DNA of 64,000 bases from Bradyrhizobium sp. Tv2a-2 (GTDB lineage: Bacteria; Pseudomonadota; Alphaproteobacteria; Rhizobiales; Xanthobacteraceae): contig NZ_AXAI01000004.1 in assembly GCF_000472425.1 (NCBI RefSeq), forward strand, positions 186,001 to 250,000. Reading direction: 5' to 3'. Positions 1 through 64,000 of the stretch are shown here, piece after piece. How positions within the stretch are numbered: the stretch's first letter is position 1; each line of letters opens with the position of its first letter. A program made the translations under genes and the position numbers. The notes under the pieces are model-generated. The model saw nothing but the letters and a program-made list of their open reading frames with translations. It was not told the origin of the DNA and ran no database searches.

Positions 1-292
1 GCTTCGAGGCCGGCACCCACGCGTTCTCGATGGTCGGCACGCCGGTCTCGCTGATGCCGCGCAAGAGCGCCTCGCGCAGGTCGTTGTCCTCGACAACGGC
101 CACGGCGTGATCATGCAGACAGCTGCAAACCTCCTCCGGATGCGCCCAGCGGCCGAGCATATGCGGCGCGCATTGGCGCACGAAGTCAGCGCGCGGATCA
201 GGCAACCTGATCGGCGCGCGCGACTGGGCGTGGGCTGAAGCAGCGAGAGACAAAGTTGCGACCAGCGTCGCGGCACCAATACGGAACAGCAT
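1..292 (-). CDS. Small secreted hypothetical protein, partial (C-terminus outside window)
   Basis: Reading the minus strand from an ATG at 292 gives at least 97 codons with no stop before the window edge. It begins MLFRIGAATLVATLSLAASA and continues AHAQSRAP, a clear signal peptide with an AHA-Q type cleavage site near residue 23. The mature part has Cys residues in the segments VRQCAPH and VCSCLHD, with an acidic amphipathic stretch after them. It starts 9 bases after the stop of another small secreted ORF (302-460), so the two are probably co-transcribed. I do not recognise the family. The periplasmic or secreted location follows from the signal peptide; the function is unknown. Confidence 0.6.
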   Translation of the reverse strand, partial: MLFRIGAATLVATLSLAASAHAQSRAPIRLPDPRADFVRQCAPHMLGRWAHPEEVCSCLHDHAVAVVEDNDLREALLRGISETGVPTIENAWVPASK

Positions 293-301
293 GATCAACG
301 A

Positions 302-460
302 CTACTTCTCGTTCGCAGCAACCACCAGGGCGGGCGATACAATCGACGGGCCGCTATAGGCGAAGGTGCCGATGCCCGGCAGACCTCCCTCCACGGGACC
401 CGCCATCGACAAACCGGCCAGCATAAAGGCACACGCAAGCAGGCATTTCAGCGTCCGCAT
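302..460 (-). CDS. 52-residue putative secreted peptide
   Basis: The minus-strand ATG at 460 has a good ribosome site (TGGAGA, about 6 bases upstream) and opens a 53-codon frame ending at TAG (302-304). The product starts MRTLKCLLACAFMLAGLSMA, a signal peptide or lipoprotein-like N-terminus, followed by a Gly/Pro/Ser-rich tail ending VVAANEK. It lies 9 bases upstream of the next small secreted ORF in the same direction. No family is recognised. Support is the RBS, the signal sequence and the tight spacing; conservation is untested. Confidence 0.5.
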   Translation of the reverse strand: MRTLKCLLACAFMLAGLSMAGPVEGGLPGIGTFAYSGPSIVSPALVVAANEK

Positions 461-981
461 CTGAGCGTCTCCAGTTATCACCGGCAGCTTATGATCGCCC
501 CTGGCAATGGCGGCTGATTAACCATGCTTCGTTTCGCCAATTCTGCACTCAGACGGCAAAATGGTTTCGTCGGACCGGCCAATTGTTTCGTCGGAGCGGT
601 TCCGACGAAACATTGCGGCTGGAACGAATGCCATTTCAATGACTTAGGAGAACGACCGAAGCGGCGCCGGAGATGCCACCTTCCGCGGACTTATCAACCG
701 CGGCGTGCAGGACCAGGCGGCGGATTCTTTACGTATCTCTGCGTAAAGAGATGGCAACAAGGGGAGGATGCCGATCATGGAACATGGCGACACCGTCGCA
801 GGCGAAACATCGCAGCAGCAGGACCGTGCGCTGGCAGGCGGCGCGCTGGCGGACCGCCGGCCTGTCCGTTGCGGTGCAATGATGCAGCAGGACTGCAGCC
901 TTGGCTTGCAATCAACACCACAACAATTCATTCGCCTGGTCGGCGGCTACCACCGGCCAGCGCCGGCTCGGAATCAGGCGC
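461..981. other. Intergenic region downstream of creA, upstream of the small secreted pair
   Basis: About 520 bases lie between the end of creA and the start of the 52-residue ORF, both on the minus strand. The only clear structure is the three-copy 11-mer at 564-611. A plus-strand frame at 768-992 has a GGGGAGG just upstream, but its translation looks non-genic and runs into the creA 3' end, so I did not call it. Confidence 0.5.
564..611. repeat. Three copies of an 11-mer, two direct and one inverted
   Basis: GTTTCGTCGGA occurs at 564-574 and again at 585-595, exactly 21 bp apart (two helical turns). It is followed by its exact reverse complement at 601-611 after a 5-base loop (GCGGT). The last two copies can form an 11-bp hairpin. 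No T-run follows on either strand, so a multi-site operator for the minus-strand genes starting at 460 fits better than a terminator. Identity of any regulator is unknown. Confidence 0.6.
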
Positions 982-1527
982 TCACTGGATGAAGTCGCCG
1001 CATTTCTGCACCTCGCTGTCGGCGGCACCCCAGGGCATGATGGGTACGGTCGACGTCGAGTTTTTCGGCGAGCCGTCGATCAGCTTGTCCGAATAGACCA
1101 TGTAGACCAGCACGTTGCGCTTGGCGTCGCAGCCACGCACGATCTGCATCCTCTTGAAGAAAAGTGAGCGGCGCTGCCGGAACATGTCGTCAGCCTGCTC
1201 CAGCTTGCGCTTGAAGCGGATCGGACCGATCTGCCGGCACGCCAGCGACACGTCAGAGACCTGCTCCGCAAGTCCCAGCCAGCCCGCATAGCCGCCCTTT
1301 TCCGGCACGGTGAAATGACAGGCAACTCCATCAACCTCCGGATCATCAACGCCATAGGTGGCGAGCTTATCATTCGGGCTCATCAGCTTGAAAACCGTAG
1401 AGCGGCGGAAGATCAGGTCCGGCTCATCGGCGGCGAAAGTGCGCGAAAACGAAAATGTGAGCAAGACCAGCGGCAACAGGAAAAGACCTGCCAATCCGGT
1501 GCGCCTGGCTGCGGTAACGCGTGTCAT
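982..1527 (-). CDS. creA: CreA family periplasmic protein
   Basis: The 181-residue product resembles E. coli CreA over its whole mature length. It has the segments STVFKLMSPNDK, DDPEVDGVACHF, GLAEQVSDVSLACRQIGPI, FFKRMQIVRGCDAKRN and SDKLIDGSPKNSTSTVPIMP. An N-terminal signal peptide (hydrophobic stretch about residues 11-30, cleavage near TFA-ADE) places it in the periplasm. Four Cys remain in the mature part and may pair as disulfides. The start at 1527 has GGAGAG about 5 bases upstream. The molecular function of CreA is not established; despite its name it is not a regulator. Confidence 0.85.
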   Translation of the reverse strand: MTRVTAARRTGLAGLFLLPLVLLTFSFSRTFAADEPDLIFRRSTVFKLMSPNDKLATYGVDDPEVDGVACHFTVPEKGGYAGWLGLAEQVSDVSLACRQIGPIRFKRKLEQADDMFRQRRSLFFKRMQIVRGCDAKRNVLVYMVYSDKLIDGSPKNSTSTVPIMPWGAADSEVQKCGDFIQ

Positions 1528-1871
1528 AAAACTCTCCGAAAGCGCCGCGCGCGACCGGTTCGACCTCCGTGCAAGGAGACGAAAAGCGGCACTGAAATCA
1601 TGGATTTGGGTGCACTATTGGCTGTGATGTCTAAGGCGAGATTTTTCCCGCTACCGATGTCACAGAGCATGCACCGGCCGCGCTTTCGCCATGTAGGCGC
1701 GCGAAGCATTGCTGGGAAGGCCGGGCCCAGCCGGCGCTTAACGGAATGTGAGGCTTTTTTGTTACGCTTGGGGCGAAACTGACGAAGCTTCGCGCCGCCG
1801 CGCTGGTGAACGGGTTTCGCGTCTGCGAGAACCAATCGGCACCGCCGATCGGAATTTTGGGGATACTGCAC

Positions 1872-3476
1872 TTGGCTTTTCAACAAAGAGTAACGGCCAA
1901 CATTGCAGGCCAAACGTTTTGGCGAATTGCGATCGTTGCCGCCGCCGGCGCGATCGGCAGCGTTTCGCGCGCCGACGCCGCCTATTACTACTGGCAGGAT
2001 TCCGATCCGACCTATTACCGGCCCGTGCCGGCGATGCAGCCGCGCCGTCCGGTCGAACGGCGTCAGGTCAAGAAGAACGTCGTCGCGCCGAAGGAGACCG
2101 GCGCCAAGCCGCAGGGCGCGCTGATCATCGCCGTCTCGATCAACAAGCAGCAGGTCAAGCTCTACGACGCCAACGGTTTCTTTGCCGAAGCGCCGGTGTC
2201 CACCGGCATGAAGGGCCACGGCACACCGATGGGCGTGTTCAGCGTGATCCAGAAGCACAAATGGCATCATTCCAACATCTATAGTGGCGCGCCGATGCCC
2301 TATATGCAGCGCATCACCTGGTCCGGTGTGGCCCTGCATGCCGGCGTGCTGCCGGGCTATCCGGCCTCGCACGGCTGCATCCGCATGCCCGAGGCGTTTG
2401 CAATCAAGATGTGGAACTGGACGCGGATGGGTGCGCGCGTGCTGGTCACGCCCGGCGAGATCTCACCCACGAGTTTCACGCATCCCCTGCTTCCCAGCAT
2501 CAAGGTGCAGCCGCAACCGCAAGTGTCGGCGGACGCCGCAACCGATGCACCGCTCGCCACCAAGGCCGACAAGGGCGCGGCAGACAAGCCGGATGTCGTT
2601 GAGACCAGGCTCGAGCTGCGGGCGGCGGTCGACCACAACGAGGCCCCCTCGCCCGATGCGGATGCGACGCGCGACAAGACCCGCACCGCAGATGCGAGCA
2701 GCAAGGCGCAGGCGACCATGTCCGATGCCGGGTCGGCGGCGCCCAGGGGTGATGTCACCGTCGATCTTGCCGCCACCAAGCAGCCTACGGCCGACAACGC
2801 CACGCCAAAGACCGAAGACGTCGCGACCGCCACGCCCAAGGTCGATATGCGCGCAAGCGATGCGAAGAGCGCGGTCAAGCCGGCCGAACCCGCAAAGGCT
2901 GGCGATGCGGCCGCGCAGAAGCCTGCGGCAAAGGCCGATGCCGCCCCCGATGCCAGGAAGGATGACACCCGCCTGCCAGATGCCGCCAAGGCCGCGGCGG
3001 CGAAGACCGAGGCTGCCAAGCGGGCCGGCCAGATTGCGGTCTTCATCAGCCGCAAGGACTCCAAGCTTTATGTGCGCCAGAACCTTGCGCCGCTGTTCGA
3101 TTCACCGGTGACCATCGCGCCCTCGGACCGGCCGCTCGGAACCCATGTGTTCACCGCCGAGATAGACAGGAACGATCCCAACGTCGTGCACTGGTCGGTG
3201 GTATCGCTGCCGGTCTCGACGCGCGGTCTGGTCCATGAGGACGAGCCGCGCAGCGCCATGCGCCGCAAGGGCGTAAAGCCGGAGCCCGTCGCGGCCAGGG
3301 CGACGCCTGCGATCGACAGCCCAACCGAGGCGCTCAACCGCATCACCATTCCCGCTGATGTGATGGCTCGCATCACCGATGCCCTGACCACCGGCGGCTC
3401 GATCATTGTGTCGGACCAGGGCATCAACCAGGGCGAAACCGGCGAAGGCACCGACTTCATCGTGTCGCTGCGCTAG
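1872..3476 (+). CDS. L,D-transpeptidase (YkuD) with second degenerate YkuD-like segment
   Basis: This enzyme should cross-link or modify peptidoglycan in the periplasm. I prefer the TTG start at 1872, because GGGGA lies just upstream and the hydrophobic export signal (about residues 18-36, ending SRADA) follows directly; an ATG at 1806 is the alternative. The YkuD domain spans about residues 82-195 of 534. The catalytic signature is intact: HAG near residue 156 and SHGCIRM with Cys169. An Ala/Lys/Asp-rich linker of about 180 residues follows. Around residues 385-450 comes a second segment (IAVFISRKDSKLYV, PLGTHVF) that resembles the start of the first domain but has no His/Cys motif. The C-terminus ends GETGEGTDFIVSLR. 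Confidence 0.85.
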   Translation: MAFQQRVTANIAGQTFWRIAIVAAAGAIGSVSRADAAYYYWQDSDPTYYRPVPAMQPRRPVERRQVKKNVVAPKETGAKPQGALIIAVSINKQQVKLYDANGFFAEAPVSTGMKGHGTPMGVFSVIQKHKWHHSNIYSGAPMPYMQRITWSGVALHAGVLPGYPASHGCIRMPEAFAIKMWNWTRMGARVLVTPGEISPTSFTHPLLPSIKVQPQPQVSADAATDAPLATKADKGAADKPDVVETRLELRAAVDHNEAPSPDADATRDKTRTADASSKAQATMSDAGSAAPRGDVTVDLAATKQPTADNATPKTEDVATATPKVDMRASDAKSAVKPAEPAKAGDAAAQKPAAKADAAPDARKDDTRLPDAAKAAAAKTEAAKRAGQIAVFISRKDSKLYVRQNLAPLFDSPVTIAPSDRPLGTHVFTAEIDRNDPNVVHWSVVSLPVSTRGLVHEDEPRSAMRRKGVKPEPVAARATPAIDSPTEALNRITIPADVMARITDALTTGGSIIVSDQGINQGETGEGTDFIVSLR

Positions 3477-3514
3477 TCGATTTGTCGGGGCGGGTCGGCT
3501 AAAACAAGCCCCGC

Positions 3515-5158
3515 ATGACCCAGCTTTCTACGCCTGCTGCAACTCGCGCACAGCGCCCCGCCATCACCGACGACGCCTTCGATCGGCTGATACGCCTCAC
3601 CTGGCGCAAGGGCCTGCTTGCGATCATCGCGGGCCTTGCCGTGTCGTTCGTCCTGTTCGGCTATACCACCGTCTACTGGCGCAACGCCGACATGGACTTC
3701 ATGGTGATCTACAACGCGCTCGTCATGAATGACGGCAAGCCGCAGCATTTCTTCGATCACACCGCCTATCTCACCATCCTGACCGTCAAATCATGGTTCG
3801 CCTTTCTGCACGGCTTAGGACTGCTGGACGCGTGGGCCCTGCCGGCCATCCCGCCGGCGAGCGATACCGCCGCCTTCGATGCCGCGATGACACACGCCGT
3901 CCGCGCGGGCCGCGTACTGGCGTTCCTGATCGCGACGGGCTGTGTGGTGATTTTCGCCGGCCTGATCCGCCTCATCGTACGCGACTGGCGCGTCGCCATG
4001 TTGGCGGTGCTGGCGTTCGCGCTGTCCGGCGGCATAGCCGTGCATTCGCGGATCCTGCGCAGCGAGCTGGTCGCTGCATGCCCCGTCATCTTCGCGCTGA
4101 TGATCCTGATGGCCGCGGGACGTCGTGCCAGCCGCTGGCGTCCGCTGGCGATGGCGCTGGCTGCGGCGCTGTGCGTGCTCGGCCTTGAAAACAAGGTGCA
4201 GGCCATCCTGCTGATCGCGCTATTGCCACTTGTGATCCTGCCGTTCGGCAGTATGCGAAGCGCAAGTGTCGCGTTCTGGCAGAACAGCAGGCAGAGCTGG
4301 CTTCTCGCGATCGCAGCCGGCCTTCTCGCCTGCGCAGCCGGCTGGGCGGCATGGCCGCTCGCGGTAACCGGCTTCGACCGTCAACTGCTCGACGCCGCCG
4401 GCTTCCATCCGCTGCTGCTTGGCCGCTTTGGGATCTATCAGCTCGCACTGATCGGTTTCATCGTGGTCGCGATGGTCGCCTATGCCACGCTGTGGCGCAT
4501 CAGCGTTGCCGAGACGCTGGCTGCGATCTGTGCGGTGGCAGCCGGCGCTGCCATCACACTGCTGCTGCTCAACCTCGCCTACGACACCAACAACGTGATC
4601 GCCGTCTTCAATCCGCTGGAGAAGATGCTGACCTTTGCCGATCCCTCAACGGCCGACGCCGCCCACGGCTCGGGACTTGGCGCAGTCGTCCTGTTGCTGC
4701 AGGGATTGGGATCGGTACTGGCACGCTACACCTTCGTGCTGCATTCCTCGGCGCGACCGACGGTGTTCCTGACCTGGCTGGTCATCCCCGGCATCGTCTA
4801 CGCCTTTCACCGCGGCGAGCGGCGCGCCGCGGTGCAGGCGCTCGTGCTCATGTGTGCGGCGATCGCGATCGATACGCTTGGGGTGCGGCGCGGGCTCAAG
4901 ACCGAATATTTCATCTTCACCGATCCGCTGATCATCCTCGCCGGCGCGGTGTTGCTCGAGCGGATGCGCGACCTGCGCTTTCACAAATGGACCTACCCGA
5001 TCGCGCTGGTGCTGATCGTACTACATATCGGCGTCGGACAATCCGAGCCGATCAAATACGCCTTCAAGCGAACCGGACCGCAGTCGGCCTGCGACTGGAA
5101 CGTCTATTATATGCCGCTATTGCCGTTGCCGTGGTGCCCGCCGATGACGCGCTCTTGA
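3515..5158 (+). CDS. Polytopic membrane protein, possibly GT-C-fold glycosyltransferase
   Basis: The 547-residue product has about ten hydrophobic segments starting at residue 34. The first predicted external loop carries acidic residues (NADMDF), the position where GT-C glycosyltransferases of the PMT/GT39 type keep a catalytic Asp. The C-terminal tail CDWNVYYMPLLPLPWC is unusual. GT-C membership is inferred from topology and this motif only; no further identification is safe. It starts 38 bases after the L,D-transpeptidase stop and is followed by a periplasmic peroxidase, so an envelope role is plausible. Confidence 0.6.
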   Translation: MTQLSTPAATRAQRPAITDDAFDRLIRLTWRKGLLAIIAGLAVSFVLFGYTTVYWRNADMDFMVIYNALVMNDGKPQHFFDHTAYLTILTVKSWFAFLHGLGLLDAWALPAIPPASDTAAFDAAMTHAVRAGRVLAFLIATGCVVIFAGLIRLIVRDWRVAMLAVLAFALSGGIAVHSRILRSELVAACPVIFALMILMAAGRRASRWRPLAMALAAALCVLGLENKVQAILLIALLPLVILPFGSMRSASVAFWQNSRQSWLLAIAAGLLACAAGWAAWPLAVTGFDRQLLDAAGFHPLLLGRFGIYQLALIGFIVVAMVAYATLWRISVAETLAAICAVAAGAAITLLLLNLAYDTNNVIAVFNPLEKMLTFADPSTADAAHGSGLGAVVLLLQGLGSVLARYTFVLHSSARPTVFLTWLVIPGIVYAFHRGERRAAVQALVLMCAAIAIDTLGVRRGLKTEYFIFTDPLIILAGAVLLERMRDLRFHKWTYPIALVLIVLHIGVGQSEPIKYAFKRTGPQSACDWNVYYMPLLPLPWCPPMTRS

Positions 5159-5219
5159 GCGGCAGCAAGCAACTGGATCGGCTATGATCGCCGTGCAGCA
5201 AGACGCATGGAAGGTTGCC

Positions 5220-5783
5220 ATGATCGACCGCAGAAGCGTGATGGCCGGCGCGCTTGCCGTTTTGGCTGGCCGAGGCGCGCGTGCAGAGACTGCGGCGAGT
5301 CGGATTACGGCTTACGCGTTCTCCTTTCCGGCGCTGTCGCAGGGCGAGATTCGCCTCGCCGACTACTCCGGCCGGCCGCTGCTCGTAGTCAACACCGCCT
5401 CGCTGTGCGGTTACACCCCGCAATATGCCGGGCTGCAGCAGCTGTGGACCGAATTTGGCGAGCGCGGGCTCGGCATGATCGGCGTTCCCTCCAACGATTT
5501 CGGCAGCCAGGAGCCGGGCAGCCCGGCGGAGATTGCGGAGACTGCCCAGCATCAATATGCCGTGACCTTCCCGATCGCGGCAAAGGCTGTCGTCGTCGGA
5601 CCCAATGCGCACCCTTTCTACAAATGGGCCGCTGAGGCACGCCCCAAGGATGTTCCCCGCTGGAACTTCCACAAATATCTGATCGGCCGCGACGGCTATA
5701 TTGCTGACGTCTTTGCATCGGCGGTCGAGCCGACGGACACGAGGGTCAAAACCGCGATCGCGCGGGCGCTTGCTGTCAGCTGA
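5220..5783 (+). CDS. Glutathione peroxidase family protein, Tat-exported
   Basis: The 187-residue product is a thiol peroxidase of the glutathione peroxidase fold. The peroxidatic Cys is in NTASLCGYTPQY (Cys63), Gln97 is in FGSQEPG, and Trp148-Asn149 are in RWNFHKYL, which together form the family catalytic tetrad. Cys replaces selenocysteine. The N-terminus MIDRRSVMAGALAVLAG has a twin-arginine pair before a short hydrophobic stretch, so the protein probably folds in the cytoplasm and is exported by Tat, unlike most bacterial homologues. I chose ATG 5220 over ATG 5184 because GGAAGG lies about 5 bases upstream and the Tat motif begins there. Confidence 0.85.
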   Translation: MIDRRSVMAGALAVLAGRGARAETAASRITAYAFSFPALSQGEIRLADYSGRPLLVVNTASLCGYTPQYAGLQQLWTEFGERGLGMIGVPSNDFGSQEPGSPAEIAETAQHQYAVTFPIAAKAVVVGPNAHPFYKWAAEARPKDVPRWNFHKYLIGRDGYIADVFASAVEPTDTRVKTAIARALAVS

Positions 5784-5966
5784 AAGCGGCCTTCCCCCAT
5801 GACTTACCCGATGATTCGCCCGTTAACCGGCATACAGGACAAATCGGCTCCAAAGCCCTAGAATCATTGCGTTGAGGTCCGGCAGGACTATGATGTTTCG
5901 GGTGAAACGGCTTGGCCGACGGCGAGCGATGCCGAGTGGGCTATGCGGCAATCAAGGGAAACGACA

Positions 5967-6941
5967 ATGCGTGTTGCGGCAGGATTGATCTTCGCGGTTT
6001 CGCTGTGTGCTCCCGGCGTCGCATGGTCGCAGAGCGCACCTCCCAAGCCGGCCGCAGCCGCACAAACCGCCCCCGCACCCGCGCAGGCCGCCCCCACTCC
6101 GGCCGCACCGCAACAGGCAGCTGCTACGCAAGTCCAACCGGCACGCGCGCCCTGCAACAATCCGGACGCTCTCGGCGTCGCCCGCACCGTCGAAATCGAC
6201 ACCACAGGCGGTCCCGGCTTCGGCTTCGAACATTTCAAGGAACTCGACTTTCTGCGCGATCATGAGGTGGTACTGACCTTCGACGACGGCCCCTGGGTCG
6301 AGAACACGCCGGCGGTCTTGAAGGCGCTTGCCGATCAGTGCACCACCGGTATCTTCTTCTCGATCGGCAAGCACGCCACCTACTATCCGGAAATCCTCAA
6401 GCAGGTTTACGCGGCCGGCCACACCGTCGGCACGCACACCTGGTCGCACGCCACGCTCACCAACAAGAAGCTCAGCGAGGACCAACGCAAGGAAGAGATC
6501 GAAAAGGGCATCAGCGCGGTGAAATGGGCATTGGGCGGCGTCTCGCCCGCGCCGTTCTTCCGCTTCCCGGCGCTGCAGCATCCGCCGGAGATGGTCACCT
6601 ATCTCGGCACCCGCAACGTCGCGATCTTCTCCTGCGATCTCGACTCCTTCGACTTCAAGGCGAAGAATGCCCAGCAGGTGATCGACGTCACCTTCAAGAA
6701 GCTCGACAAGCTCGGCAAGGGCATCATTCTGATGCACGACTTCCACAAGCACACCGCCGAGGCACTGCCGGAGATGCTGCGCCGCCTGAAGGCGGGAGGC
6801 TACAAGGTGGTGGCCATGCGCGCCAAGGCGCCGGTCGAGTCGCTGCCCCAATATGACCAGGAACTGATGAAAGAGGACGTCAAGCTGCCGACAGTCAGCC
6901 AGCGTCCGGTCTCCAGCGTCGTTACCACGGTTTCGCAATAA
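5967..6941 (+). CDS. Secreted polysaccharide deacetylase (NodB homology domain)
   Basis: This carbohydrate esterase family 4 protein removes N-acetyl groups from a polysaccharide such as peptidoglycan or an exopolysaccharide. The 324 residues start with a signal peptide ending near WSQSA and an Ala/Pro/Gln-rich linker (about 25-60). The NodB domain follows. TFDDGP (Asp106, Asp107) holds the base and a metal ligand, HTWSH (His157, His161) holds the other metal ligands, and RFPALQHP and LMHDFHKH provide the remaining motifs. ATG 5967 is preferred over ATG 5943 because AGGGAAA precedes it and the signal peptide starts there. The substrate cannot be read from the sequence. Confidence 0.85.
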   Translation: MRVAAGLIFAVSLCAPGVAWSQSAPPKPAAAAQTAPAPAQAAPTPAAPQQAAATQVQPARAPCNNPDALGVARTVEIDTTGGPGFGFEHFKELDFLRDHEVVLTFDDGPWVENTPAVLKALADQCTTGIFFSIGKHATYYPEILKQVYAAGHTVGTHTWSHATLTNKKLSEDQRKEEIEKGISAVKWALGGVSPAPFFRFPALQHPPEMVTYLGTRNVAIFSCDLDSFDFKAKNAQQVIDVTFKKLDKLGKGIILMHDFHKHTAEALPEMLRRLKAGGYKVVAMRAKAPVESLPQYDQELMKEDVKLPTVSQRPVSSVVTTVSQ

Positions 6942-6957
6942 CGATCGACAACGATTC

Positions 6958-6993
6958 CATGAGGCCTCGGTCCGTATGGGCCGAGGCCTCATG
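6958..6993. promoter_or_regulatory. Perfect 13-bp inverted repeat over the folB start
   Basis: CATGAGGCCTCGG (6958-6970) and its exact complement CCGAGGCCTCATG (6981-6993) flank a 10-base loop. No T-run follows, so it is a weak terminator candidate. The right arm contains both the GAGG ribosome site and the ATG at 6991, so folding in RNA would hide the folB start. Confidence 0.6.
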
Positions 6994-7386
6994 ACGATCC
7001 AGCCCATGACCTTCTCACACCAGGACCACCTGATCGTACGGCTGAAGAACGTGGTCGTGGAGACACGCTGCGGCATCCATCCGTGGGAGCAGCATCCGGA
7101 GCGGCCCAACAAGCTGTCGATCGATATCAGCCTGTTCGCCAGGCTCGAGCATCGCCGGCTCGCAAGCTTCGGCTATATCGATTACGATCATATCCGCAAC
7201 TTCCTCAAGGCATTCCCGGGACGGCCGCACACGCCGCTGCTGGAGACCCTGCTCGACGAGATCGTCGACAAATGCTTTGCCGACGACCGTGTCGAGGCCT
7301 GCCACGTCTCGATCACCAAGCTGAACATCTTCAACGAGTCCGAACCGGGCGTTGAGGTCTATCGCACCCGCGCGATGTGGACATAG
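6991..7386 (+). CDS. folB: Dihydroneopterin aldolase
   Basis: FolB converts 7,8-dihydroneopterin to 6-hydroxymethyl-dihydropterin in folate synthesis. The 131-residue product shows the family pattern: a first strand (LIVRLKNVVVETRCGIHPWE) with the Glu that contacts the pterin, FGYIDYDHI, LLETLLDEI with the conserved Glu, and SITKLNIF where the catalytic Lys lies. Possible starts are 6976, 6991 and 7006; 6991 has a GAGG close upstream. A DHFR-like gene begins 4 bases after the stop, which supports a folate-related operon. Confidence 0.8.
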   Translation: MTIQPMTFSHQDHLIVRLKNVVVETRCGIHPWEQHPERPNKLSIDISLFARLEHRRLASFGYIDYDHIRNFLKAFPGRPHTPLLETLLDEIVDKCFADDRVEACHVSITKLNIFNESEPGVEVYRTRAMWT

Positions 7387-7390
7387 TTTG

Positions 7391-7957
7391 ATGCCACAGG
7401 CGTCGCGTTTCTGCATCGAAGCCTACGTCATCGTCTCCGCCGACGGCATGCTTGCCAAGGGCGATCACGTGATGCCGCGCGAGCTCAAATTCGATGCCGA
7501 CAAGGCCTTCTTCTCGGCGGCCCTCGACCGAACGGATCTGGTCTTGCACGGCCGCCTGTCACAGGAGGATCACCCGAACTCGCCGAAGCGAAAGCGGATC
7601 ATCCTGACTCGCAAGGTGGCCTCGCTCGCCACTGCCCCCGATAATCCCAGGGCGATTCTGTGGAATCCGGCCGGCAGCCGTCTTGAAGCGGCTTGCGAAT
7701 TTGCCGGCGTCGTCTCGGGGAAGATCGCAGTCATCGGCGGCCCTGCCGTGTTCGACCTTTTCATGGATCGCTATGACACCTTCTGGCTCTCCCAGGCGCC
7801 ACACGTCCGTCTGCCGGGCGGAGAGCCCTGCTTCGGTGGTGTGCCAGGGCGCTCACCACAACAGGTGCTCGCCGCGCATGGGCTGAAGCCGGGCCAAGCG
7901 CGGATTCTTGATGCGGCCCATGATGTCACGGTGACCCCGTGGCAGCGTCACGCCTGA
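7391..7957 (+). CDS. Dihydrofolate reductase-like (RibD C-terminal family) protein
   Basis: The 188-residue product begins FCIEAYVIVSADGMLA, the N-terminal strand of the DHFR/RibD reductase fold. It then has FFSAALDRTDLVLHGRLSQE and KIAVIGGPAVFDLF, which corresponds to the NADPH-binding GG motif of the fold. It follows folB by 4 bases, so a dihydrofolate or dihydropterin reductase role is attractive. Classical FolA active-site residues are not obvious, and a riboflavin-type or other pterin reductase is possible. Family assignment is firm, substrate is inference. Confidence 0.65.
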   Translation: MPQASRFCIEAYVIVSADGMLAKGDHVMPRELKFDADKAFFSAALDRTDLVLHGRLSQEDHPNSPKRKRIILTRKVASLATAPDNPRAILWNPAGSRLEAACEFAGVVSGKIAVIGGPAVFDLFMDRYDTFWLSQAPHVRLPGGEPCFGGVPGRSPQQVLAAHGLKPGQARILDAAHDVTVTPWQRHA

Positions 7958-8013
7958 GCGTTTTCCGAGAGCACTGCCGATTGGGTTGAACTGGTTCGCG
8001 CCGCGAGTTCGTT

Positions 8014-8038
8014 CACCTCTCCCCAGCGGGGAGAGGTG
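8014..8038. repeat. Palindromic repeat CACCTCTCCCC-AGC-GGGGAGAGGTG
   Basis: Perfect 11-bp arms (8014-8024 and 8028-8038) are separated by AGC. The element lies between convergent genes, and strings of this type recur as REP-like elements in Bradyrhizobium genomes. It may act as a bidirectional terminator. Confidence 0.65.
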
Positions 8039-8067
8039 CCCCTGGGGCAGCTAGCTGAACCGGATCC

Positions 8068-8520
8068 TCATACATCCCCGTAGGCTGGCTCGGCCGTTCG
8101 CGGGCCTCGTCCGTAGCCAGCAATGATGAACAGCGCGCCGATGAGGGCGAGGTTCTTCAAGGCATCGACCACGGTCTTTGCGTTTTCGGGCGCGCTCTGA
8201 TTCCAGAAATCCTGGAAGTAGAAGGTCGATCCTGCAACGTACAGGATCAGGATGATCGCAAAGAACCGCACCCCGAAATTGAGTGCGATCATCAACCCTG
8301 CCAGGGTCTCGAACACGCCGGCGCCGATCGCAAGCAGCTGCTGCATGGTCATTCCGGTGGCAGTTTCCACCTGGGTGACATAGGGAGCCAGCTGAGAGGG
8401 GATCGTCACCTTCGAGGCGACGAAATCCGCGGTGGGCTGGATGGCAAACAGCTTGGTCGCACCGAGATAGATGAAGAGAGCGGCGAACAGAACTCGCCCG
8501 AATGTAATCAGAGCTGGCAT
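8068..8520 (-). CDS. DoxX family membrane protein
   Basis: The 150-residue product has four hydrophobic helices, with FGRVLFAALFIYLGATKLF at the N-terminus and GAGVFETLAGLMIAL in the second helix, the typical DoxX pattern. An upstream in-frame ATG at 8697 would overlap the malic enzyme gene, so the ATG at 8520 directly before the first helix is chosen. DoxX proteins sit in the inner membrane and are linked to redox or thiol homeostasis in some bacteria; the role here is unknown. Confidence 0.8.
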   Translation of the reverse strand: MPALITFGRVLFAALFIYLGATKLFAIQPTADFVASKVTIPSQLAPYVTQVETATGMTMQQLLAIGAGVFETLAGLMIALNFGVRFFAIILILYVAGSTFYFQDFWNQSAPENAKTVVDALKNLALIGALFIIAGYGRGPRTAEPAYGDV

Positions 8521-8608
8521 GGTCGGCCTCGTCAGACGCGGGTCAGGGGCGGATCGATCGCGAAAGCGCAAGCGGATTATGGGGGGTCCGCCTGCGCTTT
8601 TCAAACCA

Positions 8609-10948
8609 TCAAATTGCGACGCCCTCGGAACGCTCCCTCGCCTCTTCAGGTGTCGGCTGCGCCCGTCCGGCGCACTCCTGGGCCTCGACCGCGGCAATCG
8701 CCGTCATGTTCAGAATGCCGCGTGCGGTCACCGAAGGAGTGAGGATATGCGCGGGACGCGAGGGTCCGATCAGGATCGGCCCGACAGGCACCGCATCGGT
8801 GAGCACCTTGACCATCTGGTAGGCGATGTTGGCGGCGTCCAGGTTGGGCATGATCAGGATGTTGGCGACGCCCTCGAGCAGGTTCTGCGGCAGGACCAGC
8901 TTGCGCGTCGCCTCCGACAGCGCGGTGTCGCCCTGCATCTCGCCGTCGGACTCCAGCTCCGGATGATGGTGCTTCAGAAGCGCGGTGGCATGGCGCATCT
9001 TGCGCGAGGAATCGGTGTCGTAGCTGCCGAAATCCGAATGCGACAGGAATGCGATCTTCGGCTTCAGGTTGAAGCGCTGCACATGGCTGGAGGCCAGTGA
9101 TGCAATCTCCGCCAATTCCTCCGCGCTCGGGTTGGAGCGCACCTCGGTATCCCCGATGAAATAGGCGCCCTTGGCGGTGATCAGCAGCGCCAGCGCCGCG
9201 AACTCGCTGATGCCGTCGCAGCAGCCGACGATCTCGCGTACATGGCGCAGATGGCTCATATAACGGCCCTCGACGCCACAGATCATGGCATCCGCCTCGC
9301 CACGGATCACCGCAAGCGCAGCAATCACGGTATTGTTGGTACGCACCACGGTGCGCGCGGCGTCAGGCGTCACGCCGCGGCGGCCGGCAACATCGATATA
9401 GGACTGCACATAGGAGCGGTAGCGTGGATCGTCCTCGGGATTGACCAGGTCGAAATCCCGGCCCGCCTTGATGGACAGGCCGAACCGCTTGATGCGGGCT
9501 TCCACCACCGAGGGGCGTCCGACCAGGATCGGTTTTGCCAATTTCTCCTCAAGCACCTGCTGGGTGGCGCGCAGCACCCGCTCGTCCTCGCCTTCGGCAT
9601 AGATGACGCGAACCGGCTGCGACTTGGCCTTCGCGAACACCGGCTTCATGACAAGGCCGGAGCGGAAGGAGAAGCGCTCGAGGCCAGCGGCATACTCGTC
9701 GAAATTCTTGATCGGCCGCGTCGCGACGCCCGAGTCCATGGCAGCCTTCGCCACCGCCGGCGCGATGCGCTGGATCAGCCGCGGATCGAACGGGCTCGGA
9801 ATCAGCGAGCCCGGTCCGAAGCCCTGCACTTCGGTCGAGTCGAAGCCGCGCGCGACCACGTCCGACGGCGCATCGCGCGCGAGCTGTGCGATCGCGTTGA
9901 CGGCCGCGTGCTTCATCTCCTCGTTGATGGCGGTGGCGCCGACATCGAGCGCGCCGCGGAAGATGAAGGGGAAGCAGAGGACGTTGTTGACCTGGTTGGG
10001 GAAGTCGGAACGGCCGGTGCAGATCATGGCGTCGGGCCGCGCCGCGCGCGCCTCATCCGGCATGATCTCCGGCGTCGGATTGGCAAGCGCCAGCACCAGC
10101 GGCTGTTCCGCCATCTGCTTGACCATGTCCTGGGTCAGCACATTTGGCGCCGACAGGCCCATGAAGATATCCGCCCCGCCGATCACGTCAGCCAGCTTCC
10201 GCTTGTCGCTCACTTGCGCATAGACCGATTTCCAGCGGTCCATCAGCACCGGCCGGCCCTCATAGACCAGGCCCTCGATGTCGCAGACCCAGATGTTCTT
10301 GCGCTGCGCGCCCAGGGAGACCAGCAGATTGAGGCAGGCGAGCGCCGCAGCGCCCGCACCCGACACCACGATCTTGACGTCGGACAGCTTCTTGCCGTTG
10401 AGCAGTAGGGCATTCGTGATCGCAGCAGCCACGATGATCGCGGTCCCGTGCTGGTCGTCATGGAAGACCGGGATCTTCATGCGCTCCTTCAGGCGCGCCT
10501 CGATCTCGAAACATTCCGGACCCTTGATATCTTCGAGATTGATGCCGCCAAAAGTCGGCTCCAGCGCCGCCACCGTCTCCACCACCCGCTCGATGGTGTC
10601 GGCGGCAATCTCGATGTCGAACACGTCGATGCCAGCGAATTTCTTGAACAGGACCGCCTTGCCCTCCATGACCGGCTTCGACGCCAAGGGTCCGATATTG
10701 CCGAGCCCAAGCACGGCGGTGCCATTCGAGACGACGGCGACGAGGTTCGACCGCGTGGTCAGGCTCGCGGCCTGGGCCGGATCCCTGGCGATTTCGGTGC
10801 AGGCCGCAGCGACCCCCGGCGAATAGGCCAATGCCAGGTCGCGCTGGTTGGCGAGCGGCTTGATGGCCTGGATTTCCAGTTTTCCCGGTCGCGGCAGCCG
10901 GTGATACGCCAGCGCCGCCGAATGGAGGTCTTCAGAATAGGACGACAT
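8609..10948 (-). CDS. maeB: NADP-dependent malic enzyme with phosphotransacetylase-like C-terminus
   Basis: This enzyme decarboxylates malate to pyruvate with NADP. The 779 residues have the MaeB architecture: a malic enzyme N-terminal domain (about 1-160; [25 protein letters not shown]), an NAD-binding domain (about 165-400; [16 protein letters not shown] with the metal-binding Asp pair, and the Rossmann motif [13 protein letters not shown]), and a phosphate acetyltransferase-like domain (about 430-760), which in this family is regulatory (acetyl-CoA sensing). ATG 10948 has CGGGAG upstream. In rhizobia such enzymes feed pyruvate from dicarboxylates. Confidence 0.9.
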
Positions 10949-11189
10949 GGATGCTCCCGCATTTCCGGCTCCCGGCTGCCAATCCGGGACCCGTCTGCCT
11001 TTTTCCGGCAAAACGAGGCGGTTGTGAAGCACGTGTCGCTGTTGGCATGCAACATTCGATTAACTGGATCCGCAAAGTCCCAGCGTCTGCGCGTTCACAA
11101 GTCATTGACACCGCGTCGGCTCTTCCCAATCCCGGCGGTTCGACCGAAAATACGGCAGTACCCCTCTGCGCAATCCGGAGTTGACTTCA

Positions 11190-13166
11190 ATGATGAAGTT
11201 CGTGATCGGCCTGATCGCTGCGGTCATCGTGGCGGCCGGCGGCTATTTCGGCTTCACATTTTACGCCCAGCACCGGGTGGCCGCCGAGGTCGAGGCCGCC
11301 TTTCTGCGGATGCGCAGTACGGGCGCCCAGGCGAGCCATGGCGATGTGACCTACGACGTCTGGAAGCGCATACTGACCATCAAGGACATTGCCGGCGAAA
11401 CCGCCACTCAGCCGCCGACCACCATCAAGATCGCGAATGTGACAGCCTTCGGCGTCACCGAAGCGGGGCCCGGACGGGTTTCGGTCGACCGAATCGAGGG
11501 CACGGATATCGAGGCCGTGTTCGCGCTCGCCTCCGGCAGCACGCAGCTGCAATATGCCTACAAACTGCCGAAGCTCACGGTGACGGATTATGTGGGGCCG
11601 ACCCAGACGGACGCGCCACCGTCAAACGCTTCGACGCTTGACCTGTACCGGTTCGCCTTCGCTCGCTTCACGCAGCTTGCCGCCTCCTCGGTGACAATTC
11701 CGCAGCTTTCCGCAGCGGTGAAGCTCGCCTCCTCGGTCCAGAGCACCGGCGACATCACCTATTCCGGGATCAGCATCGACGGCGTCAAGGACGGCAAGAT
11801 CGCGACCGTCAAAGTGGAAAAAGGCGACACCGCCTACACCAATCAGATCGCCGGCAAGCCGCAGAGCTTCAACGGGACGTTCGGCAATCTCATGCTCGAA
11901 GGTTTCGATGTGGCGGCGATGGCCACCATCCTCGATCCGCAAAAGAGCGGCGATGACACGTTCCACCAGGTGCACCGGCGCATCTCGCTCGATAATTATG
12001 ACATCAAGTCCCCGCCGGCCCTTCACCTCAGCCTCGGTCATGTCGTCGCCGATGATTTCGCCATTCAGCCGTCACGGCTGCAATTGCCTGCGCTGATTGC
12101 CATGCTGCCGCAGGCGGGCACGACGCCCCCGCCCGCGCAAGCCCGCGAGATCCTGGAGAAGGTTGCCGCCCTGTATGAGGGATTCCGCCTCGGCAATTTC
12201 GAGATCAGCGACATCTCGATCGACACACCGCAGGGGCCGGCCAAACTTGCGACGTTCCGCTTCAACCTGGACCGTGGAAAGGGCGACCTTGCGGTCGAGG
12301 GGCTCGATGCGCGCACGCCGCAAGGGCCGTTCAAGGCCGGTCACTTTGCACTCAAGGGCATCGATCTGGTCAAGCTCATAGGTCTTTCGGCGACCATGGC
12401 GCCCGGCCAGAAGCCGCCGGCCGAACAGGCGCTCGCGCTGTTCCAGCTCGTGCAGGGCGCCGAGGTGAAGGATTTGGTCGCGCCCTCCAAGGAGGCCAAC
12501 AAGCCGGTCAGTATCGAGACCCTCAACATCAATTGGGGCCAGTTCGTGGGGCCTGCTCCGACGCAGGCTCATTTGAGTGCCAAGGCGGACGTTCCGATCG
12601 CGGCGAGCGATAAGAACATGCGGCCGCTGCTTGCGGCCGGTATCCAGTCGACCAGGATCGATGCCGACTTTGGTGCCAACTGGACCGAAACATCCGGCGC
12701 GATCGCGCTGGAGCCCGCGACGCTGGAGATCGCCGGGCTCGCCAAGGCCCAGGCGCGCCTGTCTCTCACCAACGTTCCGCGCACGCTGTTCTCCGAGCCG
12801 CAACAGGCCGCTACGACCGCGGCCCAGATCGACACCGGCGCGATCGAGTTCACGCTGCATGATCTCGGCGGCGTCGATGTCCTGGTCAACCAATATGCCC
12901 GCAGTCAGAACCTGGGCCACGACGCCGCGCGCAGCACCCTCCTCGACGCCATCAAGACCCATGGCACGCAGGCCGAGGGCGCCAATCCCGACGCGGTCGC
13001 GGCGGTGGAGGCGATCGGACGCTTCGTCGAGACCTCGCAACAGACGCTGGTCATCAAGCTGACACCGATCGGCAAGCTGCCGGCGCTGCAGCTGTTGCAA
13101 CTGTTGAAGACCGATCCGATGGCTGCGCTGGCGCAGTTCAAGATCGAGGCGTCGACGGGTCTGTAG
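11190..13166 (+). CDS. Large membrane-anchored protein of unknown function
   Basis: The 658-residue product has one N-terminal transmembrane helix (MMKFVIGLIAAVIVAAGGYF) and then a long soluble part expected in the periplasm. The body is built of short beta-rich stretches such as GDVTYDVWKRILTIKDI, GDITYSGISIDG and FEISDISIDTP, which loosely recall AsmA or other repeating beta proteins; I cannot assign it to a family. The C-terminal third contains a helical patch (VNQYARSQNLGHDAARSTLL). The start has GGAG 9 bases upstream. It is divergent from maeB and convergent with aspS. Confidence 0.6.
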   Translation: MMKFVIGLIAAVIVAAGGYFGFTFYAQHRVAAEVEAAFLRMRSTGAQASHGDVTYDVWKRILTIKDIAGETATQPPTTIKIANVTAFGVTEAGPGRVSVDRIEGTDIEAVFALASGSTQLQYAYKLPKLTVTDYVGPTQTDAPPSNASTLDLYRFAFARFTQLAASSVTIPQLSAAVKLASSVQSTGDITYSGISIDGVKDGKIATVKVEKGDTAYTNQIAGKPQSFNGTFGNLMLEGFDVAAMATILDPQKSGDDTFHQVHRRISLDNYDIKSPPALHLSLGHVVADDFAIQPSRLQLPALIAMLPQAGTTPPPAQAREILEKVAALYEGFRLGNFEISDISIDTPQGPAKLATFRFNLDRGKGDLAVEGLDARTPQGPFKAGHFALKGIDLVKLIGLSATMAPGQKPPAEQALALFQLVQGAEVKDLVAPSKEANKPVSIETLNINWGQFVGPAPTQAHLSAKADVPIAASDKNMRPLLAAGIQSTRIDADFGANWTETSGAIALEPATLEIAGLAKAQARLSLTNVPRTLFSEPQQAATTAAQIDTGAIEFTLHDLGGVDVLVNQYARSQNLGHDAARSTLLDAIKTHGTQAEGANPDAVAAVEAIGRFVETSQQTLVIKLTPIGKLPALQLLQLLKTDPMAALAQFKIEASTGL

Positions 13167-13178
13167 CCCCGTCGAACC

Positions 13179-14951
13179 CTACTTCTGCGGCAGGTTGAGC
13201 CGGATGTGGAGCTCACGCAGCTGCTTCTGTGTCACCTCTGACGGTGCGCCCATCAGCAAATCCATCGCCTGCTGATTCATCGGGAAGAGCGAGATCTCGC
13301 GCAGGTTAGTGGTGCCGCAGAGCAGCATGACGATGCGGTCCACGCCGGCCGCCATGCCGCCATGCGGCGGCGCACCGAACTGGAAGGCGCGGTACATGCC
13401 GCCGAAGCGGTCGACCACTTCCTGTTCGCCGTAGCCTGCGATCTCGAACGCCTTCACCATCGCCTCCGGGCGATGGTTGCGGATGCCGCCGGAGGCGATC
13501 TCGTAGCCGTTGCAGCAGATGTCGTACTGGAACGCCTTGATGGTTAGGGGATCCTGGGTCTGCAGCGCCTCTAACCCGCCCTGCGGCATCGAGAACGGGT
13601 TGTGCGAGAAGTCGACCTTCTTCTCCTCCTCGCTATACTCATACATCGGGAAGTCGACGATCCAGGCGAGCTCGAAGCGATCCTTGTCGACGAGGTTCAA
13701 CTCCTCGCCAACCTTGGTGCGCGCAAGGCCTGCGAACTTCCAGAATTTCTCGGGATCGCCGGCAACGAAGAAGGCGGCATCGCCTTCGGCCAGCCCGAGC
13801 TGCTCGCGGATCGCCGCGGTCCGCTCAGGCCCGATATTGTTGGCAAGCGGACCCGCGCCCTCATTGCCCTCGCGCCACATGATGTAGCCGAGGCCCGGCT
13901 GGCCCTCGCCTTGCGCCCAGGAATTCATGCGGTCGCAGAAGGCGCGGCTGCCGCCGCCCTTGCCCGGGATCGCCCAGACCTGGTTCTTCGGGTCTTCCAG
14001 CATCCGCGCGAACACTTTGAAGCCGGAACCGCGGAAATGCTCGGACACATCCTGCATCACGATCGGGTTGCGCAGGTCCGGCTTGTCGCTGCCGTATTTG
14101 CGGATGGCTTCGGCAAACGGAATTCGCGGCCAGCCCTTGGTGACCGGCTTGCCCTTGGCGAACTCCTCGAACACGCCGGTGACGACAGGCTCCATCGCCG
14201 CGAACACGTCGTCCTGGGTGACAAAGCTCATCTCGACGTCAAGCTGATAGAACTCGCCCGGCAGGCGATCCGCGCGCGGGTCCTCATCGCGGAAACAGGG
14301 CGCGATCTGGAAGTAGCGATCGAAGCCCGACATCATCAGGAGCTGCTTGTATTGCTGCGGCGCCTGCGGCAGCGCATAGAACTTGCCGGGATGGATGCGC
14401 GAGGGCACCAGAAAGTCGCGCGCCCCCTCGGGCGAGGACGCGGTCAGGATCGGGGTCTGGAACTCGAAGAACCCGGCCTCCTTCATCCGCCGGCGCATGG
14501 AATCTATGATGCCGCCGCGGGTCATGATGTTCTGGTGCAGCTTTTCACGGCGGAGGTCGAGGAACCGGTACTTCAGTCTGATATCTTCGGGGTATTCCTG
14601 CTCGCCGAACACTGGCAGCGGCAGTTCGCCGGCCGGCCCCAGCACCTCGATGTCGGCGACGTAGAGCTCGACCTGACCGGTCGGCAGTTCCGCATTGTCG
14701 GTGCCCTCAGGGCGGCGGCGCATCCTGCCTTCCATCCGCACCACCCATTCCGAGCGCAGCTTTTCGGCGGCTGCAAAGGCCGGCGAATCCGGATCGACCA
14801 CGCATTGGGTGATCCCGTAATGGTCGCGCAGGTCGATGAACAACACCCCGCCATGGTCGCGGATGCGATGGCACCAGCCGGACAGGCGGACGGTCTCGCC
14901 GATGTTGGTCTCGCGGAGCTGGCCGCAGGTATGGGTGCGGTAACGGTGCAT
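13179..14951 (-). CDS. aspS: Aspartyl-tRNA synthetase
   Basis: The 590-residue class II enzyme charges tRNA-Asp. It starts with the OB-fold anticodon domain ([20 protein letters not shown], about 1-110). The catalytic core has motif 2 ([19 protein letters not shown]), a bacterial GAD insertion domain (about 290-420), and motif 3 ([16 protein letters not shown]). Alphaproteobacterial AspRS enzymes are often non-discriminating and also make Asp-tRNA-Asn for the GatCAB route; that is known of relatives, not visible here. The long in-frame extension to 15053 lacks similarity, so ATG 14951 is used. rnd lies 2.1 kb away. Confidence 0.95.
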
Positions 14952-15111
14952 GGAACGTCCAAAACTGATGTCGGAGAAAAGCGAATCGGAAGGCCCCAAA
15001 GAACCCTCTGTCGACTTGCGGGAGGGTTTAGCCGAGCCGTTTCCGCCCGGCAACCGAATGCGTCACTGGTTTGGGCTCGAAAAAGCCGCCTCTTCTACCT
15101 ATCTTCGGGTC

Positions 15112-16590
15112 ATGACCGTGCATTTCCCCTTCCAGAACACTTATGCGGCCCTGCCGGCGAATTTTTTCGCCCGCGTGGCCCCGACGCCGGTCGCCGCCCC
15201 CCGGCTGATCAAGCTGAACCGGCCGCTCGCGATCCATCTCGGGCTTGATCCTGACATCCTGGAGTCGCCGGAAGGGGCCGAAATCCTGTCCGGCAAGACC
15301 CTGCCCGGCGGCGCCGACCCGATCGCTATGGCCTATGCCGGCCACCAGTTCGGCCATTTCGTTCCCCAGCTCGGCGATGGCCGCGCCATCCTGCTCGGCG
15401 AGGTCATCGACGGAGACGGTATCAGGCGCGACATCCAGCTCAAGGGGTCCGGCCCGACGCCATTCTCGCGCCGCGGCGACGGCCGCGCCGCCCTCGGCCC
15501 CGTGTTGCGCGAATATGTGGTTAGCGAGGCCATGGCCGCGCTCGGCATTCCCACCACGCGTTCGCTTGCCGCCGTCGTCACCGGCGAGCAGGTGATGCGC
15601 GAGACGGCCTTGCCCGGCGCGGTGCTGACCCGCGTGGCCTCGAGTCATATCCGCGTCGGCACCTTCCAGTACTTTGCCGCGCGCGGCGACGTCGAGGCGC
15701 TGCGCAGCCTCGCCGATCATGTCATCGCGCGCCACTATCCGGAGCTTCTTGCAACAGAGCGGCCCTATCAGGGCCTGCTCTCGGCCGTGATCGCGCGGCA
15801 GGCAAAACTCGTCGCGCGCTGGCTTCTGGTCGGCTTCATCCATGGCGTGATGAACACCGACAACACCTCCATTTCCGGCGAGACCATCGACTATGGCCCC
15901 TGCGCCTTCATGGATAGTTACGATCCCGCGCAGGTCTATAGCTCCATCGACGAACTCGGCCGTTACGCCTATGCCAATCAGCCGCGCATTGCACTGTGGA
16001 ATCTGACGCGCTTTGCCGAGTGCCTGCTGCCGCTGTTCTCCGACGACAAGGACAAGGCCGTCGAGGAGGCCCAGACCCTGCTGATGACGTTCGGCGAGGA
16101 GTTCAACCTCCACTACACGACGGGGCTGCGTGCCAAGCTCGGCCTGTTCGCCGAGCATGAGGATGACCAGGGTCTGGCGCAGGCGCTGCTGGACGAAATG
16201 GCCAAGGGCGCGGCCGACTTCACCCTCACCTTCCGTCGCCTCAGCGAGGCGGCTGGCGATCCCGAGGCCGACCGGAACGTGCGCCAGCTCTTCACCGAGC
16301 CGGAGGCCTATGACGCCTGGTCTGAGCGCTGGCGGCAGCGGATCGGCCAGGAGCCGCAATCAGCAAACCAACGGCAGGCCCTGATGCGCGCCGTCAACCC
16401 GGCCTTCATTCCGCGCAACCACCGCGTGGAGGCCATCATCAAGGCAGCGGTGGACGGCGACGATTACCGTCCGTTCGAAGAACTGCTCACCGTGCTGTCG
16501 AAGCCCTATGAGGACCAGCCGGAGTTTGCGGCCTATGCCGAGCCCCCGCGGCCCGAGGAGCGGGTCTGCCAAACGTTCTGCGGGACCTGA
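15112..16590 (+). CDS. selO: Protein adenylyltransferase SelO (YdiU)
   Basis: SelO is a pseudokinase-fold enzyme that transfers AMP from ATP to Ser, Thr or Tyr of target proteins and is linked to redox stress. The 492 residues carry [19 protein letters not shown], the nucleotide-binding [20 protein letters not shown], and [25 protein letters not shown] (about 244-268) with the metal-binding Asn/Asp residues. The tail ends VCQTFCGT, placing Cys490 third from the end, where eukaryotic SELENOO carries selenocysteine. ATG 15112 fits the family start; upstream in-frame ATGs overlap the aspS start region. Confidence 0.92.
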
Positions 16591-16804
16591 GCGAAGGATC
16601 GATAGGTAGAGCCAACGGGTCGCGCGAACGCGTACCCGATTACAGGCTCTGCGAAACCCTCGATCTTTCTTTTCAGATGAAGAATGATGGGTTTCGCGGC
16701 GCGCCATCGATCCTACACGCGGGAGCCGTTAACCCCGTGTGCACCATTTGGCCAGGCGGCGCTGTCCTCGGCCGCATCCATTAAGAAACGTTAAACGCGG
16801 CCCC

Positions 16805-16825
16805 TACAAACGTTACGTGTTTGTA
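16805..16825 (+). promoter_or_regulatory. Inverted repeat next to the Shine-Dalgarno of the 36-codon ORF
   Basis: TACAAAC (16805-16811) and GTTTGTA (16819-16825) are perfect 7-bp arms around GTTACGT, and the AGGAG ribosome site starts at 16826. In DNA this could be an operator; in RNA it is a short hairpin abutting the ribosome site. Confidence 0.5.
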
Positions 16826-16838
16826 AGGAGACATTGCC

Positions 16839-16949
16839 GTGGACGCATTGGTATTCGAGTTTATGGGCCTGGTGATGCTGGCGCTCTGCGTAGTTGTGCT
16901 GGCAATGCCGTCAAGCGCGCGGCCATCCCGCCGGATCCGCGATTACTAG
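16839..16949 (+). CDS. 36-residue putative single-pass membrane peptide
   Basis: A GTG at 16839 sits 8 bases after a strong AGGAG. The frame encodes a peptide starting MDALVFEFMGLVMLALCVVV and continuing LAMPSSARPSRRIRDY. Residues 4-23 form one hydrophobic helix, and the basic tail should face the cytoplasm. The strong ribosome site plus a clean helix and positive-inside tail support it as a real small gene. No family is recognised, and function is unknown. Confidence 0.5.
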   Translation: MDALVFEFMGLVMLALCVVVLAMPSSARPSRRIRDY

Positions 16950-17098
16950 GTCATATTCACGTCGCTACGTGCCTTAGGACTACCAGGCCTTTCCCAGGAA
17001 CCTTCTTTCCAGGAGCCTAGGGGCAAGCTTAAATGCAGGCCTCGAATCTATCCCGAGACCCTTGACAGAACAGCGCTTTCGGCAGAACGCCTCATTTT

Positions 17099-18247
17099 AT
17101 GGAAGTCATTGCCACCACCTCGGAGCTCGCGGCCGCCTGCGACCGCCTTGCCCGGCATCCCATGATAACCGTGGATACCGAGTTCCTGCGGGAAACCACC
17201 TATTACCCCCTGCTCTGCGTCGTGCAGATGGCGAGCCCGGAGGAAGCTGTTGTCGTGGACGCGCTGGCCCCCGGCATCGACCTCAAGGCGTTCTTCGAGC
17301 TGATGGCCAATGAGAAGGTGCTGAAGGTATTCCATGCCGCGCGCCAGGATATCGAGATCGTCTGGCACCAGGCGGGGATCCTGCCGCACCCGATCTTCGA
17401 CACCCAAGTCGCCGCGATGGTGCTGGGCTATGGCGATAGCATCGCCTACGACCAGCTTGTACAGCGCATCACCGGTCACCGCCCGGACAAGACCCACCGC
17501 TTCACGGACTGGTCGCGCCGGCCGCTGAGCAAGGAGCAGCTCCATTACGCCCTGTCCGACGTCACCCATTTGCGCGACGTCTTCACTACGCTCGACGCCG
17601 ATCTAAAAAAGCGCGGCCGCAGCGACTGGGTCAGCGTCGAGATGGATATCCTGACGTCGCCCAGGACCTACGACTTCCATCCGGAGCGCGCCTGGGTGCG
17701 GCTCAAGACGCGGGTGCGCAAGCCGAAGGAGCTTGCGGTGCTGATGGAAGTTGCGGCCTGGCGCGAGCAGGAGGCGCAGAGCCGCGACGTGCCGCGCGGC
17801 CGCGTGCTCAAGGACGAGGCCGTCGGCGACATCGCGACCCACGCGCCGACCACCCTGGAAAAGCTCGGCCAGCTGCGCTCGCTGCCGAAGGGCTTTGAAC
17901 GCTCGAAATGGGGTACCGACATCGTCGCCGCTGTCCAGCGCGGGATCGAGCGCGATGTTGCGACGCTGCCTAAGCTCGAGAAGCCGCGCAACAATTCCAA
18001 CGGCGGGGCCATTGTCGAGCTGCTGAAAGTGTTGCTGCGGATGACCTCGGAGCGCTACGGCGTGGCGAGCAAGGTCATCGCCACCGTCGACGATCTCGAG
18101 GAGATCGCAGCCGACGACGAGGCCGAGGTCGCAGCACTCCAGGGCTGGCGCCGCGAGCTGTTCGGCGAAGCTGCGCTCGCGCTCAAGCGCGGGCAGCTCG
18201 CACTTGCGATCGAGCGCGGCCGCGTCGTCAGCGTCAATCGCAGCTGA
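17099..18247 (+). CDS. rnd: Ribonuclease D
   Basis: RNase D is a DEDDy-type 3'-5' exonuclease that trims tRNA and other stable RNA 3' ends. The 382-residue product has Exo I TVDTEF (Asp26, Glu28), Exo [12 protein letters not shown] (Asp84) and Exo [12 protein letters not shown] (Tyr150, Asp154). An HRDC domain lies around residues 205-290 ([21 protein letters not shown]). Length matches the family. Together with aspS nearby this is a common alphaproteobacterial neighbourhood. Confidence 0.93.
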
Positions 18248-18304
18248 CGCATCGCGAGCGGCATCGGGTCGAGCTCGCCGAACGGCTGACGCGATGGGCT
18301 TCGC

Positions 18305-18853
18305 TCAGACCGCGATGCGGCCACCAGCGCCGATCAGCTCGGCGCTTGTGCGAATGCCGGCGAAGTGATCGATCACGTTGATGACCGCGCTCTTGTAGGC
18401 GACGGCGTCGCCGAGGCCGCGGCGGCACGCGACTGCATCCGCTACCACCTGGTAGCGATGGCTGCGGTGGAATCCTTCGACGACCGTCGCCAGGATGGTC
18501 TCGTCCAGCGAGAAGCCGAGCAGCACGCAGTTGAGGCTGCGGATATTTCCCATGTATTCGGCAAAGCGCGTCGAACTGTAGGCCGATGGCAGCGGATGCT
18601 CGAAGGACAATTCGCCGGGCTGCGGCTTGAACTCCGCAACCCAGTTCGTCAGGTTGGAAGCAGGATTGAACCAGGCCGCCTGCGCAATCCGCTTCAGATG
18701 AATCACCGGCCAGAGATTGTCACGCCAATAGGTCATCAGTCGAAGGCAGCGCGACATGATGGCATCGGCGTCATTGATCACATGGCTTCGTCCGTCGGTT
18801 AAATATTCGATCTGCAGATCGGCGCAGATCAGGATCGGCGTGTTGTCGAGCAT
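18305..18853 (-). CDS. Isochorismatase-fold cysteine hydrolase-like protein, catalytic residues apparently lost
   Basis: The 182-residue product has the isochorismatase fold: first strand PILICADLQIEYL with the usual Asp (Asp12), SAYSSTRFAEYM, and NCVLLGFSLDETILATVVEG. In active relatives (nicotinamidase, isochorismatase) a Lys lies four residues before the SAF-type motif and the nucleophilic Cys sits in G-x3-D-x-C-V. Here those positions read His or Glu and Thr (DETI). So it is either a non-catalytic relative or a variant chemistry. It is the last gene of a minus-strand cluster with two GNAT-fold genes, 27 bases after the preceding stop. Confidence 0.65.
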   Translation of the reverse strand: MLDNTPILICADLQIEYLTDGRSHVINDADAIMSRCLRLMTYWRDNLWPVIHLKRIAQAAWFNPASNLTNWVAEFKPQPGELSFEHPLPSAYSSTRFAEYMGNIRSLNCVLLGFSLDETILATVVEGFHRSHRYQVVADAVACRRGLGDAVAYKSAVINVIDHFAGIRTSAELIGAGGRIAV

Positions 18854-18880
18854 GGCCCCGCTCTCGTTGATGTCGAACAG

Positions 18881-19519
18881 TCAGCCTCGCGACAGCGCCG
18901 CATCGCGCAATGGCGAAGTCGCCGCGCGGCTTGCCGAGAGGTCGAGCACCCCCGGCCGGTCCCAATCGCCTTCGGGACGAATGATCATGTAAGGATCGCT
19001 CTCGAGCGTGATCGCGTCTGCCGAGGGCTCGATCTCGAGCACCATCTCCGTGTAGGAGAAATCGGAGAACGTGATCTTGCGATCATTGGGAAGCGGCTTG
19101 GCGCCGAAATGCGCCCAGAAATCGACCAGCCGGTCCTGCGCCTGCCCGTAGATCTTGCGAAAGCCCTTGCGCCTCACATAGTCGACGCTGGCCTGGACCA
19201 GCTTGAACGACACCCGCGAGCGCCGGAATTGATGCCGAACCGCGAGACGTTCGACCTTGGCGAAGTCGCCGAAGAAGCGCACCCGCAGGCAGCCAGCCGG
19301 CTCGCGGCCGACAAATCCGATGAAGTGCGCCGCGACCAGGTCGTTGCCATCGAACTCCTCTTCCAGCGGACAATCCTGCTCGGCGAGATAGACCGCCGAG
19401 CGGATCGCCATCACCAGCATCAGATCGTTGGGGTCGCGAGCGATCCGGATCGTGACCGCGCGCGAATCGGGCCTCGTTGACGGGGTCCTGGTCGACGGGC
19501 TGCGCTCAGTGCCGTGCAT
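18881..19519 (-). CDS. GNAT-fold acyltransferase-like protein 1
   Basis: The 212-residue product has the GNAT order of elements: IRSAVYLAEQDCPLEEEFD (helices 1-2), HFIGFVGREPAGCLRVRFFG (strands 2-3), FAKVERLAVRHQFRRSRVSFKLVQASVDYVRRKGF (strand 4 and motif A) and YGQAQDRLVDFWAHFGAKPL (motif B). The pyrophosphate loop RRSRVS lacks the usual Gly-x-Gly/Ala, so CoA binding may be atypical. A tail of about 45 residues follows. It overlaps the upstream GNAT gene by 14 bases, so the two are translationally coupled. Substrate is unknown. Confidence 0.7.
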   Translation of the reverse strand: MHGTERSPSTRTPSTRPDSRAVTIRIARDPNDLMLVMAIRSAVYLAEQDCPLEEEFDGNDLVAAHFIGFVGREPAGCLRVRFFGDFAKVERLAVRHQFRRSRVSFKLVQASVDYVRRKGFRKIYGQAQDRLVDFWAHFGAKPLPNDRKITFSDFSYTEMVLEIEPSADAITLESDPYMIIRPEGDWDRPGVLDLSASRAATSPLRDAALSRG

Positions 19520-20126
19520 CTATTCCACTCCAAATTGAATGTTCGAACGCGGGAAACCCTTGCTGTCGGTGCCATAGCCTCTGGTAGCACCAGAGATCAG
19601 GCTGGAACCTCGGGATGGGGCGGAAGCCCAGGGCGATCAGGAGCTCGCGTCCATCCTTGCTCGACGGCCGCGCGTAGTAATCGGCCTCCGCAAAGCGAGG
19701 CGAGCGCAAATGGGCGGCGACGCTGCCGAGCCCCATCACCGCACGGCCGTAGCCTGCGAGGGCCCATACATAGATTGCGGCGACGTTCTCGTGCGGCCCC
19801 GCCAGATACGCGCGATCAGGATTTTTCAGGTCGATAGTGTCGCGCAGAAGCGCGTCGTGACCGGTACTATTGAAATAGAGGAAGGCGATACCACCGACGA
19901 GCTTTCCTGCCCTCCGAAACGAGAAGATCGATTCTGGATCTGCGCGCAGGACCTGCACGAGCTCGGTGGAGGCATTGACGCCAGGGATCTCGCGTTCGGC
20001 AATCGCCGCAAGTCCCGCGAGCTCTCCCTGGGTCGCGGGCCCAGCATCGATCACGCTGCTTTGGGATAGCCGGTCGAGCTCGTGACGTGGGGAACAATCC
20101 CCGCTTCCTTGAGTCGCCATCTGCAT
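19506..20126 (-). CDS. GNAT-fold acyltransferase-like protein 2
   Basis: The 206-residue protein is the first gene of the minus-strand cluster. It has FSFRRAGKLVGGIAFLYFN (strands 2-3 of a GNAT fold), ENVAAIYVWALAGYGRAVMGLGSVAAHL (strand 4 and motif A-like helix) and SSKDGRELLIALGFRPI (motif B-like). The family match is weaker than for its partner. A GGGGGA ribosome site lies about 7 bases upstream of ATG 20126. A LysR gene starts 43 bases away on the opposite strand and is the likely regulator. Confidence 0.6.
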   Translation of the reverse strand: MQMATQGSGDCSPRHELDRLSQSSVIDAGPATQGELAGLAAIAEREIPGVNASTELVQVLRADPESIFSFRRAGKLVGGIAFLYFNSTGHDALLRDTIDLKNPDRAYLAGPHENVAAIYVWALAGYGRAVMGLGSVAAHLRSPRFAEADYYARPSSKDGRELLIALGFRPIPRFQPDLWCYQRLWHRQQGFPAFEHSIWSGIDARH

Positions 20127-20141
20127 TTAATGTCCCCCTAA

Positions 20142-20159
20142 GTATGACATCAACCATAC
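20142..20159. promoter_or_regulatory. Inverted repeat GTATG-N8-CATAC between GNAT cluster and lysR
   Basis: The repeat lies in the 43-base gap between the two divergent start codons. Dyads of this size in such a gap are typical LysR-type regulator sites. The match to the T-N11-A consensus is imperfect. Confidence 0.4.
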
Positions 20160-20169
20160 CTGTGACGGG

Positions 20170-21222
20170 ATGGCGGGTATGCCGCAAGGTTTGCATCGGG
20201 GTGCTGCATTGACGCAGCGTCGTCGGCTCGACGAGCCGCTCAACGCGTCATGGGAGGACTTGCGCGCCTATCTCGTCTGCGCGCGTTATCAGAGCTTCCG
20301 GCACGCCGCCGAGGCGCTCGGGCTGACCGGCACGACCTTGATGCGAAAGATCGACCGGCTGGAGGAGGAACTCGGCCTCAAGCTTTTCATTCGCGACCAG
20401 GCGGGCTTATCGCTGAGCGACGAAGGCCGGGCGCTACTGTTCGACGTCGAGCAGATGGAACGGCTCAGCTTCAACATCCTGCGCCGTGCCTCGCTGTCGA
20501 CCGATACGCATGGCACCGTGCGTGTCGCGGTGACCGAGGGACCCGGCAACTTCTGGGTCCTGCCGCGGCTGATCGACTTCCAGAAGACCTATCGCAAGAT
20601 CACGGTCGACCTTCGCTGCGCCATGGAGCAGGCCGACGTGTCGCGGCTGGAGGCCGACATCTCGATCCAGTTCGAGCGCCCGACCAATCCGGACCAGATC
20701 GTTACCAGGCTCGGGCGGCTACACATTTACACCTTCGCCTCGGGAGCCTATCGCGACGCCTACGGCCTGCCGCAGTCGCTTGCCGATCTGCGTAACCACC
20801 GCATCGTCAAGCAGCACGGCGTGCAACTCGACGAGACCGGCTATGCGCGCATCCTGGGCTTGAAGTCGCTAGAGGGCATAGTCGGTATCTCGACCAATTC
20901 CAGCGTCGCCGTGCTCTATGCCATCGAGCGCGGCGCCGGCATCGGCTTCCTGCCGACCTCGGCGATTGCGCTTGGCGCACCGCTCGTGGCGATTGATCTT
21001 GGCATCAATTACCACATGGACCTGTGGCTCACCTATCACAAGGAGTTCCGCAATTCCGATCGCCACAAGCTCGTCATCGACTGGTTGAAGAGCATTTTCG
21101 ATCCGAAGGTCCATGCCTGCTTCCGGGACGAGTTCATTCATCCGGTCGATCTCGTGCCGTTGATGACGGCTGCGCGGCAGAGTTTCGGGCTTAACGGCTA
21201 CGTCGCGCCGCAGCCGCTCTGA
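20170..21222 (+). CDS. LysR family transcriptional regulator
   Basis: The 350-residue product has the LysR winged helix-turn-helix near its N-terminus (WEDLRAYLVCARYQSFRHAAEALGLTGTTLMRKIDRLEEELGLKLF, about residues 27-72), followed by the linker helix and a periplasmic-binding-like effector domain (about 110-310). The HTH is preceded by a 25-residue extension, and the tail after residue 310 is longer than usual. Divergence from the GNAT/GNAT/isochorismatase-like cluster suggests it controls that cluster; the effector may be the pathway's product or precursor. Confidence 0.85.
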   Translation: MAGMPQGLHRGAALTQRRRLDEPLNASWEDLRAYLVCARYQSFRHAAEALGLTGTTLMRKIDRLEEELGLKLFIRDQAGLSLSDEGRALLFDVEQMERLSFNILRRASLSTDTHGTVRVAVTEGPGNFWVLPRLIDFQKTYRKITVDLRCAMEQADVSRLEADISIQFERPTNPDQIVTRLGRLHIYTFASGAYRDAYGLPQSLADLRNHRIVKQHGVQLDETGYARILGLKSLEGIVGISTNSSVAVLYAIERGAGIGFLPTSAIALGAPLVAIDLGINYHMDLWLTYHKEFRNSDRHKLVIDWLKSIFDPKVHACFRDEFIHPVDLVPLMTAARQSFGLNGYVAPQPL

Positions 21223-21722
21223 GGCGTGTGCGGCCCCTCTGGTGGGATTGCAGGTTGGAGCGGAATTTGCCGTCATTGCCGTGCCGTGTTGGTAAGGCTG
21301 CGTGATGTCGCGCCGCCTGCCCCGGCGCCCTGTGCCTGCGAGACGCAGCGCATCAATTCCGTTCCAAAAAGCAGCGCCAGCCCAAAAATACCCATGAAAT
21401 TACGGCGGCCGTGCCCGATTTGCCCCAGTTCCCCTCATCGGTTGGTTTCAGGCGAGCCGGGATTGCCACCCGTTGTGCCTCCGCCGCCACAGGGCTTGCC
21501 GCCGGATTTCTGCCAAAACGGATTTCACGAGCGATGCCATAGACTTGCTAAGGCGCGAATTTCGTGTTGCAATTCCGCTGCAAAGGGAATTGGCCGTTCT
21601 TCTGTGTGTTTCGCGACGAGAGAAATCGAGCAGACATCGTCAAAGCCCGTTTGTGGCGTGGCACGCTTGACGGCGTGACCGCGTCTTTTTTTGTCTAGAC
21701 GAGGAAACAAGAGGAGATGACG
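21223..21722 (+). other. Leader region upstream of cspA
   Basis: About 500 bases separate the lysR stop from the cold-shock gene. Frames in it look like shadows. A TTGACG at 21667-21672 is a possible -35 box but I see no good -10 at the right distance. A T-run (TTTTTTT) lies at 21686-21692, so the cspA mRNA probably has a structured 5' leader. Confidence 0.35.
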
Positions 21723-21926
21723 ATGCAAAAGGGCACCGTCAAATGGTTCAACCCCACCAAGGGTTATGGCTTCATCAAGCCGAATGGCGGCGACAAGGAC
21801 GTGTTCGTCCACATCTCCGCAGTCGAGCGCGCCGGACTCAGTACGCTGAACGAAAACCAGGTCGTGGAATACGACCTCGTGGAAAATCGCGGCAAGGCGT
21901 CAGCGGAAAACCTGAAAGTATCCTGA
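21723..21926 (+). CDS. cspA: Cold-shock protein, CspA family
   Basis: The 67-residue single cold-shock domain binds single-stranded RNA or DNA as a chaperone. RNP1 is KGYGFIKP and RNP2 is DVFVHISAV. ATG 21723 is chosen over ATG 21717 because AGAGGAG ends right at 21716, which leaves normal spacing only for the second ATG. Paralogue naming cannot be decided without a genome comparison. Confidence 0.92.
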   Translation: MQKGTVKWFNPTKGYGFIKPNGGDKDVFVHISAVERAGLSTLNENQVVEYDLVENRGKASAENLKVS

Positions 21927-21950
21927 CCCCGCGTAGTACAGCAATCATCG

Positions 21951-21977
21951 TCCCCTGGCCGCCTGCCGGGGGATTTT
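21951..21977 (+). terminator. Rho-independent terminator after cspA
   Basis: TCCCCTGGC (21951-21959) pairs with GCCGGGGGA (21965-21973) with one G-U pair around a 5-base loop and is followed by TTTT. The purN stop lies at its end, so it separates the convergent genes. Confidence 0.75.
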
Positions 21978-22641
21978 AACCTCCCGCCTGGTCGATGACA
22001 GGCGAGATCAGGAAATTGCCGGAGGCGGCGCTCGCAATCGTCTTGCAGACATCGCCCTCGAGCCGCACCTGGCCGCTTGCGAGCAGCCGCAGCGCGTCGG
22101 GATAGATGCGATGCTCGACCTCGAGGATGCGCTCCGACAGCGTGTCGGCGCTGTCGTGATCGCTCACCGACACCGCTCCCTGCATCAGGATCGGGCCGGC
22201 ATCGGTCTCGGGGATCACGAAATGAACGGTGGCGCCGGATATCTTCACGCCCGCGCGCAGCGCCTGGCCATGTGGATCGAGTCCGGGGAAGGACGGCAGC
22301 AATGAGGGATGGATGTTGAGCATCTTCCCGTACCAGCGCTGCACGAATTCCGTCGTAAACAGCCGCATGAAGCCGGCGAGGCAAATCAGCTCGACCCCGT
22401 GCGTATCGAGCATCGCCTGCAGCGCCGTCTCGAAGCCTGCGCGGTCCTTGCCGAACGGTTTGCTCTCGACCACCACCGTCGGTGCGCCCGCGGCCCTCGC
22501 CTTCGCAAGTCCCGCCGCGTCGGCGCGGTTGGACACGACGATAGCGATCTCGGCCGGGAAATCCGCCTCCGCAGCAGCCTTGAGCAGTGCGGCCATGTTC
22601 GACCCGCGGCCGGAGATGAGGATCGCGACACGGCGCTTCAT
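21976..22641 (-). CDS. purN: Phosphoribosylglycinamide formyltransferase
   Basis: PurN transfers a formyl group from 10-formyl-tetrahydrofolate to GAR in purine synthesis. The 221-residue product has the P-loop-like ISGRGSNM, LAGFMRLF, and the catalytic residues Asn109, His111 (MLNIHPSLLPSFPG) and Asp147 (PETDAGPI). It begins 4 bases after the purM stop, a coupled purMN operon. ATG 22641 matches the family start; the longer frame runs into purM. Confidence 0.95.
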   Translation of the reverse strand: MKRRVAILISGRGSNMAALLKAAAEADFPAEIAIVVSNRADAAGLAKARAAGAPTVVVESKPFGKDRAGFETALQAMLDTHGVELICLAGFMRLFTTEFVQRWYGKMLNIHPSLLPSFPGLDPHGQALRAGVKISGATVHFVIPETDAGPILMQGAVSVSDHDSADTLSERILEVEHRIYPDALRLLASGQVRLEGDVCKTIASAASGNFLISPVIDQAGG

Positions 22642-22645
22642 GGCT

Positions 22646-23719
22646 TCACCTGGAAAGGTCGAGGTGGCCGTTATAGACGACGCGATGCTCGCCCGCGGCC
22701 GGGATGACCTCGCCGAGCAGCGCGACGCTCTCTCCACTCGCCGTGAAGGCGTCGCTCACCGTGTCAACGGCCTCCTGCTTGACGATCGCGATCATGCCGA
22801 TGCCGCAGTTGAAGGTCCTGAGCAGCTCGAGCTGGGCAACGCCGCCCTGCTCCGCCAGCCACTTGAACACCGGCAGCACCGGCACTCGCGCCAGATCGAT
22901 GCCCACGCCGAGGTGCTTGGGCAGCACGCGCGGAATGTTGTCGGTGAAGCCGCCGCCGGTGATGTGCGCGAGCCCCTTTACCGCTCCCGTCTCGCGGATC
23001 GCGCGAAGGCAGGATTTGACATAGAGCTTGGTCGGGGTGAGCAACGCGCCGCCGAGCGTCATGACCGGCGCGAATGGCGCCGGCGCATTGAGCGCAACGC
23101 CAGAGTTGGCGACGATCTTGCGCACCAGCGAAAAACCGTTGGAATGAACTCCGGAGGAAGCGAGGCCAATCACCGCATCGCCCGCCTCGATGTCACCATG
23201 CGGCAGCAGCGTGCCGCGCTCGGCGGCGCCGACCGCGAAACCAGCGAGGTCGTAATCGCCCTCCTTGTAGAGCCCCGGCATTTCCGCGGTCTCGCCGCCG
23301 ATCAGGGCGCAGCCCGATTCGCGACAGCCTTCGGCGATCCCGGCGACGATCGCAGCCGTTGCCTCCGGCTCGAGCCTGCCGCAGGCAAAGTAGTCCAGGA
23401 AGAACAAGGGCTCGGCGCCCTGTACCACGAGGTCGTTGACGCTCATCGCGACGAGGTCGATGCCGATTCCCGAATGCAGCCCGGCCTCAATTGCAATCTT
23501 GACCTTGGTGCCGACGCCGTCGGTCGCCGCCACCAGGACGGGATCGGTAAAGCCCGCCGCCTTGAGATCGAACAATCCGCCGAATCCGCCAATCTCGGCG
23601 TCTGCTCCCGCACGCGCGGTGGCGCGTACCAGCGGCTTGATGAGGTCGACCAGCCGGTTCCCGGCGTCGATATCGACGCCCGAATCCGCGTAAGTAAGGC
23701 CGTTCTTGCGCTCGGTCAT
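22646..23719 (-). CDS. purM: Phosphoribosylformylglycinamidine cyclo-ligase
   Basis: PurM closes the imidazole ring using ATP, giving aminoimidazole ribotide. The 357 residues begin [20 protein letters not shown], with [21 protein letters not shown] and the C-terminal [15 protein letters not shown], all standard PurM signatures. It is followed directly by purN. The 156-base gap to the divergent phosphatidyltransferase gene holds the promoter. Confidence 0.96.
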
Positions 23720-23875
23720 GGCAAATCCAACAGGTTTTGGGGTGGGTTACGTCGGATTTCGCCTGGGCGCAATGGCTCGCAACGCGGGTAAGCTTGTACT
23801 ATGTAGATAACAATTGGCTCACTGTTCAAAGAGCCGGGTCGCATCTAGTACGGGCGGGTTGCCAGGAAGCGCCGC

Positions 23876-24418
23876 GTGAGTATTCCAAACATTATTACCC
23901 TGGGCCGCATCCTGCTGGTCCCGATCGTCGTCTGGGCGATCGCCTCAAACCAAATGGAAATAGCCTTCGCGGTCTTCGTCATTGCCGGCGTCAGCGACGC
24001 CGTCGACGGGTTTCTGGCGAAGCGCTTCAATATGGCAAGCGAGCTCGGGGCCATGCTCGACCCGCTCGCCGACAAGGCGCTGCTCGTGTCGATCTACATG
24101 GCGCTCGGGATCTGGGGCGCCATCCCGCGCTGGATCGTGATCCTGGTGGTGTCGCGCGACATCATGATCGTCTCGGCCGTGATCGTGTCGTGGTTGTTCG
24201 ACAAGCCGATCCCGATGAAGCCCTTGATGGTGTCGAAGATCAACACGGTCGCGCAGGTAGCGCTGGCGGCGCTCGTGCTGGCCTCGCTCACCTTCGACTT
24301 TAACCCCGGCCCCTATGATGTGATGCTGATGGGCCTTGTCACCGTGTTTTCGCTGGCTTCCGTATCCCTTTATCTGGTGGAGTGGGGACGCCACATGAGC
24401 ACGATCGACGTCAAGTGA
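23876..24418 (+). CDS. CDP-alcohol phosphatidyltransferase (PgsA-like)
   Basis: The 180-residue membrane enzyme carries the full CDP-alcohol phosphotransferase motif DAVDGFLAKRFN...GAMLDPLADK (about residues 42-68), which binds metal and CDP-diacylglycerol. The start is a GTG with AGGAAG about 7 bases upstream. PgsA-type phosphatidylglycerophosphate synthase is the likeliest role, but cardiolipin or other headgroup transfer is possible. It precedes hdaA by 71 bases on the same strand, a neighbourhood known in alphaproteobacteria. Confidence 0.85.
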   Translation: MSIPNIITLGRILLVPIVVWAIASNQMEIAFAVFVIAGVSDAVDGFLAKRFNMASELGAMLDPLADKALLVSIYMALGIWGAIPRWIVILVVSRDIMIVSAVIVSWLFDKPIPMKPLMVSKINTVAQVALAALVLASLTFDFNPGPYDVMLMGLVTVFSLASVSLYLVEWGRHMSTIDVK

Positions 24419-24489
24419 TCGGCCGGGCGAACTGATCAACTGACCCGGTGGTCGACTGCCCCGCACGTCGGGGTCTCAAGGAGATTTGC

Positions 24490-25161
24490 GTGGCCGTTCA
24501 TCCGCGTCAGCTAGCTTTTGTGTTGCCGCACGAAGAGAGCCTGACGCGTGACAATTTTCTGGAGGGGCCGGCCAACGCCGCGGCGCTGGCGCTGATCGAG
24601 GCCTGGCCGGAATGGCCTGCCCGCACGATGTGGCTTTCGGGCCCCGAGGGCTCCGGCAAGAGCCATCTCGCCGCGATCTGGGCGGAGGCCTCCGGCGCGC
24701 GCATCACCGCGGCGCATGCGCTCAACCCGGCCAACGTGCCCGGCGCGCTCGCAACCGGCGCACTGGTCGTGGAGGACCTGCGCCCGGGCGATGCCGATGA
24801 GCGCGCCCTCTTCCATTTGCTCAACCTCGCGCGCGAAGAGACCGCCTTCGTGCTGATCACCGCGCGCGAGGCGCCGACCGCCTTCGAGATCGAGCTCAAG
24901 GACCTGCGCTCGCGGCTGCGGGCCGTGCCTGTGGTGTCCGTGCTGCCGCCTGACGACCAGCTGTTCCGCGCCCTCATCGTCAAGCTCTGCGCCGACCGCC
25001 AGCTTGCCGTCGACGAAACGGTCGTCAGCTATCTCGCCACCCGGATCGAGCGCTCCTATGCGGCCGCGCGCGACACCGTCACCCTGCTCGACTGCGAGGC
25101 GCTGCGGCTGGGGCGGCCGATCACCAGGGCGCTTGCGGCTGAAATTCTGCGCGAGCCGTGA
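24490..25161 (+). CDS. hdaA: DnaA regulatory inactivator HdaA
   Basis: The 223-residue protein is a DnaA-like AAA+ ATPase without the DNA-binding domain IV. It promotes hydrolysis of DnaA-ATP when bound to the sliding clamp. The N-terminus RQLAFVLP (residues 6-13) looks like a beta-clamp-binding motif. The P-loop is GPEGSGKSHL (51-60), Walker B is LVVEDLRP, and sensor-like segments follow. I chose GTG 24490 because AAGGAG precedes it by 7 bases and the clamp motif begins directly; a longer GTG frame starts at 24448. Confidence 0.85.
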   Translation: MAVHPRQLAFVLPHEESLTRDNFLEGPANAAALALIEAWPEWPARTMWLSGPEGSGKSHLAAIWAEASGARITAAHALNPANVPGALATGALVVEDLRPGDADERALFHLLNLAREETAFVLITAREAPTAFEIELKDLRSRLRAVPVVSVLPPDDQLFRALIVKLCADRQLAVDETVVSYLATRIERSYAAARDTVTLLDCEALRLGRPITRALAAEILREP

Positions 25162-25191
25162 TCTCCGGCCGCCTCGACGCGGAATGCATGC

Positions 25192-26400
25192 TCATGACAG
25201 ACGTGCCAGCGCTGCCGTCCCAGCCACTACGTATTGGCGCGGTTGGACCGCCAAATGTTGGGCCGCGACGCCAAGATCACGCACCCTCCGTTGCAGCGGC
25301 GAGCTTTCAAAAATAGCTCTGCTACCGGCGAGTTCGAAGCAGCCTTCCGCGACGCGGACGCAGGTCGCAGTAATCCAGATCACTGCTTGAAATTGTTCCG
25401 CGACGCGGCTCAGGTCCTTCCCCGCTGCTCGCTCGGGGCTCTGCCAAACGCGGGCGACCTCCGCCTCAAGCAGCGCGCGCGCCGCCTTGAGGTCGGCATC
25501 AAGCCGTCCGAGGCCTTCCTTGAAGCGCTCGGTTTCCACCAACGGCGTGGTCATGAATCTTTGTTTGATGCCGGTTGTCGCCAGTTCGACGAGGTCCAAG
25601 ATGGCCCCCTCCGCAATCCCGACTGCGAGAGCGCCATGCGACAGCACGAGGAGCTCGGGGAACTTGCCGAACAGAGGATCAGGCGCGAACGGGATGCCGA
25701 ACGGATACTCGAAAAAGTTCTCGTTGGGAACAATCACGTCGGTCAATGCGACATCGTGACTGCCAGTGCCCCGGAGGCCGAAGGTGTGCCAGGTGTCCCG
25801 GATCTCCCAGTGTTCGGCCGGCATGACAAAGGTGCGGATCATTGGGCCGGGGCCGTCTGCCGCGTCGATGGGAGAACCGCCCTCCGTCATCACGCAGGAG
25901 CCTACAATCCACTCGGCATTCTGGCACCCGCTGGCAAACGGCCATACGCCGGTCACCCGCCACCCTCCGGGGACGCGCTCGGCCGTGCCGACCGGCTGCG
26001 CCGAACTCGCAAAGATGTGATCCTTGCCGTCCTGGAAGATTTGCTCGCCCAAGGTCGGATGCGCCACGAACGGGATCAGGCTCGCGAGGTGGCCAATCAT
26101 GACGTTCCAGCCTACCGACCCATCGAGCCTGGCCAGCGCCGAGACCGCTCGAAACGCGCTTGGCGCATCAAGCTCGAGGCCGCCGTAACGCCTGGGCACG
26201 AGCATGCTGTAAATCCGCGCCGATTTGAGAGCCGCGACGATCTCCTCCGGCAGCCGCCGATTTTCCTCAATGTCGCGAACGTGCCGCGCGACAACAGGTG
26301 CAAGCGCATTTATGCGGGTAAGCACCTGATCCAATGTGGCCTCGTCGGGATTTCCGATGTTACTGGTCGCTGACTGCTTCTTGTCGAGACGGGTCGTCAA
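25192..26400 (-). CDS. Acyl-CoA-dehydrogenase-fold flavin monooxygenase-like protein (DszC/HpaB type)
   Basis: The 402-residue product has the acyl-CoA dehydrogenase fold but the sequence style of group D flavin monooxygenases: SMLVPRRYGGLELDAPSAF, GSVGWNVMIGHLAS, GWRVTGVWPFASGCQNAEW and TWHTFGLRGTGSHDV. The last two are typical of DszC and HsaA-like oxygenases, and the usual dehydrogenase Glu motif is absent. These enzymes use reduced flavin from a partner reductase; no reductase gene is adjacent. The substrate is unknown. Confidence 0.75.
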   Translation of the reverse strand: MTTRLDKKQSATSNIGNPDEATLDQVLTRINALAPVVARHVRDIEENRRLPEEIVAALKSARIYSMLVPRRYGGLELDAPSAFRAVSALARLDGSVGWNVMIGHLASLIPFVAHPTLGEQIFQDGKDHIFASSAQPVGTAERVPGGWRVTGVWPFASGCQNAEWIVGSCVMTEGGSPIDAADGPGPMIRTFVMPAEHWEIRDTWHTFGLRGTGSHDVALTDVIVPNENFFEYPFGIPFAPDPLFGKFPELLVLSHGALAVGIAEGAILDLVELATTGIKQRFMTTPLVETERFKEGLGRLDADLKAARALLEAEVARVWQSPERAAGKDLSRVAEQFQAVIWITATCVRVAEGCFELAGSRAIFESSPLQRRVRDLGVAAQHLAVQPRQYVVAGTAALARLS

Positions 26401-26659
26401 CGCGCTATCCTCCTGCAGCCAGGGAGCGGAAAAACAACAATCTTGAGCCGGGAAGCTACGGTTCGATTGCAGCTCGCCGAAGAATGCGTTTCAAGCGTAA
26501 CCCGGCAGGTCGACCTGGCATCGGAGGAATTGAGCGAGTCGACAGGTGAGGCCCTCGACAGGAGCGGCAACCGGGATCACTCGCAAAACGCGCTGCGATT
26601 GCTGCGACCGATCACCGGGGCGTTTGTCTTGCGCAAGACGTAACCACCAGGCTCCGCCC

Positions 26660-27382
26660 TCAATATCGCTCGACCGGCAGCGTAAAAACATAGCCGATGC
26701 CGCGCTCGCTGCAGATCATGCGCGGCGCATTCGGATTCCTCTCCAATTTGCGCCTGAGCCGCAAGACCTGAACATCGATGCTCCGATCGAAAATATCTTC
26801 ATGAACGCGCGTCGCGCGCAGCAGATGTTCGCGCGTAAGAGGTCGCTGAGGCGCTTCCAGAAACACCAGCAACAAGGCATATTCGCCCTTGCTCAGCCGG
26901 ACCGGCGTTTCATTGCGATCAACAAGTCTTCGGCCACAACGCTCGAGTCGCCAGCCATCGAATCGATAGCCGCCTGCTTCCGAATCGCGACCCGGCGCAT
27001 CAGATGCCATCCGCCGGCGCCGCAATATGGCGCGGGTACGCGCGAGTAGCTCTCTGGGACTGGGCCTTACGATGAAATCGTCGGCACCAAGCTCAAGATT
27101 GACGATAGGATCGACGTCGTCGGCGAGGTGGCTGGTGATAATGACCGGGACATCTGATTCGGACCGGATTAACCGCAGCCGGTCCAACCCCTCGTGCAGG
27201 CCGCGCGGCTGGTCCATGATGATCAGGCAGGGATGGGCGCCGTCACGTCTCAACTCGCTCCAGTCGGACAGACAGCTGGTGAGGAAATTGTGGTCGGTAA
27301 AGTACCCGCTCACCGCCTGTCGCATCGCCGGATCACGATTGACGATCAGGATATAGCCGGTGCGTTCAATGTCCTGGTTCAT
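26660..27382 (-). CDS. OmpR family response regulator, orphan
   Basis: The 240-residue product has an N-terminal receiver (about 10-122) and a C-terminal winged helix (about 145-238; SKGEYALLLVFLEAPQRPLTREHLL, RSIDVQVLRLRRKLE). Phosphoacceptor Asp57 (IIMDQP) and acidic Asp17 are present. The conserved receiver Lys is Arg106 (VRPSPRE), and one acidic partner is Asn15. No histidine kinase is adjacent. It is probably a DNA-binding regulator whose phosphorylation control may be weakened. Confidence 0.85.
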   Translation of the reverse strand: MNQDIERTGYILIVNRDPAMRQAVSGYFTDHNFLTSCLSDWSELRRDGAHPCLIIMDQPRGLHEGLDRLRLIRSESDVPVIITSHLADDVDPIVNLELGADDFIVRPSPRELLARTRAILRRRRMASDAPGRDSEAGGYRFDGWRLERCGRRLVDRNETPVRLSKGEYALLLVFLEAPQRPLTREHLLRATRVHEDIFDRSIDVQVLRLRRKLERNPNAPRMICSERGIGYVFTLPVERY

Positions 27383-27866
27383 ATATTCGATTCCTATCCG
27401 TCAGGCGCGGTCTCGAACTCGTCGATCCCCGCTTCGACCAAACCGAATAGCCCTGGACGGCAACATTCGCCTGTGAACTGGTTCATAATTCACGAAAGCT
27501 CTATCCGGCCCACTCGCGCTTCTGCCGAAATCGCGGCAAGCCGTGAATGTCGACGCATCCCCGATGCGATCATGCTTTCCGTAGATTGGCCGACACTGCT
27601 CCTCTCCAGAACCCCATCAGGCGCGACCGCCTCGCACCGATCCCGTAAAGAGGCAGGTTCCCGGCGAGTGGATGACGCAAAATGGGATTGACTAACCAGG
27701 GCAGCCCGGATGAGCGAAGCGACATCCGGGAATGGATGCGGGCCTGGCCCCCCCTGGGCGCGTCGCTCATACGCTAGGCGCTGCGGCCGCGCGGCCGGAT
27801 ATGAGGGCCTAGCCACGGCGATCTTGCGCAAGACCCGATCGCGTCGTCATGACGACGGCATCAAGC
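27383..27866. other. Intergenic region with a palindromic repeat
   Basis: About 480 bases between the aliA stop side and the response regulator start. It contains the palindrome at 27705-27730 and otherwise no frame I would call a gene. Confidence 0.5.
27705..27730. repeat. REP-like palindrome CCCGGATG-N10-CATCCGGG
   Basis: Eight-bp perfect arms enclose AGCGAAGCGA. Sequences of the form GCCCGGATGAGCGAAGCGACATCC are common dispersed elements in Bradyrhizobium intergenic DNA, so this is probably one copy of such a family. Confidence 0.65.
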
Positions 27867-29510
27867 TCACAGCGCGCCCTCACGCAGCATCTCGCGCAGC
27901 CGGAATTTCTGGATCTTTCCCGATGGCGTCGCAGGCATCGCATCGCAGACGACCAGCCGCTCCGGGATATATTGGGTGGTCACTTTCTGCTGCTTGAGGA
28001 ACTCAGTCATCGCCGCCTGATCGAATGTCTGGTTGGATTTCGGCACAACGACCGCGCAGGCCCGTTCGCCAAGACGCTCGTCCGGATAGGCCACGATCGC
28101 CACCTGGGCGACCGCCGGGTGCCTGTAGAGCAACGCCTCGATCTCGACGACGGGAATGTTCTCCCCGCCCCTGATGATGACATCCTTGCTGCGGCCGGTG
28201 ATACGGATATAGCCGGCAGCATCGATGCGCGCGAGGTCGCCAGTGTCAAACCATCCGTCGGGGTCCGTGTTATTCCACTGCGGCCGTTTCAAATATCCGC
28301 CGAAATTCGAGCTCGCGCGAACGACGAGCCTGCCGATCTCGCCCGCCGGCGCCGTGGCGCCGTCGCCATCAAGAATCCTGACCTCGACGCCCGGCAGCGC
28401 GCAGCCATCGGTCGTGAAGGCACGCTCATCGTCATCGTCGAGCCTGATCAGCGTGACCGCGCCGTTCTCCGTCATTCCCCAGGCGGAGACGATCTTCGCG
28501 CCGAGGGCCTTGCGCGCCTGCTCGACCAGCGGCCCGGGAATGGGGGCTCCTGCACACAGGAAAGTCTTGAGACCCGGAACGCCCCTGCCCGTCTCCGACA
28601 CCACGCGCGTCAGGTCGGTCAGGAATGGTGTCGAGGCCATCGTGAACGTCACGTCTTGCTGGCGGATCAACTCGGCCGCCTTTGCGGGCTCCCAGACATC
28701 CTGCAGCACCGCCTGTGCCTGCAGCATGATCGGCATCATCAATCCGTACATAAAGCCGGTCTGGTGCGCCATTGGCGAGGCCATCAGCACCACGTCCGCC
28801 TTGCCCAGCTTCAGCCGCTCCGCATAGGGCACGATATTGGCCATCAGCGTATTGGCTGAATGCATCACGCCTTTCGGCTCGCCCGTCGTGCCTGATGTAT
28901 AGATCAGCTGCGTAATGTCATCAGGCCCCGGCCGGTTTGCCGCGAGGATGCGGGTCGCGTCCGGCTGCTTCTCCCATTCCGGTTTGGTCAGCAACGTATC
29001 GAAGTCATCCTCACCGCCGCCGTCGACGACCACAATACGCGCCAGCGACGGCAGTTGCGGCTTCAGGCGCCGCGCCATCGCTTCATGGTCGAAATTGCGG
29101 AACTGCCTTGGCACCACCAGGAGTTTTGCTTCCCCGTGCCTGAGCATGAAGCCGAGCTCGCGCTCGCGGAAGATCGGCATCAGCGGATTGAGAACCGCGC
29201 CGATTCGCGAGCAAGCGAGGTACAGCAGGCTGAACTGCCACCAGTTCGGCATCTGCATGGCAACGACGTCGTCGCGGCCAACACCGAGACGGGACAGGCC
29301 GATGGCGATCCGATCTGCCAGGGCCGCGAGCTGCCGATAGGTGAATTGCCTGAAATCGCCACCCTCGGCGCGAACCGCAGTCAGCGCCAGCTTGTCAGGG
29401 ACTGCAGCCGCGCAGGCGTCGAGATAGTGGTTGATCGTACGATCATGCCACTGGCCGCGTGCCATGCTTTCGGCGCGGCGTGACGGCAGAAGAACGGCAT
29501 CGAACTCCAT
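27867..29510 (-). CDS. aliA: Cyclohexanecarboxylate-CoA ligase
   Basis: The 547-residue acyl-CoA synthetase activates a carboxylic acid with ATP and CoA. It carries the AMP-binding signature YTSGTTGEPKGVMHS, WGMTENG, the hinge region DGWFDTGDLARIDAAGYIRITGRSKDVI and the C-terminal catalytic Lys in TPSGKIQKFRLRE. The assignment to cyclohexanecarboxylate comes from its place downstream of badH, badI and aliB, the R. palustris set. ATG 29510 follows GGAGGAAAC-type ribosome bases. A related acid such as a cyclohexene carboxylate could also be a substrate. Confidence 0.85.
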   Translation of the reverse strand: MEFDAVLLPSRRAESMARGQWHDRTINHYLDACAAAVPDKLALTAVRAEGGDFRQFTYRQLAALADRIAIGLSRLGVGRDDVVAMQMPNWWQFSLLYLACSRIGAVLNPLMPIFRERELGFMLRHGEAKLLVVPRQFRNFDHEAMARRLKPQLPSLARIVVVDGGGEDDFDTLLTKPEWEKQPDATRILAANRPGPDDITQLIYTSGTTGEPKGVMHSANTLMANIVPYAERLKLGKADVVLMASPMAHQTGFMYGLMMPIMLQAQAVLQDVWEPAKAAELIRQQDVTFTMASTPFLTDLTRVVSETGRGVPGLKTFLCAGAPIPGPLVEQARKALGAKIVSAWGMTENGAVTLIRLDDDDERAFTTDGCALPGVEVRILDGDGATAPAGEIGRLVVRASSNFGGYLKRPQWNNTDPDGWFDTGDLARIDAAGYIRITGRSKDVIIRGGENIPVVEIEALLYRHPAVAQVAIVAYPDERLGERACAVVVPKSNQTFDQAAMTEFLKQQKVTTQYIPERLVVCDAMPATPSGKIQKFRLREMLREGAL

Positions 29511-29568
29511 GTTTCCTCCTCCAATTTTTCCACGAGGCGCGTGTTTTCGCGCTCTTCTCTTATCGTCG

Positions 29569-30720
29569 TCAGGCCGGCACGGCAGCACGACCCGCGCGGT
29601 TGCGCGCGATGATGGTCTTCATGATCTGGGCCGTGCCGTCGCCGATCTGGAAGCCAAGCACGTCACGCAGCCGCTGCTCCATGGGGCCGCGATCATAACC
29701 GCCGTGGCCGAACATCAGCAGGCACTCGTGCACGACGTCGTAGGCGAGCTTCGGCGCCCACCATTTGCACATGGCAGCCTCGGCGCTGTGTGGAGCATCC
29801 TTGTCTTTCAGCCAGAGCGCCTGCAGACACAGCAGCCGCGCCGCCTCGACCTGCGTGTCGAGCCCGGCAAGCGGATGCGACACGCCCTGGAAGGCGGACA
29901 ACGGCTTGCCGAATGCATGACGCTCGGCGACATAGGCCCAAGTTTCCTCCAGGGCAACGCGCGCCACGGCAAGCACCTGCAGCCCGATCAGGGCACGCGA
30001 AAAATCGAAGCCCTGCATCACCTGGATGAATCCGGCATTCTCCTCGCCGAGACGATGCGACACCGGCACGCGGACGTTCTCGAAGAAGATGGAGCCGCGC
30101 CCGATGGCGCGCTGGCCGTGACAGTCAAAGCGGTTTCGCGTCACGCCAGGCAGGTCCATGGGAACGAGGAGAGCCGTGATGCCGCGTGCGCCTGAATCAG
30201 CCGTGCCCGTGCGGCCGAACACCACGGCGGCATCGGCCTGATCGGCGGCGGAAATCGACGTCTTCTCGCCATTGATGACGTAGTCGTTGCCAGTCCGCTC
30301 GACCTGGAGACGCAGGCTTGCGGCGTCCGAGCCGCCGCGCGGTTCGGTCAGGGCGAGTGCCAGCAGCGCCTCGCCGCGGATCAGACGCGCAAGCCACGGG
30401 CCGACAATGTCGGGGCGGCCGTGATGCGACAGGATCTGGCTGTTCAGCGATCCCAGCAGATTGATGTAAGACAGACTGAGGTCGGCGCGGGCGATCTCCT
30501 CATGGATGACGCCGGCGGCAAGGCAGCCCAATCCCAGGCCGCCGAAGCGTACCGGCAGCTCCGGGGCGATGAAGCCCATCTCGCCCATTTGCCCCATCAG
30601 CCCGCGGTCCAGGACGCGCGAGCGGTCGCGCTCCTGGAAGCCGGGCGCGATGCGATCGGTTGCGAACCGTCGCGCCTGTTCACCCAGTGCGACCAGATCT
30701 TCATCCAGGTAAGGATTCAT
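29569..30720 (-). CDS. aliB: Cyclohexanecarboxyl-CoA dehydrogenase
   Basis: The 383-residue acyl-CoA dehydrogenase oxidises cyclohexanecarboxyl-CoA to the 1-ene. The FAD-binding fold is clear (LALTEPRGGSDAASL, NGEKTSISAADQAD, GFDFSRALIGLQVLAVARVALEE, RHAFGKPLSAFQGV). In the region where many family members have the catalytic Glu (YEGT), this protein reads IGDGTAQIMK, so an Asp sits there. GGGAGG precedes ATG 30720. It lies between badI and aliA. Confidence 0.85.
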   Translation of the reverse strand: MNPYLDEDLVALGEQARRFATDRIAPGFQERDRSRVLDRGLMGQMGEMGFIAPELPVRFGGLGLGCLAAGVIHEEIARADLSLSYINLLGSLNSQILSHHGRPDIVGPWLARLIRGEALLALALTEPRGGSDAASLRLQVERTGNDYVINGEKTSISAADQADAAVVFGRTGTADSGARGITALLVPMDLPGVTRNRFDCHGQRAIGRGSIFFENVRVPVSHRLGEENAGFIQVMQGFDFSRALIGLQVLAVARVALEETWAYVAERHAFGKPLSAFQGVSHPLAGLDTQVEAARLLCLQALWLKDKDAPHSAEAAMCKWWAPKLAYDVVHECLLMFGHGGYDRGPMEQRLRDVLGFQIGDGTAQIMKTIIARNRAGRAAVPA

Positions 30721-30787
30721 GAGGTACCTCCCGATGCATGATCGCGGGCCGCCTTGAGGCGGCCGCTAATGATCCCGGCATTCCCTG

Positions 30788-31570
30788 CTATTTGGCGAAT
30801 TTGCGGAAATCGGGCTTGCGCTTTTCCTTCAGCGCCGTGACGCCTTCGCGCGATTCCTCGGTGTCGTAATAGAGCTTGAGCGCATACATGCCCATGCCGG
30901 CGATACCAGCCTGGTGTGCGGTATCCATGTTGAAGCTGCGCTTGGCGATGGCGATCGCGGTGGGGCTGCGCTCGCAGAGCTCCTCGCCCCATTTCTGGAC
31001 CTCGGCATCGAGCTGGTCGTGCGGCACGCAGGCGTTAGCCAGGCCCATCGCCACCGCTTCCTGACCGCTGTAGCGCCGGCACATGTACCAGATCTCGCGG
31101 GCCTTCTTTTCGCCGACCGCGCGCGCCAGAAATGCCGTGCCGTAACCGGGGTCGACGGACCCCATCTTGGGGCCGACCTGGCCGAAGATGGCCTTTTCCG
31201 AGCAGATCGTCAGGTCGCAGATGGTGCAGAGTACGTTGCCGCCCCCGATGGCAAAGCCCTGAACACGCGCAATCACCGGCTTTGGCACGTCCCGTATCGC
31301 CGTATGCAGTTCTTCGATCGGAAGGCCGATCGTCCCCCGGCCGTCATAGTTGCCGTCATGCGCCGACTGGTCGCCGCCGGTACAGAACGCGCGGTCGCCG
31401 GCGCCGGCCAGTACGATCGCGCCGATGGTCTTGTCGTAACCCGCCCTGTGGAGCGCCTTTATCAGTTCGTCGCAGGTCCGGCCACGAAAGGCGTTCATCT
31501 TGTCCGGCCTGTTGATGATGATCCAGGCAACGCCGTTGCGAACCTCGTAGATGATGTCTTCGAATTGCAT
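30788..31570 (-). CDS. badI: 2-ketocyclohexanecarboxyl-CoA hydrolase
   Basis: BadI opens the ring of 2-ketocyclohexanecarboxyl-CoA to pimelyl-CoA. The 260-residue crotonase-fold protein is, from memory, nearly identical in pattern to R. palustris BadI: FCTGGDQSAHDGNYDGRGT, VQGFAIGGGNVL, FGQVGPKMGSVDPGYGTAF, and FNMDTAHQAGIAGMGMYALK. It also resembles naphthoate synthase (MenB), but the bad/ali context settles the role. A strong AAAGGAGG lies upstream, and it starts 21 bases after badH ends. Confidence 0.92.
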   Translation of the reverse strand: MQFEDIIYEVRNGVAWIIINRPDKMNAFRGRTCDELIKALHRAGYDKTIGAIVLAGAGDRAFCTGGDQSAHDGNYDGRGTIGLPIEELHTAIRDVPKPVIARVQGFAIGGGNVLCTICDLTICSEKAIFGQVGPKMGSVDPGYGTAFLARAVGEKKAREIWYMCRRYSGQEAVAMGLANACVPHDQLDAEVQKWGEELCERSPTAIAIAKRSFNMDTAHQAGIAGMGMYALKLYYDTEESREGVTALKEKRKPDFRKFAK

Positions 31571-31591
31571 TTGATCCTCCTTTGCTATTGG

Positions 31592-32359
31592 TCAGCCGTT
31601 CATGGTGAGGCCGCCGGACACGCTCAGGACCTGGCCGGTCACATAAGCCGCGTCCTCGCTTGCGAAGAACAGGATGGCGCCGGGCAGATCCTCGGGCTGG
31701 CCGATGCGCGCAAGCGGGATCGACCGCTTGAACGCCTCCAGCAGCTTTTCCGGATTGCCGACGCCTTGCTTGTAGTCGGCAAACAGTGCCGTATCGGTTG
31801 GGCCAGGGCAGACGACGTTCACGGTGATGCCGTGACGGGCATGCTCGCGCGCAATCGTCTTCGAGAACGCCACCAGGCCGCCCTTGCAGGCGGCGTAGAC
31901 CGCCTCGCCGGACGAGCCGACGCGCGCCGCGTCCGAGGAGATGTTGACGATGCGGCCCGATCTGCGTGCCACCATGCCCGGCAGCACGGCGTGGTGCATA
32001 TGGAGTGCACCGACGAGGTTGATGGCAATCAGCTTCTCCCATTGCGCCGGCACGGTCTTGGTGAAGGGAAGGAAGACATCCCAGCCTGCATTGTTCACCA
32101 GAACATCGGCAGGGCCCAGTCGGGATTCGGCGGCGGCGATCGCCGCGTCGACGCTGGCCCTGTCGGTGATATCGCAGCGATACGCTTCCGCCGTGCCACC
32201 CTCGCTCCGGATAGAGCCAACGACCTTTTCCGCGGCGGCTTGATCGAGATCGAGGACGGCAACCCTCGCGCCTTCACGCGCGAACCGGCGACAGGTGGCA
32301 CCGCCGATGCCCCCGCCGCCGCCCGTAACAATGACCATCTTGCCGTTGAAACGCGTCAT
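31592..32359 (-). CDS. badH: 2-hydroxycyclohexanecarboxyl-CoA dehydrogenase
   Basis: BadH oxidises the 2-hydroxy intermediate with NAD. The 255-residue short-chain dehydrogenase has TGGGGGIGG (12-20) for cofactor binding, NNAG (VLVNNAGWD), and the catalytic Ser, Tyr and Lys in SSDAARVGSSGEAVYAACKGG. ATG 32359 has GGGAGG about 4 bases upstream; the longer frame to 32446 runs over the operator. It is the first gene of the operon badH-badI-aliB-aliA and is divergent from badR. Confidence 0.92.
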   Translation of the reverse strand: MTRFNGKMVIVTGGGGGIGGATCRRFAREGARVAVLDLDQAAAEKVVGSIRSEGGTAEAYRCDITDRASVDAAIAAAESRLGPADVLVNNAGWDVFLPFTKTVPAQWEKLIAINLVGALHMHHAVLPGMVARRSGRIVNISSDAARVGSSGEAVYAACKGGLVAFSKTIAREHARHGITVNVVCPGPTDTALFADYKQGVGNPEKLLEAFKRSIPLARIGQPEDLPGAILFFASEDAAYVTGQVLSVSGGLTMNG

Positions 32360-32441
32360 GACACCTCCCGATTTTGTCCGGCCTTTCACCGGCCCGTCGT
32401 CGCGTCGTTTGGCAGCGCTCTTGCACTCTCGCGCGATATAT

Positions 32442-32455
32442 GACAATATATTGTC
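32442..32455. promoter_or_regulatory. Perfect 14-bp palindrome, candidate BadR operator
   Basis: GACAATATATTGTC lies in the 130-base gap between badH and badR start codons. It is self-complementary over its full length and AT-rich in a GC-rich background, as expected of a MarR-family site. It probably overlaps one or both promoters. Confidence 0.7.
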
Positions 32456-32489
32456 CTATTAAGTCGACGAACACAAGAGGAAAGATTCG

Positions 32490-32996
32490 ATGATCGACCT
32501 CGGCGAGGACGTAACGGATCGTTCGACAGAGCCATCGGTACGGCTGGAGCTGGCGAACCGCTTGTTCTTTCGCCTCTACCAATGCGCCAATATGTTGCAT
32601 AAAACCGGAAGCCGCGCCGTCGAGGCGGAAGGCCTGACCACCCAGCAATGGGCCATCCTCGGGGCGCTGTCCCGCCAGGAGGTTCAGCGCGGCATGAGCA
32701 TCGGCGATCTCGCGAAATATCTGATGGTCAGCCGGCAGAACCTCGCAGGTCTCATCGGCCGCATGGAGCGGGACGGCCACGTCTCAATCGTGACCGACTC
32801 GCGCGACCGCCGTTCACGGATCGTGACGATGACGAAATCCGGACGGCGCGTCTGGCACATTCAGGCCCAGCCGAAAATCCGCGCCTATTACGAAGAGGTG
32901 CTTGCGGATTTCTCGATCAACGACGTCACCCACACCCTGCACTATCTGCTCAAGATACTTGGAGCCATGCAGCGATTGGACCGCGGACCGGATTGA
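32490..32996 (+). CDS. badR: MarR family regulator of alicyclic acid degradation
   Basis: The 168-residue winged helix protein has the MarR layout: an N-terminal dimer helix (LANRLFFRLYQCANMLHKTG), TTQQWAILGALS, the recognition helix MVSRQNLAGLIGRMERDGHV, and a wing with DSRDRRSRIVTMTKSG. BadR of R. palustris represses the badH operon until a pathway CoA thioester binds; the same is inferred here from identical placement. AGAGGAAAG precedes ATG 32490. Confidence 0.85.
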   Translation: MIDLGEDVTDRSTEPSVRLELANRLFFRLYQCANMLHKTGSRAVEAEGLTTQQWAILGALSRQEVQRGMSIGDLAKYLMVSRQNLAGLIGRMERDGHVSIVTDSRDRRSRIVTMTKSGRRVWHIQAQPKIRAYYEEVLADFSINDVTHTLHYLLKILGAMQRLDRGPD

Positions 32997-33642
32997 AGCG
33001 CGTATCCCGCGATCGGAGTGGACCACGCACGCGTTTCCTTCAGGGCTATTCCAGCGGTTTTCCGAAAACGATTTCGCTCATGACAAACCGCCGCCAGCTA
33101 CGGTGGCATCGGCTGCGAGCTTTAGTCACGCGCTGGAGCACGGACAGCTCAGTTACCGATGTAGTCCAAATTCTCTGGCTTTTGTCAGGCCGGCATCGGA
33201 TGTTTCGATGCTGTAAACCGGAGGCAGAGACGTGCCCTACGCTGGTGTCAACGGCCAACAACATTATTGCGAAGATCCGGGCGGATTCGGTTCGCCGATC
33301 GTCTTCTCGCACGGTGCGCTACTTGCGTGGGCACGGAATGAGCGCGGCAGAACCCGGCAGCGGCCGAACGATCTCAGGGATTCGTGGGTTTTCCAGCGGG
33401 AGTTCGGCCGGCCGAAGTTGGTCAAAATCAGCGAATGACGAATGTCTGTCGGGGTCAAAATGCGCTGTTTTGGACATTTCCCAGCCTCCTCCAAAAGCGG
33501 CTATCCGTCGATCCCGTTCATGAAGATGAATGGGAACTCAATGAAATGTTTCGCACTTTTGGCACAGGGAACTCTTGCGCACCGGCTTCGCTGAGGGCAC
33601 CCTAGCCTAGCGCTTTCACAGGTACTTACGGAGGATGCGACC
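32997..33642. other. Decayed intergenic stretch downstream of badR
   Basis: About 650 bases with no intact gene. It holds the truncated hydrolase start at 33232. GGTCAAAAT occurs at 33420-33428 and 33453-33461 (33 bp apart), and the second copy is followed by a GCTGTTTTGGACA string; repeated near-end motifs like these are found at IS21-type element ends, but no transposase is present. Confidence 0.4.
33232..33330 (+). pseudogene. Truncated alpha/beta hydrolase N-terminus
   Basis: From a GTG with GGAGG 8 bases upstream the frame reads MPYAGVNGQQHYCEDPGG and GSPIVFSHGALL. This is the recognisable first strand and oxyanion HG motif of alpha/beta hydrolases. Similarity ends after about 33 residues and the frame stops at 33438 with unrelated sequence. 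No nucleophile elbow is present, so this is a remnant. Confidence 0.6.
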
Positions 33643-34182
33643 ATGCGACGGGTCAAGCAAGCTTCGAAGCAGAAACGCACAACCAAGGCCGCCGCCGCGA
33701 AGGTATTGGGCGCGGCCGGACTTGGTCTTTCGCTGATCGGTAGCGCATCCGCATCCACGATGCCCACCGCTGATATCCCGCAATCCGACCATACATCGCC
33801 TAATCAGCGCTTCGTTCTTGGCGAAGAGGAAATGGCCGATGTCAGTCTCGCCACGTTCCATCTCTTCGACAGGGAAAACGTCGGCAGCGCCATACAGCTA
33901 GCCCGCGGATGTGGTGGTTGCGGCTGCCACGGTTGCGGCGGTGGCGGCGGCTGCCGAGGTTGCGGCGGTGGCGGTTTTGCCGGCTGCCGAGGCTGCGGCG
34001 GTGGCGGCTTCGTCGGCTGCCGAGGCTGCGGCGGTGGTGGCTTCGTCGGCTGTCGAGGCTGCGGCGGCGGCTGTGGCGGCGGCTGTGGCGGCTGGGGGCT
34101 CGGTGGTTGGTTCCTTGTCTGCGCGGGCTGCGCCGGTTGCGCGGGCTGCTGCGTATCCTGGGGCGCGTGCCGCCTGTGTTAA
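33643..34182 (+). CDS. Cys/Gly-rich repeat protein with signal-like leader
   Basis: A strong GGAGG lies about 7 bases before ATG 33643. The 179-residue product has three parts. Residues 1-38 are basic then hydrophobic (KVLGAAGLGLSLIGSASAS), a signal-like leader. Residues 39-87 are acidic and non-repetitive (FVLGEEEMADVSLATFHLFD). From residue 88 the sequence is almost only Gly and Cys with Arg, Phe and Trp, including three copies of an 11-residue unit CRGCGGGGF(A/V)G and a tail ending VSWGACRLC. About 24 Cys are present. A RiPP precursor, a metal-binding secreted protein or a disulfide-rich surface protein are all possible. No maturase gene is adjacent. Confidence 0.7.
   Translation: MRRVKQASKQKRTTKAAAAKVLGAAGLGLSLIGSASASTMPTADIPQSDHTSPNQRFVLGEEEMADVSLATFHLFDRENVGSAIQLARGCGGCGCHGCGGGGGCRGCGGGGFAGCRGCGGGGFVGCRGCGGGGFVGCRGCGGGCGGGCGGWGLGGWFLVCAGCAGCAGCCVSWGACRLC
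33949..34062 (+). repeat. 33-bp in-frame tandem repeat, about 3.5 copies
   Basis: Units start at 33949, 33982 and 34015, each GGCTGCCGAGG(T/C)TGCGGCGG-type, with a partial fourth from 34048. They encode the 11-residue CRGCGGGGF(A/V)G units. The copies differ by only a few mainly third-position bases, which suggests recent expansion or gene conversion. Confidence 0.75.
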
Positions 34183-34544
34183 GTCCCACGACCTGACGTC
34201 CGCCATCACCAAGTAGCCAAGCCGGGCCTACGGAGGCGTCGGCTCGCCGCTGGGATCGATCGTCGGTTCCGCCTTCATCATTTTCGTGCTCGACATCGCG
34301 GACCGGATCAGCAAGCGCCTGTCGCACACCGGCGTCTGGCGCGCCTCCGTTCCTAGTCATCTACCTCGTACGAACGGCGGAAGGCAGGTCGTCGACACGA
34401 TCGGTTCGGCCCATCCGAGCAACGGTCGTCGAGCGCGATCACGCCAAGCGGACTGCCGGAGCCATTTTGGATCTTCAGCGGCGTAGTCACGATGATGGCA
34501 CAATGACCGGAAGGTCGGATACGTCCCGATGGACGCGAGGAACG
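34183..34544. other. Intergenic stretch with a possible membrane protein remnant
   Basis: Between the Cys/Gly-rich gene and the next gene, bases about 34229-34351 read in one frame as YGGVGSPLGSIVGSAFIIFV and then LDIADRISKRLSHTG. This hydrophobic segment looks like the end of a small membrane protein, but there is no start codon or ribosome site in front of it. The rest is featureless. Confidence 0.3.
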
Positions 34545-34919
34545 CTATTTGATCGTAGCGTGCACAGTGACGACCGACGTCCCCGAAGCCGCCTGCCCCT
34601 GACCCGTTGCTTTGATGGCAAAAGTATCGCTTCCCTTGTATCTGGCCTTCGCCGTGTATTCGTAAGTCGTCATGTTGAGCTTTTTCAACTTGCCGTGCTC
34701 CGGCTTCTGTGAGACGTCCGAGCCGCTCACGCCGCGTTTCCTGATTGGAAATAGGCAACTTGCCCCGGATCTGAGGTCAATGTAGCCGGCCGAGTTCTGG
34801 CCCCAATCCGCTAGCGTTACCAATATCGAACAATCAGAAGCGGCGCGCGCGAACGACGCGGACGTTACGTTTGCTGCTCCCACGATAAGCGCCAAGGCGC
34901 CGAATTTAGACAACCGCAT
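34545..34919 (-). CDS. Small secreted protein with Ig-like or cadherin-like C-terminus
   Basis: The 124-residue product starts MRLSKFGALALIVGAANV and has a signal peptide ending SFARA-ASDC. The mature part has PEHGKLKKLNMTTYEYTAKARY and KGSDTFAIKATGQG, then SVVTVHATIK, the strand pattern of short Ig-like/VCBS-type domains. Two Cys may form a disulfide. GAGGAGG precedes ATG 34919. Function is unknown; a surface or periplasmic location is likely. Confidence 0.65.
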   Translation of the reverse strand: MRLSKFGALALIVGAANVTSASFARAASDCSILVTLADWGQNSAGYIDLRSGASCLFPIRKRGVSGSDVSQKPEHGKLKKLNMTTYEYTAKARYKGSDTFAIKATGQGQAASGTSVVTVHATIK

Positions 34920-35363
34920 AGTGGACCTCCTCGTTTTTGATTTCACTTGGGTCCCAAAGCGAGCGCTTTTCGGCCAAGCGCTCCCCGGCAGTCCATCCTG
35001 AGGGAGCATCATAATGGCATCGATATTTCATCGGGGCCTGTTCTGTACAGACTTCGCTCCTCGATAAGTCGATCTCATGGTTCACTCGGTCGTGGCGCGT
35101 GATTGAGCCGCGAAACACCACGACTTCGAAGCCATCGAGCCGCTTCAGGGCCCAATAGCCTCCATCATTCTGACCTTCGTCGAGGTGATCCCAATTGCCA
35201 GCGCCGCCGTAGATCTGAGCGCACAGATCCACGAGCGCGGTCGCTCGGAGGCGTCATTTCGGCTAACCGATGGTAAGGAGGTGATGATAGACTCGCTATC
35301 CGTCCGCACGTTCAGGCGGCGATAGTCGTTGTCGATTGCAAAAACATTGTACGTCGGGTCCAT
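34906..35363 (-). pseudogene. Lipase-like (class 3) gene remnant with frameshift
   Basis: Minus-strand translation begins MDPTYNVFAIDNDYRRLNVR and runs to about NDASE, near 35250. It then continues only in another frame as ATALVDLCAQIYGG, followed by NDGGYWALKRLDGFEVVVFRGSI, a segment typical of lipase-like proteins before the active site. Adding one base near 35250 would join the two parts. The downstream part ends at 34906 without a GHSLG serine elbow. The gene is therefore frameshifted and truncated. Confidence 0.6.
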
Positions 35364-35466
35364 CACATTGAGGTGAAGCCGTCGGCGATCCGCGATATCT
35401 CGTCGATGCAATCGATGATCTGCTTGCCCTTGAAGGACTGCAGTCTCTCAAGGAGCGTGGATGGCG

Positions 35467-36090
35467 TCACGCGTCCTGCAGCCCCTTCGAGAACAGCGAC
35501 GCCTCATGGCCGCGGCGCTTCCACAGGTCGCTGTTGACGGGCCAGAGCCTGCGCATGCCCAGGTACTCGGCTGGGATCTTGGCGAACTCCTTGGCCTCCA
35601 TGTGCGCCCTGATGTTGCGCATCTCGGTGTATCGAGGCCCGGCAAGATGAAAGCCGTCCGCGCCCCTGTTGTAGGCGAGGCTGTCGATTGCGCCGGCGCA
35701 ATCGCCCGGCAACAGGTCATAGTTCGGCAGCGCCGCGCGACACAGCTCCTCCCACTTCGGCAGCTCGCGCTGCATGAACTCCCCCATCGCCTGGTCCCAA
35801 GTGATGGTGACGCTCGATCCGTGCCGGCGAACGAAATCTGCAGCTGCAGCGCTCTTCAGTCCGGCAGCGCTGACCAGCGCGGCGATCATGTTGTCGGGGA
35901 TAATGCCTGCCCAGTCCTTGCGGATCTGGTCAGGCGTGGAGTAGCCGCAGTCGTAGCCGATGCCGACGGTCGGGCCCGAAGCGCCCTTCGGCCACTCGAA
36001 ATGAGTGTAGTGCTTGGTGTGGTAGGCCTGACCGCTGTCTTCCTCGGTAACGAGCTCGTCGATGCTGGCCTGTGACGCCTTGATGTTCAT
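35467..36090 (-). CDS. Phage-type lysozyme (endolysin-like glycoside hydrolase)
   Basis: The 207-residue product has the T4 lysozyme/pesticin-type start: Glu16 or Glu17 in ELVTEEDSGQAY, followed by GPTVGIGYDCGY (Thr41), matching the Glu-x-Thr-Gly-x-Gly active-site arrangement. The C-terminal half has CAGAIDSLAYNRGADGF, a muramidase-like helix. No signal peptide is visible, as in classical endolysins that need a holin. ATG 36090 follows a terminator-like hairpin, so the gene begins a new transcript. With the nearby remnants it suggests a degraded prophage or recruited lysis gene. Confidence 0.75.
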   Translation of the reverse strand: MNIKASQASIDELVTEEDSGQAYHTKHYTHFEWPKGASGPTVGIGYDCGYSTPDQIRKDWAGIIPDNMIAALVSAAGLKSAAAADFVRRHGSSVTITWDQAMGEFMQRELPKWEELCRAALPNYDLLPGDCAGAIDSLAYNRGADGFHLAGPRYTEMRNIRAHMEAKEFAKIPAEYLGMRRLWPVNSDLWKRRGHEASLFSKGLQDA

Positions 36091-36108
36091 GGGTCTTCTC
36101 AAAGAGAA

Positions 36109-36126
36109 AGCCGCCCGAAGGCGGCT
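36109..36126 (-). terminator. Terminator-like hairpin facing the lysozyme gene
   Basis: AGCCGCC (36109-36115) and GGCGGCT (36120-36126) enclose CGAA. Read on the minus strand the stem is followed by TTCTCTTT, a good intrinsic terminator. It would end a minus-strand transcript from higher coordinates, where no intact gene is now seen. Confidence 0.6.
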
Positions 36127-36659
36127 GTTGGGATGCGATCGCGCCTGATCAGGTTTGGTCGCGATTTCACTCTCAGGTTGAGATAGATTCAAATCACATT
36201 CATGAGGTGATCGTTGTTTTCGGTCTGACTCTCGTGCTTGGCGTCGCGGTAACGATGCTGTCTCGGAAATCACAGAGCGGTGATGCCTTGCTTAAGTTGC
36301 GCGGTCGCGCCGCGGCCCTATTCCGAGGATCGCTTGCAGAAGAACTTCGCCGAGGTGCGGGAACTTGCCTTTGGCAATGGGAGCGCCGACAGCTCGCCGA
36401 CATGCGCCGATCAGGGGGCCGTCGAGGGAGACGCCGACGGCGGCTCCATTACCGATTAATCGAACAAGATGGCGAATACCGTGGCCGCGAACAACCGGCC
36501 CCGGAAAGTCTACAACCCGGTGAACACCACCAGCGTTCGGCGGTTCGATGAAGCTAGTCTGGGGGCAAGAACCTAGAACAGAAAGCAGCCAAAAGGGTCA
36601 TATCGCCGCCCTTTATGACACTCATGAAATCAGGGAAACCTGCTAAGCCATTGAAATAA
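36127..36659. other. Gene-poor stretch before tRNA-Asp, possible phage remnant
   Basis: About 530 bases contain broken frames only. One plus frame at about 36318-36460 reads VAPRPYSEDRLQKNFAEVRE and then ends in TAA; the same frame resumes as SNKMANTVAANNRPRKVYNP to a TAG near 36576. These look like fragments of a phage or surface protein, but no family is recognisable. Confidence 0.3.
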
Positions 36660-36736
36660 TGGCGCGAGAGACGGGGCTCGAACCCGCGACCTCCGCCGTG
36701 ACAGGGCGGCGCTCTAACCAACTGAGCTACTCCCGC
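36660..36736 (-). tRNA. tRNA-Asp (GTC)
   Basis: On the minus strand a full cloverleaf reads from GCGGGAG at 36736 (acceptor stem pairing with CTCTCGC), through D arm AGCTCAGTTGGTTAGAGC, anticodon loop CTGTCAC with GTC, and T arm GCGGGTTCGAGCCCC, to an encoded CCA at 36660-36662. It is 77 bases long. Confidence 0.95.
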
Positions 36737-36953
36737 GGATGCAGTGAAGACCGCGTTCGAGCAGGGCTTAAAGGGGCCACCTTTCCAAGTCAAGCAGCTT
36801 GGACAAGTCCGCATTATCCGGCGGTTTTCGCGATGCCGATGCAGGAAATGCCCTGTTTTCAGGGCGAAGTGGCATAGTAGGCCCCAGCCGAATCGTCTAA
36901 GGCCTGAAAGTCTTAGGTTCCTAAGCCGTTCTTAACAACGAGGAGGGCCAAAC

Positions 36954-37253
36954 ATGGCGAAGAAAGCAGCTAGCCCGGCCACCATTACGCTCAAGCACCT
37001 TGCCGCGGCGATCGCCGAGGATCAGGAGCTGTCCAAGAAGCAGGCCGAAAGCATCCTGACCGACATGGTCACGCGGATCACCAAGCACCTGAAGAAGGGC
37101 GAACGCATCCGCATCGTTGGACTCGGCATCCTCCAGGTGCGCAAGCGCGCCGCCCGCATGGGGCGGAACCCGGCCACCGGCGAGCAGATCCAGATCAAGG
37201 CCAGCAAGAAGGTCGCCTTCCGCGCCGCCAAGGAGCTCAAGGAAGCGATCTAA
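36954..37253 (+). CDS. HU-family DNA-binding protein
   Basis: The 99-residue nucleoid protein has the HU/IHF fold: helices in ITLKHLAAAIAEDQELSKKQAESIL, then the beta arm region RIRIVGLGILQVRKRAARMGRNPATGEQIQIKASKKVAFRAAKELK with the RNPATGE/P-loop signature used to bend DNA. GAGGAGG precedes ATG 36954. In many alphaproteobacteria an HU gene follows lon and tRNA genes; here it lies 5 kb from lon and in the opposite direction. Confidence 0.92.
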   Translation: MAKKAASPATITLKHLAAAIAEDQELSKKQAESILTDMVTRITKHLKKGERIRIVGLGILQVRKRAARMGRNPATGEQIQIKASKKVAFRAAKELKEAI

Positions 37254-37373
37254 AAAGACCTCTCGCCTCGTCTATCGGCTTCGCGCCATTTCGAAGGTTT
37301 TTCGCGGCCCTCGGAATGGCATTTCTTTTTGTGGTATTGTTTCCCGATCCCCTCCAAGCCGCGGTTTTCGACT

Positions 37374-38627
37374 GTGTCCTCCTCTCTGCCGTTTCAGCAT
37401 AGCGTTACAGAGCGCTTCCTCCGCTACGTCACCATCGACACCCAATCCGATCCGGAGTCGCCGACCTGCCCCTCGACCGGGAAGCAGAAGGACCTCGGCC
37501 GCCTGCTCGCCGCAGAGCTGAAAGACATTGGCCTTGCCGACGCCCATCTCGACGAGCACGGCTATGTCTACGCAACGATCCCGGCTACGACGACCAAGAA
37601 GGTGCCGGTGATCTGCTTCTGCTCGCACATGGACACTTCGCCCGACTGCACCGGCAAGAACGTCAAGCCGCAGATCGTCAGGAACTACCAGGGCGGCGAC
37701 ATAACCCTGTCCGCCGATCCGAGCCAGATCATCCGCGCAGCCGAACATCCGGCGCTGCAGCAGCAGATCGGCCATGACATCATCACGACCGACGGGACGA
37801 CGCTGCTTGGTGCCGACAACAAGGCCGGCGTTGCCGAGATCATGGATGCGGCGCAGTTCCTGGTGCAGAACCCGCAGATCAAGCACGGCACGATCAAGAT
37901 ACTGTTCACACCCGACGAGGAGATCGGCCGCGGCGTCGACAAGGTCGACCTGAAGAAGTTGGCTGCCGATTTCGCCTATACGATGGACGGCGAGACTGCG
38001 GGCCAGATCGAGGACGAAACTTTCTCGGCCGACGCCGCTACCATCATCATCCAGGGCGTCAGCACCCATCCGGGCTTTGCCAAGGGCAAGATGGAGCACG
38101 CGATCAAGATCGCGGCAGCAATCATCGAGCAGCTGCCGAAGGACACCTGCTCGCCCGAGACCACCGAGGGCAAGGAAGGTTTCCTGCACCCGATCGGCAT
38201 CTCCGGCGCGCTGGAGCAGACAACGATCGGATTCATCGTGCGTGACTTCACCGTTGCCGGGCTGAAGCAGAAAGAGGCGCTCCTGGAGCGGATCGTCAAG
38301 GACGTGATGAAGGACTATCCGCGCTCCACCTACCGCATGGAGATCAAGGAGCAGTACCGCAACATGAAAGAGATCATCGACCGTCACCCCGAAACGGTCG
38401 ACTACGCGATCGAAGCGATCCGCCGCGCCGGGCTCACGCCGGAGCGCAGTTCGATCCGCGGCGGCACCGATGGCTCACGCCTCTCCTTCATGGGCCTGCC
38501 CTGCCCCAACATCTTCGCTGGCGAACACGCCTTCCACTCCCGCCTGGAATGGGTCAGCCGCCAGGACATGGAAAAGGCCGCCGAGACCATCGTACACTTG
38601 GCGATGATTTGGGAAGAGAAGTCGTAG
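37374..38627 (+). CDS. pepT: Peptidase T (tripeptide aminopeptidase)
   Basis: PepT is an M20B zinc aminopeptidase that releases the N-terminal residue from tripeptides. The 417-residue product keeps the metal ligands: His in FCSHMDTSPD, Asp in GADNKAGV, the Glu pair in PDEEIGRG, Asp in TMDGE, and His in GEHAFHSRLEW. The start is probably GTG 37374 (SSSLPFQHSVTERF follows), 120 bases after the HU stop; a TTG at 37329 would add an unlikely extension. Length agrees with E. coli PepT (408). Confidence 0.93.
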   Translation: MSSSLPFQHSVTERFLRYVTIDTQSDPESPTCPSTGKQKDLGRLLAAELKDIGLADAHLDEHGYVYATIPATTTKKVPVICFCSHMDTSPDCTGKNVKPQIVRNYQGGDITLSADPSQIIRAAEHPALQQQIGHDIITTDGTTLLGADNKAGVAEIMDAAQFLVQNPQIKHGTIKILFTPDEEIGRGVDKVDLKKLAADFAYTMDGETAGQIEDETFSADAATIIIQGVSTHPGFAKGKMEHAIKIAAAIIEQLPKDTCSPETTEGKEGFLHPIGISGALEQTTIGFIVRDFTVAGLKQKEALLERIVKDVMKDYPRSTYRMEIKEQYRNMKEIIDRHPETVDYAIEAIRRAGLTPERSSIRGGTDGSRLSFMGLPCPNIFAGEHAFHSRLEWVSRQDMEKAAETIVHLAMIWEEKS

Positions 38628-38641
38628 CCTGATCCGCCTCG

Positions 38642-39505
38642 CTACGACGCCCGTGCCGTGACGATCCAGATCGCGGCCGGCAGCACCACGCTCTCGCCCT
38701 GCACGAATTGCGCGAGCGCATCGCGGATCGAGGCGCGCGCCGCTTCGCGCACCTCCTCCGGCTGATCCTGCAGCGCGCGGCTGGCCGGGCCGATTTCGAG
38801 CGCGCCTTGAACGGCAGCATCGAGCCCGCGCCCGATCGCGATATCGAGCGACAGATCGTGCGGCCGCATCGTAATCCCGGTGTAGCCGGCCTCGCCGAGA
38901 ATCCGGTGTACCCGTTCTTCGGAGGCAAATGAGAACGGCCCGGGATCCTCGGGGCCGACCTGCGGCAGCTTGGGGACGTGCTTGTAGACCGCTTGCAAGG
39001 GGGTCATCATCCACGGATTATGCTTCGGCTCGCGCCAGCAGATGAAGGCCACGCGCCCGTCACGCTTCAGCGCCTTGCGCAAATTCGCAAAAGAGACGGC
39101 AGGCTCAGCGAAGAACATCACGCCAAAGCGCGAGGTCACGAGATCGAAGCTCTGGGGATCGAAGGGATAGACGGTCGCATCCGCGAGCGCGAAATCCAGC
39201 GGTAAGTCTTTGGGCGCGAGCTCACGCCCCCGCGCAAGCATCGGCGCAGAGATATCGACGCCGAGCACAAAGCCGCCGGGTGCAACACGTCCAGCCAGCG
39301 CAATGCTGGTCGCGCCGCAGCCACAGCCGACATCGATGACACGGTTGCCAGCCTTGGGCGCGGCGGAGGCGATCAAGATATCCGAGATCGGCGCCAGCAG
39401 AATGTCCTGCACCGCCTGCCGATCCGTCCAGTGCTGACCGCCCGGACCATTCCAATAGGCGATCTGGTCGGCGTTACGATCATGACCTACGGGCGTTTCC
39501 ATCAT
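38642..39505 (-). CDS. Class I SAM-dependent methyltransferase
   Basis: The 287-residue protein has motif I VIDVGCGCGATS (about 57-68), motif II region VLGVDISAPML, DFALADATVYPF, and FDLVTSRFGVMFFAEP, as in UbiE/type-11 methyltransferases. The N-terminus NADQIAYWNGPGGQHWTDRQ is shared by a broad family of unknown substrate. Two adjacent ATGs (39503-39505 and 39500-39502) follow GCGAGGTG. The gene starts 46 bases after the P450 stop on the same strand, so the two may act together. It converges with pepT. Confidence 0.85.
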   Translation of the reverse strand: MMETPVGHDRNADQIAYWNGPGGQHWTDRQAVQDILLAPISDILIASAAPKAGNRVIDVGCGCGATSIALAGRVAPGGFVLGVDISAPMLARGRELAPKDLPLDFALADATVYPFDPQSFDLVTSRFGVMFFAEPAVSFANLRKALKRDGRVAFICWREPKHNPWMMTPLQAVYKHVPKLPQVGPEDPGPFSFASEERVHRILGEAGYTGITMRPHDLSLDIAIGRGLDAAVQGALEIGPASRALQDQPEEVREAARASIRDALAQFVQGESVVLPAAIWIVTARAS

Positions 39506-39551
39506 CACCTCGCAATACGTTGCGGGCCGTGCTGCACGAGTGTTGATGAAA

Positions 39552-40991
39552 TCACCCAGGTTGGCAATCGCAGCACGGCGGATGTCGGGCATTTGATCGG
39601 GGCGTGATCCGCATCGGCAAGCCATAGCCAGGCCGCAGGGTGATCTTCTGCAACGGCCACACTTTCGCACCAGGTACCAGCTGCATGTCGAACCGCTGCA
39701 CCAGCCTCGCCAGCACAAGTGTGGCTTCCTGCAAGGCGAAGGACGAGCCGATGCAGGTGCGAGGACCGGCACCGAACGGCAAATAGGCAAAGCGAGGAAT
39801 TTTGGCTTTTGCGGCGCCAAGAAACCGCGTCGGATCGAACAGATCGGGCTGCTCCCACAAGCGACGGTGCCGATGCAGGATGTAGGGCGCGATCACGATC
39901 AGCGATTGCGGCTGCAGGCTGATCTCGCCGATCACCTCGGCGCGTTCCGGCACGCGGCTCAGCGCGGCGATGGATGGGTAGAGCCGCAACGCCTCCTCGA
40001 CCACGGCTTTGGTCACGACCAACCGCTCGAGGAGCCCGTTGCGATCGCCATCGAGTTCCGCATCCGCCTCTGCCCGCACCCGCGCAGACCAATATGGCGA
40101 TTGCGACAGCAGGAATGCCGCCCAGGCCAAGGCATTCGCTGTGGTCTCATGCCCCGCCGAAAGAAAGGTCAGGACATTCGCGCGCACCTCGGCGAGGCTC
40201 ATCGGCCGCCCCGTCGCCGGATCGAGCGCGCGCAGGAGCAGCGCCAGGAGATCATCGGGTGCACCGGTATCCGTCGAATGATCAAGCCGGCGACGCCTGG
40301 CCGCGATAACCTCGTCGATGACACCCTCGAAATAGGCCATGGTTTGCCGCAAGCGCCTGCGACCGCGCCGCGGCACGTAATCGGGTGCGCCGATCAGGTC
40401 CAGCACGCTGATCCTGCCAATCGCGCCAAAATAGTCGTTCATGGCAACGCGAAAGGCATCGAAATTGCTACCGATGCCGTCCGAGAAGATGGTGAGCGCG
40501 AGCACGTGCAACGTCAGCAGGGTGAACTCGGCGGCGACATCGACAATGCTTCCAGGCTTGAGCTTGCCCCAGTGATTGCCGAGATTATCGGCAGCCCTGA
40601 GCATGGCATCAGTGAAGGACGTCACCGTGCGGCGCGCAAACAACGGCGCAAGCGTCCGGCGCTGCACGTCCCATCGCTGCCCTTCGACGCTCAAGAGGCC
40701 ATCAGCAAGCCCGGTCGCGAGGATGCGGCGCTGGATCGGGTCCTTGCGATAATTCGCCGAATTGTCGACCAGCACGCGCTTGATCGCGGCGGGATCATGA
40801 ACCAGGACAGGGTCGAGGAATGGCAGCCTCACCCGTACAATCGGCTGTTCGAAAAATCCCGCGCTCCAGCACTCCAGGGGGTTTCGCTTCAGCGTTGCCA
40901 GAAGCCGCAACAGGCCGGGCATGTCCGCTGGCGGCACGGGCGCCGGCGGACGGAAAACTCCTCTCATCTCGATTTCGGAAGGCGACGACAT
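39552..40991 (-). CDS. Cytochrome P450
   Basis: The 479-residue monooxygenase has the haem-binding FGAGPRTCIG with Cys413, the I-helix oxygen-activating AGHETTAN, and the ExxR motif in EEALRLYPS. There is no membrane anchor, so it is a soluble bacterial P450; no ferredoxin or reductase is adjacent. The tail after residue 460 is Cys-rich (HPPCCDCQPG), which is unusual. ATG 40991 lies at the family-typical N-terminus. The substrate is unknown; the downstream methyltransferase suggests small-molecule tailoring. Confidence 0.92.
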   Translation of the reverse strand: MSSPSEIEMRGVFRPPAPVPPADMPGLLRLLATLKRNPLECWSAGFFEQPIVRVRLPFLDPVLVHDPAAIKRVLVDNSANYRKDPIQRRILATGLADGLLSVEGQRWDVQRRTLAPLFARRTVTSFTDAMLRAADNLGNHWGKLKPGSIVDVAAEFTLLTLHVLALTIFSDGIGSNFDAFRVAMNDYFGAIGRISVLDLIGAPDYVPRRGRRRLRQTMAYFEGVIDEVIAARRRRLDHSTDTGAPDDLLALLLRALDPATGRPMSLAEVRANVLTFLSAGHETTANALAWAAFLLSQSPYWSARVRAEADAELDGDRNGLLERLVVTKAVVEEALRLYPSIAALSRVPERAEVIGEISLQPQSLIVIAPYILHRHRRLWEQPDLFDPTRFLGAAKAKIPRFAYLPFGAGPRTCIGSSFALQEATLVLARLVQRFDMQLVPGAKVWPLQKITLRPGYGLPMRITPRSNARHPPCCDCQPG

Positions 40992-41320
40992 GCTGGTCGG
41001 ATACGAATCAATGAATCGTACTGGAACGCGGTAATGGACCCAAGGGCCCCTGCGCGAAAGTTTTGCGACGCCACCGACCGCAGACAGCCGCGGCCCCGGG
41101 CACTTGACCGGCCCCATTCAATGCCGGTTAACCACGCGAGGCCCGGTGCGCAAAACGCACGGCGGTCCGATCGCCCCGGGGAATCAAGCGGCCAAACCAT
41201 CAAAATTGATCATTCGGCTAAACCCTAACGAAGCGCGTCCTGTGCAGAATGTGAGGTGTCCGGTTGCCACTGGAATGTATTCGCTCTGCCGAACTTGTCG
41301 ATGAAACGTAGGATCCGCTC
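40992..41320. other. Intergenic region between P450 and PilZ genes
   Basis: About 330 bases with no convincing frame or RNA gene. It must contain the divergent promoters of the P450 and PilZ genes. Confidence 0.5.
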
Positions 41321-41569
41321 ATGTCTCAACAGCGATTGTATCCGCGACAAAGGCCCGATGGCCGGCTTTCCAAGGCCGCCAAGATCCTGTCGGCTCCGAA
41401 TGCGCCGGTCATCGAGTGCACCCTGATCGACTACTCGGCTGGCGGCGCTTGCCTGCAGTTGCAGAAATTTGCCGACCTGCCCCCGCGCTTCGAGCTGATC
41501 TACGGCACCACCAGAAAGCGCTGCCGGCTGGTCTGGAAACGGGCCATGCGAGTCGGCGTATCGTTCTGA
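41321..41569 (+). CDS. PilZ domain protein
   Basis: The 82-residue stand-alone PilZ domain should bind cyclic di-GMP. RLYPR (residues 5-9) fits the RxxxR motif, and DYSAGG (about 37-42) fits D/N-x-S-x-x-G, with a spacing of about 28 residues as in functional domains. The rest is beta-barrel (FELIYGTTRKRCRLVWKRAMRVGVSF). It stands alone, so its output partner is unknown; a GGDEF cyclase is encoded 17 kb away in this window. Confidence 0.85.
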   Translation: MSQQRLYPRQRPDGRLSKAAKILSAPNAPVIECTLIDYSAGGACLQLQKFADLPPRFELIYGTTRKRCRLVWKRAMRVGVSF

Positions 41570-41718
41570 GCCGTCGACCAAAGGCCTGCCTAGGAGAACG
41601 AGCGACACGAGGCGAGAAAAAGCCTGGCCCGACGAAAACCACCGAGCGAGGCTCCAGCTTGGGTTAGCCAAATGCTGACACGAGCCTTACGGTGCGTCGC
41701 TTTCGCACGAAGCATGAA

Positions 41719-41793
41719 TGGTGGGCGGTGAGAGGATCGAACTCCCGACCAATGGTGTGTAAAACCAGTGCTCTACCGCTGAGCTAACCGCCC
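41719..41793 (-). tRNA. tRNA-Val (TAC)
   Basis: The minus strand from 41793 reads GGGCGGT (acceptor), D arm AGCTCAGCGGTAGAGC, anticodon stem CTGGT with loop TTTACAC carrying TAC, T arm GGGAGTTCGATCCTC and ACCGCCC-A-CCA ending at 41719. It is 75 bases with an encoded CCA. Confidence 0.95.
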
Positions 41794-41849
41794 TTTACAA
41801 GGCGCTGTTTAACCCTGACCCACCCCGATGCGCAAGGCTGGTCCCAGGA

Positions 41850-42251
41850 TCAGTCCGTTGGCCGTCCAGGTAAGTCCGACACCTCGCTGCGCCATGGCAC
41901 GGCCGAGCGGCACCAGATCTGACGGGTGGGCTTGAGCGCGGCGCGCTGGCGGATCGCGCCCCAGCGAATGCCCCAGTCGTCGGTGTGCTCGCCCTCGCCG
42001 CTGGTAAACAGCGGCGAACCGCAATCGCCGCAGAAATGCTGATAGCGGACGCCGCCGTTGTCTCCGGTCTTGGCGTAGATTTTCGTCTCACCTCTGCTGT
42101 GGATCTGGCTACCTGAGCAGATCACCGTCACCCGGTAGGGTGAGCCCGTCAGGGTCTGGCAATCCGTACAGTTGCAGATCCAGACGGCTTCTTGATCGAT
42201 ATCGGCCTCAAAAACGATTCGGCCGCAGTGGCATTGCCCGTCGATATGCAT
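41850..42251 (-). CDS. GFA family (glutathione-dependent formaldehyde-activating-like) protein
   Basis: The 133-residue zinc protein has the GFA Cys pattern: GQCHCG near residue 6, CNCTDCQ near 32, and HFCGDCGSPLF near 72. These ligate two zinc ions. The family was named for formaldehyde activation, but most members have no proven substrate. ATG 42251 matches the typical N-terminus. It lies downstream of the lon terminator on the same strand. Confidence 0.85.
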   Translation of the reverse strand: MHIDGQCHCGRIVFEADIDQEAVWICNCTDCQTLTGSPYRVTVICSGSQIHSRGETKIYAKTGDNGGVRYQHFCGDCGSPLFTSGEGEHTDDWGIRWGAIRQRAALKPTRQIWCRSAVPWRSEVSDLPGRPTD

Positions 42252-42325
42252 GGCGCATGAACTCTCATTCTTGTTTGACGCGATTTTCTTGGCGCACCGC
42301 CCTCCATCTCGCGCGAAAAATGAGA

Positions 42326-42359
42326 TCAAAAAAAGAAACGGCGCCCGAAGGCGCCGTTT
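42326..42359 (-). terminator. Strong intrinsic terminator after lon
   Basis: AAACGGCGCC (42336-42345) and GGCGCCGTTT (42350-42359) form a 10-bp stem with a CGAA tetraloop. On the minus strand the stem is followed by CTTTTTTTGA, giving termination of lon. T-runs on the plus side make it bidirectional. Confidence 0.9.
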
Positions 42360-42378
42360 TTTGATGGTTGTTTTTTTG

Positions 42379-44805
<2,427 letters not shown>

Positions 44806-45125
44806 GGCCTGTTCCTTTTGCTGTGCCCCCTTGCACGCAGCCCGCGTCTTTGCGCAACCGCCACAAGGTGCCGAATTGATCCGAACGAAACGGCCTTTTT
44901 GGAGGGAAGACCGGTTCAGTTTCAGGATCGATGAGAGGCGAATCTAAAGCAGATTCTTCATCGCCCGACGCTATTAGGTGGCTATCGGGTAGGGAGGTGT
45001 CAAGTCCGTGAAATTGCCCGTAAAATTGCCGTCCAGCGCAGCATAACGCTCACGCAAACACGGCTGCGGGAAAATGCTCCGCAGCCGTCTTTCGACTACT
45101 CTTCCAAGCACGAAACCTGACGGGA
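44806..45125. other. clpX-lon intergenic region
   Basis: The 320 bases contain the clpX terminator candidate at 45060-45088 and the lon promoter. A TTGACA -35-like box lies on the minus strand at 44998-45003, but the best -10-like string (TAATAG) is 21 bases away, so I do not call a promoter. No ORF is supported. Confidence 0.4.
45060..45088 (-). terminator. Hairpin after clpX
   Basis: ACGGCTGCGG (45060-45069) and CCGCAGCCGT (45079-45088) are perfect 10-bp arms around a 9-base loop, 37 bases downstream of the clpX stop. The following bases on the minus strand (GTTTGCG) give only a short T-run. Confidence 0.65.
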
Positions 45126-46400
45126 TCAGGCGCTCGCGCTGCTCTCGACCGCGCGGTCCGAACGGTCGGCATAGATGTACAGCGGTCGCGCCGTACCTTC
45201 CACGACCTCGCGCGAGATGACTACCTCTTCGACGCCTTCGAGGCCAGGCAGGTCGAACATGGTTTCGAGCAGGATGCTCTCCAGGATCGAACGCAGGCCG
45301 CGCGCACCGGTCTTGCGCTCGATTGCCTTGCGGGCGACCGCGCCCAGCGCCTCGTCGGCGAAGGTGAGCTCGATGTTCTCCATCTCGAACAGGCGCTGAT
45401 ACTGCTTGACCAGCGCGTTCTTCGGATCGGTCAGGATCTTCTTCAGCGAGGCCTCGTCCAGATCCTCCAGCGTCGCCACGACAGGCAGACGTCCAACAAA
45501 TTCGGGGATCAGGCCGTACTTCAGGAGATCCTCGGGCTCGACATGGCGGAAAATTTCGCCGGTACGCCGGTCCTCCGGCGCCAGCACCTGAGCGGCAAAG
45601 CCGATCGAGGTTGAACGCCCCCGCGCCGAGATGATCTTCTCGAGCCCAGAGAACGCGCCACCGCAGATGAAGAGGATGTTGGTCGTATCGACCTGCAGGA
45701 ACTCCTGCTGCGGGTGCTTGCGGCCGCCCTGCGGCGGGACCGAAGCCACCGTGCCTTCCATGATCTTCAACAGCGCCTGCTGCACGCCCTCGCCCGAGAC
45801 GTCCCGGGTGATCGAGGGGTTGTCGGACTTGCGGCTGATCTTGTCGATTTCGTCGATATAGACGATGCCGCGCTGCGCGCGCTCGACATTGTAGTCGGCC
45901 GCCTGCAGCAGCTTCAGGATGATGTTCTCGACGTCCTCGCCGACATAGCCGGCTTCGGTCAGTGTCGTCGCATCCGCCATGGTGAAGGGCACGTCGAGAA
46001 TCCGCGCCAGCGTCTGCGCCAGCAGCGTCTTGCCCGAGCCGGTCGGACCGATCAGCAGGATGTTCGACTTCGCAAGCTCGACGTCGTTGTGCTTGGTCTG
46101 GTGATTGAGCCGCTTGTAGTGATTGTGGACCGCAACCGAGAGCACCTTCTTGGCGTGGCTCTGGCCGATCACGTAGTCGTCGAGGACCTTGCAGATTTCC
46201 TTCGGCGTCGGGATGCCGTCGCGCGACTTCACCAGCGAAGACTTGTTCTCCTCGCGAATGATATCCATGCAGAGTTCGACGCATTCGTCGCAGATGAAGA
46301 CCGTCGGTCCCGCGATCAGCTTGCGGACCTCGTGCTGGCTCTTGCCGCAGAACGAGCAATACAGCGTGTTCTTGGAGTCGCTCGTGCCGACCTTACTCAT
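45126..46400 (-). CDS. clpX: ATP-dependent Clp protease ATP-binding subunit ClpX
   Basis: ClpX is the AAA+ unfoldase that feeds substrates to ClpP. The 424 residues start with a C4 zinc-binding domain (Cys15, Cys18, Cys37, Cys40), then Walker A GPTGSGKT (about 118-125), Walker [10 protein letters not shown], pore loop GYVGED, the ClpP-docking IGF loop (SIGFAAQ) and sensor 2 KTGARGLRS. It lies downstream of clpP with its own 425-base upstream region, so it can be transcribed separately. Confidence 0.97.
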
Positions 46401-46825
46401 TCCTGTCTCCGTCCGCCGTTCGACCTCGTCCGCTCGATCGCTCCACTTCGGGAAGGTCCGTCATGGAAACTAGATAGAGCAAATTCCGTACCAAAAAAGA
46501 CCCTAGCCTTGTTCACCGTGCAGATCACGGTTGACTTACGAATCCCATGATCCTGACCGATCTTTTCGTAGCCAACCATGCTGACACCCGACTATCAAGA
46601 ATTCGCTAAACGGGCGTCTGCCTCAATCCGTGACAATACCGTGATTTGTGACCTTCGCACGAGCGGAAATCCTCGAAATCCGCCCGGCGTGGCGCCTTTG
46701 CCACGCCAAAATCAGCACGAAAGGGGAACTTTCTGCCTGCGCGGGCGCGTTGCCGCAGTGCCGCACATGCCTGCCTGCCGCAGGAGTTGCAAACCGTTAC
46801 CCTTGACGGAATCCATGCCGCCCAA
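46401..46825. other. clpP-clpX intergenic region
   Basis: The 425 bases upstream of clpX contain one clear hairpin, GGCGTGGC (46686-46693) with GCCACGCC (46700-46707), which could end the clpP transcript although a T-run is missing. The frames across it look like shadows. The clpX promoter must lie here. Confidence 0.45.
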
Positions 46826-47461
46826 TCACGCCGCCTTGGCTGCCTGCGGATCCTCAGGACGCCTGTCGATCACCTTGTCCACAAGCCCGAAATCCTTGGC
46901 CTGGTCGGCGGTGAGGAATTTGTCGCGCTCCAGCGCGTCCTCGATCGCCTTGTAGGTCTGCCCGGTGTGCTTGACGTAGATTTCATTGAGCCGCTTCTTC
47001 AGGTTCAAGATCTCCTGAGCATGCAGCATGATGTCGGTGGCCTGGCCCTGGAAGCCGCCGGAGGGCTGGTGCACCATGATGCGCGAGTTCGGCAACGAGA
47101 AGCGCATGTCCTTCTCGCCGGCGGCGAGCAACAGCGAGCCCATCGAGGCCGCCTGGCCCGTGCACAACGTCGACACTGGCGGGCGGATGAATTGCATGGT
47201 GTCGTAGATCGCAAGTCCCGACGTAACCACGCCACCCGGCGAGTTGATGTACATCGAAATTTCTTTCTTCGGATTTTCCGCCTCGAGGAACAGCAGCTGT
47301 GCGACGATCAGCGTCGACATGCCGTCCTCGACCGGACCGGTCACGAAGATGATGCGCTCCTTCAGAAGCCGCGAGAAAATGTCGTAGGCGCGTTCACCGC
47401 GGTTGGTCTGCTCGACGACCATCGGCACGAGGTTCATGTAGGTTTCAACGGGATCGCGCAT
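46826..47461 (-). CDS. clpP: ATP-dependent Clp protease proteolytic subunit
   Basis: ClpP forms the tetradecameric serine protease chamber. The 211-residue product has the catalytic triad Ser106 (GQAASMGS), His131 (MVHQPSGG) and Asp180 (ERDKFL). The N-terminus [18 protein letters not shown] is the usual alphaproteobacterial form with a short propeptide region. It lies between tig and clpX in the same direction. Confidence 0.97.
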
Positions 47462-47650
47462 GAGTCACCCTAACTGCTGGGGCCGAACGTCCGACAGCAT
47501 GCCTTGGAATCAAGGACGTGACTGGCCTGACGCCCGTCCCGTGATGCTGGACGGAAGGCAGAGATATGAGCCAAATTCGCAGCGGCAAGACCTGCGACAA
47601 ACCGCCGGCCGCGACCGCCTCGGCGGCTGCTGTTCAAACCGATTCGCGAT

Positions 47651-47674
47651 GCCGCCGCCAGCTTTTGCGGCGGC
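47651..47674 (-). terminator. GC-rich hairpin downstream of tig
   Basis: GCCGCCGC (47651-47658) and GCGGCGGC (47667-47674) pair around an 8-base loop, about 40 bases after the tig stop. A second short stem (GGCCTGA / TCAGGCC, 47698-47721) overlaps the tig stop codon itself. No strong T-run is seen, so termination may be partial and allow read-through to clpP. Confidence 0.45.
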
Positions 47675-47714
47675 CTTCGCCATTCATCATTAACGCAGGC
47701 CTGACTGGTAAAAA

Positions 47715-49073
47715 TCAGGCCGCGGCCTTCTCGTCGTCGTCCTTGAACAGCTCTTCGCGCGAGACCTTCTTCTCGGTCACGTTGGCGAGCTCGAGGATGA
47801 AGTCGACGACCTTGTCCTCATAGATCGGTGCACGAAGCTGGGCCAGCGCATTGGCGTTGTTGCGGTAAAAATCCCAGACTTCCTTCTCGCGGCCCGGCAT
47901 CGAGCGCGCCCGCTCGATGACCGCGCGACTGACCTCGTCATCGGTCACCGTGATCTTGTTCTTCTCCCCGATTTCGGACAGCACCAGCCCGAGGCGGACG
48001 CGGCGGTCGGCAATCTTGTGGTACTCCTCCTTCGCCGCTTCCTCGGTGGTGTTCTCATCGGCAAAAGTCTTGCCGCCGGAATCCATCTCGGCCTTGACCG
48101 AGTTCCACATCAGGTTGAACTCTTCCTCGATCAGCGAGGGCGGCGCCTCGAACTTGTGGGTCTCGTCGAGACGGTCGAGCAGCGCGCGCTTGACGCGCTG
48201 GCGCGTCGCGCCGGAGAACTCCGCTGTCAGGCGCTCGCGCATGGCATCCTTCAACTTGTCGAGCGACTCAAGGCCGAGTGTCTTGGCGAACTCGTCATTG
48301 ATCTCGACCGGCTGGGGCGCCTCGACCAGCGTTGCCGTGGTCTCGAACTCCGCCGGCTGGCCCGCGAGCGTGGCATTGCCGTAGTTCTTCGGGAAGGTGA
48401 CCTTCAGCGTGCGCGTCTCGCCGCTGCCGACGCCGGTCAGTTGCTCCTCGAAGCCGGGAATGAAGGTGTTCGAACCGATCACGACCGGAATGTTCTCGCC
48501 GGTGCCGCCCTCGAACGGCGTGCCGTTGATGCTTCCCTTGAAGCTGATGGTGACGCGGTCGCCGGACTCAGCCTTGGCGCCCTCGCCCTTCGCCGCATAG
48601 CTGCGGTTCTGGTCGGCGATGCGCTTGATCGCCTCATCGATGTCGGCGTCGCTGACGTCGGCGACGAGTTTCTCGACATCGAAGCTCTTGAAGTCGGCGA
48701 GCTGGATCGCGGGCACCACCTCGATTGCAACCGTATATTTGAGGTCCGACTTGCCGGCGAGAATATCATCGACCTCCTGCTTCTCGGTGGGCATGGTGAT
48801 CTTCGGCTCGGTCGCCAGGCGGAAGCCGCGCTCGGTAAAGATCTGGGTATTGGTGTCGCGGATGGTCTGGTCGATGGTCTCGGCCATCACCGAGCGACCA
48901 TAGACCTTCTTCAAATGAGCGACCGGCACCTTGCCAGGACGAAAGCCGTTGAGGCGGACCTTGTCCTTCATATCGACCAGACGCGCATCCGCCTTGGCAT
49001 CGAGGTCGGAAGCGGGAACGCTGATCTGGAACTCGTGCTTCAATCCCTGAGCGAGGGTTTCGGTGACCTGCAT
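47715..49073 (-). CDS. tig: Trigger factor
   Basis: This ribosome-bound chaperone folds nascent chains. The 452 residues have the ribosome-binding domain with GFRPGKVP (signature near residue 44), an FKBP-type peptidyl-prolyl isomerase domain (about 160-245; [33 protein letters not shown]) and the C-terminal arm domain. The frame extends upstream to 49313 through the tRNA-Leu gene, but ATG 49073 fits the family start [15 protein letters not shown]. It is the first gene of the tig-clpP-clpX-lon row. Confidence 0.96.
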
Positions 49074-49234
49074 GGCAAAAAATCTTCTTCCGCTTCGTCG
49101 GGGTTTTGCCCCGAAAATTGTCCATCTGTTCGGCGCGCAGCCAAAGCCTTGCGCCGGTGTTGTCGGCGAACCGAATCCCCGGACGGGGAAGAAGGTTCTC
49201 CAGTGATCCCTGGTGCAAACGCCAAAACAGCGCT

Positions 49235-49319
49235 TGGTGCGGGCGGAGGGACTCGAACCCCCACAACTTTCGTCACTGGAACCTAAATCCAGCGCGTCTA
49301 CCAGTTCCGCCACGCCCGC
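49235..49319 (-). tRNA. tRNA-Leu (TAG)
   Basis: From 49319 the minus strand reads GCGGGCG (acceptor), GTGGCGGAACTGGTAGACGC (type II D arm), anticodon stem CTGGA with loop TTTAGGT carrying TAG, a long variable arm, T arm GGGGGTTCGAGTCCCTC and CGCCCGC-A-CCA. The 85 bases and long variable arm are typical of tRNA-Leu. It lies 161 bases upstream of tig. Confidence 0.95.
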
Positions 49320-49443
49320 GTGACTAGCAAGTCAGGCCGCGATACCGCGGGCGGGCGGGCTTATAACATGAGCCTGTCCATCCGCAGCAAAAAAATGGCA
49401 CCTTTTTGCAACCATCCAAGCCCGTCGATACCATAGACTAAGA

Positions 49444-50754
49444 ATGGCCCCCACCTGCCTCATAGCAAATAGGTTTTTTGCCCCTGACCGGCGCCACTTC
49501 ATGGCCGGATTAGGCGCGGCTGCCTTGAGCGCCAGCCTGTCACCGGCATCGCCTGCGCAGGCGGACCAAAGCCTCAGGCTTGAGGCGCAACTAGCGACGA
49601 TTCCGTTGGGTCCCGGTCAGGCGCCGACCACAATATGGGGGCTGGTCCCATCCATCTCACCCCTTCGGCTCAAGGGCGGTCAGGTCGAGGTGACTTTTCG
49701 GAATCGTTTGCCGGTGGCGGCCGTGCCCGACTGGCGGGGGATCGATGGCGCGGCTCTGGCCGAGCCTTTGATCGCCCGCCCCGCGGTCCCACCCGGCGCC
49801 GAGGCGACCTTCCCATTGCCGCTGCGCCGCGCCGGGACGTTCTTTGCTGATCTCCGGCTCCTTGCCGCTCCTGGGGCACCGCCCTCGCGGCCGCTGCCGT
49901 TCATCGTCGAGGAGAGCGTCCCGATCGCGGTCGATCGCGACGAGATCGTGCTGATCGAGGATTGGCGGGCGGGAGCGACGGCATCCCGCCCTGAGACCGC
50001 GGGCGAGCCGCTTTTCACCGTCAACGGGCAGGTTTTACCAGATATTCCCGTGCGTTCCGGCGAGCGCCTCTGGCTGCGCTTCATCAATGGCAGCCAACAG
50101 CAGGTCTTCGCAGTCAAAATCGAGGGGCTGGAGGTTCGCGTCATCGCCATGGACAGTGCCCCTGCGGAGCCCTTTCCAGCCCGCAACAGCGCGCTGGTGC
50201 TGGCCCCCGGCGGCCGCGTGGACGCCCTGATCGACGCGACCGTGCCGCCGGGCAGCGTTTCCCAAATTCTGTTGCACGACGGCCAGCAGGCCCGCCCCAT
50301 CGGCCGGGTCGTCGCCTCCGGCGAGGCGTCGATCCGCCCAAGCCCGCTGCCGCTGCCTCCCGCGCTGCCGGCGGACGGCCTGCCAGCGCAGCTGGACCTG
50401 AAAAGCGCCTTACGGGCCGAGCTCGCACTCGATGGCGCCGAATGGGTGACCCCGGCCGGTTTGTCGGCCGCGGCTGCTCCCGCCTTCAAGGTCAGGAGGG
50501 ACCGCGTCATTGTTCTCGCGCTGAGCAATCGCGTCGCACTCGCGACCAGCTTTCACTTCCATGGCCATCATTTCCGGCTGCTCGACCGGCTCGATGACGG
50601 CTGGAAACCGTTCTGGCTGGATACGCTGGTGATCGAGCCGGGCCAGACCCAGCGCATTGCCTTTGCCGCTACGTTTTCAGGCCGCTGGCTGATCGAGTCC
50701 ACGGCGACGCGCTGGGGCGCGCCACGCCTGGTCAGGTGGTACAGTGTCGACTGA
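49444..50754 (+). CDS. Tat-exported multicopper-oxidase-fold protein lacking most copper ligands
   Basis: The 436-residue product starts with a twin-arginine signal (PDRRHFMAGLGAAAL, cleavage near AQA-D at 40) and has three cupredoxin-like domains (about 41-155, 160-290, 300-436). Copper-binding motifs are largely gone. The first HxHG reads DWRG (96-99). The second, normally in GTYWYHSH, reads GTFFADLR (131-138). The C-terminal HCH-x3-H-x4-M reads WLIESTATRW (415-424). Only HFHGHH (371-376) remains. Loss of type 1, 2 and 3 sites is known in FtsP/SufI, a Tat-exported division protein, which is the best functional analogue. A structural rather than oxidase role is likely. Confidence 0.8.
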   Translation: MAPTCLIANRFFAPDRRHFMAGLGAAALSASLSPASPAQADQSLRLEAQLATIPLGPGQAPTTIWGLVPSISPLRLKGGQVEVTFRNRLPVAAVPDWRGIDGAALAEPLIARPAVPPGAEATFPLPLRRAGTFFADLRLLAAPGAPPSRPLPFIVEESVPIAVDRDEIVLIEDWRAGATASRPETAGEPLFTVNGQVLPDIPVRSGERLWLRFINGSQQQVFAVKIEGLEVRVIAMDSAPAEPFPARNSALVLAPGGRVDALIDATVPPGSVSQILLHDGQQARPIGRVVASGEASIRPSPLPLPPALPADGLPAQLDLKSALRAELALDGAEWVTPAGLSAAAAPAFKVRRDRVIVLALSNRVALATSFHFHGHHFRLLDRLDDGWKPFWLDTLVIEPGQTQRIAFAATFSGRWLIESTATRWGAPRLVRWYSVD

Positions 50755-50790
50755 GGGAACGGCCGAAACAGCAGATCAAGGGAATCGGCA

Positions 50791-51873
50791 ATGAACAAGA
50801 CAATCCCCGCTATTCGCAGCGTCAATGCCCGCGCCGTCGTCGCGCCGATCGCGCGGCCGGTCAGAAACGCCTTCGGTGTGATCGAAGCCGCGCCGCTGGT
50901 CCTGATCGACATCGCAACCGATCAAGGCGTGACCGGACGCTCGTATATTTTTGGCTACTCGAGGGTCACGCTGAAACCTCTGGTGCTGCTGATCGAGGAG
51001 ATCGGGCGCGATCTCGAAGGCAAATCGCTGACGCCGTTCGAGCTGATGAAGGCGATGGACGCCAGGTTTCGCCTGCTCGGCTGGCAGGGCCTGGTCGGCA
51101 TGGCCGTCTCTGGCCTCGACATGGCGTTCTGGGATGCGCTTGGCCGCATCGCCGGCAAACCGCTCGTTGAACTGCTCGGCGGCGCCGCGCGGCCCATGCG
51201 AGCCTATGACAGCTATGGCGCGGTCGATCCGGTCGCCGACGAAAGGGCGCTGCGGCGTTCGCTGGACCAGGGTTTTCGCGGCATCAAGATCAAGGGCGGC
51301 GACGGCGATGCCGCCAACGACGAGCGGGTGGTCAAGGGCGTACGCGCGCTGCTCGGCCCCGACGTCGCGCTGATGATCGACTTCAACCAATCGCTCGATC
51401 CGGCTGAAGCCAAGCGCCGCATCGCCCGTCTTGCGCCTTACGATCTCACCTGGGTCGAAGAGCCGGTGCCGCAGGAAAATCTGATCGGCCACGCCCGCGT
51501 GCGTGAAGGGTCGCCGATCCCGATCCAGGCCGGCGAGAACTGGTGGTTTCCACGCGGCTTTGCCGAGGCCATCGCGGCCCGCGCCAGCGACTTCATCATG
51601 CCAGACCTGATGAAGGTCGGCGGCATCACCGGTTGGCTCAATGTCGCGGGGCAAGCTGATGCAGCCTCGATCCCGATGTCGAGCCATCTGTTTGCCGAAG
51701 CAAGTGCCCACATGCTCTCGGTGACGCCGACCGCGCATTGGCTGGAGGTGCTCGATCTCGCCGCTGCGATCCTCGCCAATCCGATTCAGATTGTTGACGG
51801 TACTCTCACCGCGCGTGGCCCGGGCCTCGGCCTCGAGTGGAACGAGACAGCGGTCGCAAAATATCTGATCTGA
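50791..51873 (+). CDS. Mandelate racemase family enzyme
   Basis: The 360-residue enolase-superfamily protein has the complete mandelate racemase set: the bases Lys166/Lys168 in the KIK motif and His299 in SSHLFAEASAH, the dyad partner Asp272 (MPDLMKVGG), metal ligands Asp197, Glu223 and Glu249, and Glu319 (HWLEVLD). The overall pattern, including PLVLID and TPTAHWLE, is close to Pseudomonas putida mandelate racemase as I recall it. It starts 36 bases after the oxidase-like gene. The substrate may be mandelate or another alpha-hydroxy acid; no mandelate dehydrogenase is adjacent. Confidence 0.85.
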   Translation: MNKTIPAIRSVNARAVVAPIARPVRNAFGVIEAAPLVLIDIATDQGVTGRSYIFGYSRVTLKPLVLLIEEIGRDLEGKSLTPFELMKAMDARFRLLGWQGLVGMAVSGLDMAFWDALGRIAGKPLVELLGGAARPMRAYDSYGAVDPVADERALRRSLDQGFRGIKIKGGDGDAANDERVVKGVRALLGPDVALMIDFNQSLDPAEAKRRIARLAPYDLTWVEEPVPQENLIGHARVREGSPIPIQAGENWWFPRGFAEAIAARASDFIMPDLMKVGGITGWLNVAGQADAASIPMSSHLFAEASAHMLSVTPTAHWLEVLDLAAAILANPIQIVDGTLTARGPGLGLEWNETAVAKYLI

Positions 51874-51893
51874 CGAGCCGCCGGATTGTTGCG

Positions 51894-53393
51894 TCAGTAA
51901 TCGATGCCGAACTCGTCATAGATGTGCCGATGCACCGCCGGCATCACTTCCGGCAGGTCTTCGGCGATCAGGCCCGGCCCCGCTTCCCGCCCGGCCTCGC
52001 CATGCATCCAGACCCCGATGCTTGCGGCTTCGAAAGCAGGAACGCCCTGCGCCATGAGGCCGGCGATGATGCCAGCGAGCACATCGCCGGCACCGGCGGT
52101 CGCCAACCAGGGCGGTGCGTTGGCGGCGATGGCGGCGCGGCCATCGGGTGCGGCGACCGTGGTATCAGGCCCTTTCAACAGCACGACGGCGCCGGAGCGC
52201 ACAGCCGCGGCGCGCACGCGCTCGAGCTTGGAACGCCCGGGATTCTTGTTGCTGATGTCGCTGAACAGACGTGGAAACTCGCCCTCATGCGGGGTGAGGA
52301 CGACCTGGCTCTCAGCGGCCGCCTTGATCGACTCGAACAGGCGCTCCGGCGCATCGGCAAAGCTGGTCAGCGCATCGGCGTCGAGCACCACCGCGCGTTT
52401 TGCGGATAGTGCCGTGTGAACGAAGTCGCGGGTGCGCTCGCCGAACCCTGCGCCGGGGCCGATTATGCAGGCATTGAACCGCTTGTCGGCAAGCAGCTCG
52501 CCAAATTCGATTGCAGTATCCACGGGGCGGACCATGACAGCGGTGAGCGCAGTCGCATTGATGGCAAGCGCGTCGCGCGGCGAGGCCAACGTCACGAGTC
52601 CCGCACCGGCTCGCAGCGCGCCGCGCGCCGCCATTCGTGCGGCGCCGGTTGCCGCCATGTCGCCGGAAACCGCGAGCACGTGACCGCGCGCATATTTGTG
52701 GGCCTCGGTACGCGGCACCGGGAAGGCGTTGCGCCAAACCTGCGGGGTGTTTTCGAAGGTCTGCGGCTTGATCTCGTCGAGCACGCCTGCCCCGATGCCG
52801 ATATCGGCGACGCGCACGCGGCCGCAATAGAGGCGCCCCGGCAGCAACAGATGCGCCGGCTTCTTGCGGAAGAAAGTGATCGTCTCCGTCGCGCGCACCG
52901 CAATCCCCATCACGGCCGCCGAGTTGCCGTTGATTCCGCTCGGCAGATCGACTGCCATCACCGGCGCTCCATTGGCATTGATCGCCGCGATCATGTCATG
53001 GGCTTCTCCAGCGATGCTGCGGTTGAGGCCGGCACCGAACAGCGCATCGATGATGAGGGCCGGCTTGCCGATCGCCTGCGGCGTGAACGGCAGCAGCGGA
53101 TGCTTCCATCCCTTCGCCGCCGAGGCCGAGTCCCCCTTGAGCGCGTCGCGCTCGCCCATCAGGCTCACCGAGACCTCGCGTCCCTGCGCAGCCAGCTCGG
53201 CTGCCGCCACAAAACCGTCGCCGCCATTGTTGCCCGGACCGGCAACCACCAGGATCGGCCCCTCCTCCACCAGGTCTCCTGCGGCCTCGGCGACAGCCTG
53301 GCCAGCACTGAGCATCAACGCAAAGCCCGGCGTGCCGGCCGCGATCGTGAGCCGGTCGGCCCGTTCCATCTCAGCGGTGGTCAATACGTCCAT
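51894..53393 (-). CDS. nnr: Bifunctional NAD(P)H-hydrate epimerase / ADP-dependent dehydratase
   Basis: The enzyme repairs hydrated NAD(P)H. The 499-residue product fuses an N-terminal epimerase (YjeF_N, about 1-210; VVAGPGNNGGDGFVAA) with a C-terminal ribokinase-like dehydratase (about 225-490; GHVLAVSGDMAATGAARMAARGALRAGAGLV, LTPHEGEFPRLF, and the ADP-binding WLATAGAGDVLAGIIAGLMAQG). The fusion is common in bacteria. It converges with the mandelate racemase gene and is divergent from glnB. Confidence 0.94.
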   Translation of the reverse strand: MDVLTTAEMERADRLTIAAGTPGFALMLSAGQAVAEAAGDLVEEGPILVVAGPGNNGGDGFVAAAELAAQGREVSVSLMGERDALKGDSASAAKGWKHPLLPFTPQAIGKPALIIDALFGAGLNRSIAGEAHDMIAAINANGAPVMAVDLPSGINGNSAAVMGIAVRATETITFFRKKPAHLLLPGRLYCGRVRVADIGIGAGVLDEIKPQTFENTPQVWRNAFPVPRTEAHKYARGHVLAVSGDMAATGAARMAARGALRAGAGLVTLASPRDALAINATALTAVMVRPVDTAIEFGELLADKRFNACIIGPGAGFGERTRDFVHTALSAKRAVVLDADALTSFADAPERLFESIKAAAESQVVLTPHEGEFPRLFSDISNKNPGRSKLERVRAAAVRSGAVVLLKGPDTTVAAPDGRAAIAANAPPWLATAGAGDVLAGIIAGLMAQGVPAFEAASIGVWMHGEAGREAGPGLIAEDLPEVMPAVHRHIYDEFGIDY

Positions 53394-54109
<716 letters not shown>

Positions 54110-54287
54110 TTCCTTTTTCCGGCGCGCAAGAAGTCAAATCGGCGACAGGTGCCGGTATTTCCGGCAGTTTGCGTTTGCCTTTGTGTTGTCTTGGGCCGTC
54201 CCCCCGGCTATTGACCATCCACCCGCGGTCGATGGTCCGCGGACGGATTAACTCGACCTGTAGCCTCAAAAGCCTAGAGGGGGATTC

Positions 54288-55697
54288 ATGAAGACCGCCA
54301 AGGACGTCCTCAAATCGATCAAAGATAACGACGTCAAATATGTCGACCTGCGTTTCACCGATCCGCGCGGCAAGTGGCAGCACGTCACTTTCGACGTCAG
54401 CATGATCGAAGAGGACACGTTTGCCGAAGGCCTGATGTTCGACGGCTCGTCGATCGCCGGCTGGAAGGCGATCAATGAATCCGACATGTGCCTGATGCCC
54501 GATCCCGTGACGGCGACGATCGATCCGTTCTTTGCGGAAACCACCCTGATCCTGGTCTGCGACGTGCTGGAGCCGACCACCGGCGAGCCCTACAACCGCG
54601 ACCCCCGCGGCATCGCCAAGAAGGCGGAGGCGATGGTGAAGTCGATGGGTATCGGCGACACCGTCATGTTCGGCCCCGAGGCCGAATTCTTCGTGTTCGA
54701 CGACGTTCGCTATTCGACGGACCCCTACAACACCGGCTTCAGGCTGGATTCCTCGGAGCTGCCGATCAATTCCGGCACTGAATATGAGGGCGGCAATCTC
54801 GGTCACCGCATCCGCACCAAGGCCGGCTACTTCCCGGTGCCGCCGCAGGACTCGGTGCAGGACATGCGTTCCGAAATGCTCGGCGCCATGGCCAAGATGG
54901 GCGTCAAGGTCGAGAAGCACCATCATGAAGTCGCGTCCGCCCAACACGAGCTCGGCATGAAGTTCGACACCATGACGCTGATGGCCGACCAGATGCAGAT
55001 CTACAAATACTGCATCCAGCAGGTCGCGCATATCTATGGCAAGACCGCCACCTTCATGCCGAAGCCGGTCTATGGCGACAACGGCTCAGGCATGCACTGC
55101 CACCAGTCGATCTGGAAGGACGGCAAGCCGGTATTCGCCGGCAACAAATATTCCGACCTGTCGGAAATCTGCCTGTCCTACATCGCCGGCGTCATCAAGC
55201 ACGCCAAGGCGATCAACGCCTTCACCAACCCCTCGACCAACTCCTACAAGCGTCTGGTCCCGGGTTATGAAGCGCCGGTGCTGCTCGCCTATTCGGCGCG
55301 CAACCGCTCCGCCTCCTGTCGCATCCCCTACACCGCTTCGCCCAAGGCCAAGCGCGTCGAGGTGCGCTTCCCCGATCCGCTCGCCAATCCCTATCTCGGC
55401 TTTGCCGCGATGCTGATGGCGGGTCTCGACGGCGTGAAGAACAAGCTCGATCCGGGCCCGGCGATGGACAAGGACCTCTACGACCTGCCGAAAGAAGAGC
55501 TGAAGCAGATCCCGACCGTGTGCGGTTCGCTCCGCGAGGCGCTGGAGAATCTCGACAAGGACCGCGCCTTCCTGAAGGCTGGCGGCGTGTTCGACGACGA
55601 CTTCATCGACAGCTACATCGAGCTGAAGATGACCGAGGTCGAGCGCTTCGAAATGACCCCGCACCCGGTCGAGTTCGACATGTACTATTCGGGTTGA
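54288..55697 (+). CDS. glnA: Glutamine synthetase type I
   Basis: GlnA makes glutamine from glutamate, ammonia and ATP. The 469 residues include FDGSSIAGW, the metal and ATP site [29 protein letters not shown], and NRSASCRIP. The adenylylation Tyr is in KDLYDLP near residue 398, so activity can be tuned by GlnE. GGGGG lies about 5 bases before ATG 54288. The 178-base gap from glnB contains a dyad (GACCATC 54214-54220, GATGGTC 54232-54238) of unknown role. Confidence 0.97.
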
Positions 55698-55721
55698 GCG
55701 CCGCTCACATCCGACAACGAA

Positions 55722-55748
55722 AAAGGCGCTCCCTCGCGGAGCGCCTTT
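55722..55748 (+). terminator. Intrinsic terminator after glnA
   Basis: AAAGGCGCTCC (55722-55732) and GGAGCGCCTTT (55738-55748) form an 11-bp stem with a 5-base loop, followed by GCTTTTTGG. It lies 24 bases after the glnA stop and separates it from the convergent hydrolase gene. Confidence 0.9.
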
Positions 55749-55772
55749 GCTTTTTGGCTGCGTGTATCGCCC

Positions 55773-56555
55773 CTACGCGCTGGCCCCCACTTTGACGTGC
55801 GTGCTGAGCGCCACGCCAAAGGCCTGGAATAGCTTGCGGTTGATCGGATTCCTCTGCGGGTCGTACTCGGCGTGCCATTGCACCCCGAGCGCAAAGCCGG
55901 GCGCGTCCGCAATCCTGATAGCCTCGATCGTGCCGTCTTCCGCGATGCCTTCGATCACCACGCGCTTGCCGGGCTCGAGAATGCCCTGCCCGTGCAGCGA
56001 ATTGACCCGGATCTTCTCGCAGCCGAGGATTTTGGCAAAGGCCCCGTCCGGCGCCAGGGAGACCTCGTGACGATCGGCGAACACGACCCGCGGGTCGGGA
56101 TGGATTTCGCCGTTCTCGAGCCGGGGCATGCGATGGTTGATCCGCCCCGGGATCTCGCGGATCTCCGGATGCAGCGAGCCGCCGAAGGCGACATTCATCT
56201 CCTGCAGGCCGCGGCAGATGCCGAACAGTGGAATACCACGGGCAACGCAGGCCTCCGCCAGCGCCAACGCGACCTCGTCGCGCTTGATGTCATAGGGCTC
56301 GTGCCTGACATGGGGCTCGATATTGAAGCGGGTCGGATGGACGTTGGCGCGAGCGCCCGTCAGCACAATACCGTCGACCACGTCGAGCAAGGCGCCGACA
56401 TCGGTGATCTCAGGGCACCCGGCAAACATCAGAGGCAGCGCGCCGGCGACCTCAGCCACGGCGCGCATATTGCGTTCGCCGACCACCTGCACGTCGAAGC
56501 GACTTTCGATGCGGTGGGCGTTCCCGATCACGCCGACGACCGGCTTTCTCCTCAT
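55773..56555 (-). CDS. Gamma-glutamyl-gamma-aminobutyrate hydrolase family (class I glutamine amidotransferase-like)
   Basis: The 260-residue protein has the class I amidotransferase triad: Cys114 in GICRGLQEMN, and His and Glu in GVQWHAEYDP (about 232-236). The nucleophile elbow and HGQGI segment match the PuuD group, which cleaves gamma-glutamyl-GABA in putrescine breakdown. Other family members hydrolyse different gamma-glutamyl amides, so the exact substrate is open. It converges with glnA; a link to glutamine or polyamine metabolism is inferred. Confidence 0.85.
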   Translation of the reverse strand: MRRKPVVGVIGNAHRIESRFDVQVVGERNMRAVAEVAGALPLMFAGCPEITDVGALLDVVDGIVLTGARANVHPTRFNIEPHVRHEPYDIKRDEVALALAEACVARGIPLFGICRGLQEMNVAFGGSLHPEIREIPGRINHRMPRLENGEIHPDPRVVFADRHEVSLAPDGAFAKILGCEKIRVNSLHGQGILEPGKRVVIEGIAEDGTIEAIRIADAPGFALGVQWHAEYDPQRNPINRKLFQAFGVALSTHVKVGASA

Positions 56556-56748
56556 GCCTCTTCCAGCCCTCCCTGTTCGAAACCCTAATCATGCCCTCCG
56601 TCCTGCGCCGGATCAATATTTTAGAACCCCTTTCCACGGCCGCGCTGCTCTGCGGTGGGTTCATCCCTCGGCCAAAATGCGCGCCCGGCTGCACACGGCT
56701 TGATCCCGGCAGCTTTTGGCTGAACAGTGCGGTAAGGGCTCTCTGAAC

Positions 56749-57885
56749 GTGGGGACAAAATTGGCGGTGTCGAACGACGAGCGCCTGCAGGCGCGCATTG
56801 ATCTGGCCTGGGCAATCGCCATCGGCGGCATCGGCGTCGTGCTGTTCGCGGCCGTCCTGATGTTTGCCTGGTATTTCGCCGCGACGCTGTTCTTGATCTT
56901 CACCGGCGTGCTGCTGGCGGTGGCGCTCAACGCCATGACTAACCGGCTTGGTCGGCTGATCCCCCTGCCCCACCCGCTGCGGCTAGCCATGGTCTGCGTG
57001 GTGCTGGCGGTGCTGGCCTCTGGCGTGAGCTATCTCGGGGGCGCCACGATCGCCCAGCAGGCCTCGGCGCTCAGCGACACCATTAAGGGTCAGCTCGTCC
57101 ACTTCAAAAGCTTCCTCGACAAGAACGGCATCGATACCAGCTATTTCGACCTCGGCAACAGCGGCGACAAGGGCGGACCGTCGGGCACACCAACCGGGGC
57201 CGGTGCGAGCTCGCATCTTCCGAGCGCCGGAACGATCGCCTCGAGCGGTGGGGCGATCGTCAGCCAGACCTTCAAATTGCTGCTGGGTACGGTCGGCGCC
57301 GTCGGCAATCTCTTCATTGTTCTGTTCCTCGGGCTCGCCTTTGCCGCCCAGCCTTCCGTCTACCGCAACGGGCTTTTGTTCCTGGTCCCGGCGAAGCAGC
57401 GCGCTCGCACCACCGTCATCGTCGATCGCATCGGCGAAACACTGGAGCGCTGGTTGATCGCCCAGATCGCCACCATGTTTGCGATCTTCGTGGTCACCTG
57501 GATCGGGCTCGCCATCATCGGCATTCCCGGCTCGTTCATTCTGGGCGTTCAGGCCGGATTGCTCGGCTTCATCCCGACTGTCGGTGCGCTGATCGCGGGC
57601 CTGATCGTCGTCCTGGCGAGCCTGTCCTCGGGCTGGATCGCGACACTGAGCGCGTTCCTGCTATTCCTCGGCGTGCACGCGATGGAAAGCTATGTGCTGA
57701 CGCCACTGCTGCAGCGGCAGGCGCTCGATATCCCGCCTGCAACGCTGTTCGCCTTCCAGATCCTGCTTGGCGTGGTGTTCGGGATCTGGGGATTGGCGCT
57801 GGCGCTGCCGATGATGGCCATAGCCAAGGTCATCATCGACTATTTCAAGTCAAACGAGACCGCGGCCGCGCCGGCAGCGGCCTGA
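56749..57885 (+). CDS. AI-2E family transporter
   Basis: The 378-residue membrane protein has about eight hydrophobic helices in the PerM/AI-2E pattern: two N-terminal hairpins, a polar loop (about 105-165, Gly/Ser-rich here), and the C-terminal IGIPGSFILGVQAGLLGFIPTVGALIAGL with the conserved PxxG. The start is probably GTG 56749 with AAGGG upstream; TTG 56716 is an alternative. Family members export diverse solutes or act as Na/H antiporters, so transport of AI-2 should not be assumed. Confidence 0.85.
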   Translation: MGTKLAVSNDERLQARIDLAWAIAIGGIGVVLFAAVLMFAWYFAATLFLIFTGVLLAVALNAMTNRLGRLIPLPHPLRLAMVCVVLAVLASGVSYLGGATIAQQASALSDTIKGQLVHFKSFLDKNGIDTSYFDLGNSGDKGGPSGTPTGAGASSHLPSAGTIASSGGAIVSQTFKLLLGTVGAVGNLFIVLFLGLAFAAQPSVYRNGLLFLVPAKQRARTTVIVDRIGETLERWLIAQIATMFAIFVVTWIGLAIIGIPGSFILGVQAGLLGFIPTVGALIAGLIVVLASLSSGWIATLSAFLLFLGVHAMESYVLTPLLQRQALDIPPATLFAFQILLGVVFGIWGLALALPMMAIAKVIIDYFKSNETAAAPAAA

Positions 57886-57889
57886 CCAC

Positions 57890-58192
57890 CTAACCCGCCG
57901 AGGTCAGCACCGTCTCGGTGTGCTCGACCTCGGGCGGTGCCGCAAAATACTGCCCGACCAGTCCGCGCCATTCGGCAAAATTCTCCGAGCCGCGGAAATC
58001 GACAGTGTGGTTTTCCAGCGTCGCCCATTTCACCATCAGCCGGTAGCGCTGCGGCTTCTCGATCGACTTGTGCAGCTCGAAGCCGTGAAAGCCTTTGGAG
58101 CGGCCGAAGGCGGCGCGCGCCTTGGCAACCGCAGCCTCGAATTCCTTCTCGGTGCCAGGCTTGACGTCGATTTGCGCGATTTCGGTGACCAT
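57890..58192 (-). CDS. Antibiotic biosynthesis monooxygenase (ABM) domain protein
   Basis: The 100-residue single ABM domain has EIAQIDVKPGTEKEFEAAVA, GFHGFELHKSIEKPQRYRLMVKWATLENH and a C-terminal WRGLVGQYF. These dimeric ferredoxin-like proteins include quinol monooxygenases and haem-degrading enzymes, but many have no known activity. It converges with the AI-2E permease, with 4 bases between stop codons. Confidence 0.85.
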   Translation of the reverse strand: MVTEIAQIDVKPGTEKEFEAAVAKARAAFGRSKGFHGFELHKSIEKPQRYRLMVKWATLENHTVDFRGSENFAEWRGLVGQYFAAPPEVEHTETVLTSAG

Positions 58193-58251
58193 GAGGCTTG
58201 TCTCCGTGTTTTTTGAGAGCGCGTGTCTAGCTCAAACGGGACAAAAGAAAA

Positions 58252-58269
58252 AGGCGCCGCATGGCGCCT
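58252..58269 (-). terminator. Intrinsic terminator after the 78-residue membrane protein
   Basis: AGGCGCC (58252-58258) and GGCGCCT (58263-58269) enclose GCAT. On the minus strand the stem runs into TTTTCTTTTG, a good T-rich tail, 24 bases after the stop at 58293. Confidence 0.85.
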
Positions 58270-58292
58270 CGTAAGCCTAAGCGGCCCCGCGT

Positions 58293-58529
58293 TCAACCGG
58301 CGAGCAGCACCGCGCCGACGATTGCGATTGCGCAGGCGATGAGGGCGACGACCGGCCAGGCATTGTGACGGCGCTGATAGTATCCCCGTGCACGCCGCGC
58401 CATGATCAGCGCGGCCTCATATTCGTCGGACGACGAGAACAGGCAGGCAAAGCCGCCGCGGGCGGATGCCGCATCTGCTTCCAGCGCCAGCAGCAGGGCT
58501 TTCGGTGCGTGATTCCGGCTGATCCTCAT
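58293..58529 (-). CDS. 78-residue tail-anchored membrane protein
   Basis: The product has a soluble N-terminal part (LLLALEADAASARGGFACLF, DEYEAALIMARRARGYYQRR) and a C-terminal membrane helix (VVALIACAIAIVGAVLLAG). A clear terminator follows, supporting a real transcript. No family is recognised. It lies between an ABM-domain gene and a GGDEF gene, all on the minus strand. Confidence 0.65.
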   Translation of the reverse strand: MRISRNHAPKALLLALEADAASARGGFACLFSSSDEYEAALIMARRARGYYQRRHNAWPVVALIACAIAIVGAVLLAG

Positions 58530-58626
58530 CGTTCAAGGATGAGACCGAATGGTAAACGCACCGTTACAGCCTGATCCGGAAAATTGTGTAGCGGCTTTCC
58601 GACCAGAGCAGGCGCAGCAAAAGCCC

Positions 58627-59844
58627 TCAGGCGATCGCAGGCGAGCTTCGCGCCGGCGGCGGCAGGCCCGCCGTCTTTCGCCGCCAGTTCTCCAGCGACA
58701 GCGGCAACTCCTCCGCGGTTTCGACCCGGTTACGACCGCCACGCTTGGCCTGGTACAGCGCGGTGTCGGCGGCGGCAAGCAGCACTTCGAGCTCGGTGCC
58801 GGCCGGACCACCGGCGACGCCGATGCTGACCGTGGTGTCGACCTTGCCCTCCTCGACCACGATATCGGAGGCCTCGAAGGCCTCGCGCACCCGCTCGGCG
58901 ACCAGCACGCCTTCCTCCAGCGAGCAGGGCAGCAGCGCGGCAAACTCCTCACCGCCGATGCGGCCGGACAGATCGCTGATGCGCAGATTGTTGACCACGA
59001 TGGTGGAGAACAGCTTCAGGATCTCGTCGCCCGCCGGATGGCCGAAGCGGTCGTTGATGCCCTTAAAATGATCGATGTCGAAAATCAGGGCGCTCACCGG
59101 CCGCCCGGCTTTGGCCTCGCGATCGATCACCCGTGTGCAGGCCTCGGCGAAGCCGCGACGGTTGAACAGACCGGTCAAGGGGTCGACCGAGGCCGCGGTC
59201 TTGTGCGCGCTCACCGTGCGTTCGGACACCAGCATGAATATGACGAACACGGTGCCCACCGCATAGAGCACTAGCTCGATCGAGAAAATCGTGACCCAGA
59301 TGCTGGTGGCGAATTTCTCGTCGCCAGGCCGCAGGGTGTCGCCGAGCAGGATCGGCAGCATCAGCACAAAGCCATGCAGCACCGGCACCGTCAGCGCCGG
59401 CCAGCGCCGCTGCAGTTGCTTGCGACGCTCCGACCACAGCTCGGTCGCGGTCAGCGCGGCGTAGACTGCGACAATCGCGGCGCCGATGGTGAGCCGCAGC
59501 TCATGCGCCTGCGGATTGAGCGTCGTGACCGTGGTCACCCAGGCGATCGCTCCGAGCACGAGACCCGGCAGGTTGGGCTTTCTACCGTGGAACACGCGGG
59601 CGGCGTTCCAGACCATGCCGCAGGCGACGAAGCCAACCGCGTTGAGCGCGAGCGAGAGCGTCTCGCCCAGAATGTGGCTCGCCATGCTCCACAGCGCGAC
59701 CGAGGCCGCGCCGAGCAGATAGGCAGTGCCCCACCATTTCAATGCGGGATTTTTCTCCTGGCTGCCGAAGAACAGCAGCATGGTGCCGAGCAGTGCGGCG
59801 ACCATCGTGGCCATGATATAAAGCGTGATGCTATCGAGCGACAT
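58627..59844 (-). CDS. Membrane diguanylate cyclase (GGDEF)
   Basis: The 405-residue protein has six or seven N-terminal membrane helices (about 1-215) and a cytoplasmic GGDEF domain (about 220-385). The active site is GGEEF with substrate-binding FDIDHFKGINDRFGH upstream, so c-di-GMP synthesis is expected. An intact inhibitory I-site, RISD, sits exactly five residues before GGEEF. The sensory input is unknown. Confidence 0.92.
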   Translation of the reverse strand: MSLDSITLYIMATMVAALLGTMLLFFGSQEKNPALKWWGTAYLLGAASVALWSMASHILGETLSLALNAVGFVACGMVWNAARVFHGRKPNLPGLVLGAIAWVTTVTTLNPQAHELRLTIGAAIVAVYAALTATELWSERRKQLQRRWPALTVPVLHGFVLMLPILLGDTLRPGDEKFATSIWVTIFSIELVLYAVGTVFVIFMLVSERTVSAHKTAASVDPLTGLFNRRGFAEACTRVIDREAKAGRPVSALIFDIDHFKGINDRFGHPAGDEILKLFSTIVVNNLRISDLSGRIGGEEFAALLPCSLEEGVLVAERVREAFEASDIVVEEGKVDTTVSIGVAGGPAGTELEVLLAAADTALYQAKRGGRNRVETAEELPLSLENWRRKTAGLPPPARSSPAIA

Positions 59845-60248
59845 CGCTCACTCCGAATGCTGGCAACGCTTTCGGTTGGATTTCCGAAATGACGTTGCGC
59901 GCCCATTGCAGCTCACACTGTGAGCGACGGCGAGTTCGCATTCGGTTTGCGTTCACAGGCAAGTTTTCAGGAAATATTGCGGATATTAACACTTTCAGAC
60001 ACTTAGCTGTAAAAACGCCTCTAAGTGCCTCTAACCAGTTCAATAGGTTAGCCGCAAATCGTAGGACGCTTTTCGGGCACGGCGTTTGCTCGCTTTGCCC
60101 TAGGCGTCGTGCACTCATGCAACACAACCTATAGTGCAATGCATATCACAACAATTAACAGGGGTTTAGGACTCCCATATTACCGTCGCGCTTAGGTTGT
60201 AGCGTATGGGTCCCACCAGGGGCCTTCACGTCCCTTGGGAAGTACTGG
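59845..60248. other. AT-richer intergenic region upstream of the acyltransferase gene
   Basis: About 400 bases, visibly richer in A and T than the surroundings, with no supported ORF. A perfect palindrome GCTCACA-C-TGTGAGC lies at 59911-59925, 67 bases from the GGDEF start codon. The region should also contain the acyltransferase promoter. Confidence 0.45.
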
Positions 60249-61445
60249 ATGCAAACCTTAGGCTCCGCCTTGGACGACCAAAAGGGGTTCGGCCGAGGCT
60301 TCGATTTCCTGCGCGTATTTTTGGCAGCAGGCATTATCGGCTGGCACACCGCGTGGCTGAGCGGGCATGTGGAGACGGTAAAGTCCTCCGCCTTTTGGCT
60401 TTCCCAATACATGCTCGTGCCCATGTTTTTTGCTTTAAGCGGATTTCTCGTAGCGGGAAGCAGTATGCGGCTCTCTACGAAAAACTTCCTGTTGAACCGC
60501 GCTGCGCGTATCTTGCCTGCACTCGTCGCCGACATCGTTTTCGCGGCGCTTCTAATTGGTCCGCTTGTGACGAGGCTGCCTGCAAAGGAGTATTTTACTG
60601 ACGCAACTTTCTTTACTTACTTCCTCAATATCACGGGCTGGATGCAGTACTCCCTTCCGGGCGTGTTTGAGAACAACCCATCGCCAGAGGTGAATGGGGC
60701 ACTTTGGACGATCCCCTTCGAGATCGGCTGTTACGCCATTCTTGCTGGACTGATGATTTCTGGAGCGATCAAACGCCCCGGATTGGTACTAGTGCTCACA
60801 TACGCCGCTTTGATCGTCGGGATTCCGCTCCGGCTGCTAACGGCGCACCTGCTAAGCGATCATGCATCGTTTCTTGAAAACCTGGCGGTGCACGTCTTCT
60901 TTTCCGTCGGATCGTTACTTTGGCCCTCTTTTTTGATCGGAATTGTCCTTTATCAGCTGCGGTACTACGTGCCTTTCTCCAAAGCGATTGCGATTGGCCT
61001 GGTGTGTGTGGCGATGCTTGTGAGCACGTTTGGCGATCCCGCGGTCCTGTTGAGCCATCCCGCAGTCTTCTCGATCATACTTCCGCTGCTCGGATATTTG
61101 ACCGTGATGATTGGGCTGTCGCCGATGCCTCGCCTTCCCGGATTTGGGACCGGTGATTATTCATACGGCCTATATCTCTACCATACGCCCTTCCTCCAAT
61201 TGCTGATCCACTATTTCCCTGAGGCTTGGATCGGTGACCGATGGTGGACATTGTTTTTTGCTGGGTTTCCACTCGCGCTGACGGCAGCCGTGATCTCGTG
61301 GCACTTGTTTGAGTATCCATCGCTGAAGCTCAGGAAGTCTTTCGTGATCAAACACCGGCTAGAGGGCGGCTTTGGTGGTTTCGAGGATCGTGCTCATGCC
61401 GCGAGCAGCCAATCTGCGTCTCGCACCGTGCCGATTTCCGGGTAG
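60249..61445 (+). CDS. Acyltransferase 3 family membrane protein (OafA/YrhL-like)
   Basis: The 398-residue protein has about ten membrane helices. The family markers are FDFLRVFLAAGIIGWH near the N-terminus, where Arg22 and His33 fit the catalytic R and H of acyltransferase 3 proteins, and YSYGLYLYHTPF near the C-terminus. Such enzymes add acetyl or other acyl groups to exopolysaccharide, O-antigen or Nod-factor-like sugars; the target is unknown here. Codon choice is more AT-rich than in neighbours, a sign of transfer. GGGAAG precedes ATG 60249. Confidence 0.85.
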   Translation: MQTLGSALDDQKGFGRGFDFLRVFLAAGIIGWHTAWLSGHVETVKSSAFWLSQYMLVPMFFALSGFLVAGSSMRLSTKNFLLNRAARILPALVADIVFAALLIGPLVTRLPAKEYFTDATFFTYFLNITGWMQYSLPGVFENNPSPEVNGALWTIPFEIGCYAILAGLMISGAIKRPGLVLVLTYAALIVGIPLRLLTAHLLSDHASFLENLAVHVFFSVGSLLWPSFLIGIVLYQLRYYVPFSKAIAIGLVCVAMLVSTFGDPAVLLSHPAVFSIILPLLGYLTVMIGLSPMPRLPGFGTGDYSYGLYLYHTPFLQLLIHYFPEAWIGDRWWTLFFAGFPLALTAAVISWHLFEYPSLKLRKSFVIKHRLEGGFGGFEDRAHAASSQSASRTVPISG

Positions 61446-61552
61446 CCGATCGAACAAAGCCCGACCATGTCTCAGTTTTCAGGAAAAACTGCGACACGTT
61501 CAGCGCCATACCGCGACAAACAAACGCAAAAAGCAAACACAAACCAAAACAA

Positions 61553-61579
61553 AAAGGGCGCCGTGCAAGGGCGCCCTTT
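61553..61579 (-). terminator. Intrinsic terminator after rpsI
   Basis: AAAGGGCGCC (61553-61562) and GGCGCCCTTT (61570-61579) form a 10-bp stem with a 7-base loop. The minus strand then reads TTGTTTTGGTTTG. It ends the rplM-rpsI transcript and may also stop plus-strand transcription from the acyltransferase gene. Confidence 0.85.
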
Positions 61580-61621
61580 CGCAGAGACAGGCCGCATTCG
61601 CGGCAAATTGAATCGAAGCGA

Positions 61622-62098
61622 TTACCGCTTCGAGAACTGGAACGACTTGCGCGCCTTGGCGCGGCCGTACTTCTTGCGCTCGACCACGCGCGAGTCGCGG
61701 GTCAGGAAGCCGCCCTTCTTGAGCACGGAGCGCAGATCCGGCTCGAAGTTGGTCAGCGCCTTCGAGATGCCGTGACGCACCGCACCGGCCTGGCCCGACA
61801 GGCCGCCGCCGGCGACCGTGCAGATCACGTCATACTGGCCGTTGCGGGCGGCAACAACCAGCGGCTGCTCGATCATCATCCGCAGCACCGGACGGGCGAA
61901 ATAGATATCGAGCTCGCGGGCGTTGACGGTGATCTTGCCGGCGCCCGGCTTGATCCAGACGCGGGCGACCGCGTCCTTGCGCTTGCCGGTGGCGTAGGCG
62001 CGACCCTGCTTGTCGACCTTCTTGATGTATTTCGGCGCGTCGGGTGCGGCCGGCTTCAACTGCGACAGTTGATCGAGCGACTGAATGCTTTCGGCCAT
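61622..62098 (-). CDS. rpsI: 30S ribosomal protein S9
   Basis: The 158-residue product has the S9 core ([58 protein letters not shown]) and the universal C-terminal tail with [16 protein letters not shown], whose end reaches the P-site tRNA. The N-terminal extension of about 30 residues is normal in alphaproteobacteria. It starts one base after the rplM stop. Confidence 0.97.
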
Positions 62099-62099
62099 C

Positions 62100-62564
62100 T
62101 TATGCGGCCCTCATGTTCTTGCGGTTCATCTTGGCGATATCAACCTTCTCAGGCTGCTGGGCCTCGTGCGGATGCTCGGCACCCGGATAGACCCGCAGAT
62201 TGCCCATCTGCACGCGGCCGAGCGGCCCGCGCGGGATCATGCGCTCGATCGCTTTCTCCACCACGCGCTCGGGGAAACGTCCCTCGAGGATCTGGCGCGC
62301 TGTCCGCTCCTTGACGTGGCCGACATAGCCGGTGTGCTTGTAATAGGTCTTCTGCTCGCGCTTGCGACCCGTCAGCACGGCATGCGCCGCGTTGATGATG
62401 ATGACATTGTCACCGCAATCCACGTGAGGGGTGTAGATCGGGAGATGCTTGCCGCGCAGCCGCATGGCGACCAGCGAAGCGAGACGGCCGACCACGACGC
62501 CCTTGGCGTCGATCAGCACCCACTTCTTCGTCACCTCGGCAGGCTTTGCCGAAAAGGTTTTCAT
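62100..62564 (-). CDS. rplM: 50S ribosomal protein L13
   Basis: The 154-residue product shows the L13 signatures [48 protein letters not shown] and [23 protein letters not shown] 62564 gives the family N-terminus [11 protein letters not shown]; the frame extends upstream without similarity. It forms the usual two-gene operon with rpsI. Confidence 0.97.
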
Positions 62565-62723
62565 CTGCTGTATCCTGGAAAGGGAAACCGGCGCGCCGAA
62601 ATTGCACGGCCGAACTGGCGCTCTTCTAGAGATTGGCGCCTCGTCCGTCAACGCTAGAAGGCAAAATTTATACCTTACAAAACAATGACTTACAATTAAG
62701 GTGTCATATTACCACGAGAATCC

Positions 62724-63155
62724 CTATTTATTTGGAATGGAATAGGTTGCCGTGACATGGGCGATCGGATCGGGTGAATCGGCGGAAAGCAGCGTCACCT
62801 CGCCAACCGCCAGCCGCTTTCCGAGCTTCAACAGTCGTGCTTCGGCCACGACGTCCTGGCCGGCGACACCCTTGCGCAGGAAATTGATGTTGAGGTTGGT
62901 GGTGACCGCAAGCCCGACCGGGCCGATCGCGGACAGCAGCACCACATACATCGCGCAATCCGCGAGCGCCATCAGCGTCGGCCCCGAGATCGTGCCGCCC
63001 GGGCGCAGCATCGTCTCGCTATAGCGCTGGCGCACGCGGCAGGCGTTGCCGTCAGCGTGCTCGATCCTGATGTCGCCCCCGGTGCGGAACACCTGCGGAA
63101 ATATCTCGTGGAGGAATTGCTCCAGTTCCGGCACGCTCATTTTCGTAACTGGCAT
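62724..63155 (-). CDS. PaaI-family hotdog thioesterase
   Basis: The 143-residue protein has the hotdog-fold pattern of PaaI thioesterases: RPGGTISGPTLMALADCAMYVVLLSAIG, with the Asp of the central helix as likely catalytic residue, and AVTTNLNINFLRKGVAGQDVVAEARLLKLGKR. These enzymes hydrolyse acyl- or aryl-CoA esters. It is divergent from an enoyl-CoA hydratase gene and the 71-base gap carries a clear dyad, so the two are probably co-regulated. Confidence 0.88.
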   Translation of the reverse strand: MPVTKMSVPELEQFLHEIFPQVFRTGGDIRIEHADGNACRVRQRYSETMLRPGGTISGPTLMALADCAMYVVLLSAIGPVGLAVTTNLNINFLRKGVAGQDVVAEARLLKLGKRLAVGEVTLLSADSPDPIAHVTATYSIPNK

Positions 63156-63184
63156 GTGTTCCCTGCCCTCGATTTGGGCTGTCA

Positions 63185-63209
63185 GTTACACTAGGTTACG
63201 ATTGTAACC
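63185..63209. promoter_or_regulatory. GTTAC repeats with GGTTAC-GATT-GTAACC dyad
   Basis: GGTTAC (63194-63199) and GTAACC (63204-63209) are a perfect dyad around GATT. A further direct GTTAC lies at 63185-63189, 10 bases earlier. The elements lie centrally between divergent thioesterase and hydratase start codons, the expected place for a shared operator. Confidence 0.6.
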
Positions 63210-63226
63210 CAAATGGAATTTCGAAT

Positions 63227-64000
63227 ATGCCCGCCGAGCCGCTTCGCGCTTCCGTACCTGATGTTCCGATCCTGCTGCGCGAGATGGCGGGAGCAGTCGC
63301 TGTGCTCACCCTCAATCGCCCTGCCGCACGCAACAGCCTGTCGGACGCGTTGATTGCCGAGCTTCATGCGGCATTGGATGAGATCAGCACGGACAATAAC
63401 GCCCGAGCGGTCGTGATTGCTGCCAACGGCCCGGCTTTCTCGGCAGGCCACGATTTGAAAGAGCTCACCGCGCGCCGCAGCGATGCCGATGGCGGGCGCG
63501 CCTATTTCGCAGAGCTGATGAATGCCTGCAGCGCCATGATGCAGGCGATCGTCCATTTGCCGAAGCCCGTGGTTGCCGCGGTGCAGGGGATGGCCACCGC
63601 GGCCGGCTGCCAGCTCGTCGCGAGCTGCGACCTTGCGGTGGCTTCGGAGCTTGCAGGCTTCGCAACGCCCGGCGTCGATATTGGCCTGTTCTGCTCGACC
63701 CCGATGGTGGCGCTGTCGCGCAACGTACCGCGCAAGCAGGCGATGGAGATGTTGCTCACCGGCGAGCCTGTCTCGGCTGCAACGGCGCAAAGCATCGGCC
63801 TCGTCAATCGCGTCGTCCCGGCCGGCGCCGAGCGCAGCGCCGCGATCGAGCTCGCGCAAAAGGTCGCACTCAAGTCCGCCCACACCGTCAAGCTCGGCAA
63901 GTCCGCCTTCTATCGCCAGGCCGAGATGAGCCTCGCCGATGCCTATGCCTACGCAGCCGAGGTGATGACCGAAAACATGATGGCGCTTGACGCCGAGGAA
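63227..64000 (+). CDS. Enoyl-CoA hydratase/isomerase family protein, partial
   Basis: An ATG at 63227 opens a frame of 258 codons that is still open at the window end. The crotonase fold is clear: VAVLTLNRPAARNSLSDAL, oxyanion-hole segments FSAGHDLKEL and QGMATAAGCQLVASCDLAVA, and TPGVDIGLFCSTPMVALSRN. In the usual catalytic Glu region it reads DIGLFCSTP, as in the ECHDC3-like branch, so hydratase activity is uncertain. The C-terminal remainder lies outside the window. Confidence 0.88.
   Translation, partial: MPAEPLRASVPDVPILLREMAGAVAVLTLNRPAARNSLSDALIAELHAALDEISTDNNARAVVIAANGPAFSAGHDLKELTARRSDADGGRAYFAELMNACSAMMQAIVHLPKPVVAAVQGMATAAGCQLVASCDLAVASELAGFATPGVDIGLFCSTPMVALSRNVPRKQAMEMLLTGEPVSAATAQSIGLVNRVVPAGAERSAAIELAQKVALKSAHTVKLGKSAFYRQAEMSLADAYAYAAEVMTENMMALDAEE

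Follow-up and report, generated by a model that had tools for sequence, protein, structure and literature searches.

The open reading frame at positions 33643 to 34182 of the 64,000-nucleotide stretch of Bradyrhizobium sp. Tv2a-2 DNA analysed here (the window) probably encodes a dispersed precursor of a Cys-derived thiazole RiPP of the TOMM/LAP type that is matured in trans; from sequence comparison, we put the probability of this reading at about 0.8. Taken part by part, it is very likely that the product is an azole RiPP precursor, likely that enzymes encoded on contig C20 of the same genome mature it in trans, and plausible that the mature product has an antibacterial function. The reading is based on a paralogue located directly upstream from the C20 enzymes, on the co-occurrence of precursor and enzyme within the genus, on a Cys-rich core with almost no Ser or Thr, on a shared upstream dyad, and on apparent purifying selection of the leader, also in copies away from the enzyme cluster.

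The frame was recovered as a real ORF in the sequence, the ORF list and the translation, and its parts are listed in Table 1. The N-terminus is basic, and residues 21-35 form the most hydrophobic 15-residue span of the N-terminal part (Kyte-Doolittle maximum, 1.74; family median for the same maximum, 1.66), followed by a small-residue SASAS stretch; by rule-of-thumb hydropathy, the leader appears signal-like. Residues 88-179 (92 residues) contain 44 Gly, a single Ser and all 21 Cys of the protein, and the 11-residue unit of this part corresponds to a 33-bp tandem repeat at 33948-34071 (3.8 copies, 91% matches). The ribosome site GGAGG is located 8 nt ahead of the ATG, and the stretch GGAGGATGCGACCATG is close to the consensus preceding other family members. 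The original prediction, made from this DNA alone, had described a signal-like N-terminus, a conserved acidic middle, a C-terminal half of Gly and Cys in 11-residue units, a distinct tail and a strong ribosome site. The repeat, the composition and the ribosome site are as described, and alignment and composition identify the N-terminus, the acidic middle and the tail as features of the whole family.

Table 1. Features of the precursor gene and its upstream region (window coordinates)
Feature	Position	Strand	Basis or remark
Precursor gene	33643..34182	+	179 aa plus stop
Hydrophobic, signal-like stretch, residues 21-38 (VLGAAGLGLSLIGSASAS)	33703..33756	+	Kyte-Doolittle
Conserved leader segment, residues 57-79 (FVLGEEEMADVSLATFHLFDREN), candidate enzyme-docking site	33811..33879	+	most constant leader block in alignments; docking putative
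Gly-Cys core, residues 88-168, with 33-bp (11-residue) repeats	33904..34146	+	repeat and composition
Conserved C-terminal end CCVSWGACRLC, residues 169-179	34147..34179	+	family comparison
Shine-Dalgarno sequence GGAGG	33630..33634	+	sequence; kept in the family upstream consensus
Dyad GTTCATGAAGATGAAT (GTTCAT-N4-ATGAAY), candidate operator, 112-127 nt before the ATG	33516..33531	+	exact match
Unit of about 0.7 kb common to dispersed copies in other genomes at unrelated sites	33491..34213	+	blastn; 3' limit varies

As originally stated, no maturation enzyme was recognised adjoining the window copy in the ORF list of 30000-38000; one adjoins the paralogue on C20. A scan of 33200-34700 for sigma-70 promoters and terminators found none, and the Rfam scan of the window detected three tRNAs and nothing else. 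The Pfam and NCBIfam profiles gave zero matches to the window protein at E<=1, a search in which the HMMER composition and speed filters could mask a weak NCBIfam match such as TIGR03601. Immediately behind the gene, a segment of about 160 bp (34231-34391) matches many Bradyrhizobium genomes at 74-79% identity; it encodes only a short ORF in the window and may be the remnant of a conserved gene. Farther along, a 268-aa ORF on the reverse strand (35467-36273), which by eye has the look of a phage-type lysozyme or endolysin, is located near a tRNA-Asp gene (36660-36736, reverse strand), and this region is possibly an island or prophage remnant.

Five paralogues were detected in this 8.5-Mb genome of 87 contigs, the window copy and those designated C16, C20, C4 and C2 after their contigs. 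The leader is common to all five, and the C-terminal end is kept in C16, C20 and C4 and lost in C2. The layout of the family consists of a basic N-terminus, a hydrophobic stretch, a motif of the GEEEMADVSLATFHLFD type, a Gly-Cys core and usually a CCxxWGxCRxC end; among 19 selected members that were aligned, conservation is highest in the leader motif, in the GCRGC core and in the tail. Members were found in 51 of the 117 Bradyrhizobium genomes sampled, where at most 30 first-look candidates per genome were scored (at most 11 in the order-level sample), so that absences are uncertain. A scan of named genomes gave 110 relatives; 73 of the 80 loci listed are filed as Bradyrhizobium, and the other seven are MAG contigs filed as Xanthobacteraceae (one), Hyphomicrobiales (two), Alphaproteobacteria (three) and Opitutaceae (one, on a contig of 3.7 kb and perhaps misbinned). 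A weak order-level match in G215 (L039; E 7e-4) was rejected as chance, its ORFs being without the leader motif and G215 without the enzyme at E<=1e-60.

For the family statistics, 88 precursors were taken from 87 loci (L165 holds two), with starts set by rule (Met then Lys/Arg) and not case by case; only non-identical proteins entered the protein comparison. The CCxxWGxCRxC sequence stands at the C-terminus of 53 of the 57 precursors from cyclodehydratase loci and of 27 of the 31 others, the latter including L094 and L116, which carry a VOC gene at a contig edge and are probably cut clusters. The absence of the tail in four of the 31 counts against the preferred reading; two of these four (L104 and L133) run off a contig end. 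In the members whose tail could be recognised (81), 11-21 Cys (median 16) are found in the core, and 865 of the 1279 core Cys are preceded by Gly. Leaving aside the last 11 residues, the core is free of Ser and Thr in 47 members, has one such residue in 27 and two in seven. The near absence of Ser and Thr together with the Gly-Cys pairs fits a Cys-directed cyclodehydratase. The C2 copy (L005) and L174-L179 form a sub-family with an intact leader and a nearly Cys-free, Pro-rich end (HRKKKPPHRT), present in several genomes and in three near-identical copies at different places in G053; judged from these sequences, it may have multiplied recently, possibly as a form that is dead or has taken on another use. 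At L165, a Hyphomicrobiales MAG, a second precursor-like ORF (15201-15620) without tail and with few Cys lies downstream of the VOC gene.

The maturation enzymes came to light through a distant homologue (L038) that adjoins a gene resembling one for a TOMM leader-binding protein, which prompted a search for YcaO genes in the own genome. Three were found, one of them on C20 just 3' of the C20 paralogue, and the cluster order there is precursor, a 783-aa fused protein and a 486-aa protein. The fused protein exceeds the curated cut-offs of TIGR03604 (224 versus 219 bits) and TIGR03882 (146 versus 37), and the 486-aa protein that of TIGR03605 SagB (168 versus 78); Pfam identified YcaO in the former, and ThcOx (PF22767) and nitroreductase in the latter. 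The solved structures closest to the cyclodehydratase are LynD (E 7.5e-145; aligned over residues 51 to 778) and TruD (E 4.2e-140), and also MusD, while those closest to the dehydrogenase are a SagB-type dehydrogenase and CyaGox (CyaGox E 1.4e-52). The same gene order was found in L046 and L047, two genomes from other families of the order. All but two of the 56 cyclodehydratase loci (54) also hold an azoline dehydrogenase gene, and both exceptions are cut by contig ends; a SagB/McbC-type azoline dehydrogenase is not required in every TOMM. Three of the features by which a TOMM/LAP system is recognised, namely a conserved leader with a Cys-rich C-terminal core, a YcaO cyclodehydratase with leader-binding/E1-like domain linked to the family (in trans for the window copy) and a SagB/McbC-type dehydrogenase over the TIGR03605 cut-off, are present. 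The original prediction had offered a RiPP precursor as one of two possibilities and had named radical SAM or thiol enzymes as neighbours to look for. The precursor arm is strongly supported by the YcaO cyclodehydratase and the SagB/ThcOx dehydrogenase; the recurrent neighbours proved to be azole-forming enzymes and not of the radical SAM or thiol type, and for the window copy they are encoded in trans.

Its other possibility, a Cys-rich secreted metal-binding or thiol protein, in which the peptide would carry no azoles, takes its appeal from the signal-like N-terminus and the 21 Cys of the window protein, but the family is constantly associated with a cyclodehydratase and an azoline dehydrogenase and the profile searches above matched no known metal-binding family at E<=1, and we regard it as very improbable. 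Even less credit is given to maturation by a second fused cyclodehydratase of the same genome, encoded on contig C3, which is related to the C20 enzyme (38% identity) and accompanied by a dehydrogenase. A candidate precursor of another leader type is encoded within the C3 cluster itself, and in the genus sample G062 and G094, the two other genomes that carry a 38-39% relative and no C20-type enzyme, show no precursor of the window family. This TOMM-like cluster (L053, 1643-6470) comprises a fused YcaO cyclodehydratase and a ThcOx/nitroreductase-type protein, and starts with a 352-aa ORF of about seven tandem, Ser/Thr-rich units of about 35 residues (GGTTFTAGSAFTSPTMGTIGTQGSIGAAGGSSSQLS type), by its sequence a candidate multi-repeat precursor of oxazole type. 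The third YcaO gene, on contig C1 (L054, 7636-8961; 173 bits to PF02624), stands alone beside a large regulator-like ORF.

The 51 precursor-bearing Bradyrhizobium genomes are the same 51 that carry a C20-type cyclodehydratase (>600 bits), and the remaining 66 have neither. This equality is partly built in because one precursor is part of the enzyme cluster, and for this reason, together with the relatedness of the genomes, the Fisher value of 2e-34 is not independent evidence. After merging 92 match rows into 87 precursor loci (match ends, not gene ends, were used), 50 were located 85-372 bp upstream from the cyclodehydratase on the same strand, and 37 elsewhere, distributed over 17 genomes, all 17 of which have the enzyme. 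No dispersed precursor without a cyclodehydratase in the same genome was found among the 117 genus genomes. One of the 37 non-adjacent loci (G028:C211) is probably an adjacent copy cut by a contig end, because it lies at such an end, the matching L116 carries a VOC gene and the G028 enzyme is at the end of a 3,072-bp contig; without it, 36 loci in 16 genomes remain, some of them partial or decayed. One in-frame stop was noted in each of six of the 51 enzyme matches (G002, G022, G058, G111, G113 and G115), and may reflect a non-coding N-terminal extension of the match or a broken gene.

Beyond the genus, the family-level sample of 198 genomes includes 23 with an enzyme match at E<=1e-60. Among the loci listed, 17 from other genera of the family hold close enzyme relatives, and 14 of these have a family precursor nearby; in the remaining three, the enzyme match begins inside the protein and there is no upstream flank. 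Both non-genus genomes with this enzyme type in the order sample of 297 genomes (G323 and G349) have a precursor, and G251 has a 39% enzyme relative with no precursor found in its locus.

The dispersed copies occur as a short unit. When the window was compared by blastn with 18 copy-bearing regions (17 distinct, L139 and L173 being the same stretch; L181 is probably the cut cluster of G028), 13 of which reach at least 8 kb on both sides of the copy, the match was confined to a segment that starts at 33491 and reaches 34213 at the farthest, and these regions gave no further window match above 150 bp. The 5' limit is exactly 33491 in 10 rows (nine distinct), and a search with 3 kb around the window copy reproduced this 5' limit in other genomes; several other copies have about 50 nt further upstream in common among themselves. 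A shared unit with unrelated flanks indicates copies at different sites, moved as gene plus promoter.

This distribution also speaks for a rival reading, in which the window copy has lost its function or is decaying, the paralogue beside the cluster is the only one in use, and the dispersed copies represent mobile or repeat-unit debris. Decay is indeed seen in the family: in the C2 copy and the sequences nearly identical to it, the tail and most of the Cys are gone, L180 is without a normal start, and G015 holds a 207-bp fragment of the start of the unit. The window copy, on the other hand, has kept its frame, ribosome site, leader motif, all core Cys and tail; the tail is kept in most non-cluster copies, as given above (27 of 31), and the leader dN/dS of the window copy is 0.15-0.50 against the 14 non-cluster copies closest in dS. 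We therefore consider decay of the window copy unlikely. Across the family, the median leader dN/dS is 0.23 for cyclodehydratase-locus copies (1181 pairs) and 0.37 for the others (400 pairs), with pairs limited to dS 0.05-1.5 and at least 50 codons. The leader thus appears to be under purifying selection in non-cluster copies too, in favour of the thiazole-precursor reading, while the higher value in these than in the cluster copies weighs against it. That the leader is non-random, as first argued from the window alone, is borne out by the dN/dS values of the window copy, by its four same-genome paralogues and by the members across the genus.

The aligned upstream regions of 56 cyclodehydratase-locus and 31 other copies (L138 was left out, its contig starting too close) have in common the ribosome site and the dyad. 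With at most one mismatch, the dyad was detected in 47 of the 56 cluster and 14 of the 31 other regions (13 of 29 without L094 and L116), as compared with 0.17% of 1740 mononucleotide shuffles and none of 87 stretches farther upstream, this last control covering 140 nt per region as against the 260 nt scanned for the dyad. Exact sites in the own genome are two, that of the window and one on contig C7, where no precursor or regulator was recognised in the ORF list of the surrounding locus (L213). A dyad with one mismatch precedes the C20 paralogue and the second one on C4; the copies on C16 and C2 are without a dyad. At one mismatch the dyad is not specific to the family, as the own genome contains 58 forward and 57 reverse sites versus five and six for the reversed-pattern control. 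The absence of the dyad from 17 of the 31 non-cluster and two of the five own-genome copies counts against the preferred reading, as does the location of the proposed enzyme more than a contig away from the window copy. Neither an exporter nor a leader protease came to light, which also tells against this reading. The sharing of the dyad could in part be explained by common descent of the upstream regions.

A gene for a VOC (glyoxalase/bleomycin-resistance) protein was found in 54 of the 56 cyclodehydratase loci, mostly divergent from and adjacent to the precursor, and behind the dehydrogenase in L047 and L165. The gene is missing from two loci; L138 is truncated where its contig ends, and L046 is a true exception at the E-value used. 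Pfam identified Glyoxalase/Bleomycin resistance protein in the three VOC copies tested, with the Ble-like_N cut-off passed by the L107 copy and not by the two others; the best solved relative is Rv0577. Since bleomycin is referred to as a thiazole-containing antibiotic in a passage of PMC10128002, a role of the VOC protein in immunity or product binding is the natural guess. Other neighbours are less regular: a carbamoyltransferase gene adjoins the L046 precursor, with relatives farther off in four Bradyrhizobium cluster loci, and an OpgC-like gene near 22 loci looks like shared neighbourhood.

The role of the product is the least certain step. Antagonism between bacteria is the most likely one, with about an even chance. 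Even if the peptide is azole-modified as proposed, it could instead be a signal, a metallophore or a symbiosis factor, an option within the thiazole reading that we hold for possible, at odds clearly below even: the genus lives in soil and nodules, and the neighbour families present in at least five loci include no recurrent set of exporters or proteases of the bacteriocin-cluster kind. Against it, the bleomycin-resistance-type VOC gene of nearly all cyclodehydratase loci fits self-protection, and antibacterial azole peptides are known, phazolicin from a rhizobium being one of them (PMC10128002).

For the thiazole RiPP that we favour, the following pathway is proposed. The leader segment LGEEEMADVSLATFHLFD would dock on the leader-binding region of the C20 fused cyclodehydratase, the YcaO domain of which would use ATP to convert Gly-Cys units within the core to thiazolines; the adjoining SagB/ThcOx-type flavin dehydrogenase would then oxidise these to thiazoles. 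The hydrophobic N-terminal stretch may serve export, and the VOC protein encoded beside the C20 cluster may bind the product for self-protection. A single enzyme set would in this way mature several scattered precursor variants. A bolder extension is that scattered, self-contained and mobile precursor cassettes with a secretion-type leader, each carrying its own dyad, promoter, leader and variable core, diversify an azole peptide; one LynD-like enzyme pair would act on all of these substrates, one dyad-binding factor would co-regulate them, and one VOC protein would give immunity to all. This extension is tentative, and was lowered from even odds to slightly less because the majority of non-cluster copies are without the dyad, which is unspecific at one mismatch. 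If true, polythiazole peptides form a reserve, in a common genus of soil and nodules, that is missed by mining around the enzyme alone, because 37 of the 87 loci, at most one of them through assembly, are not beside it. The precursors would then amount to a library of natural substrates for a single cyclodehydratase, the VOC protein would be a testable candidate for immunity, and the dyad, as a putative operator, could lead to the regulator. The system could also matter for competition among rhizobia.

Among known systems with solved structures, the cyanobactin enzymes LynD, TruD and CyaGox/ThcOx come closest to the C20 enzymes, which they match along most of the protein length. Cyanobactin clusters carry PatA/PatG-type proteases and short core cassettes, whereas the window family has one long core, and no protease or macrocyclase family recurs beside its precursors among neighbours in at least five loci. 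Phazolicin of Rhizobium sp. Pop5 is an azole peptide made with a YcaO cyclodehydratase and active against related bacteria (PMC10128002); compared by description, its eight azoles derive from Ser and Cys, whereas the core of the window family has up to 21 Cys and nearly no Ser or Thr. The TOMM precursor of B. japonicum from Lee et al. 2008, as cited by Haft 2009 (PMC2674419) among putative thiazole-containing bacteriocin precursors, is from the same genus and, by description, has Cys-Arg-Gly type repeats like those of the window family. It is probably the cluster-adjacent form of this family, which on the strength of that citation is apparently already known; the citing sentence includes nothing on dispersed copies, the dyad or the VOC partner. 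The main text of Cox et al. 2015 (PMC4603692), which describes TOMM families, is without the string 'rhizob', and in the literature covered, which included passages of the RRE-Finder report (PMC7470986) and of PMC8120280, no description of dispersed copies, dyad or VOC partner was found, which is weak evidence of absence. The closest parallel in organization is heterocycloanthracin (TIGR03601; Haft 2009, PMC2674419), the precursor of which is usually located far from the maturation operon and, as reported there, occurs whenever the operon does and never otherwise. Like the window family, it has Cys-Gly-rich repeats behind a conserved leader and distinct C-terminal ends. The window protein had no NCBIfam match at E<=1, TIGR03601 included. 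For heterocycloanthracin, leader binding is attributed to a separate F protein in PMC4603692, whereas in the window family it would reside within the fused protein (TIGR03882), the C20 protein being a full fused cyclodehydratase and not a truncated one accompanied by an ocin-ThiF-like protein. Unlike heterocycloanthracin, the window family usually has one copy per genome beside the enzymes. With these differences, heterocycloanthracin is the clearest precedent for a precursor distant from its operon.
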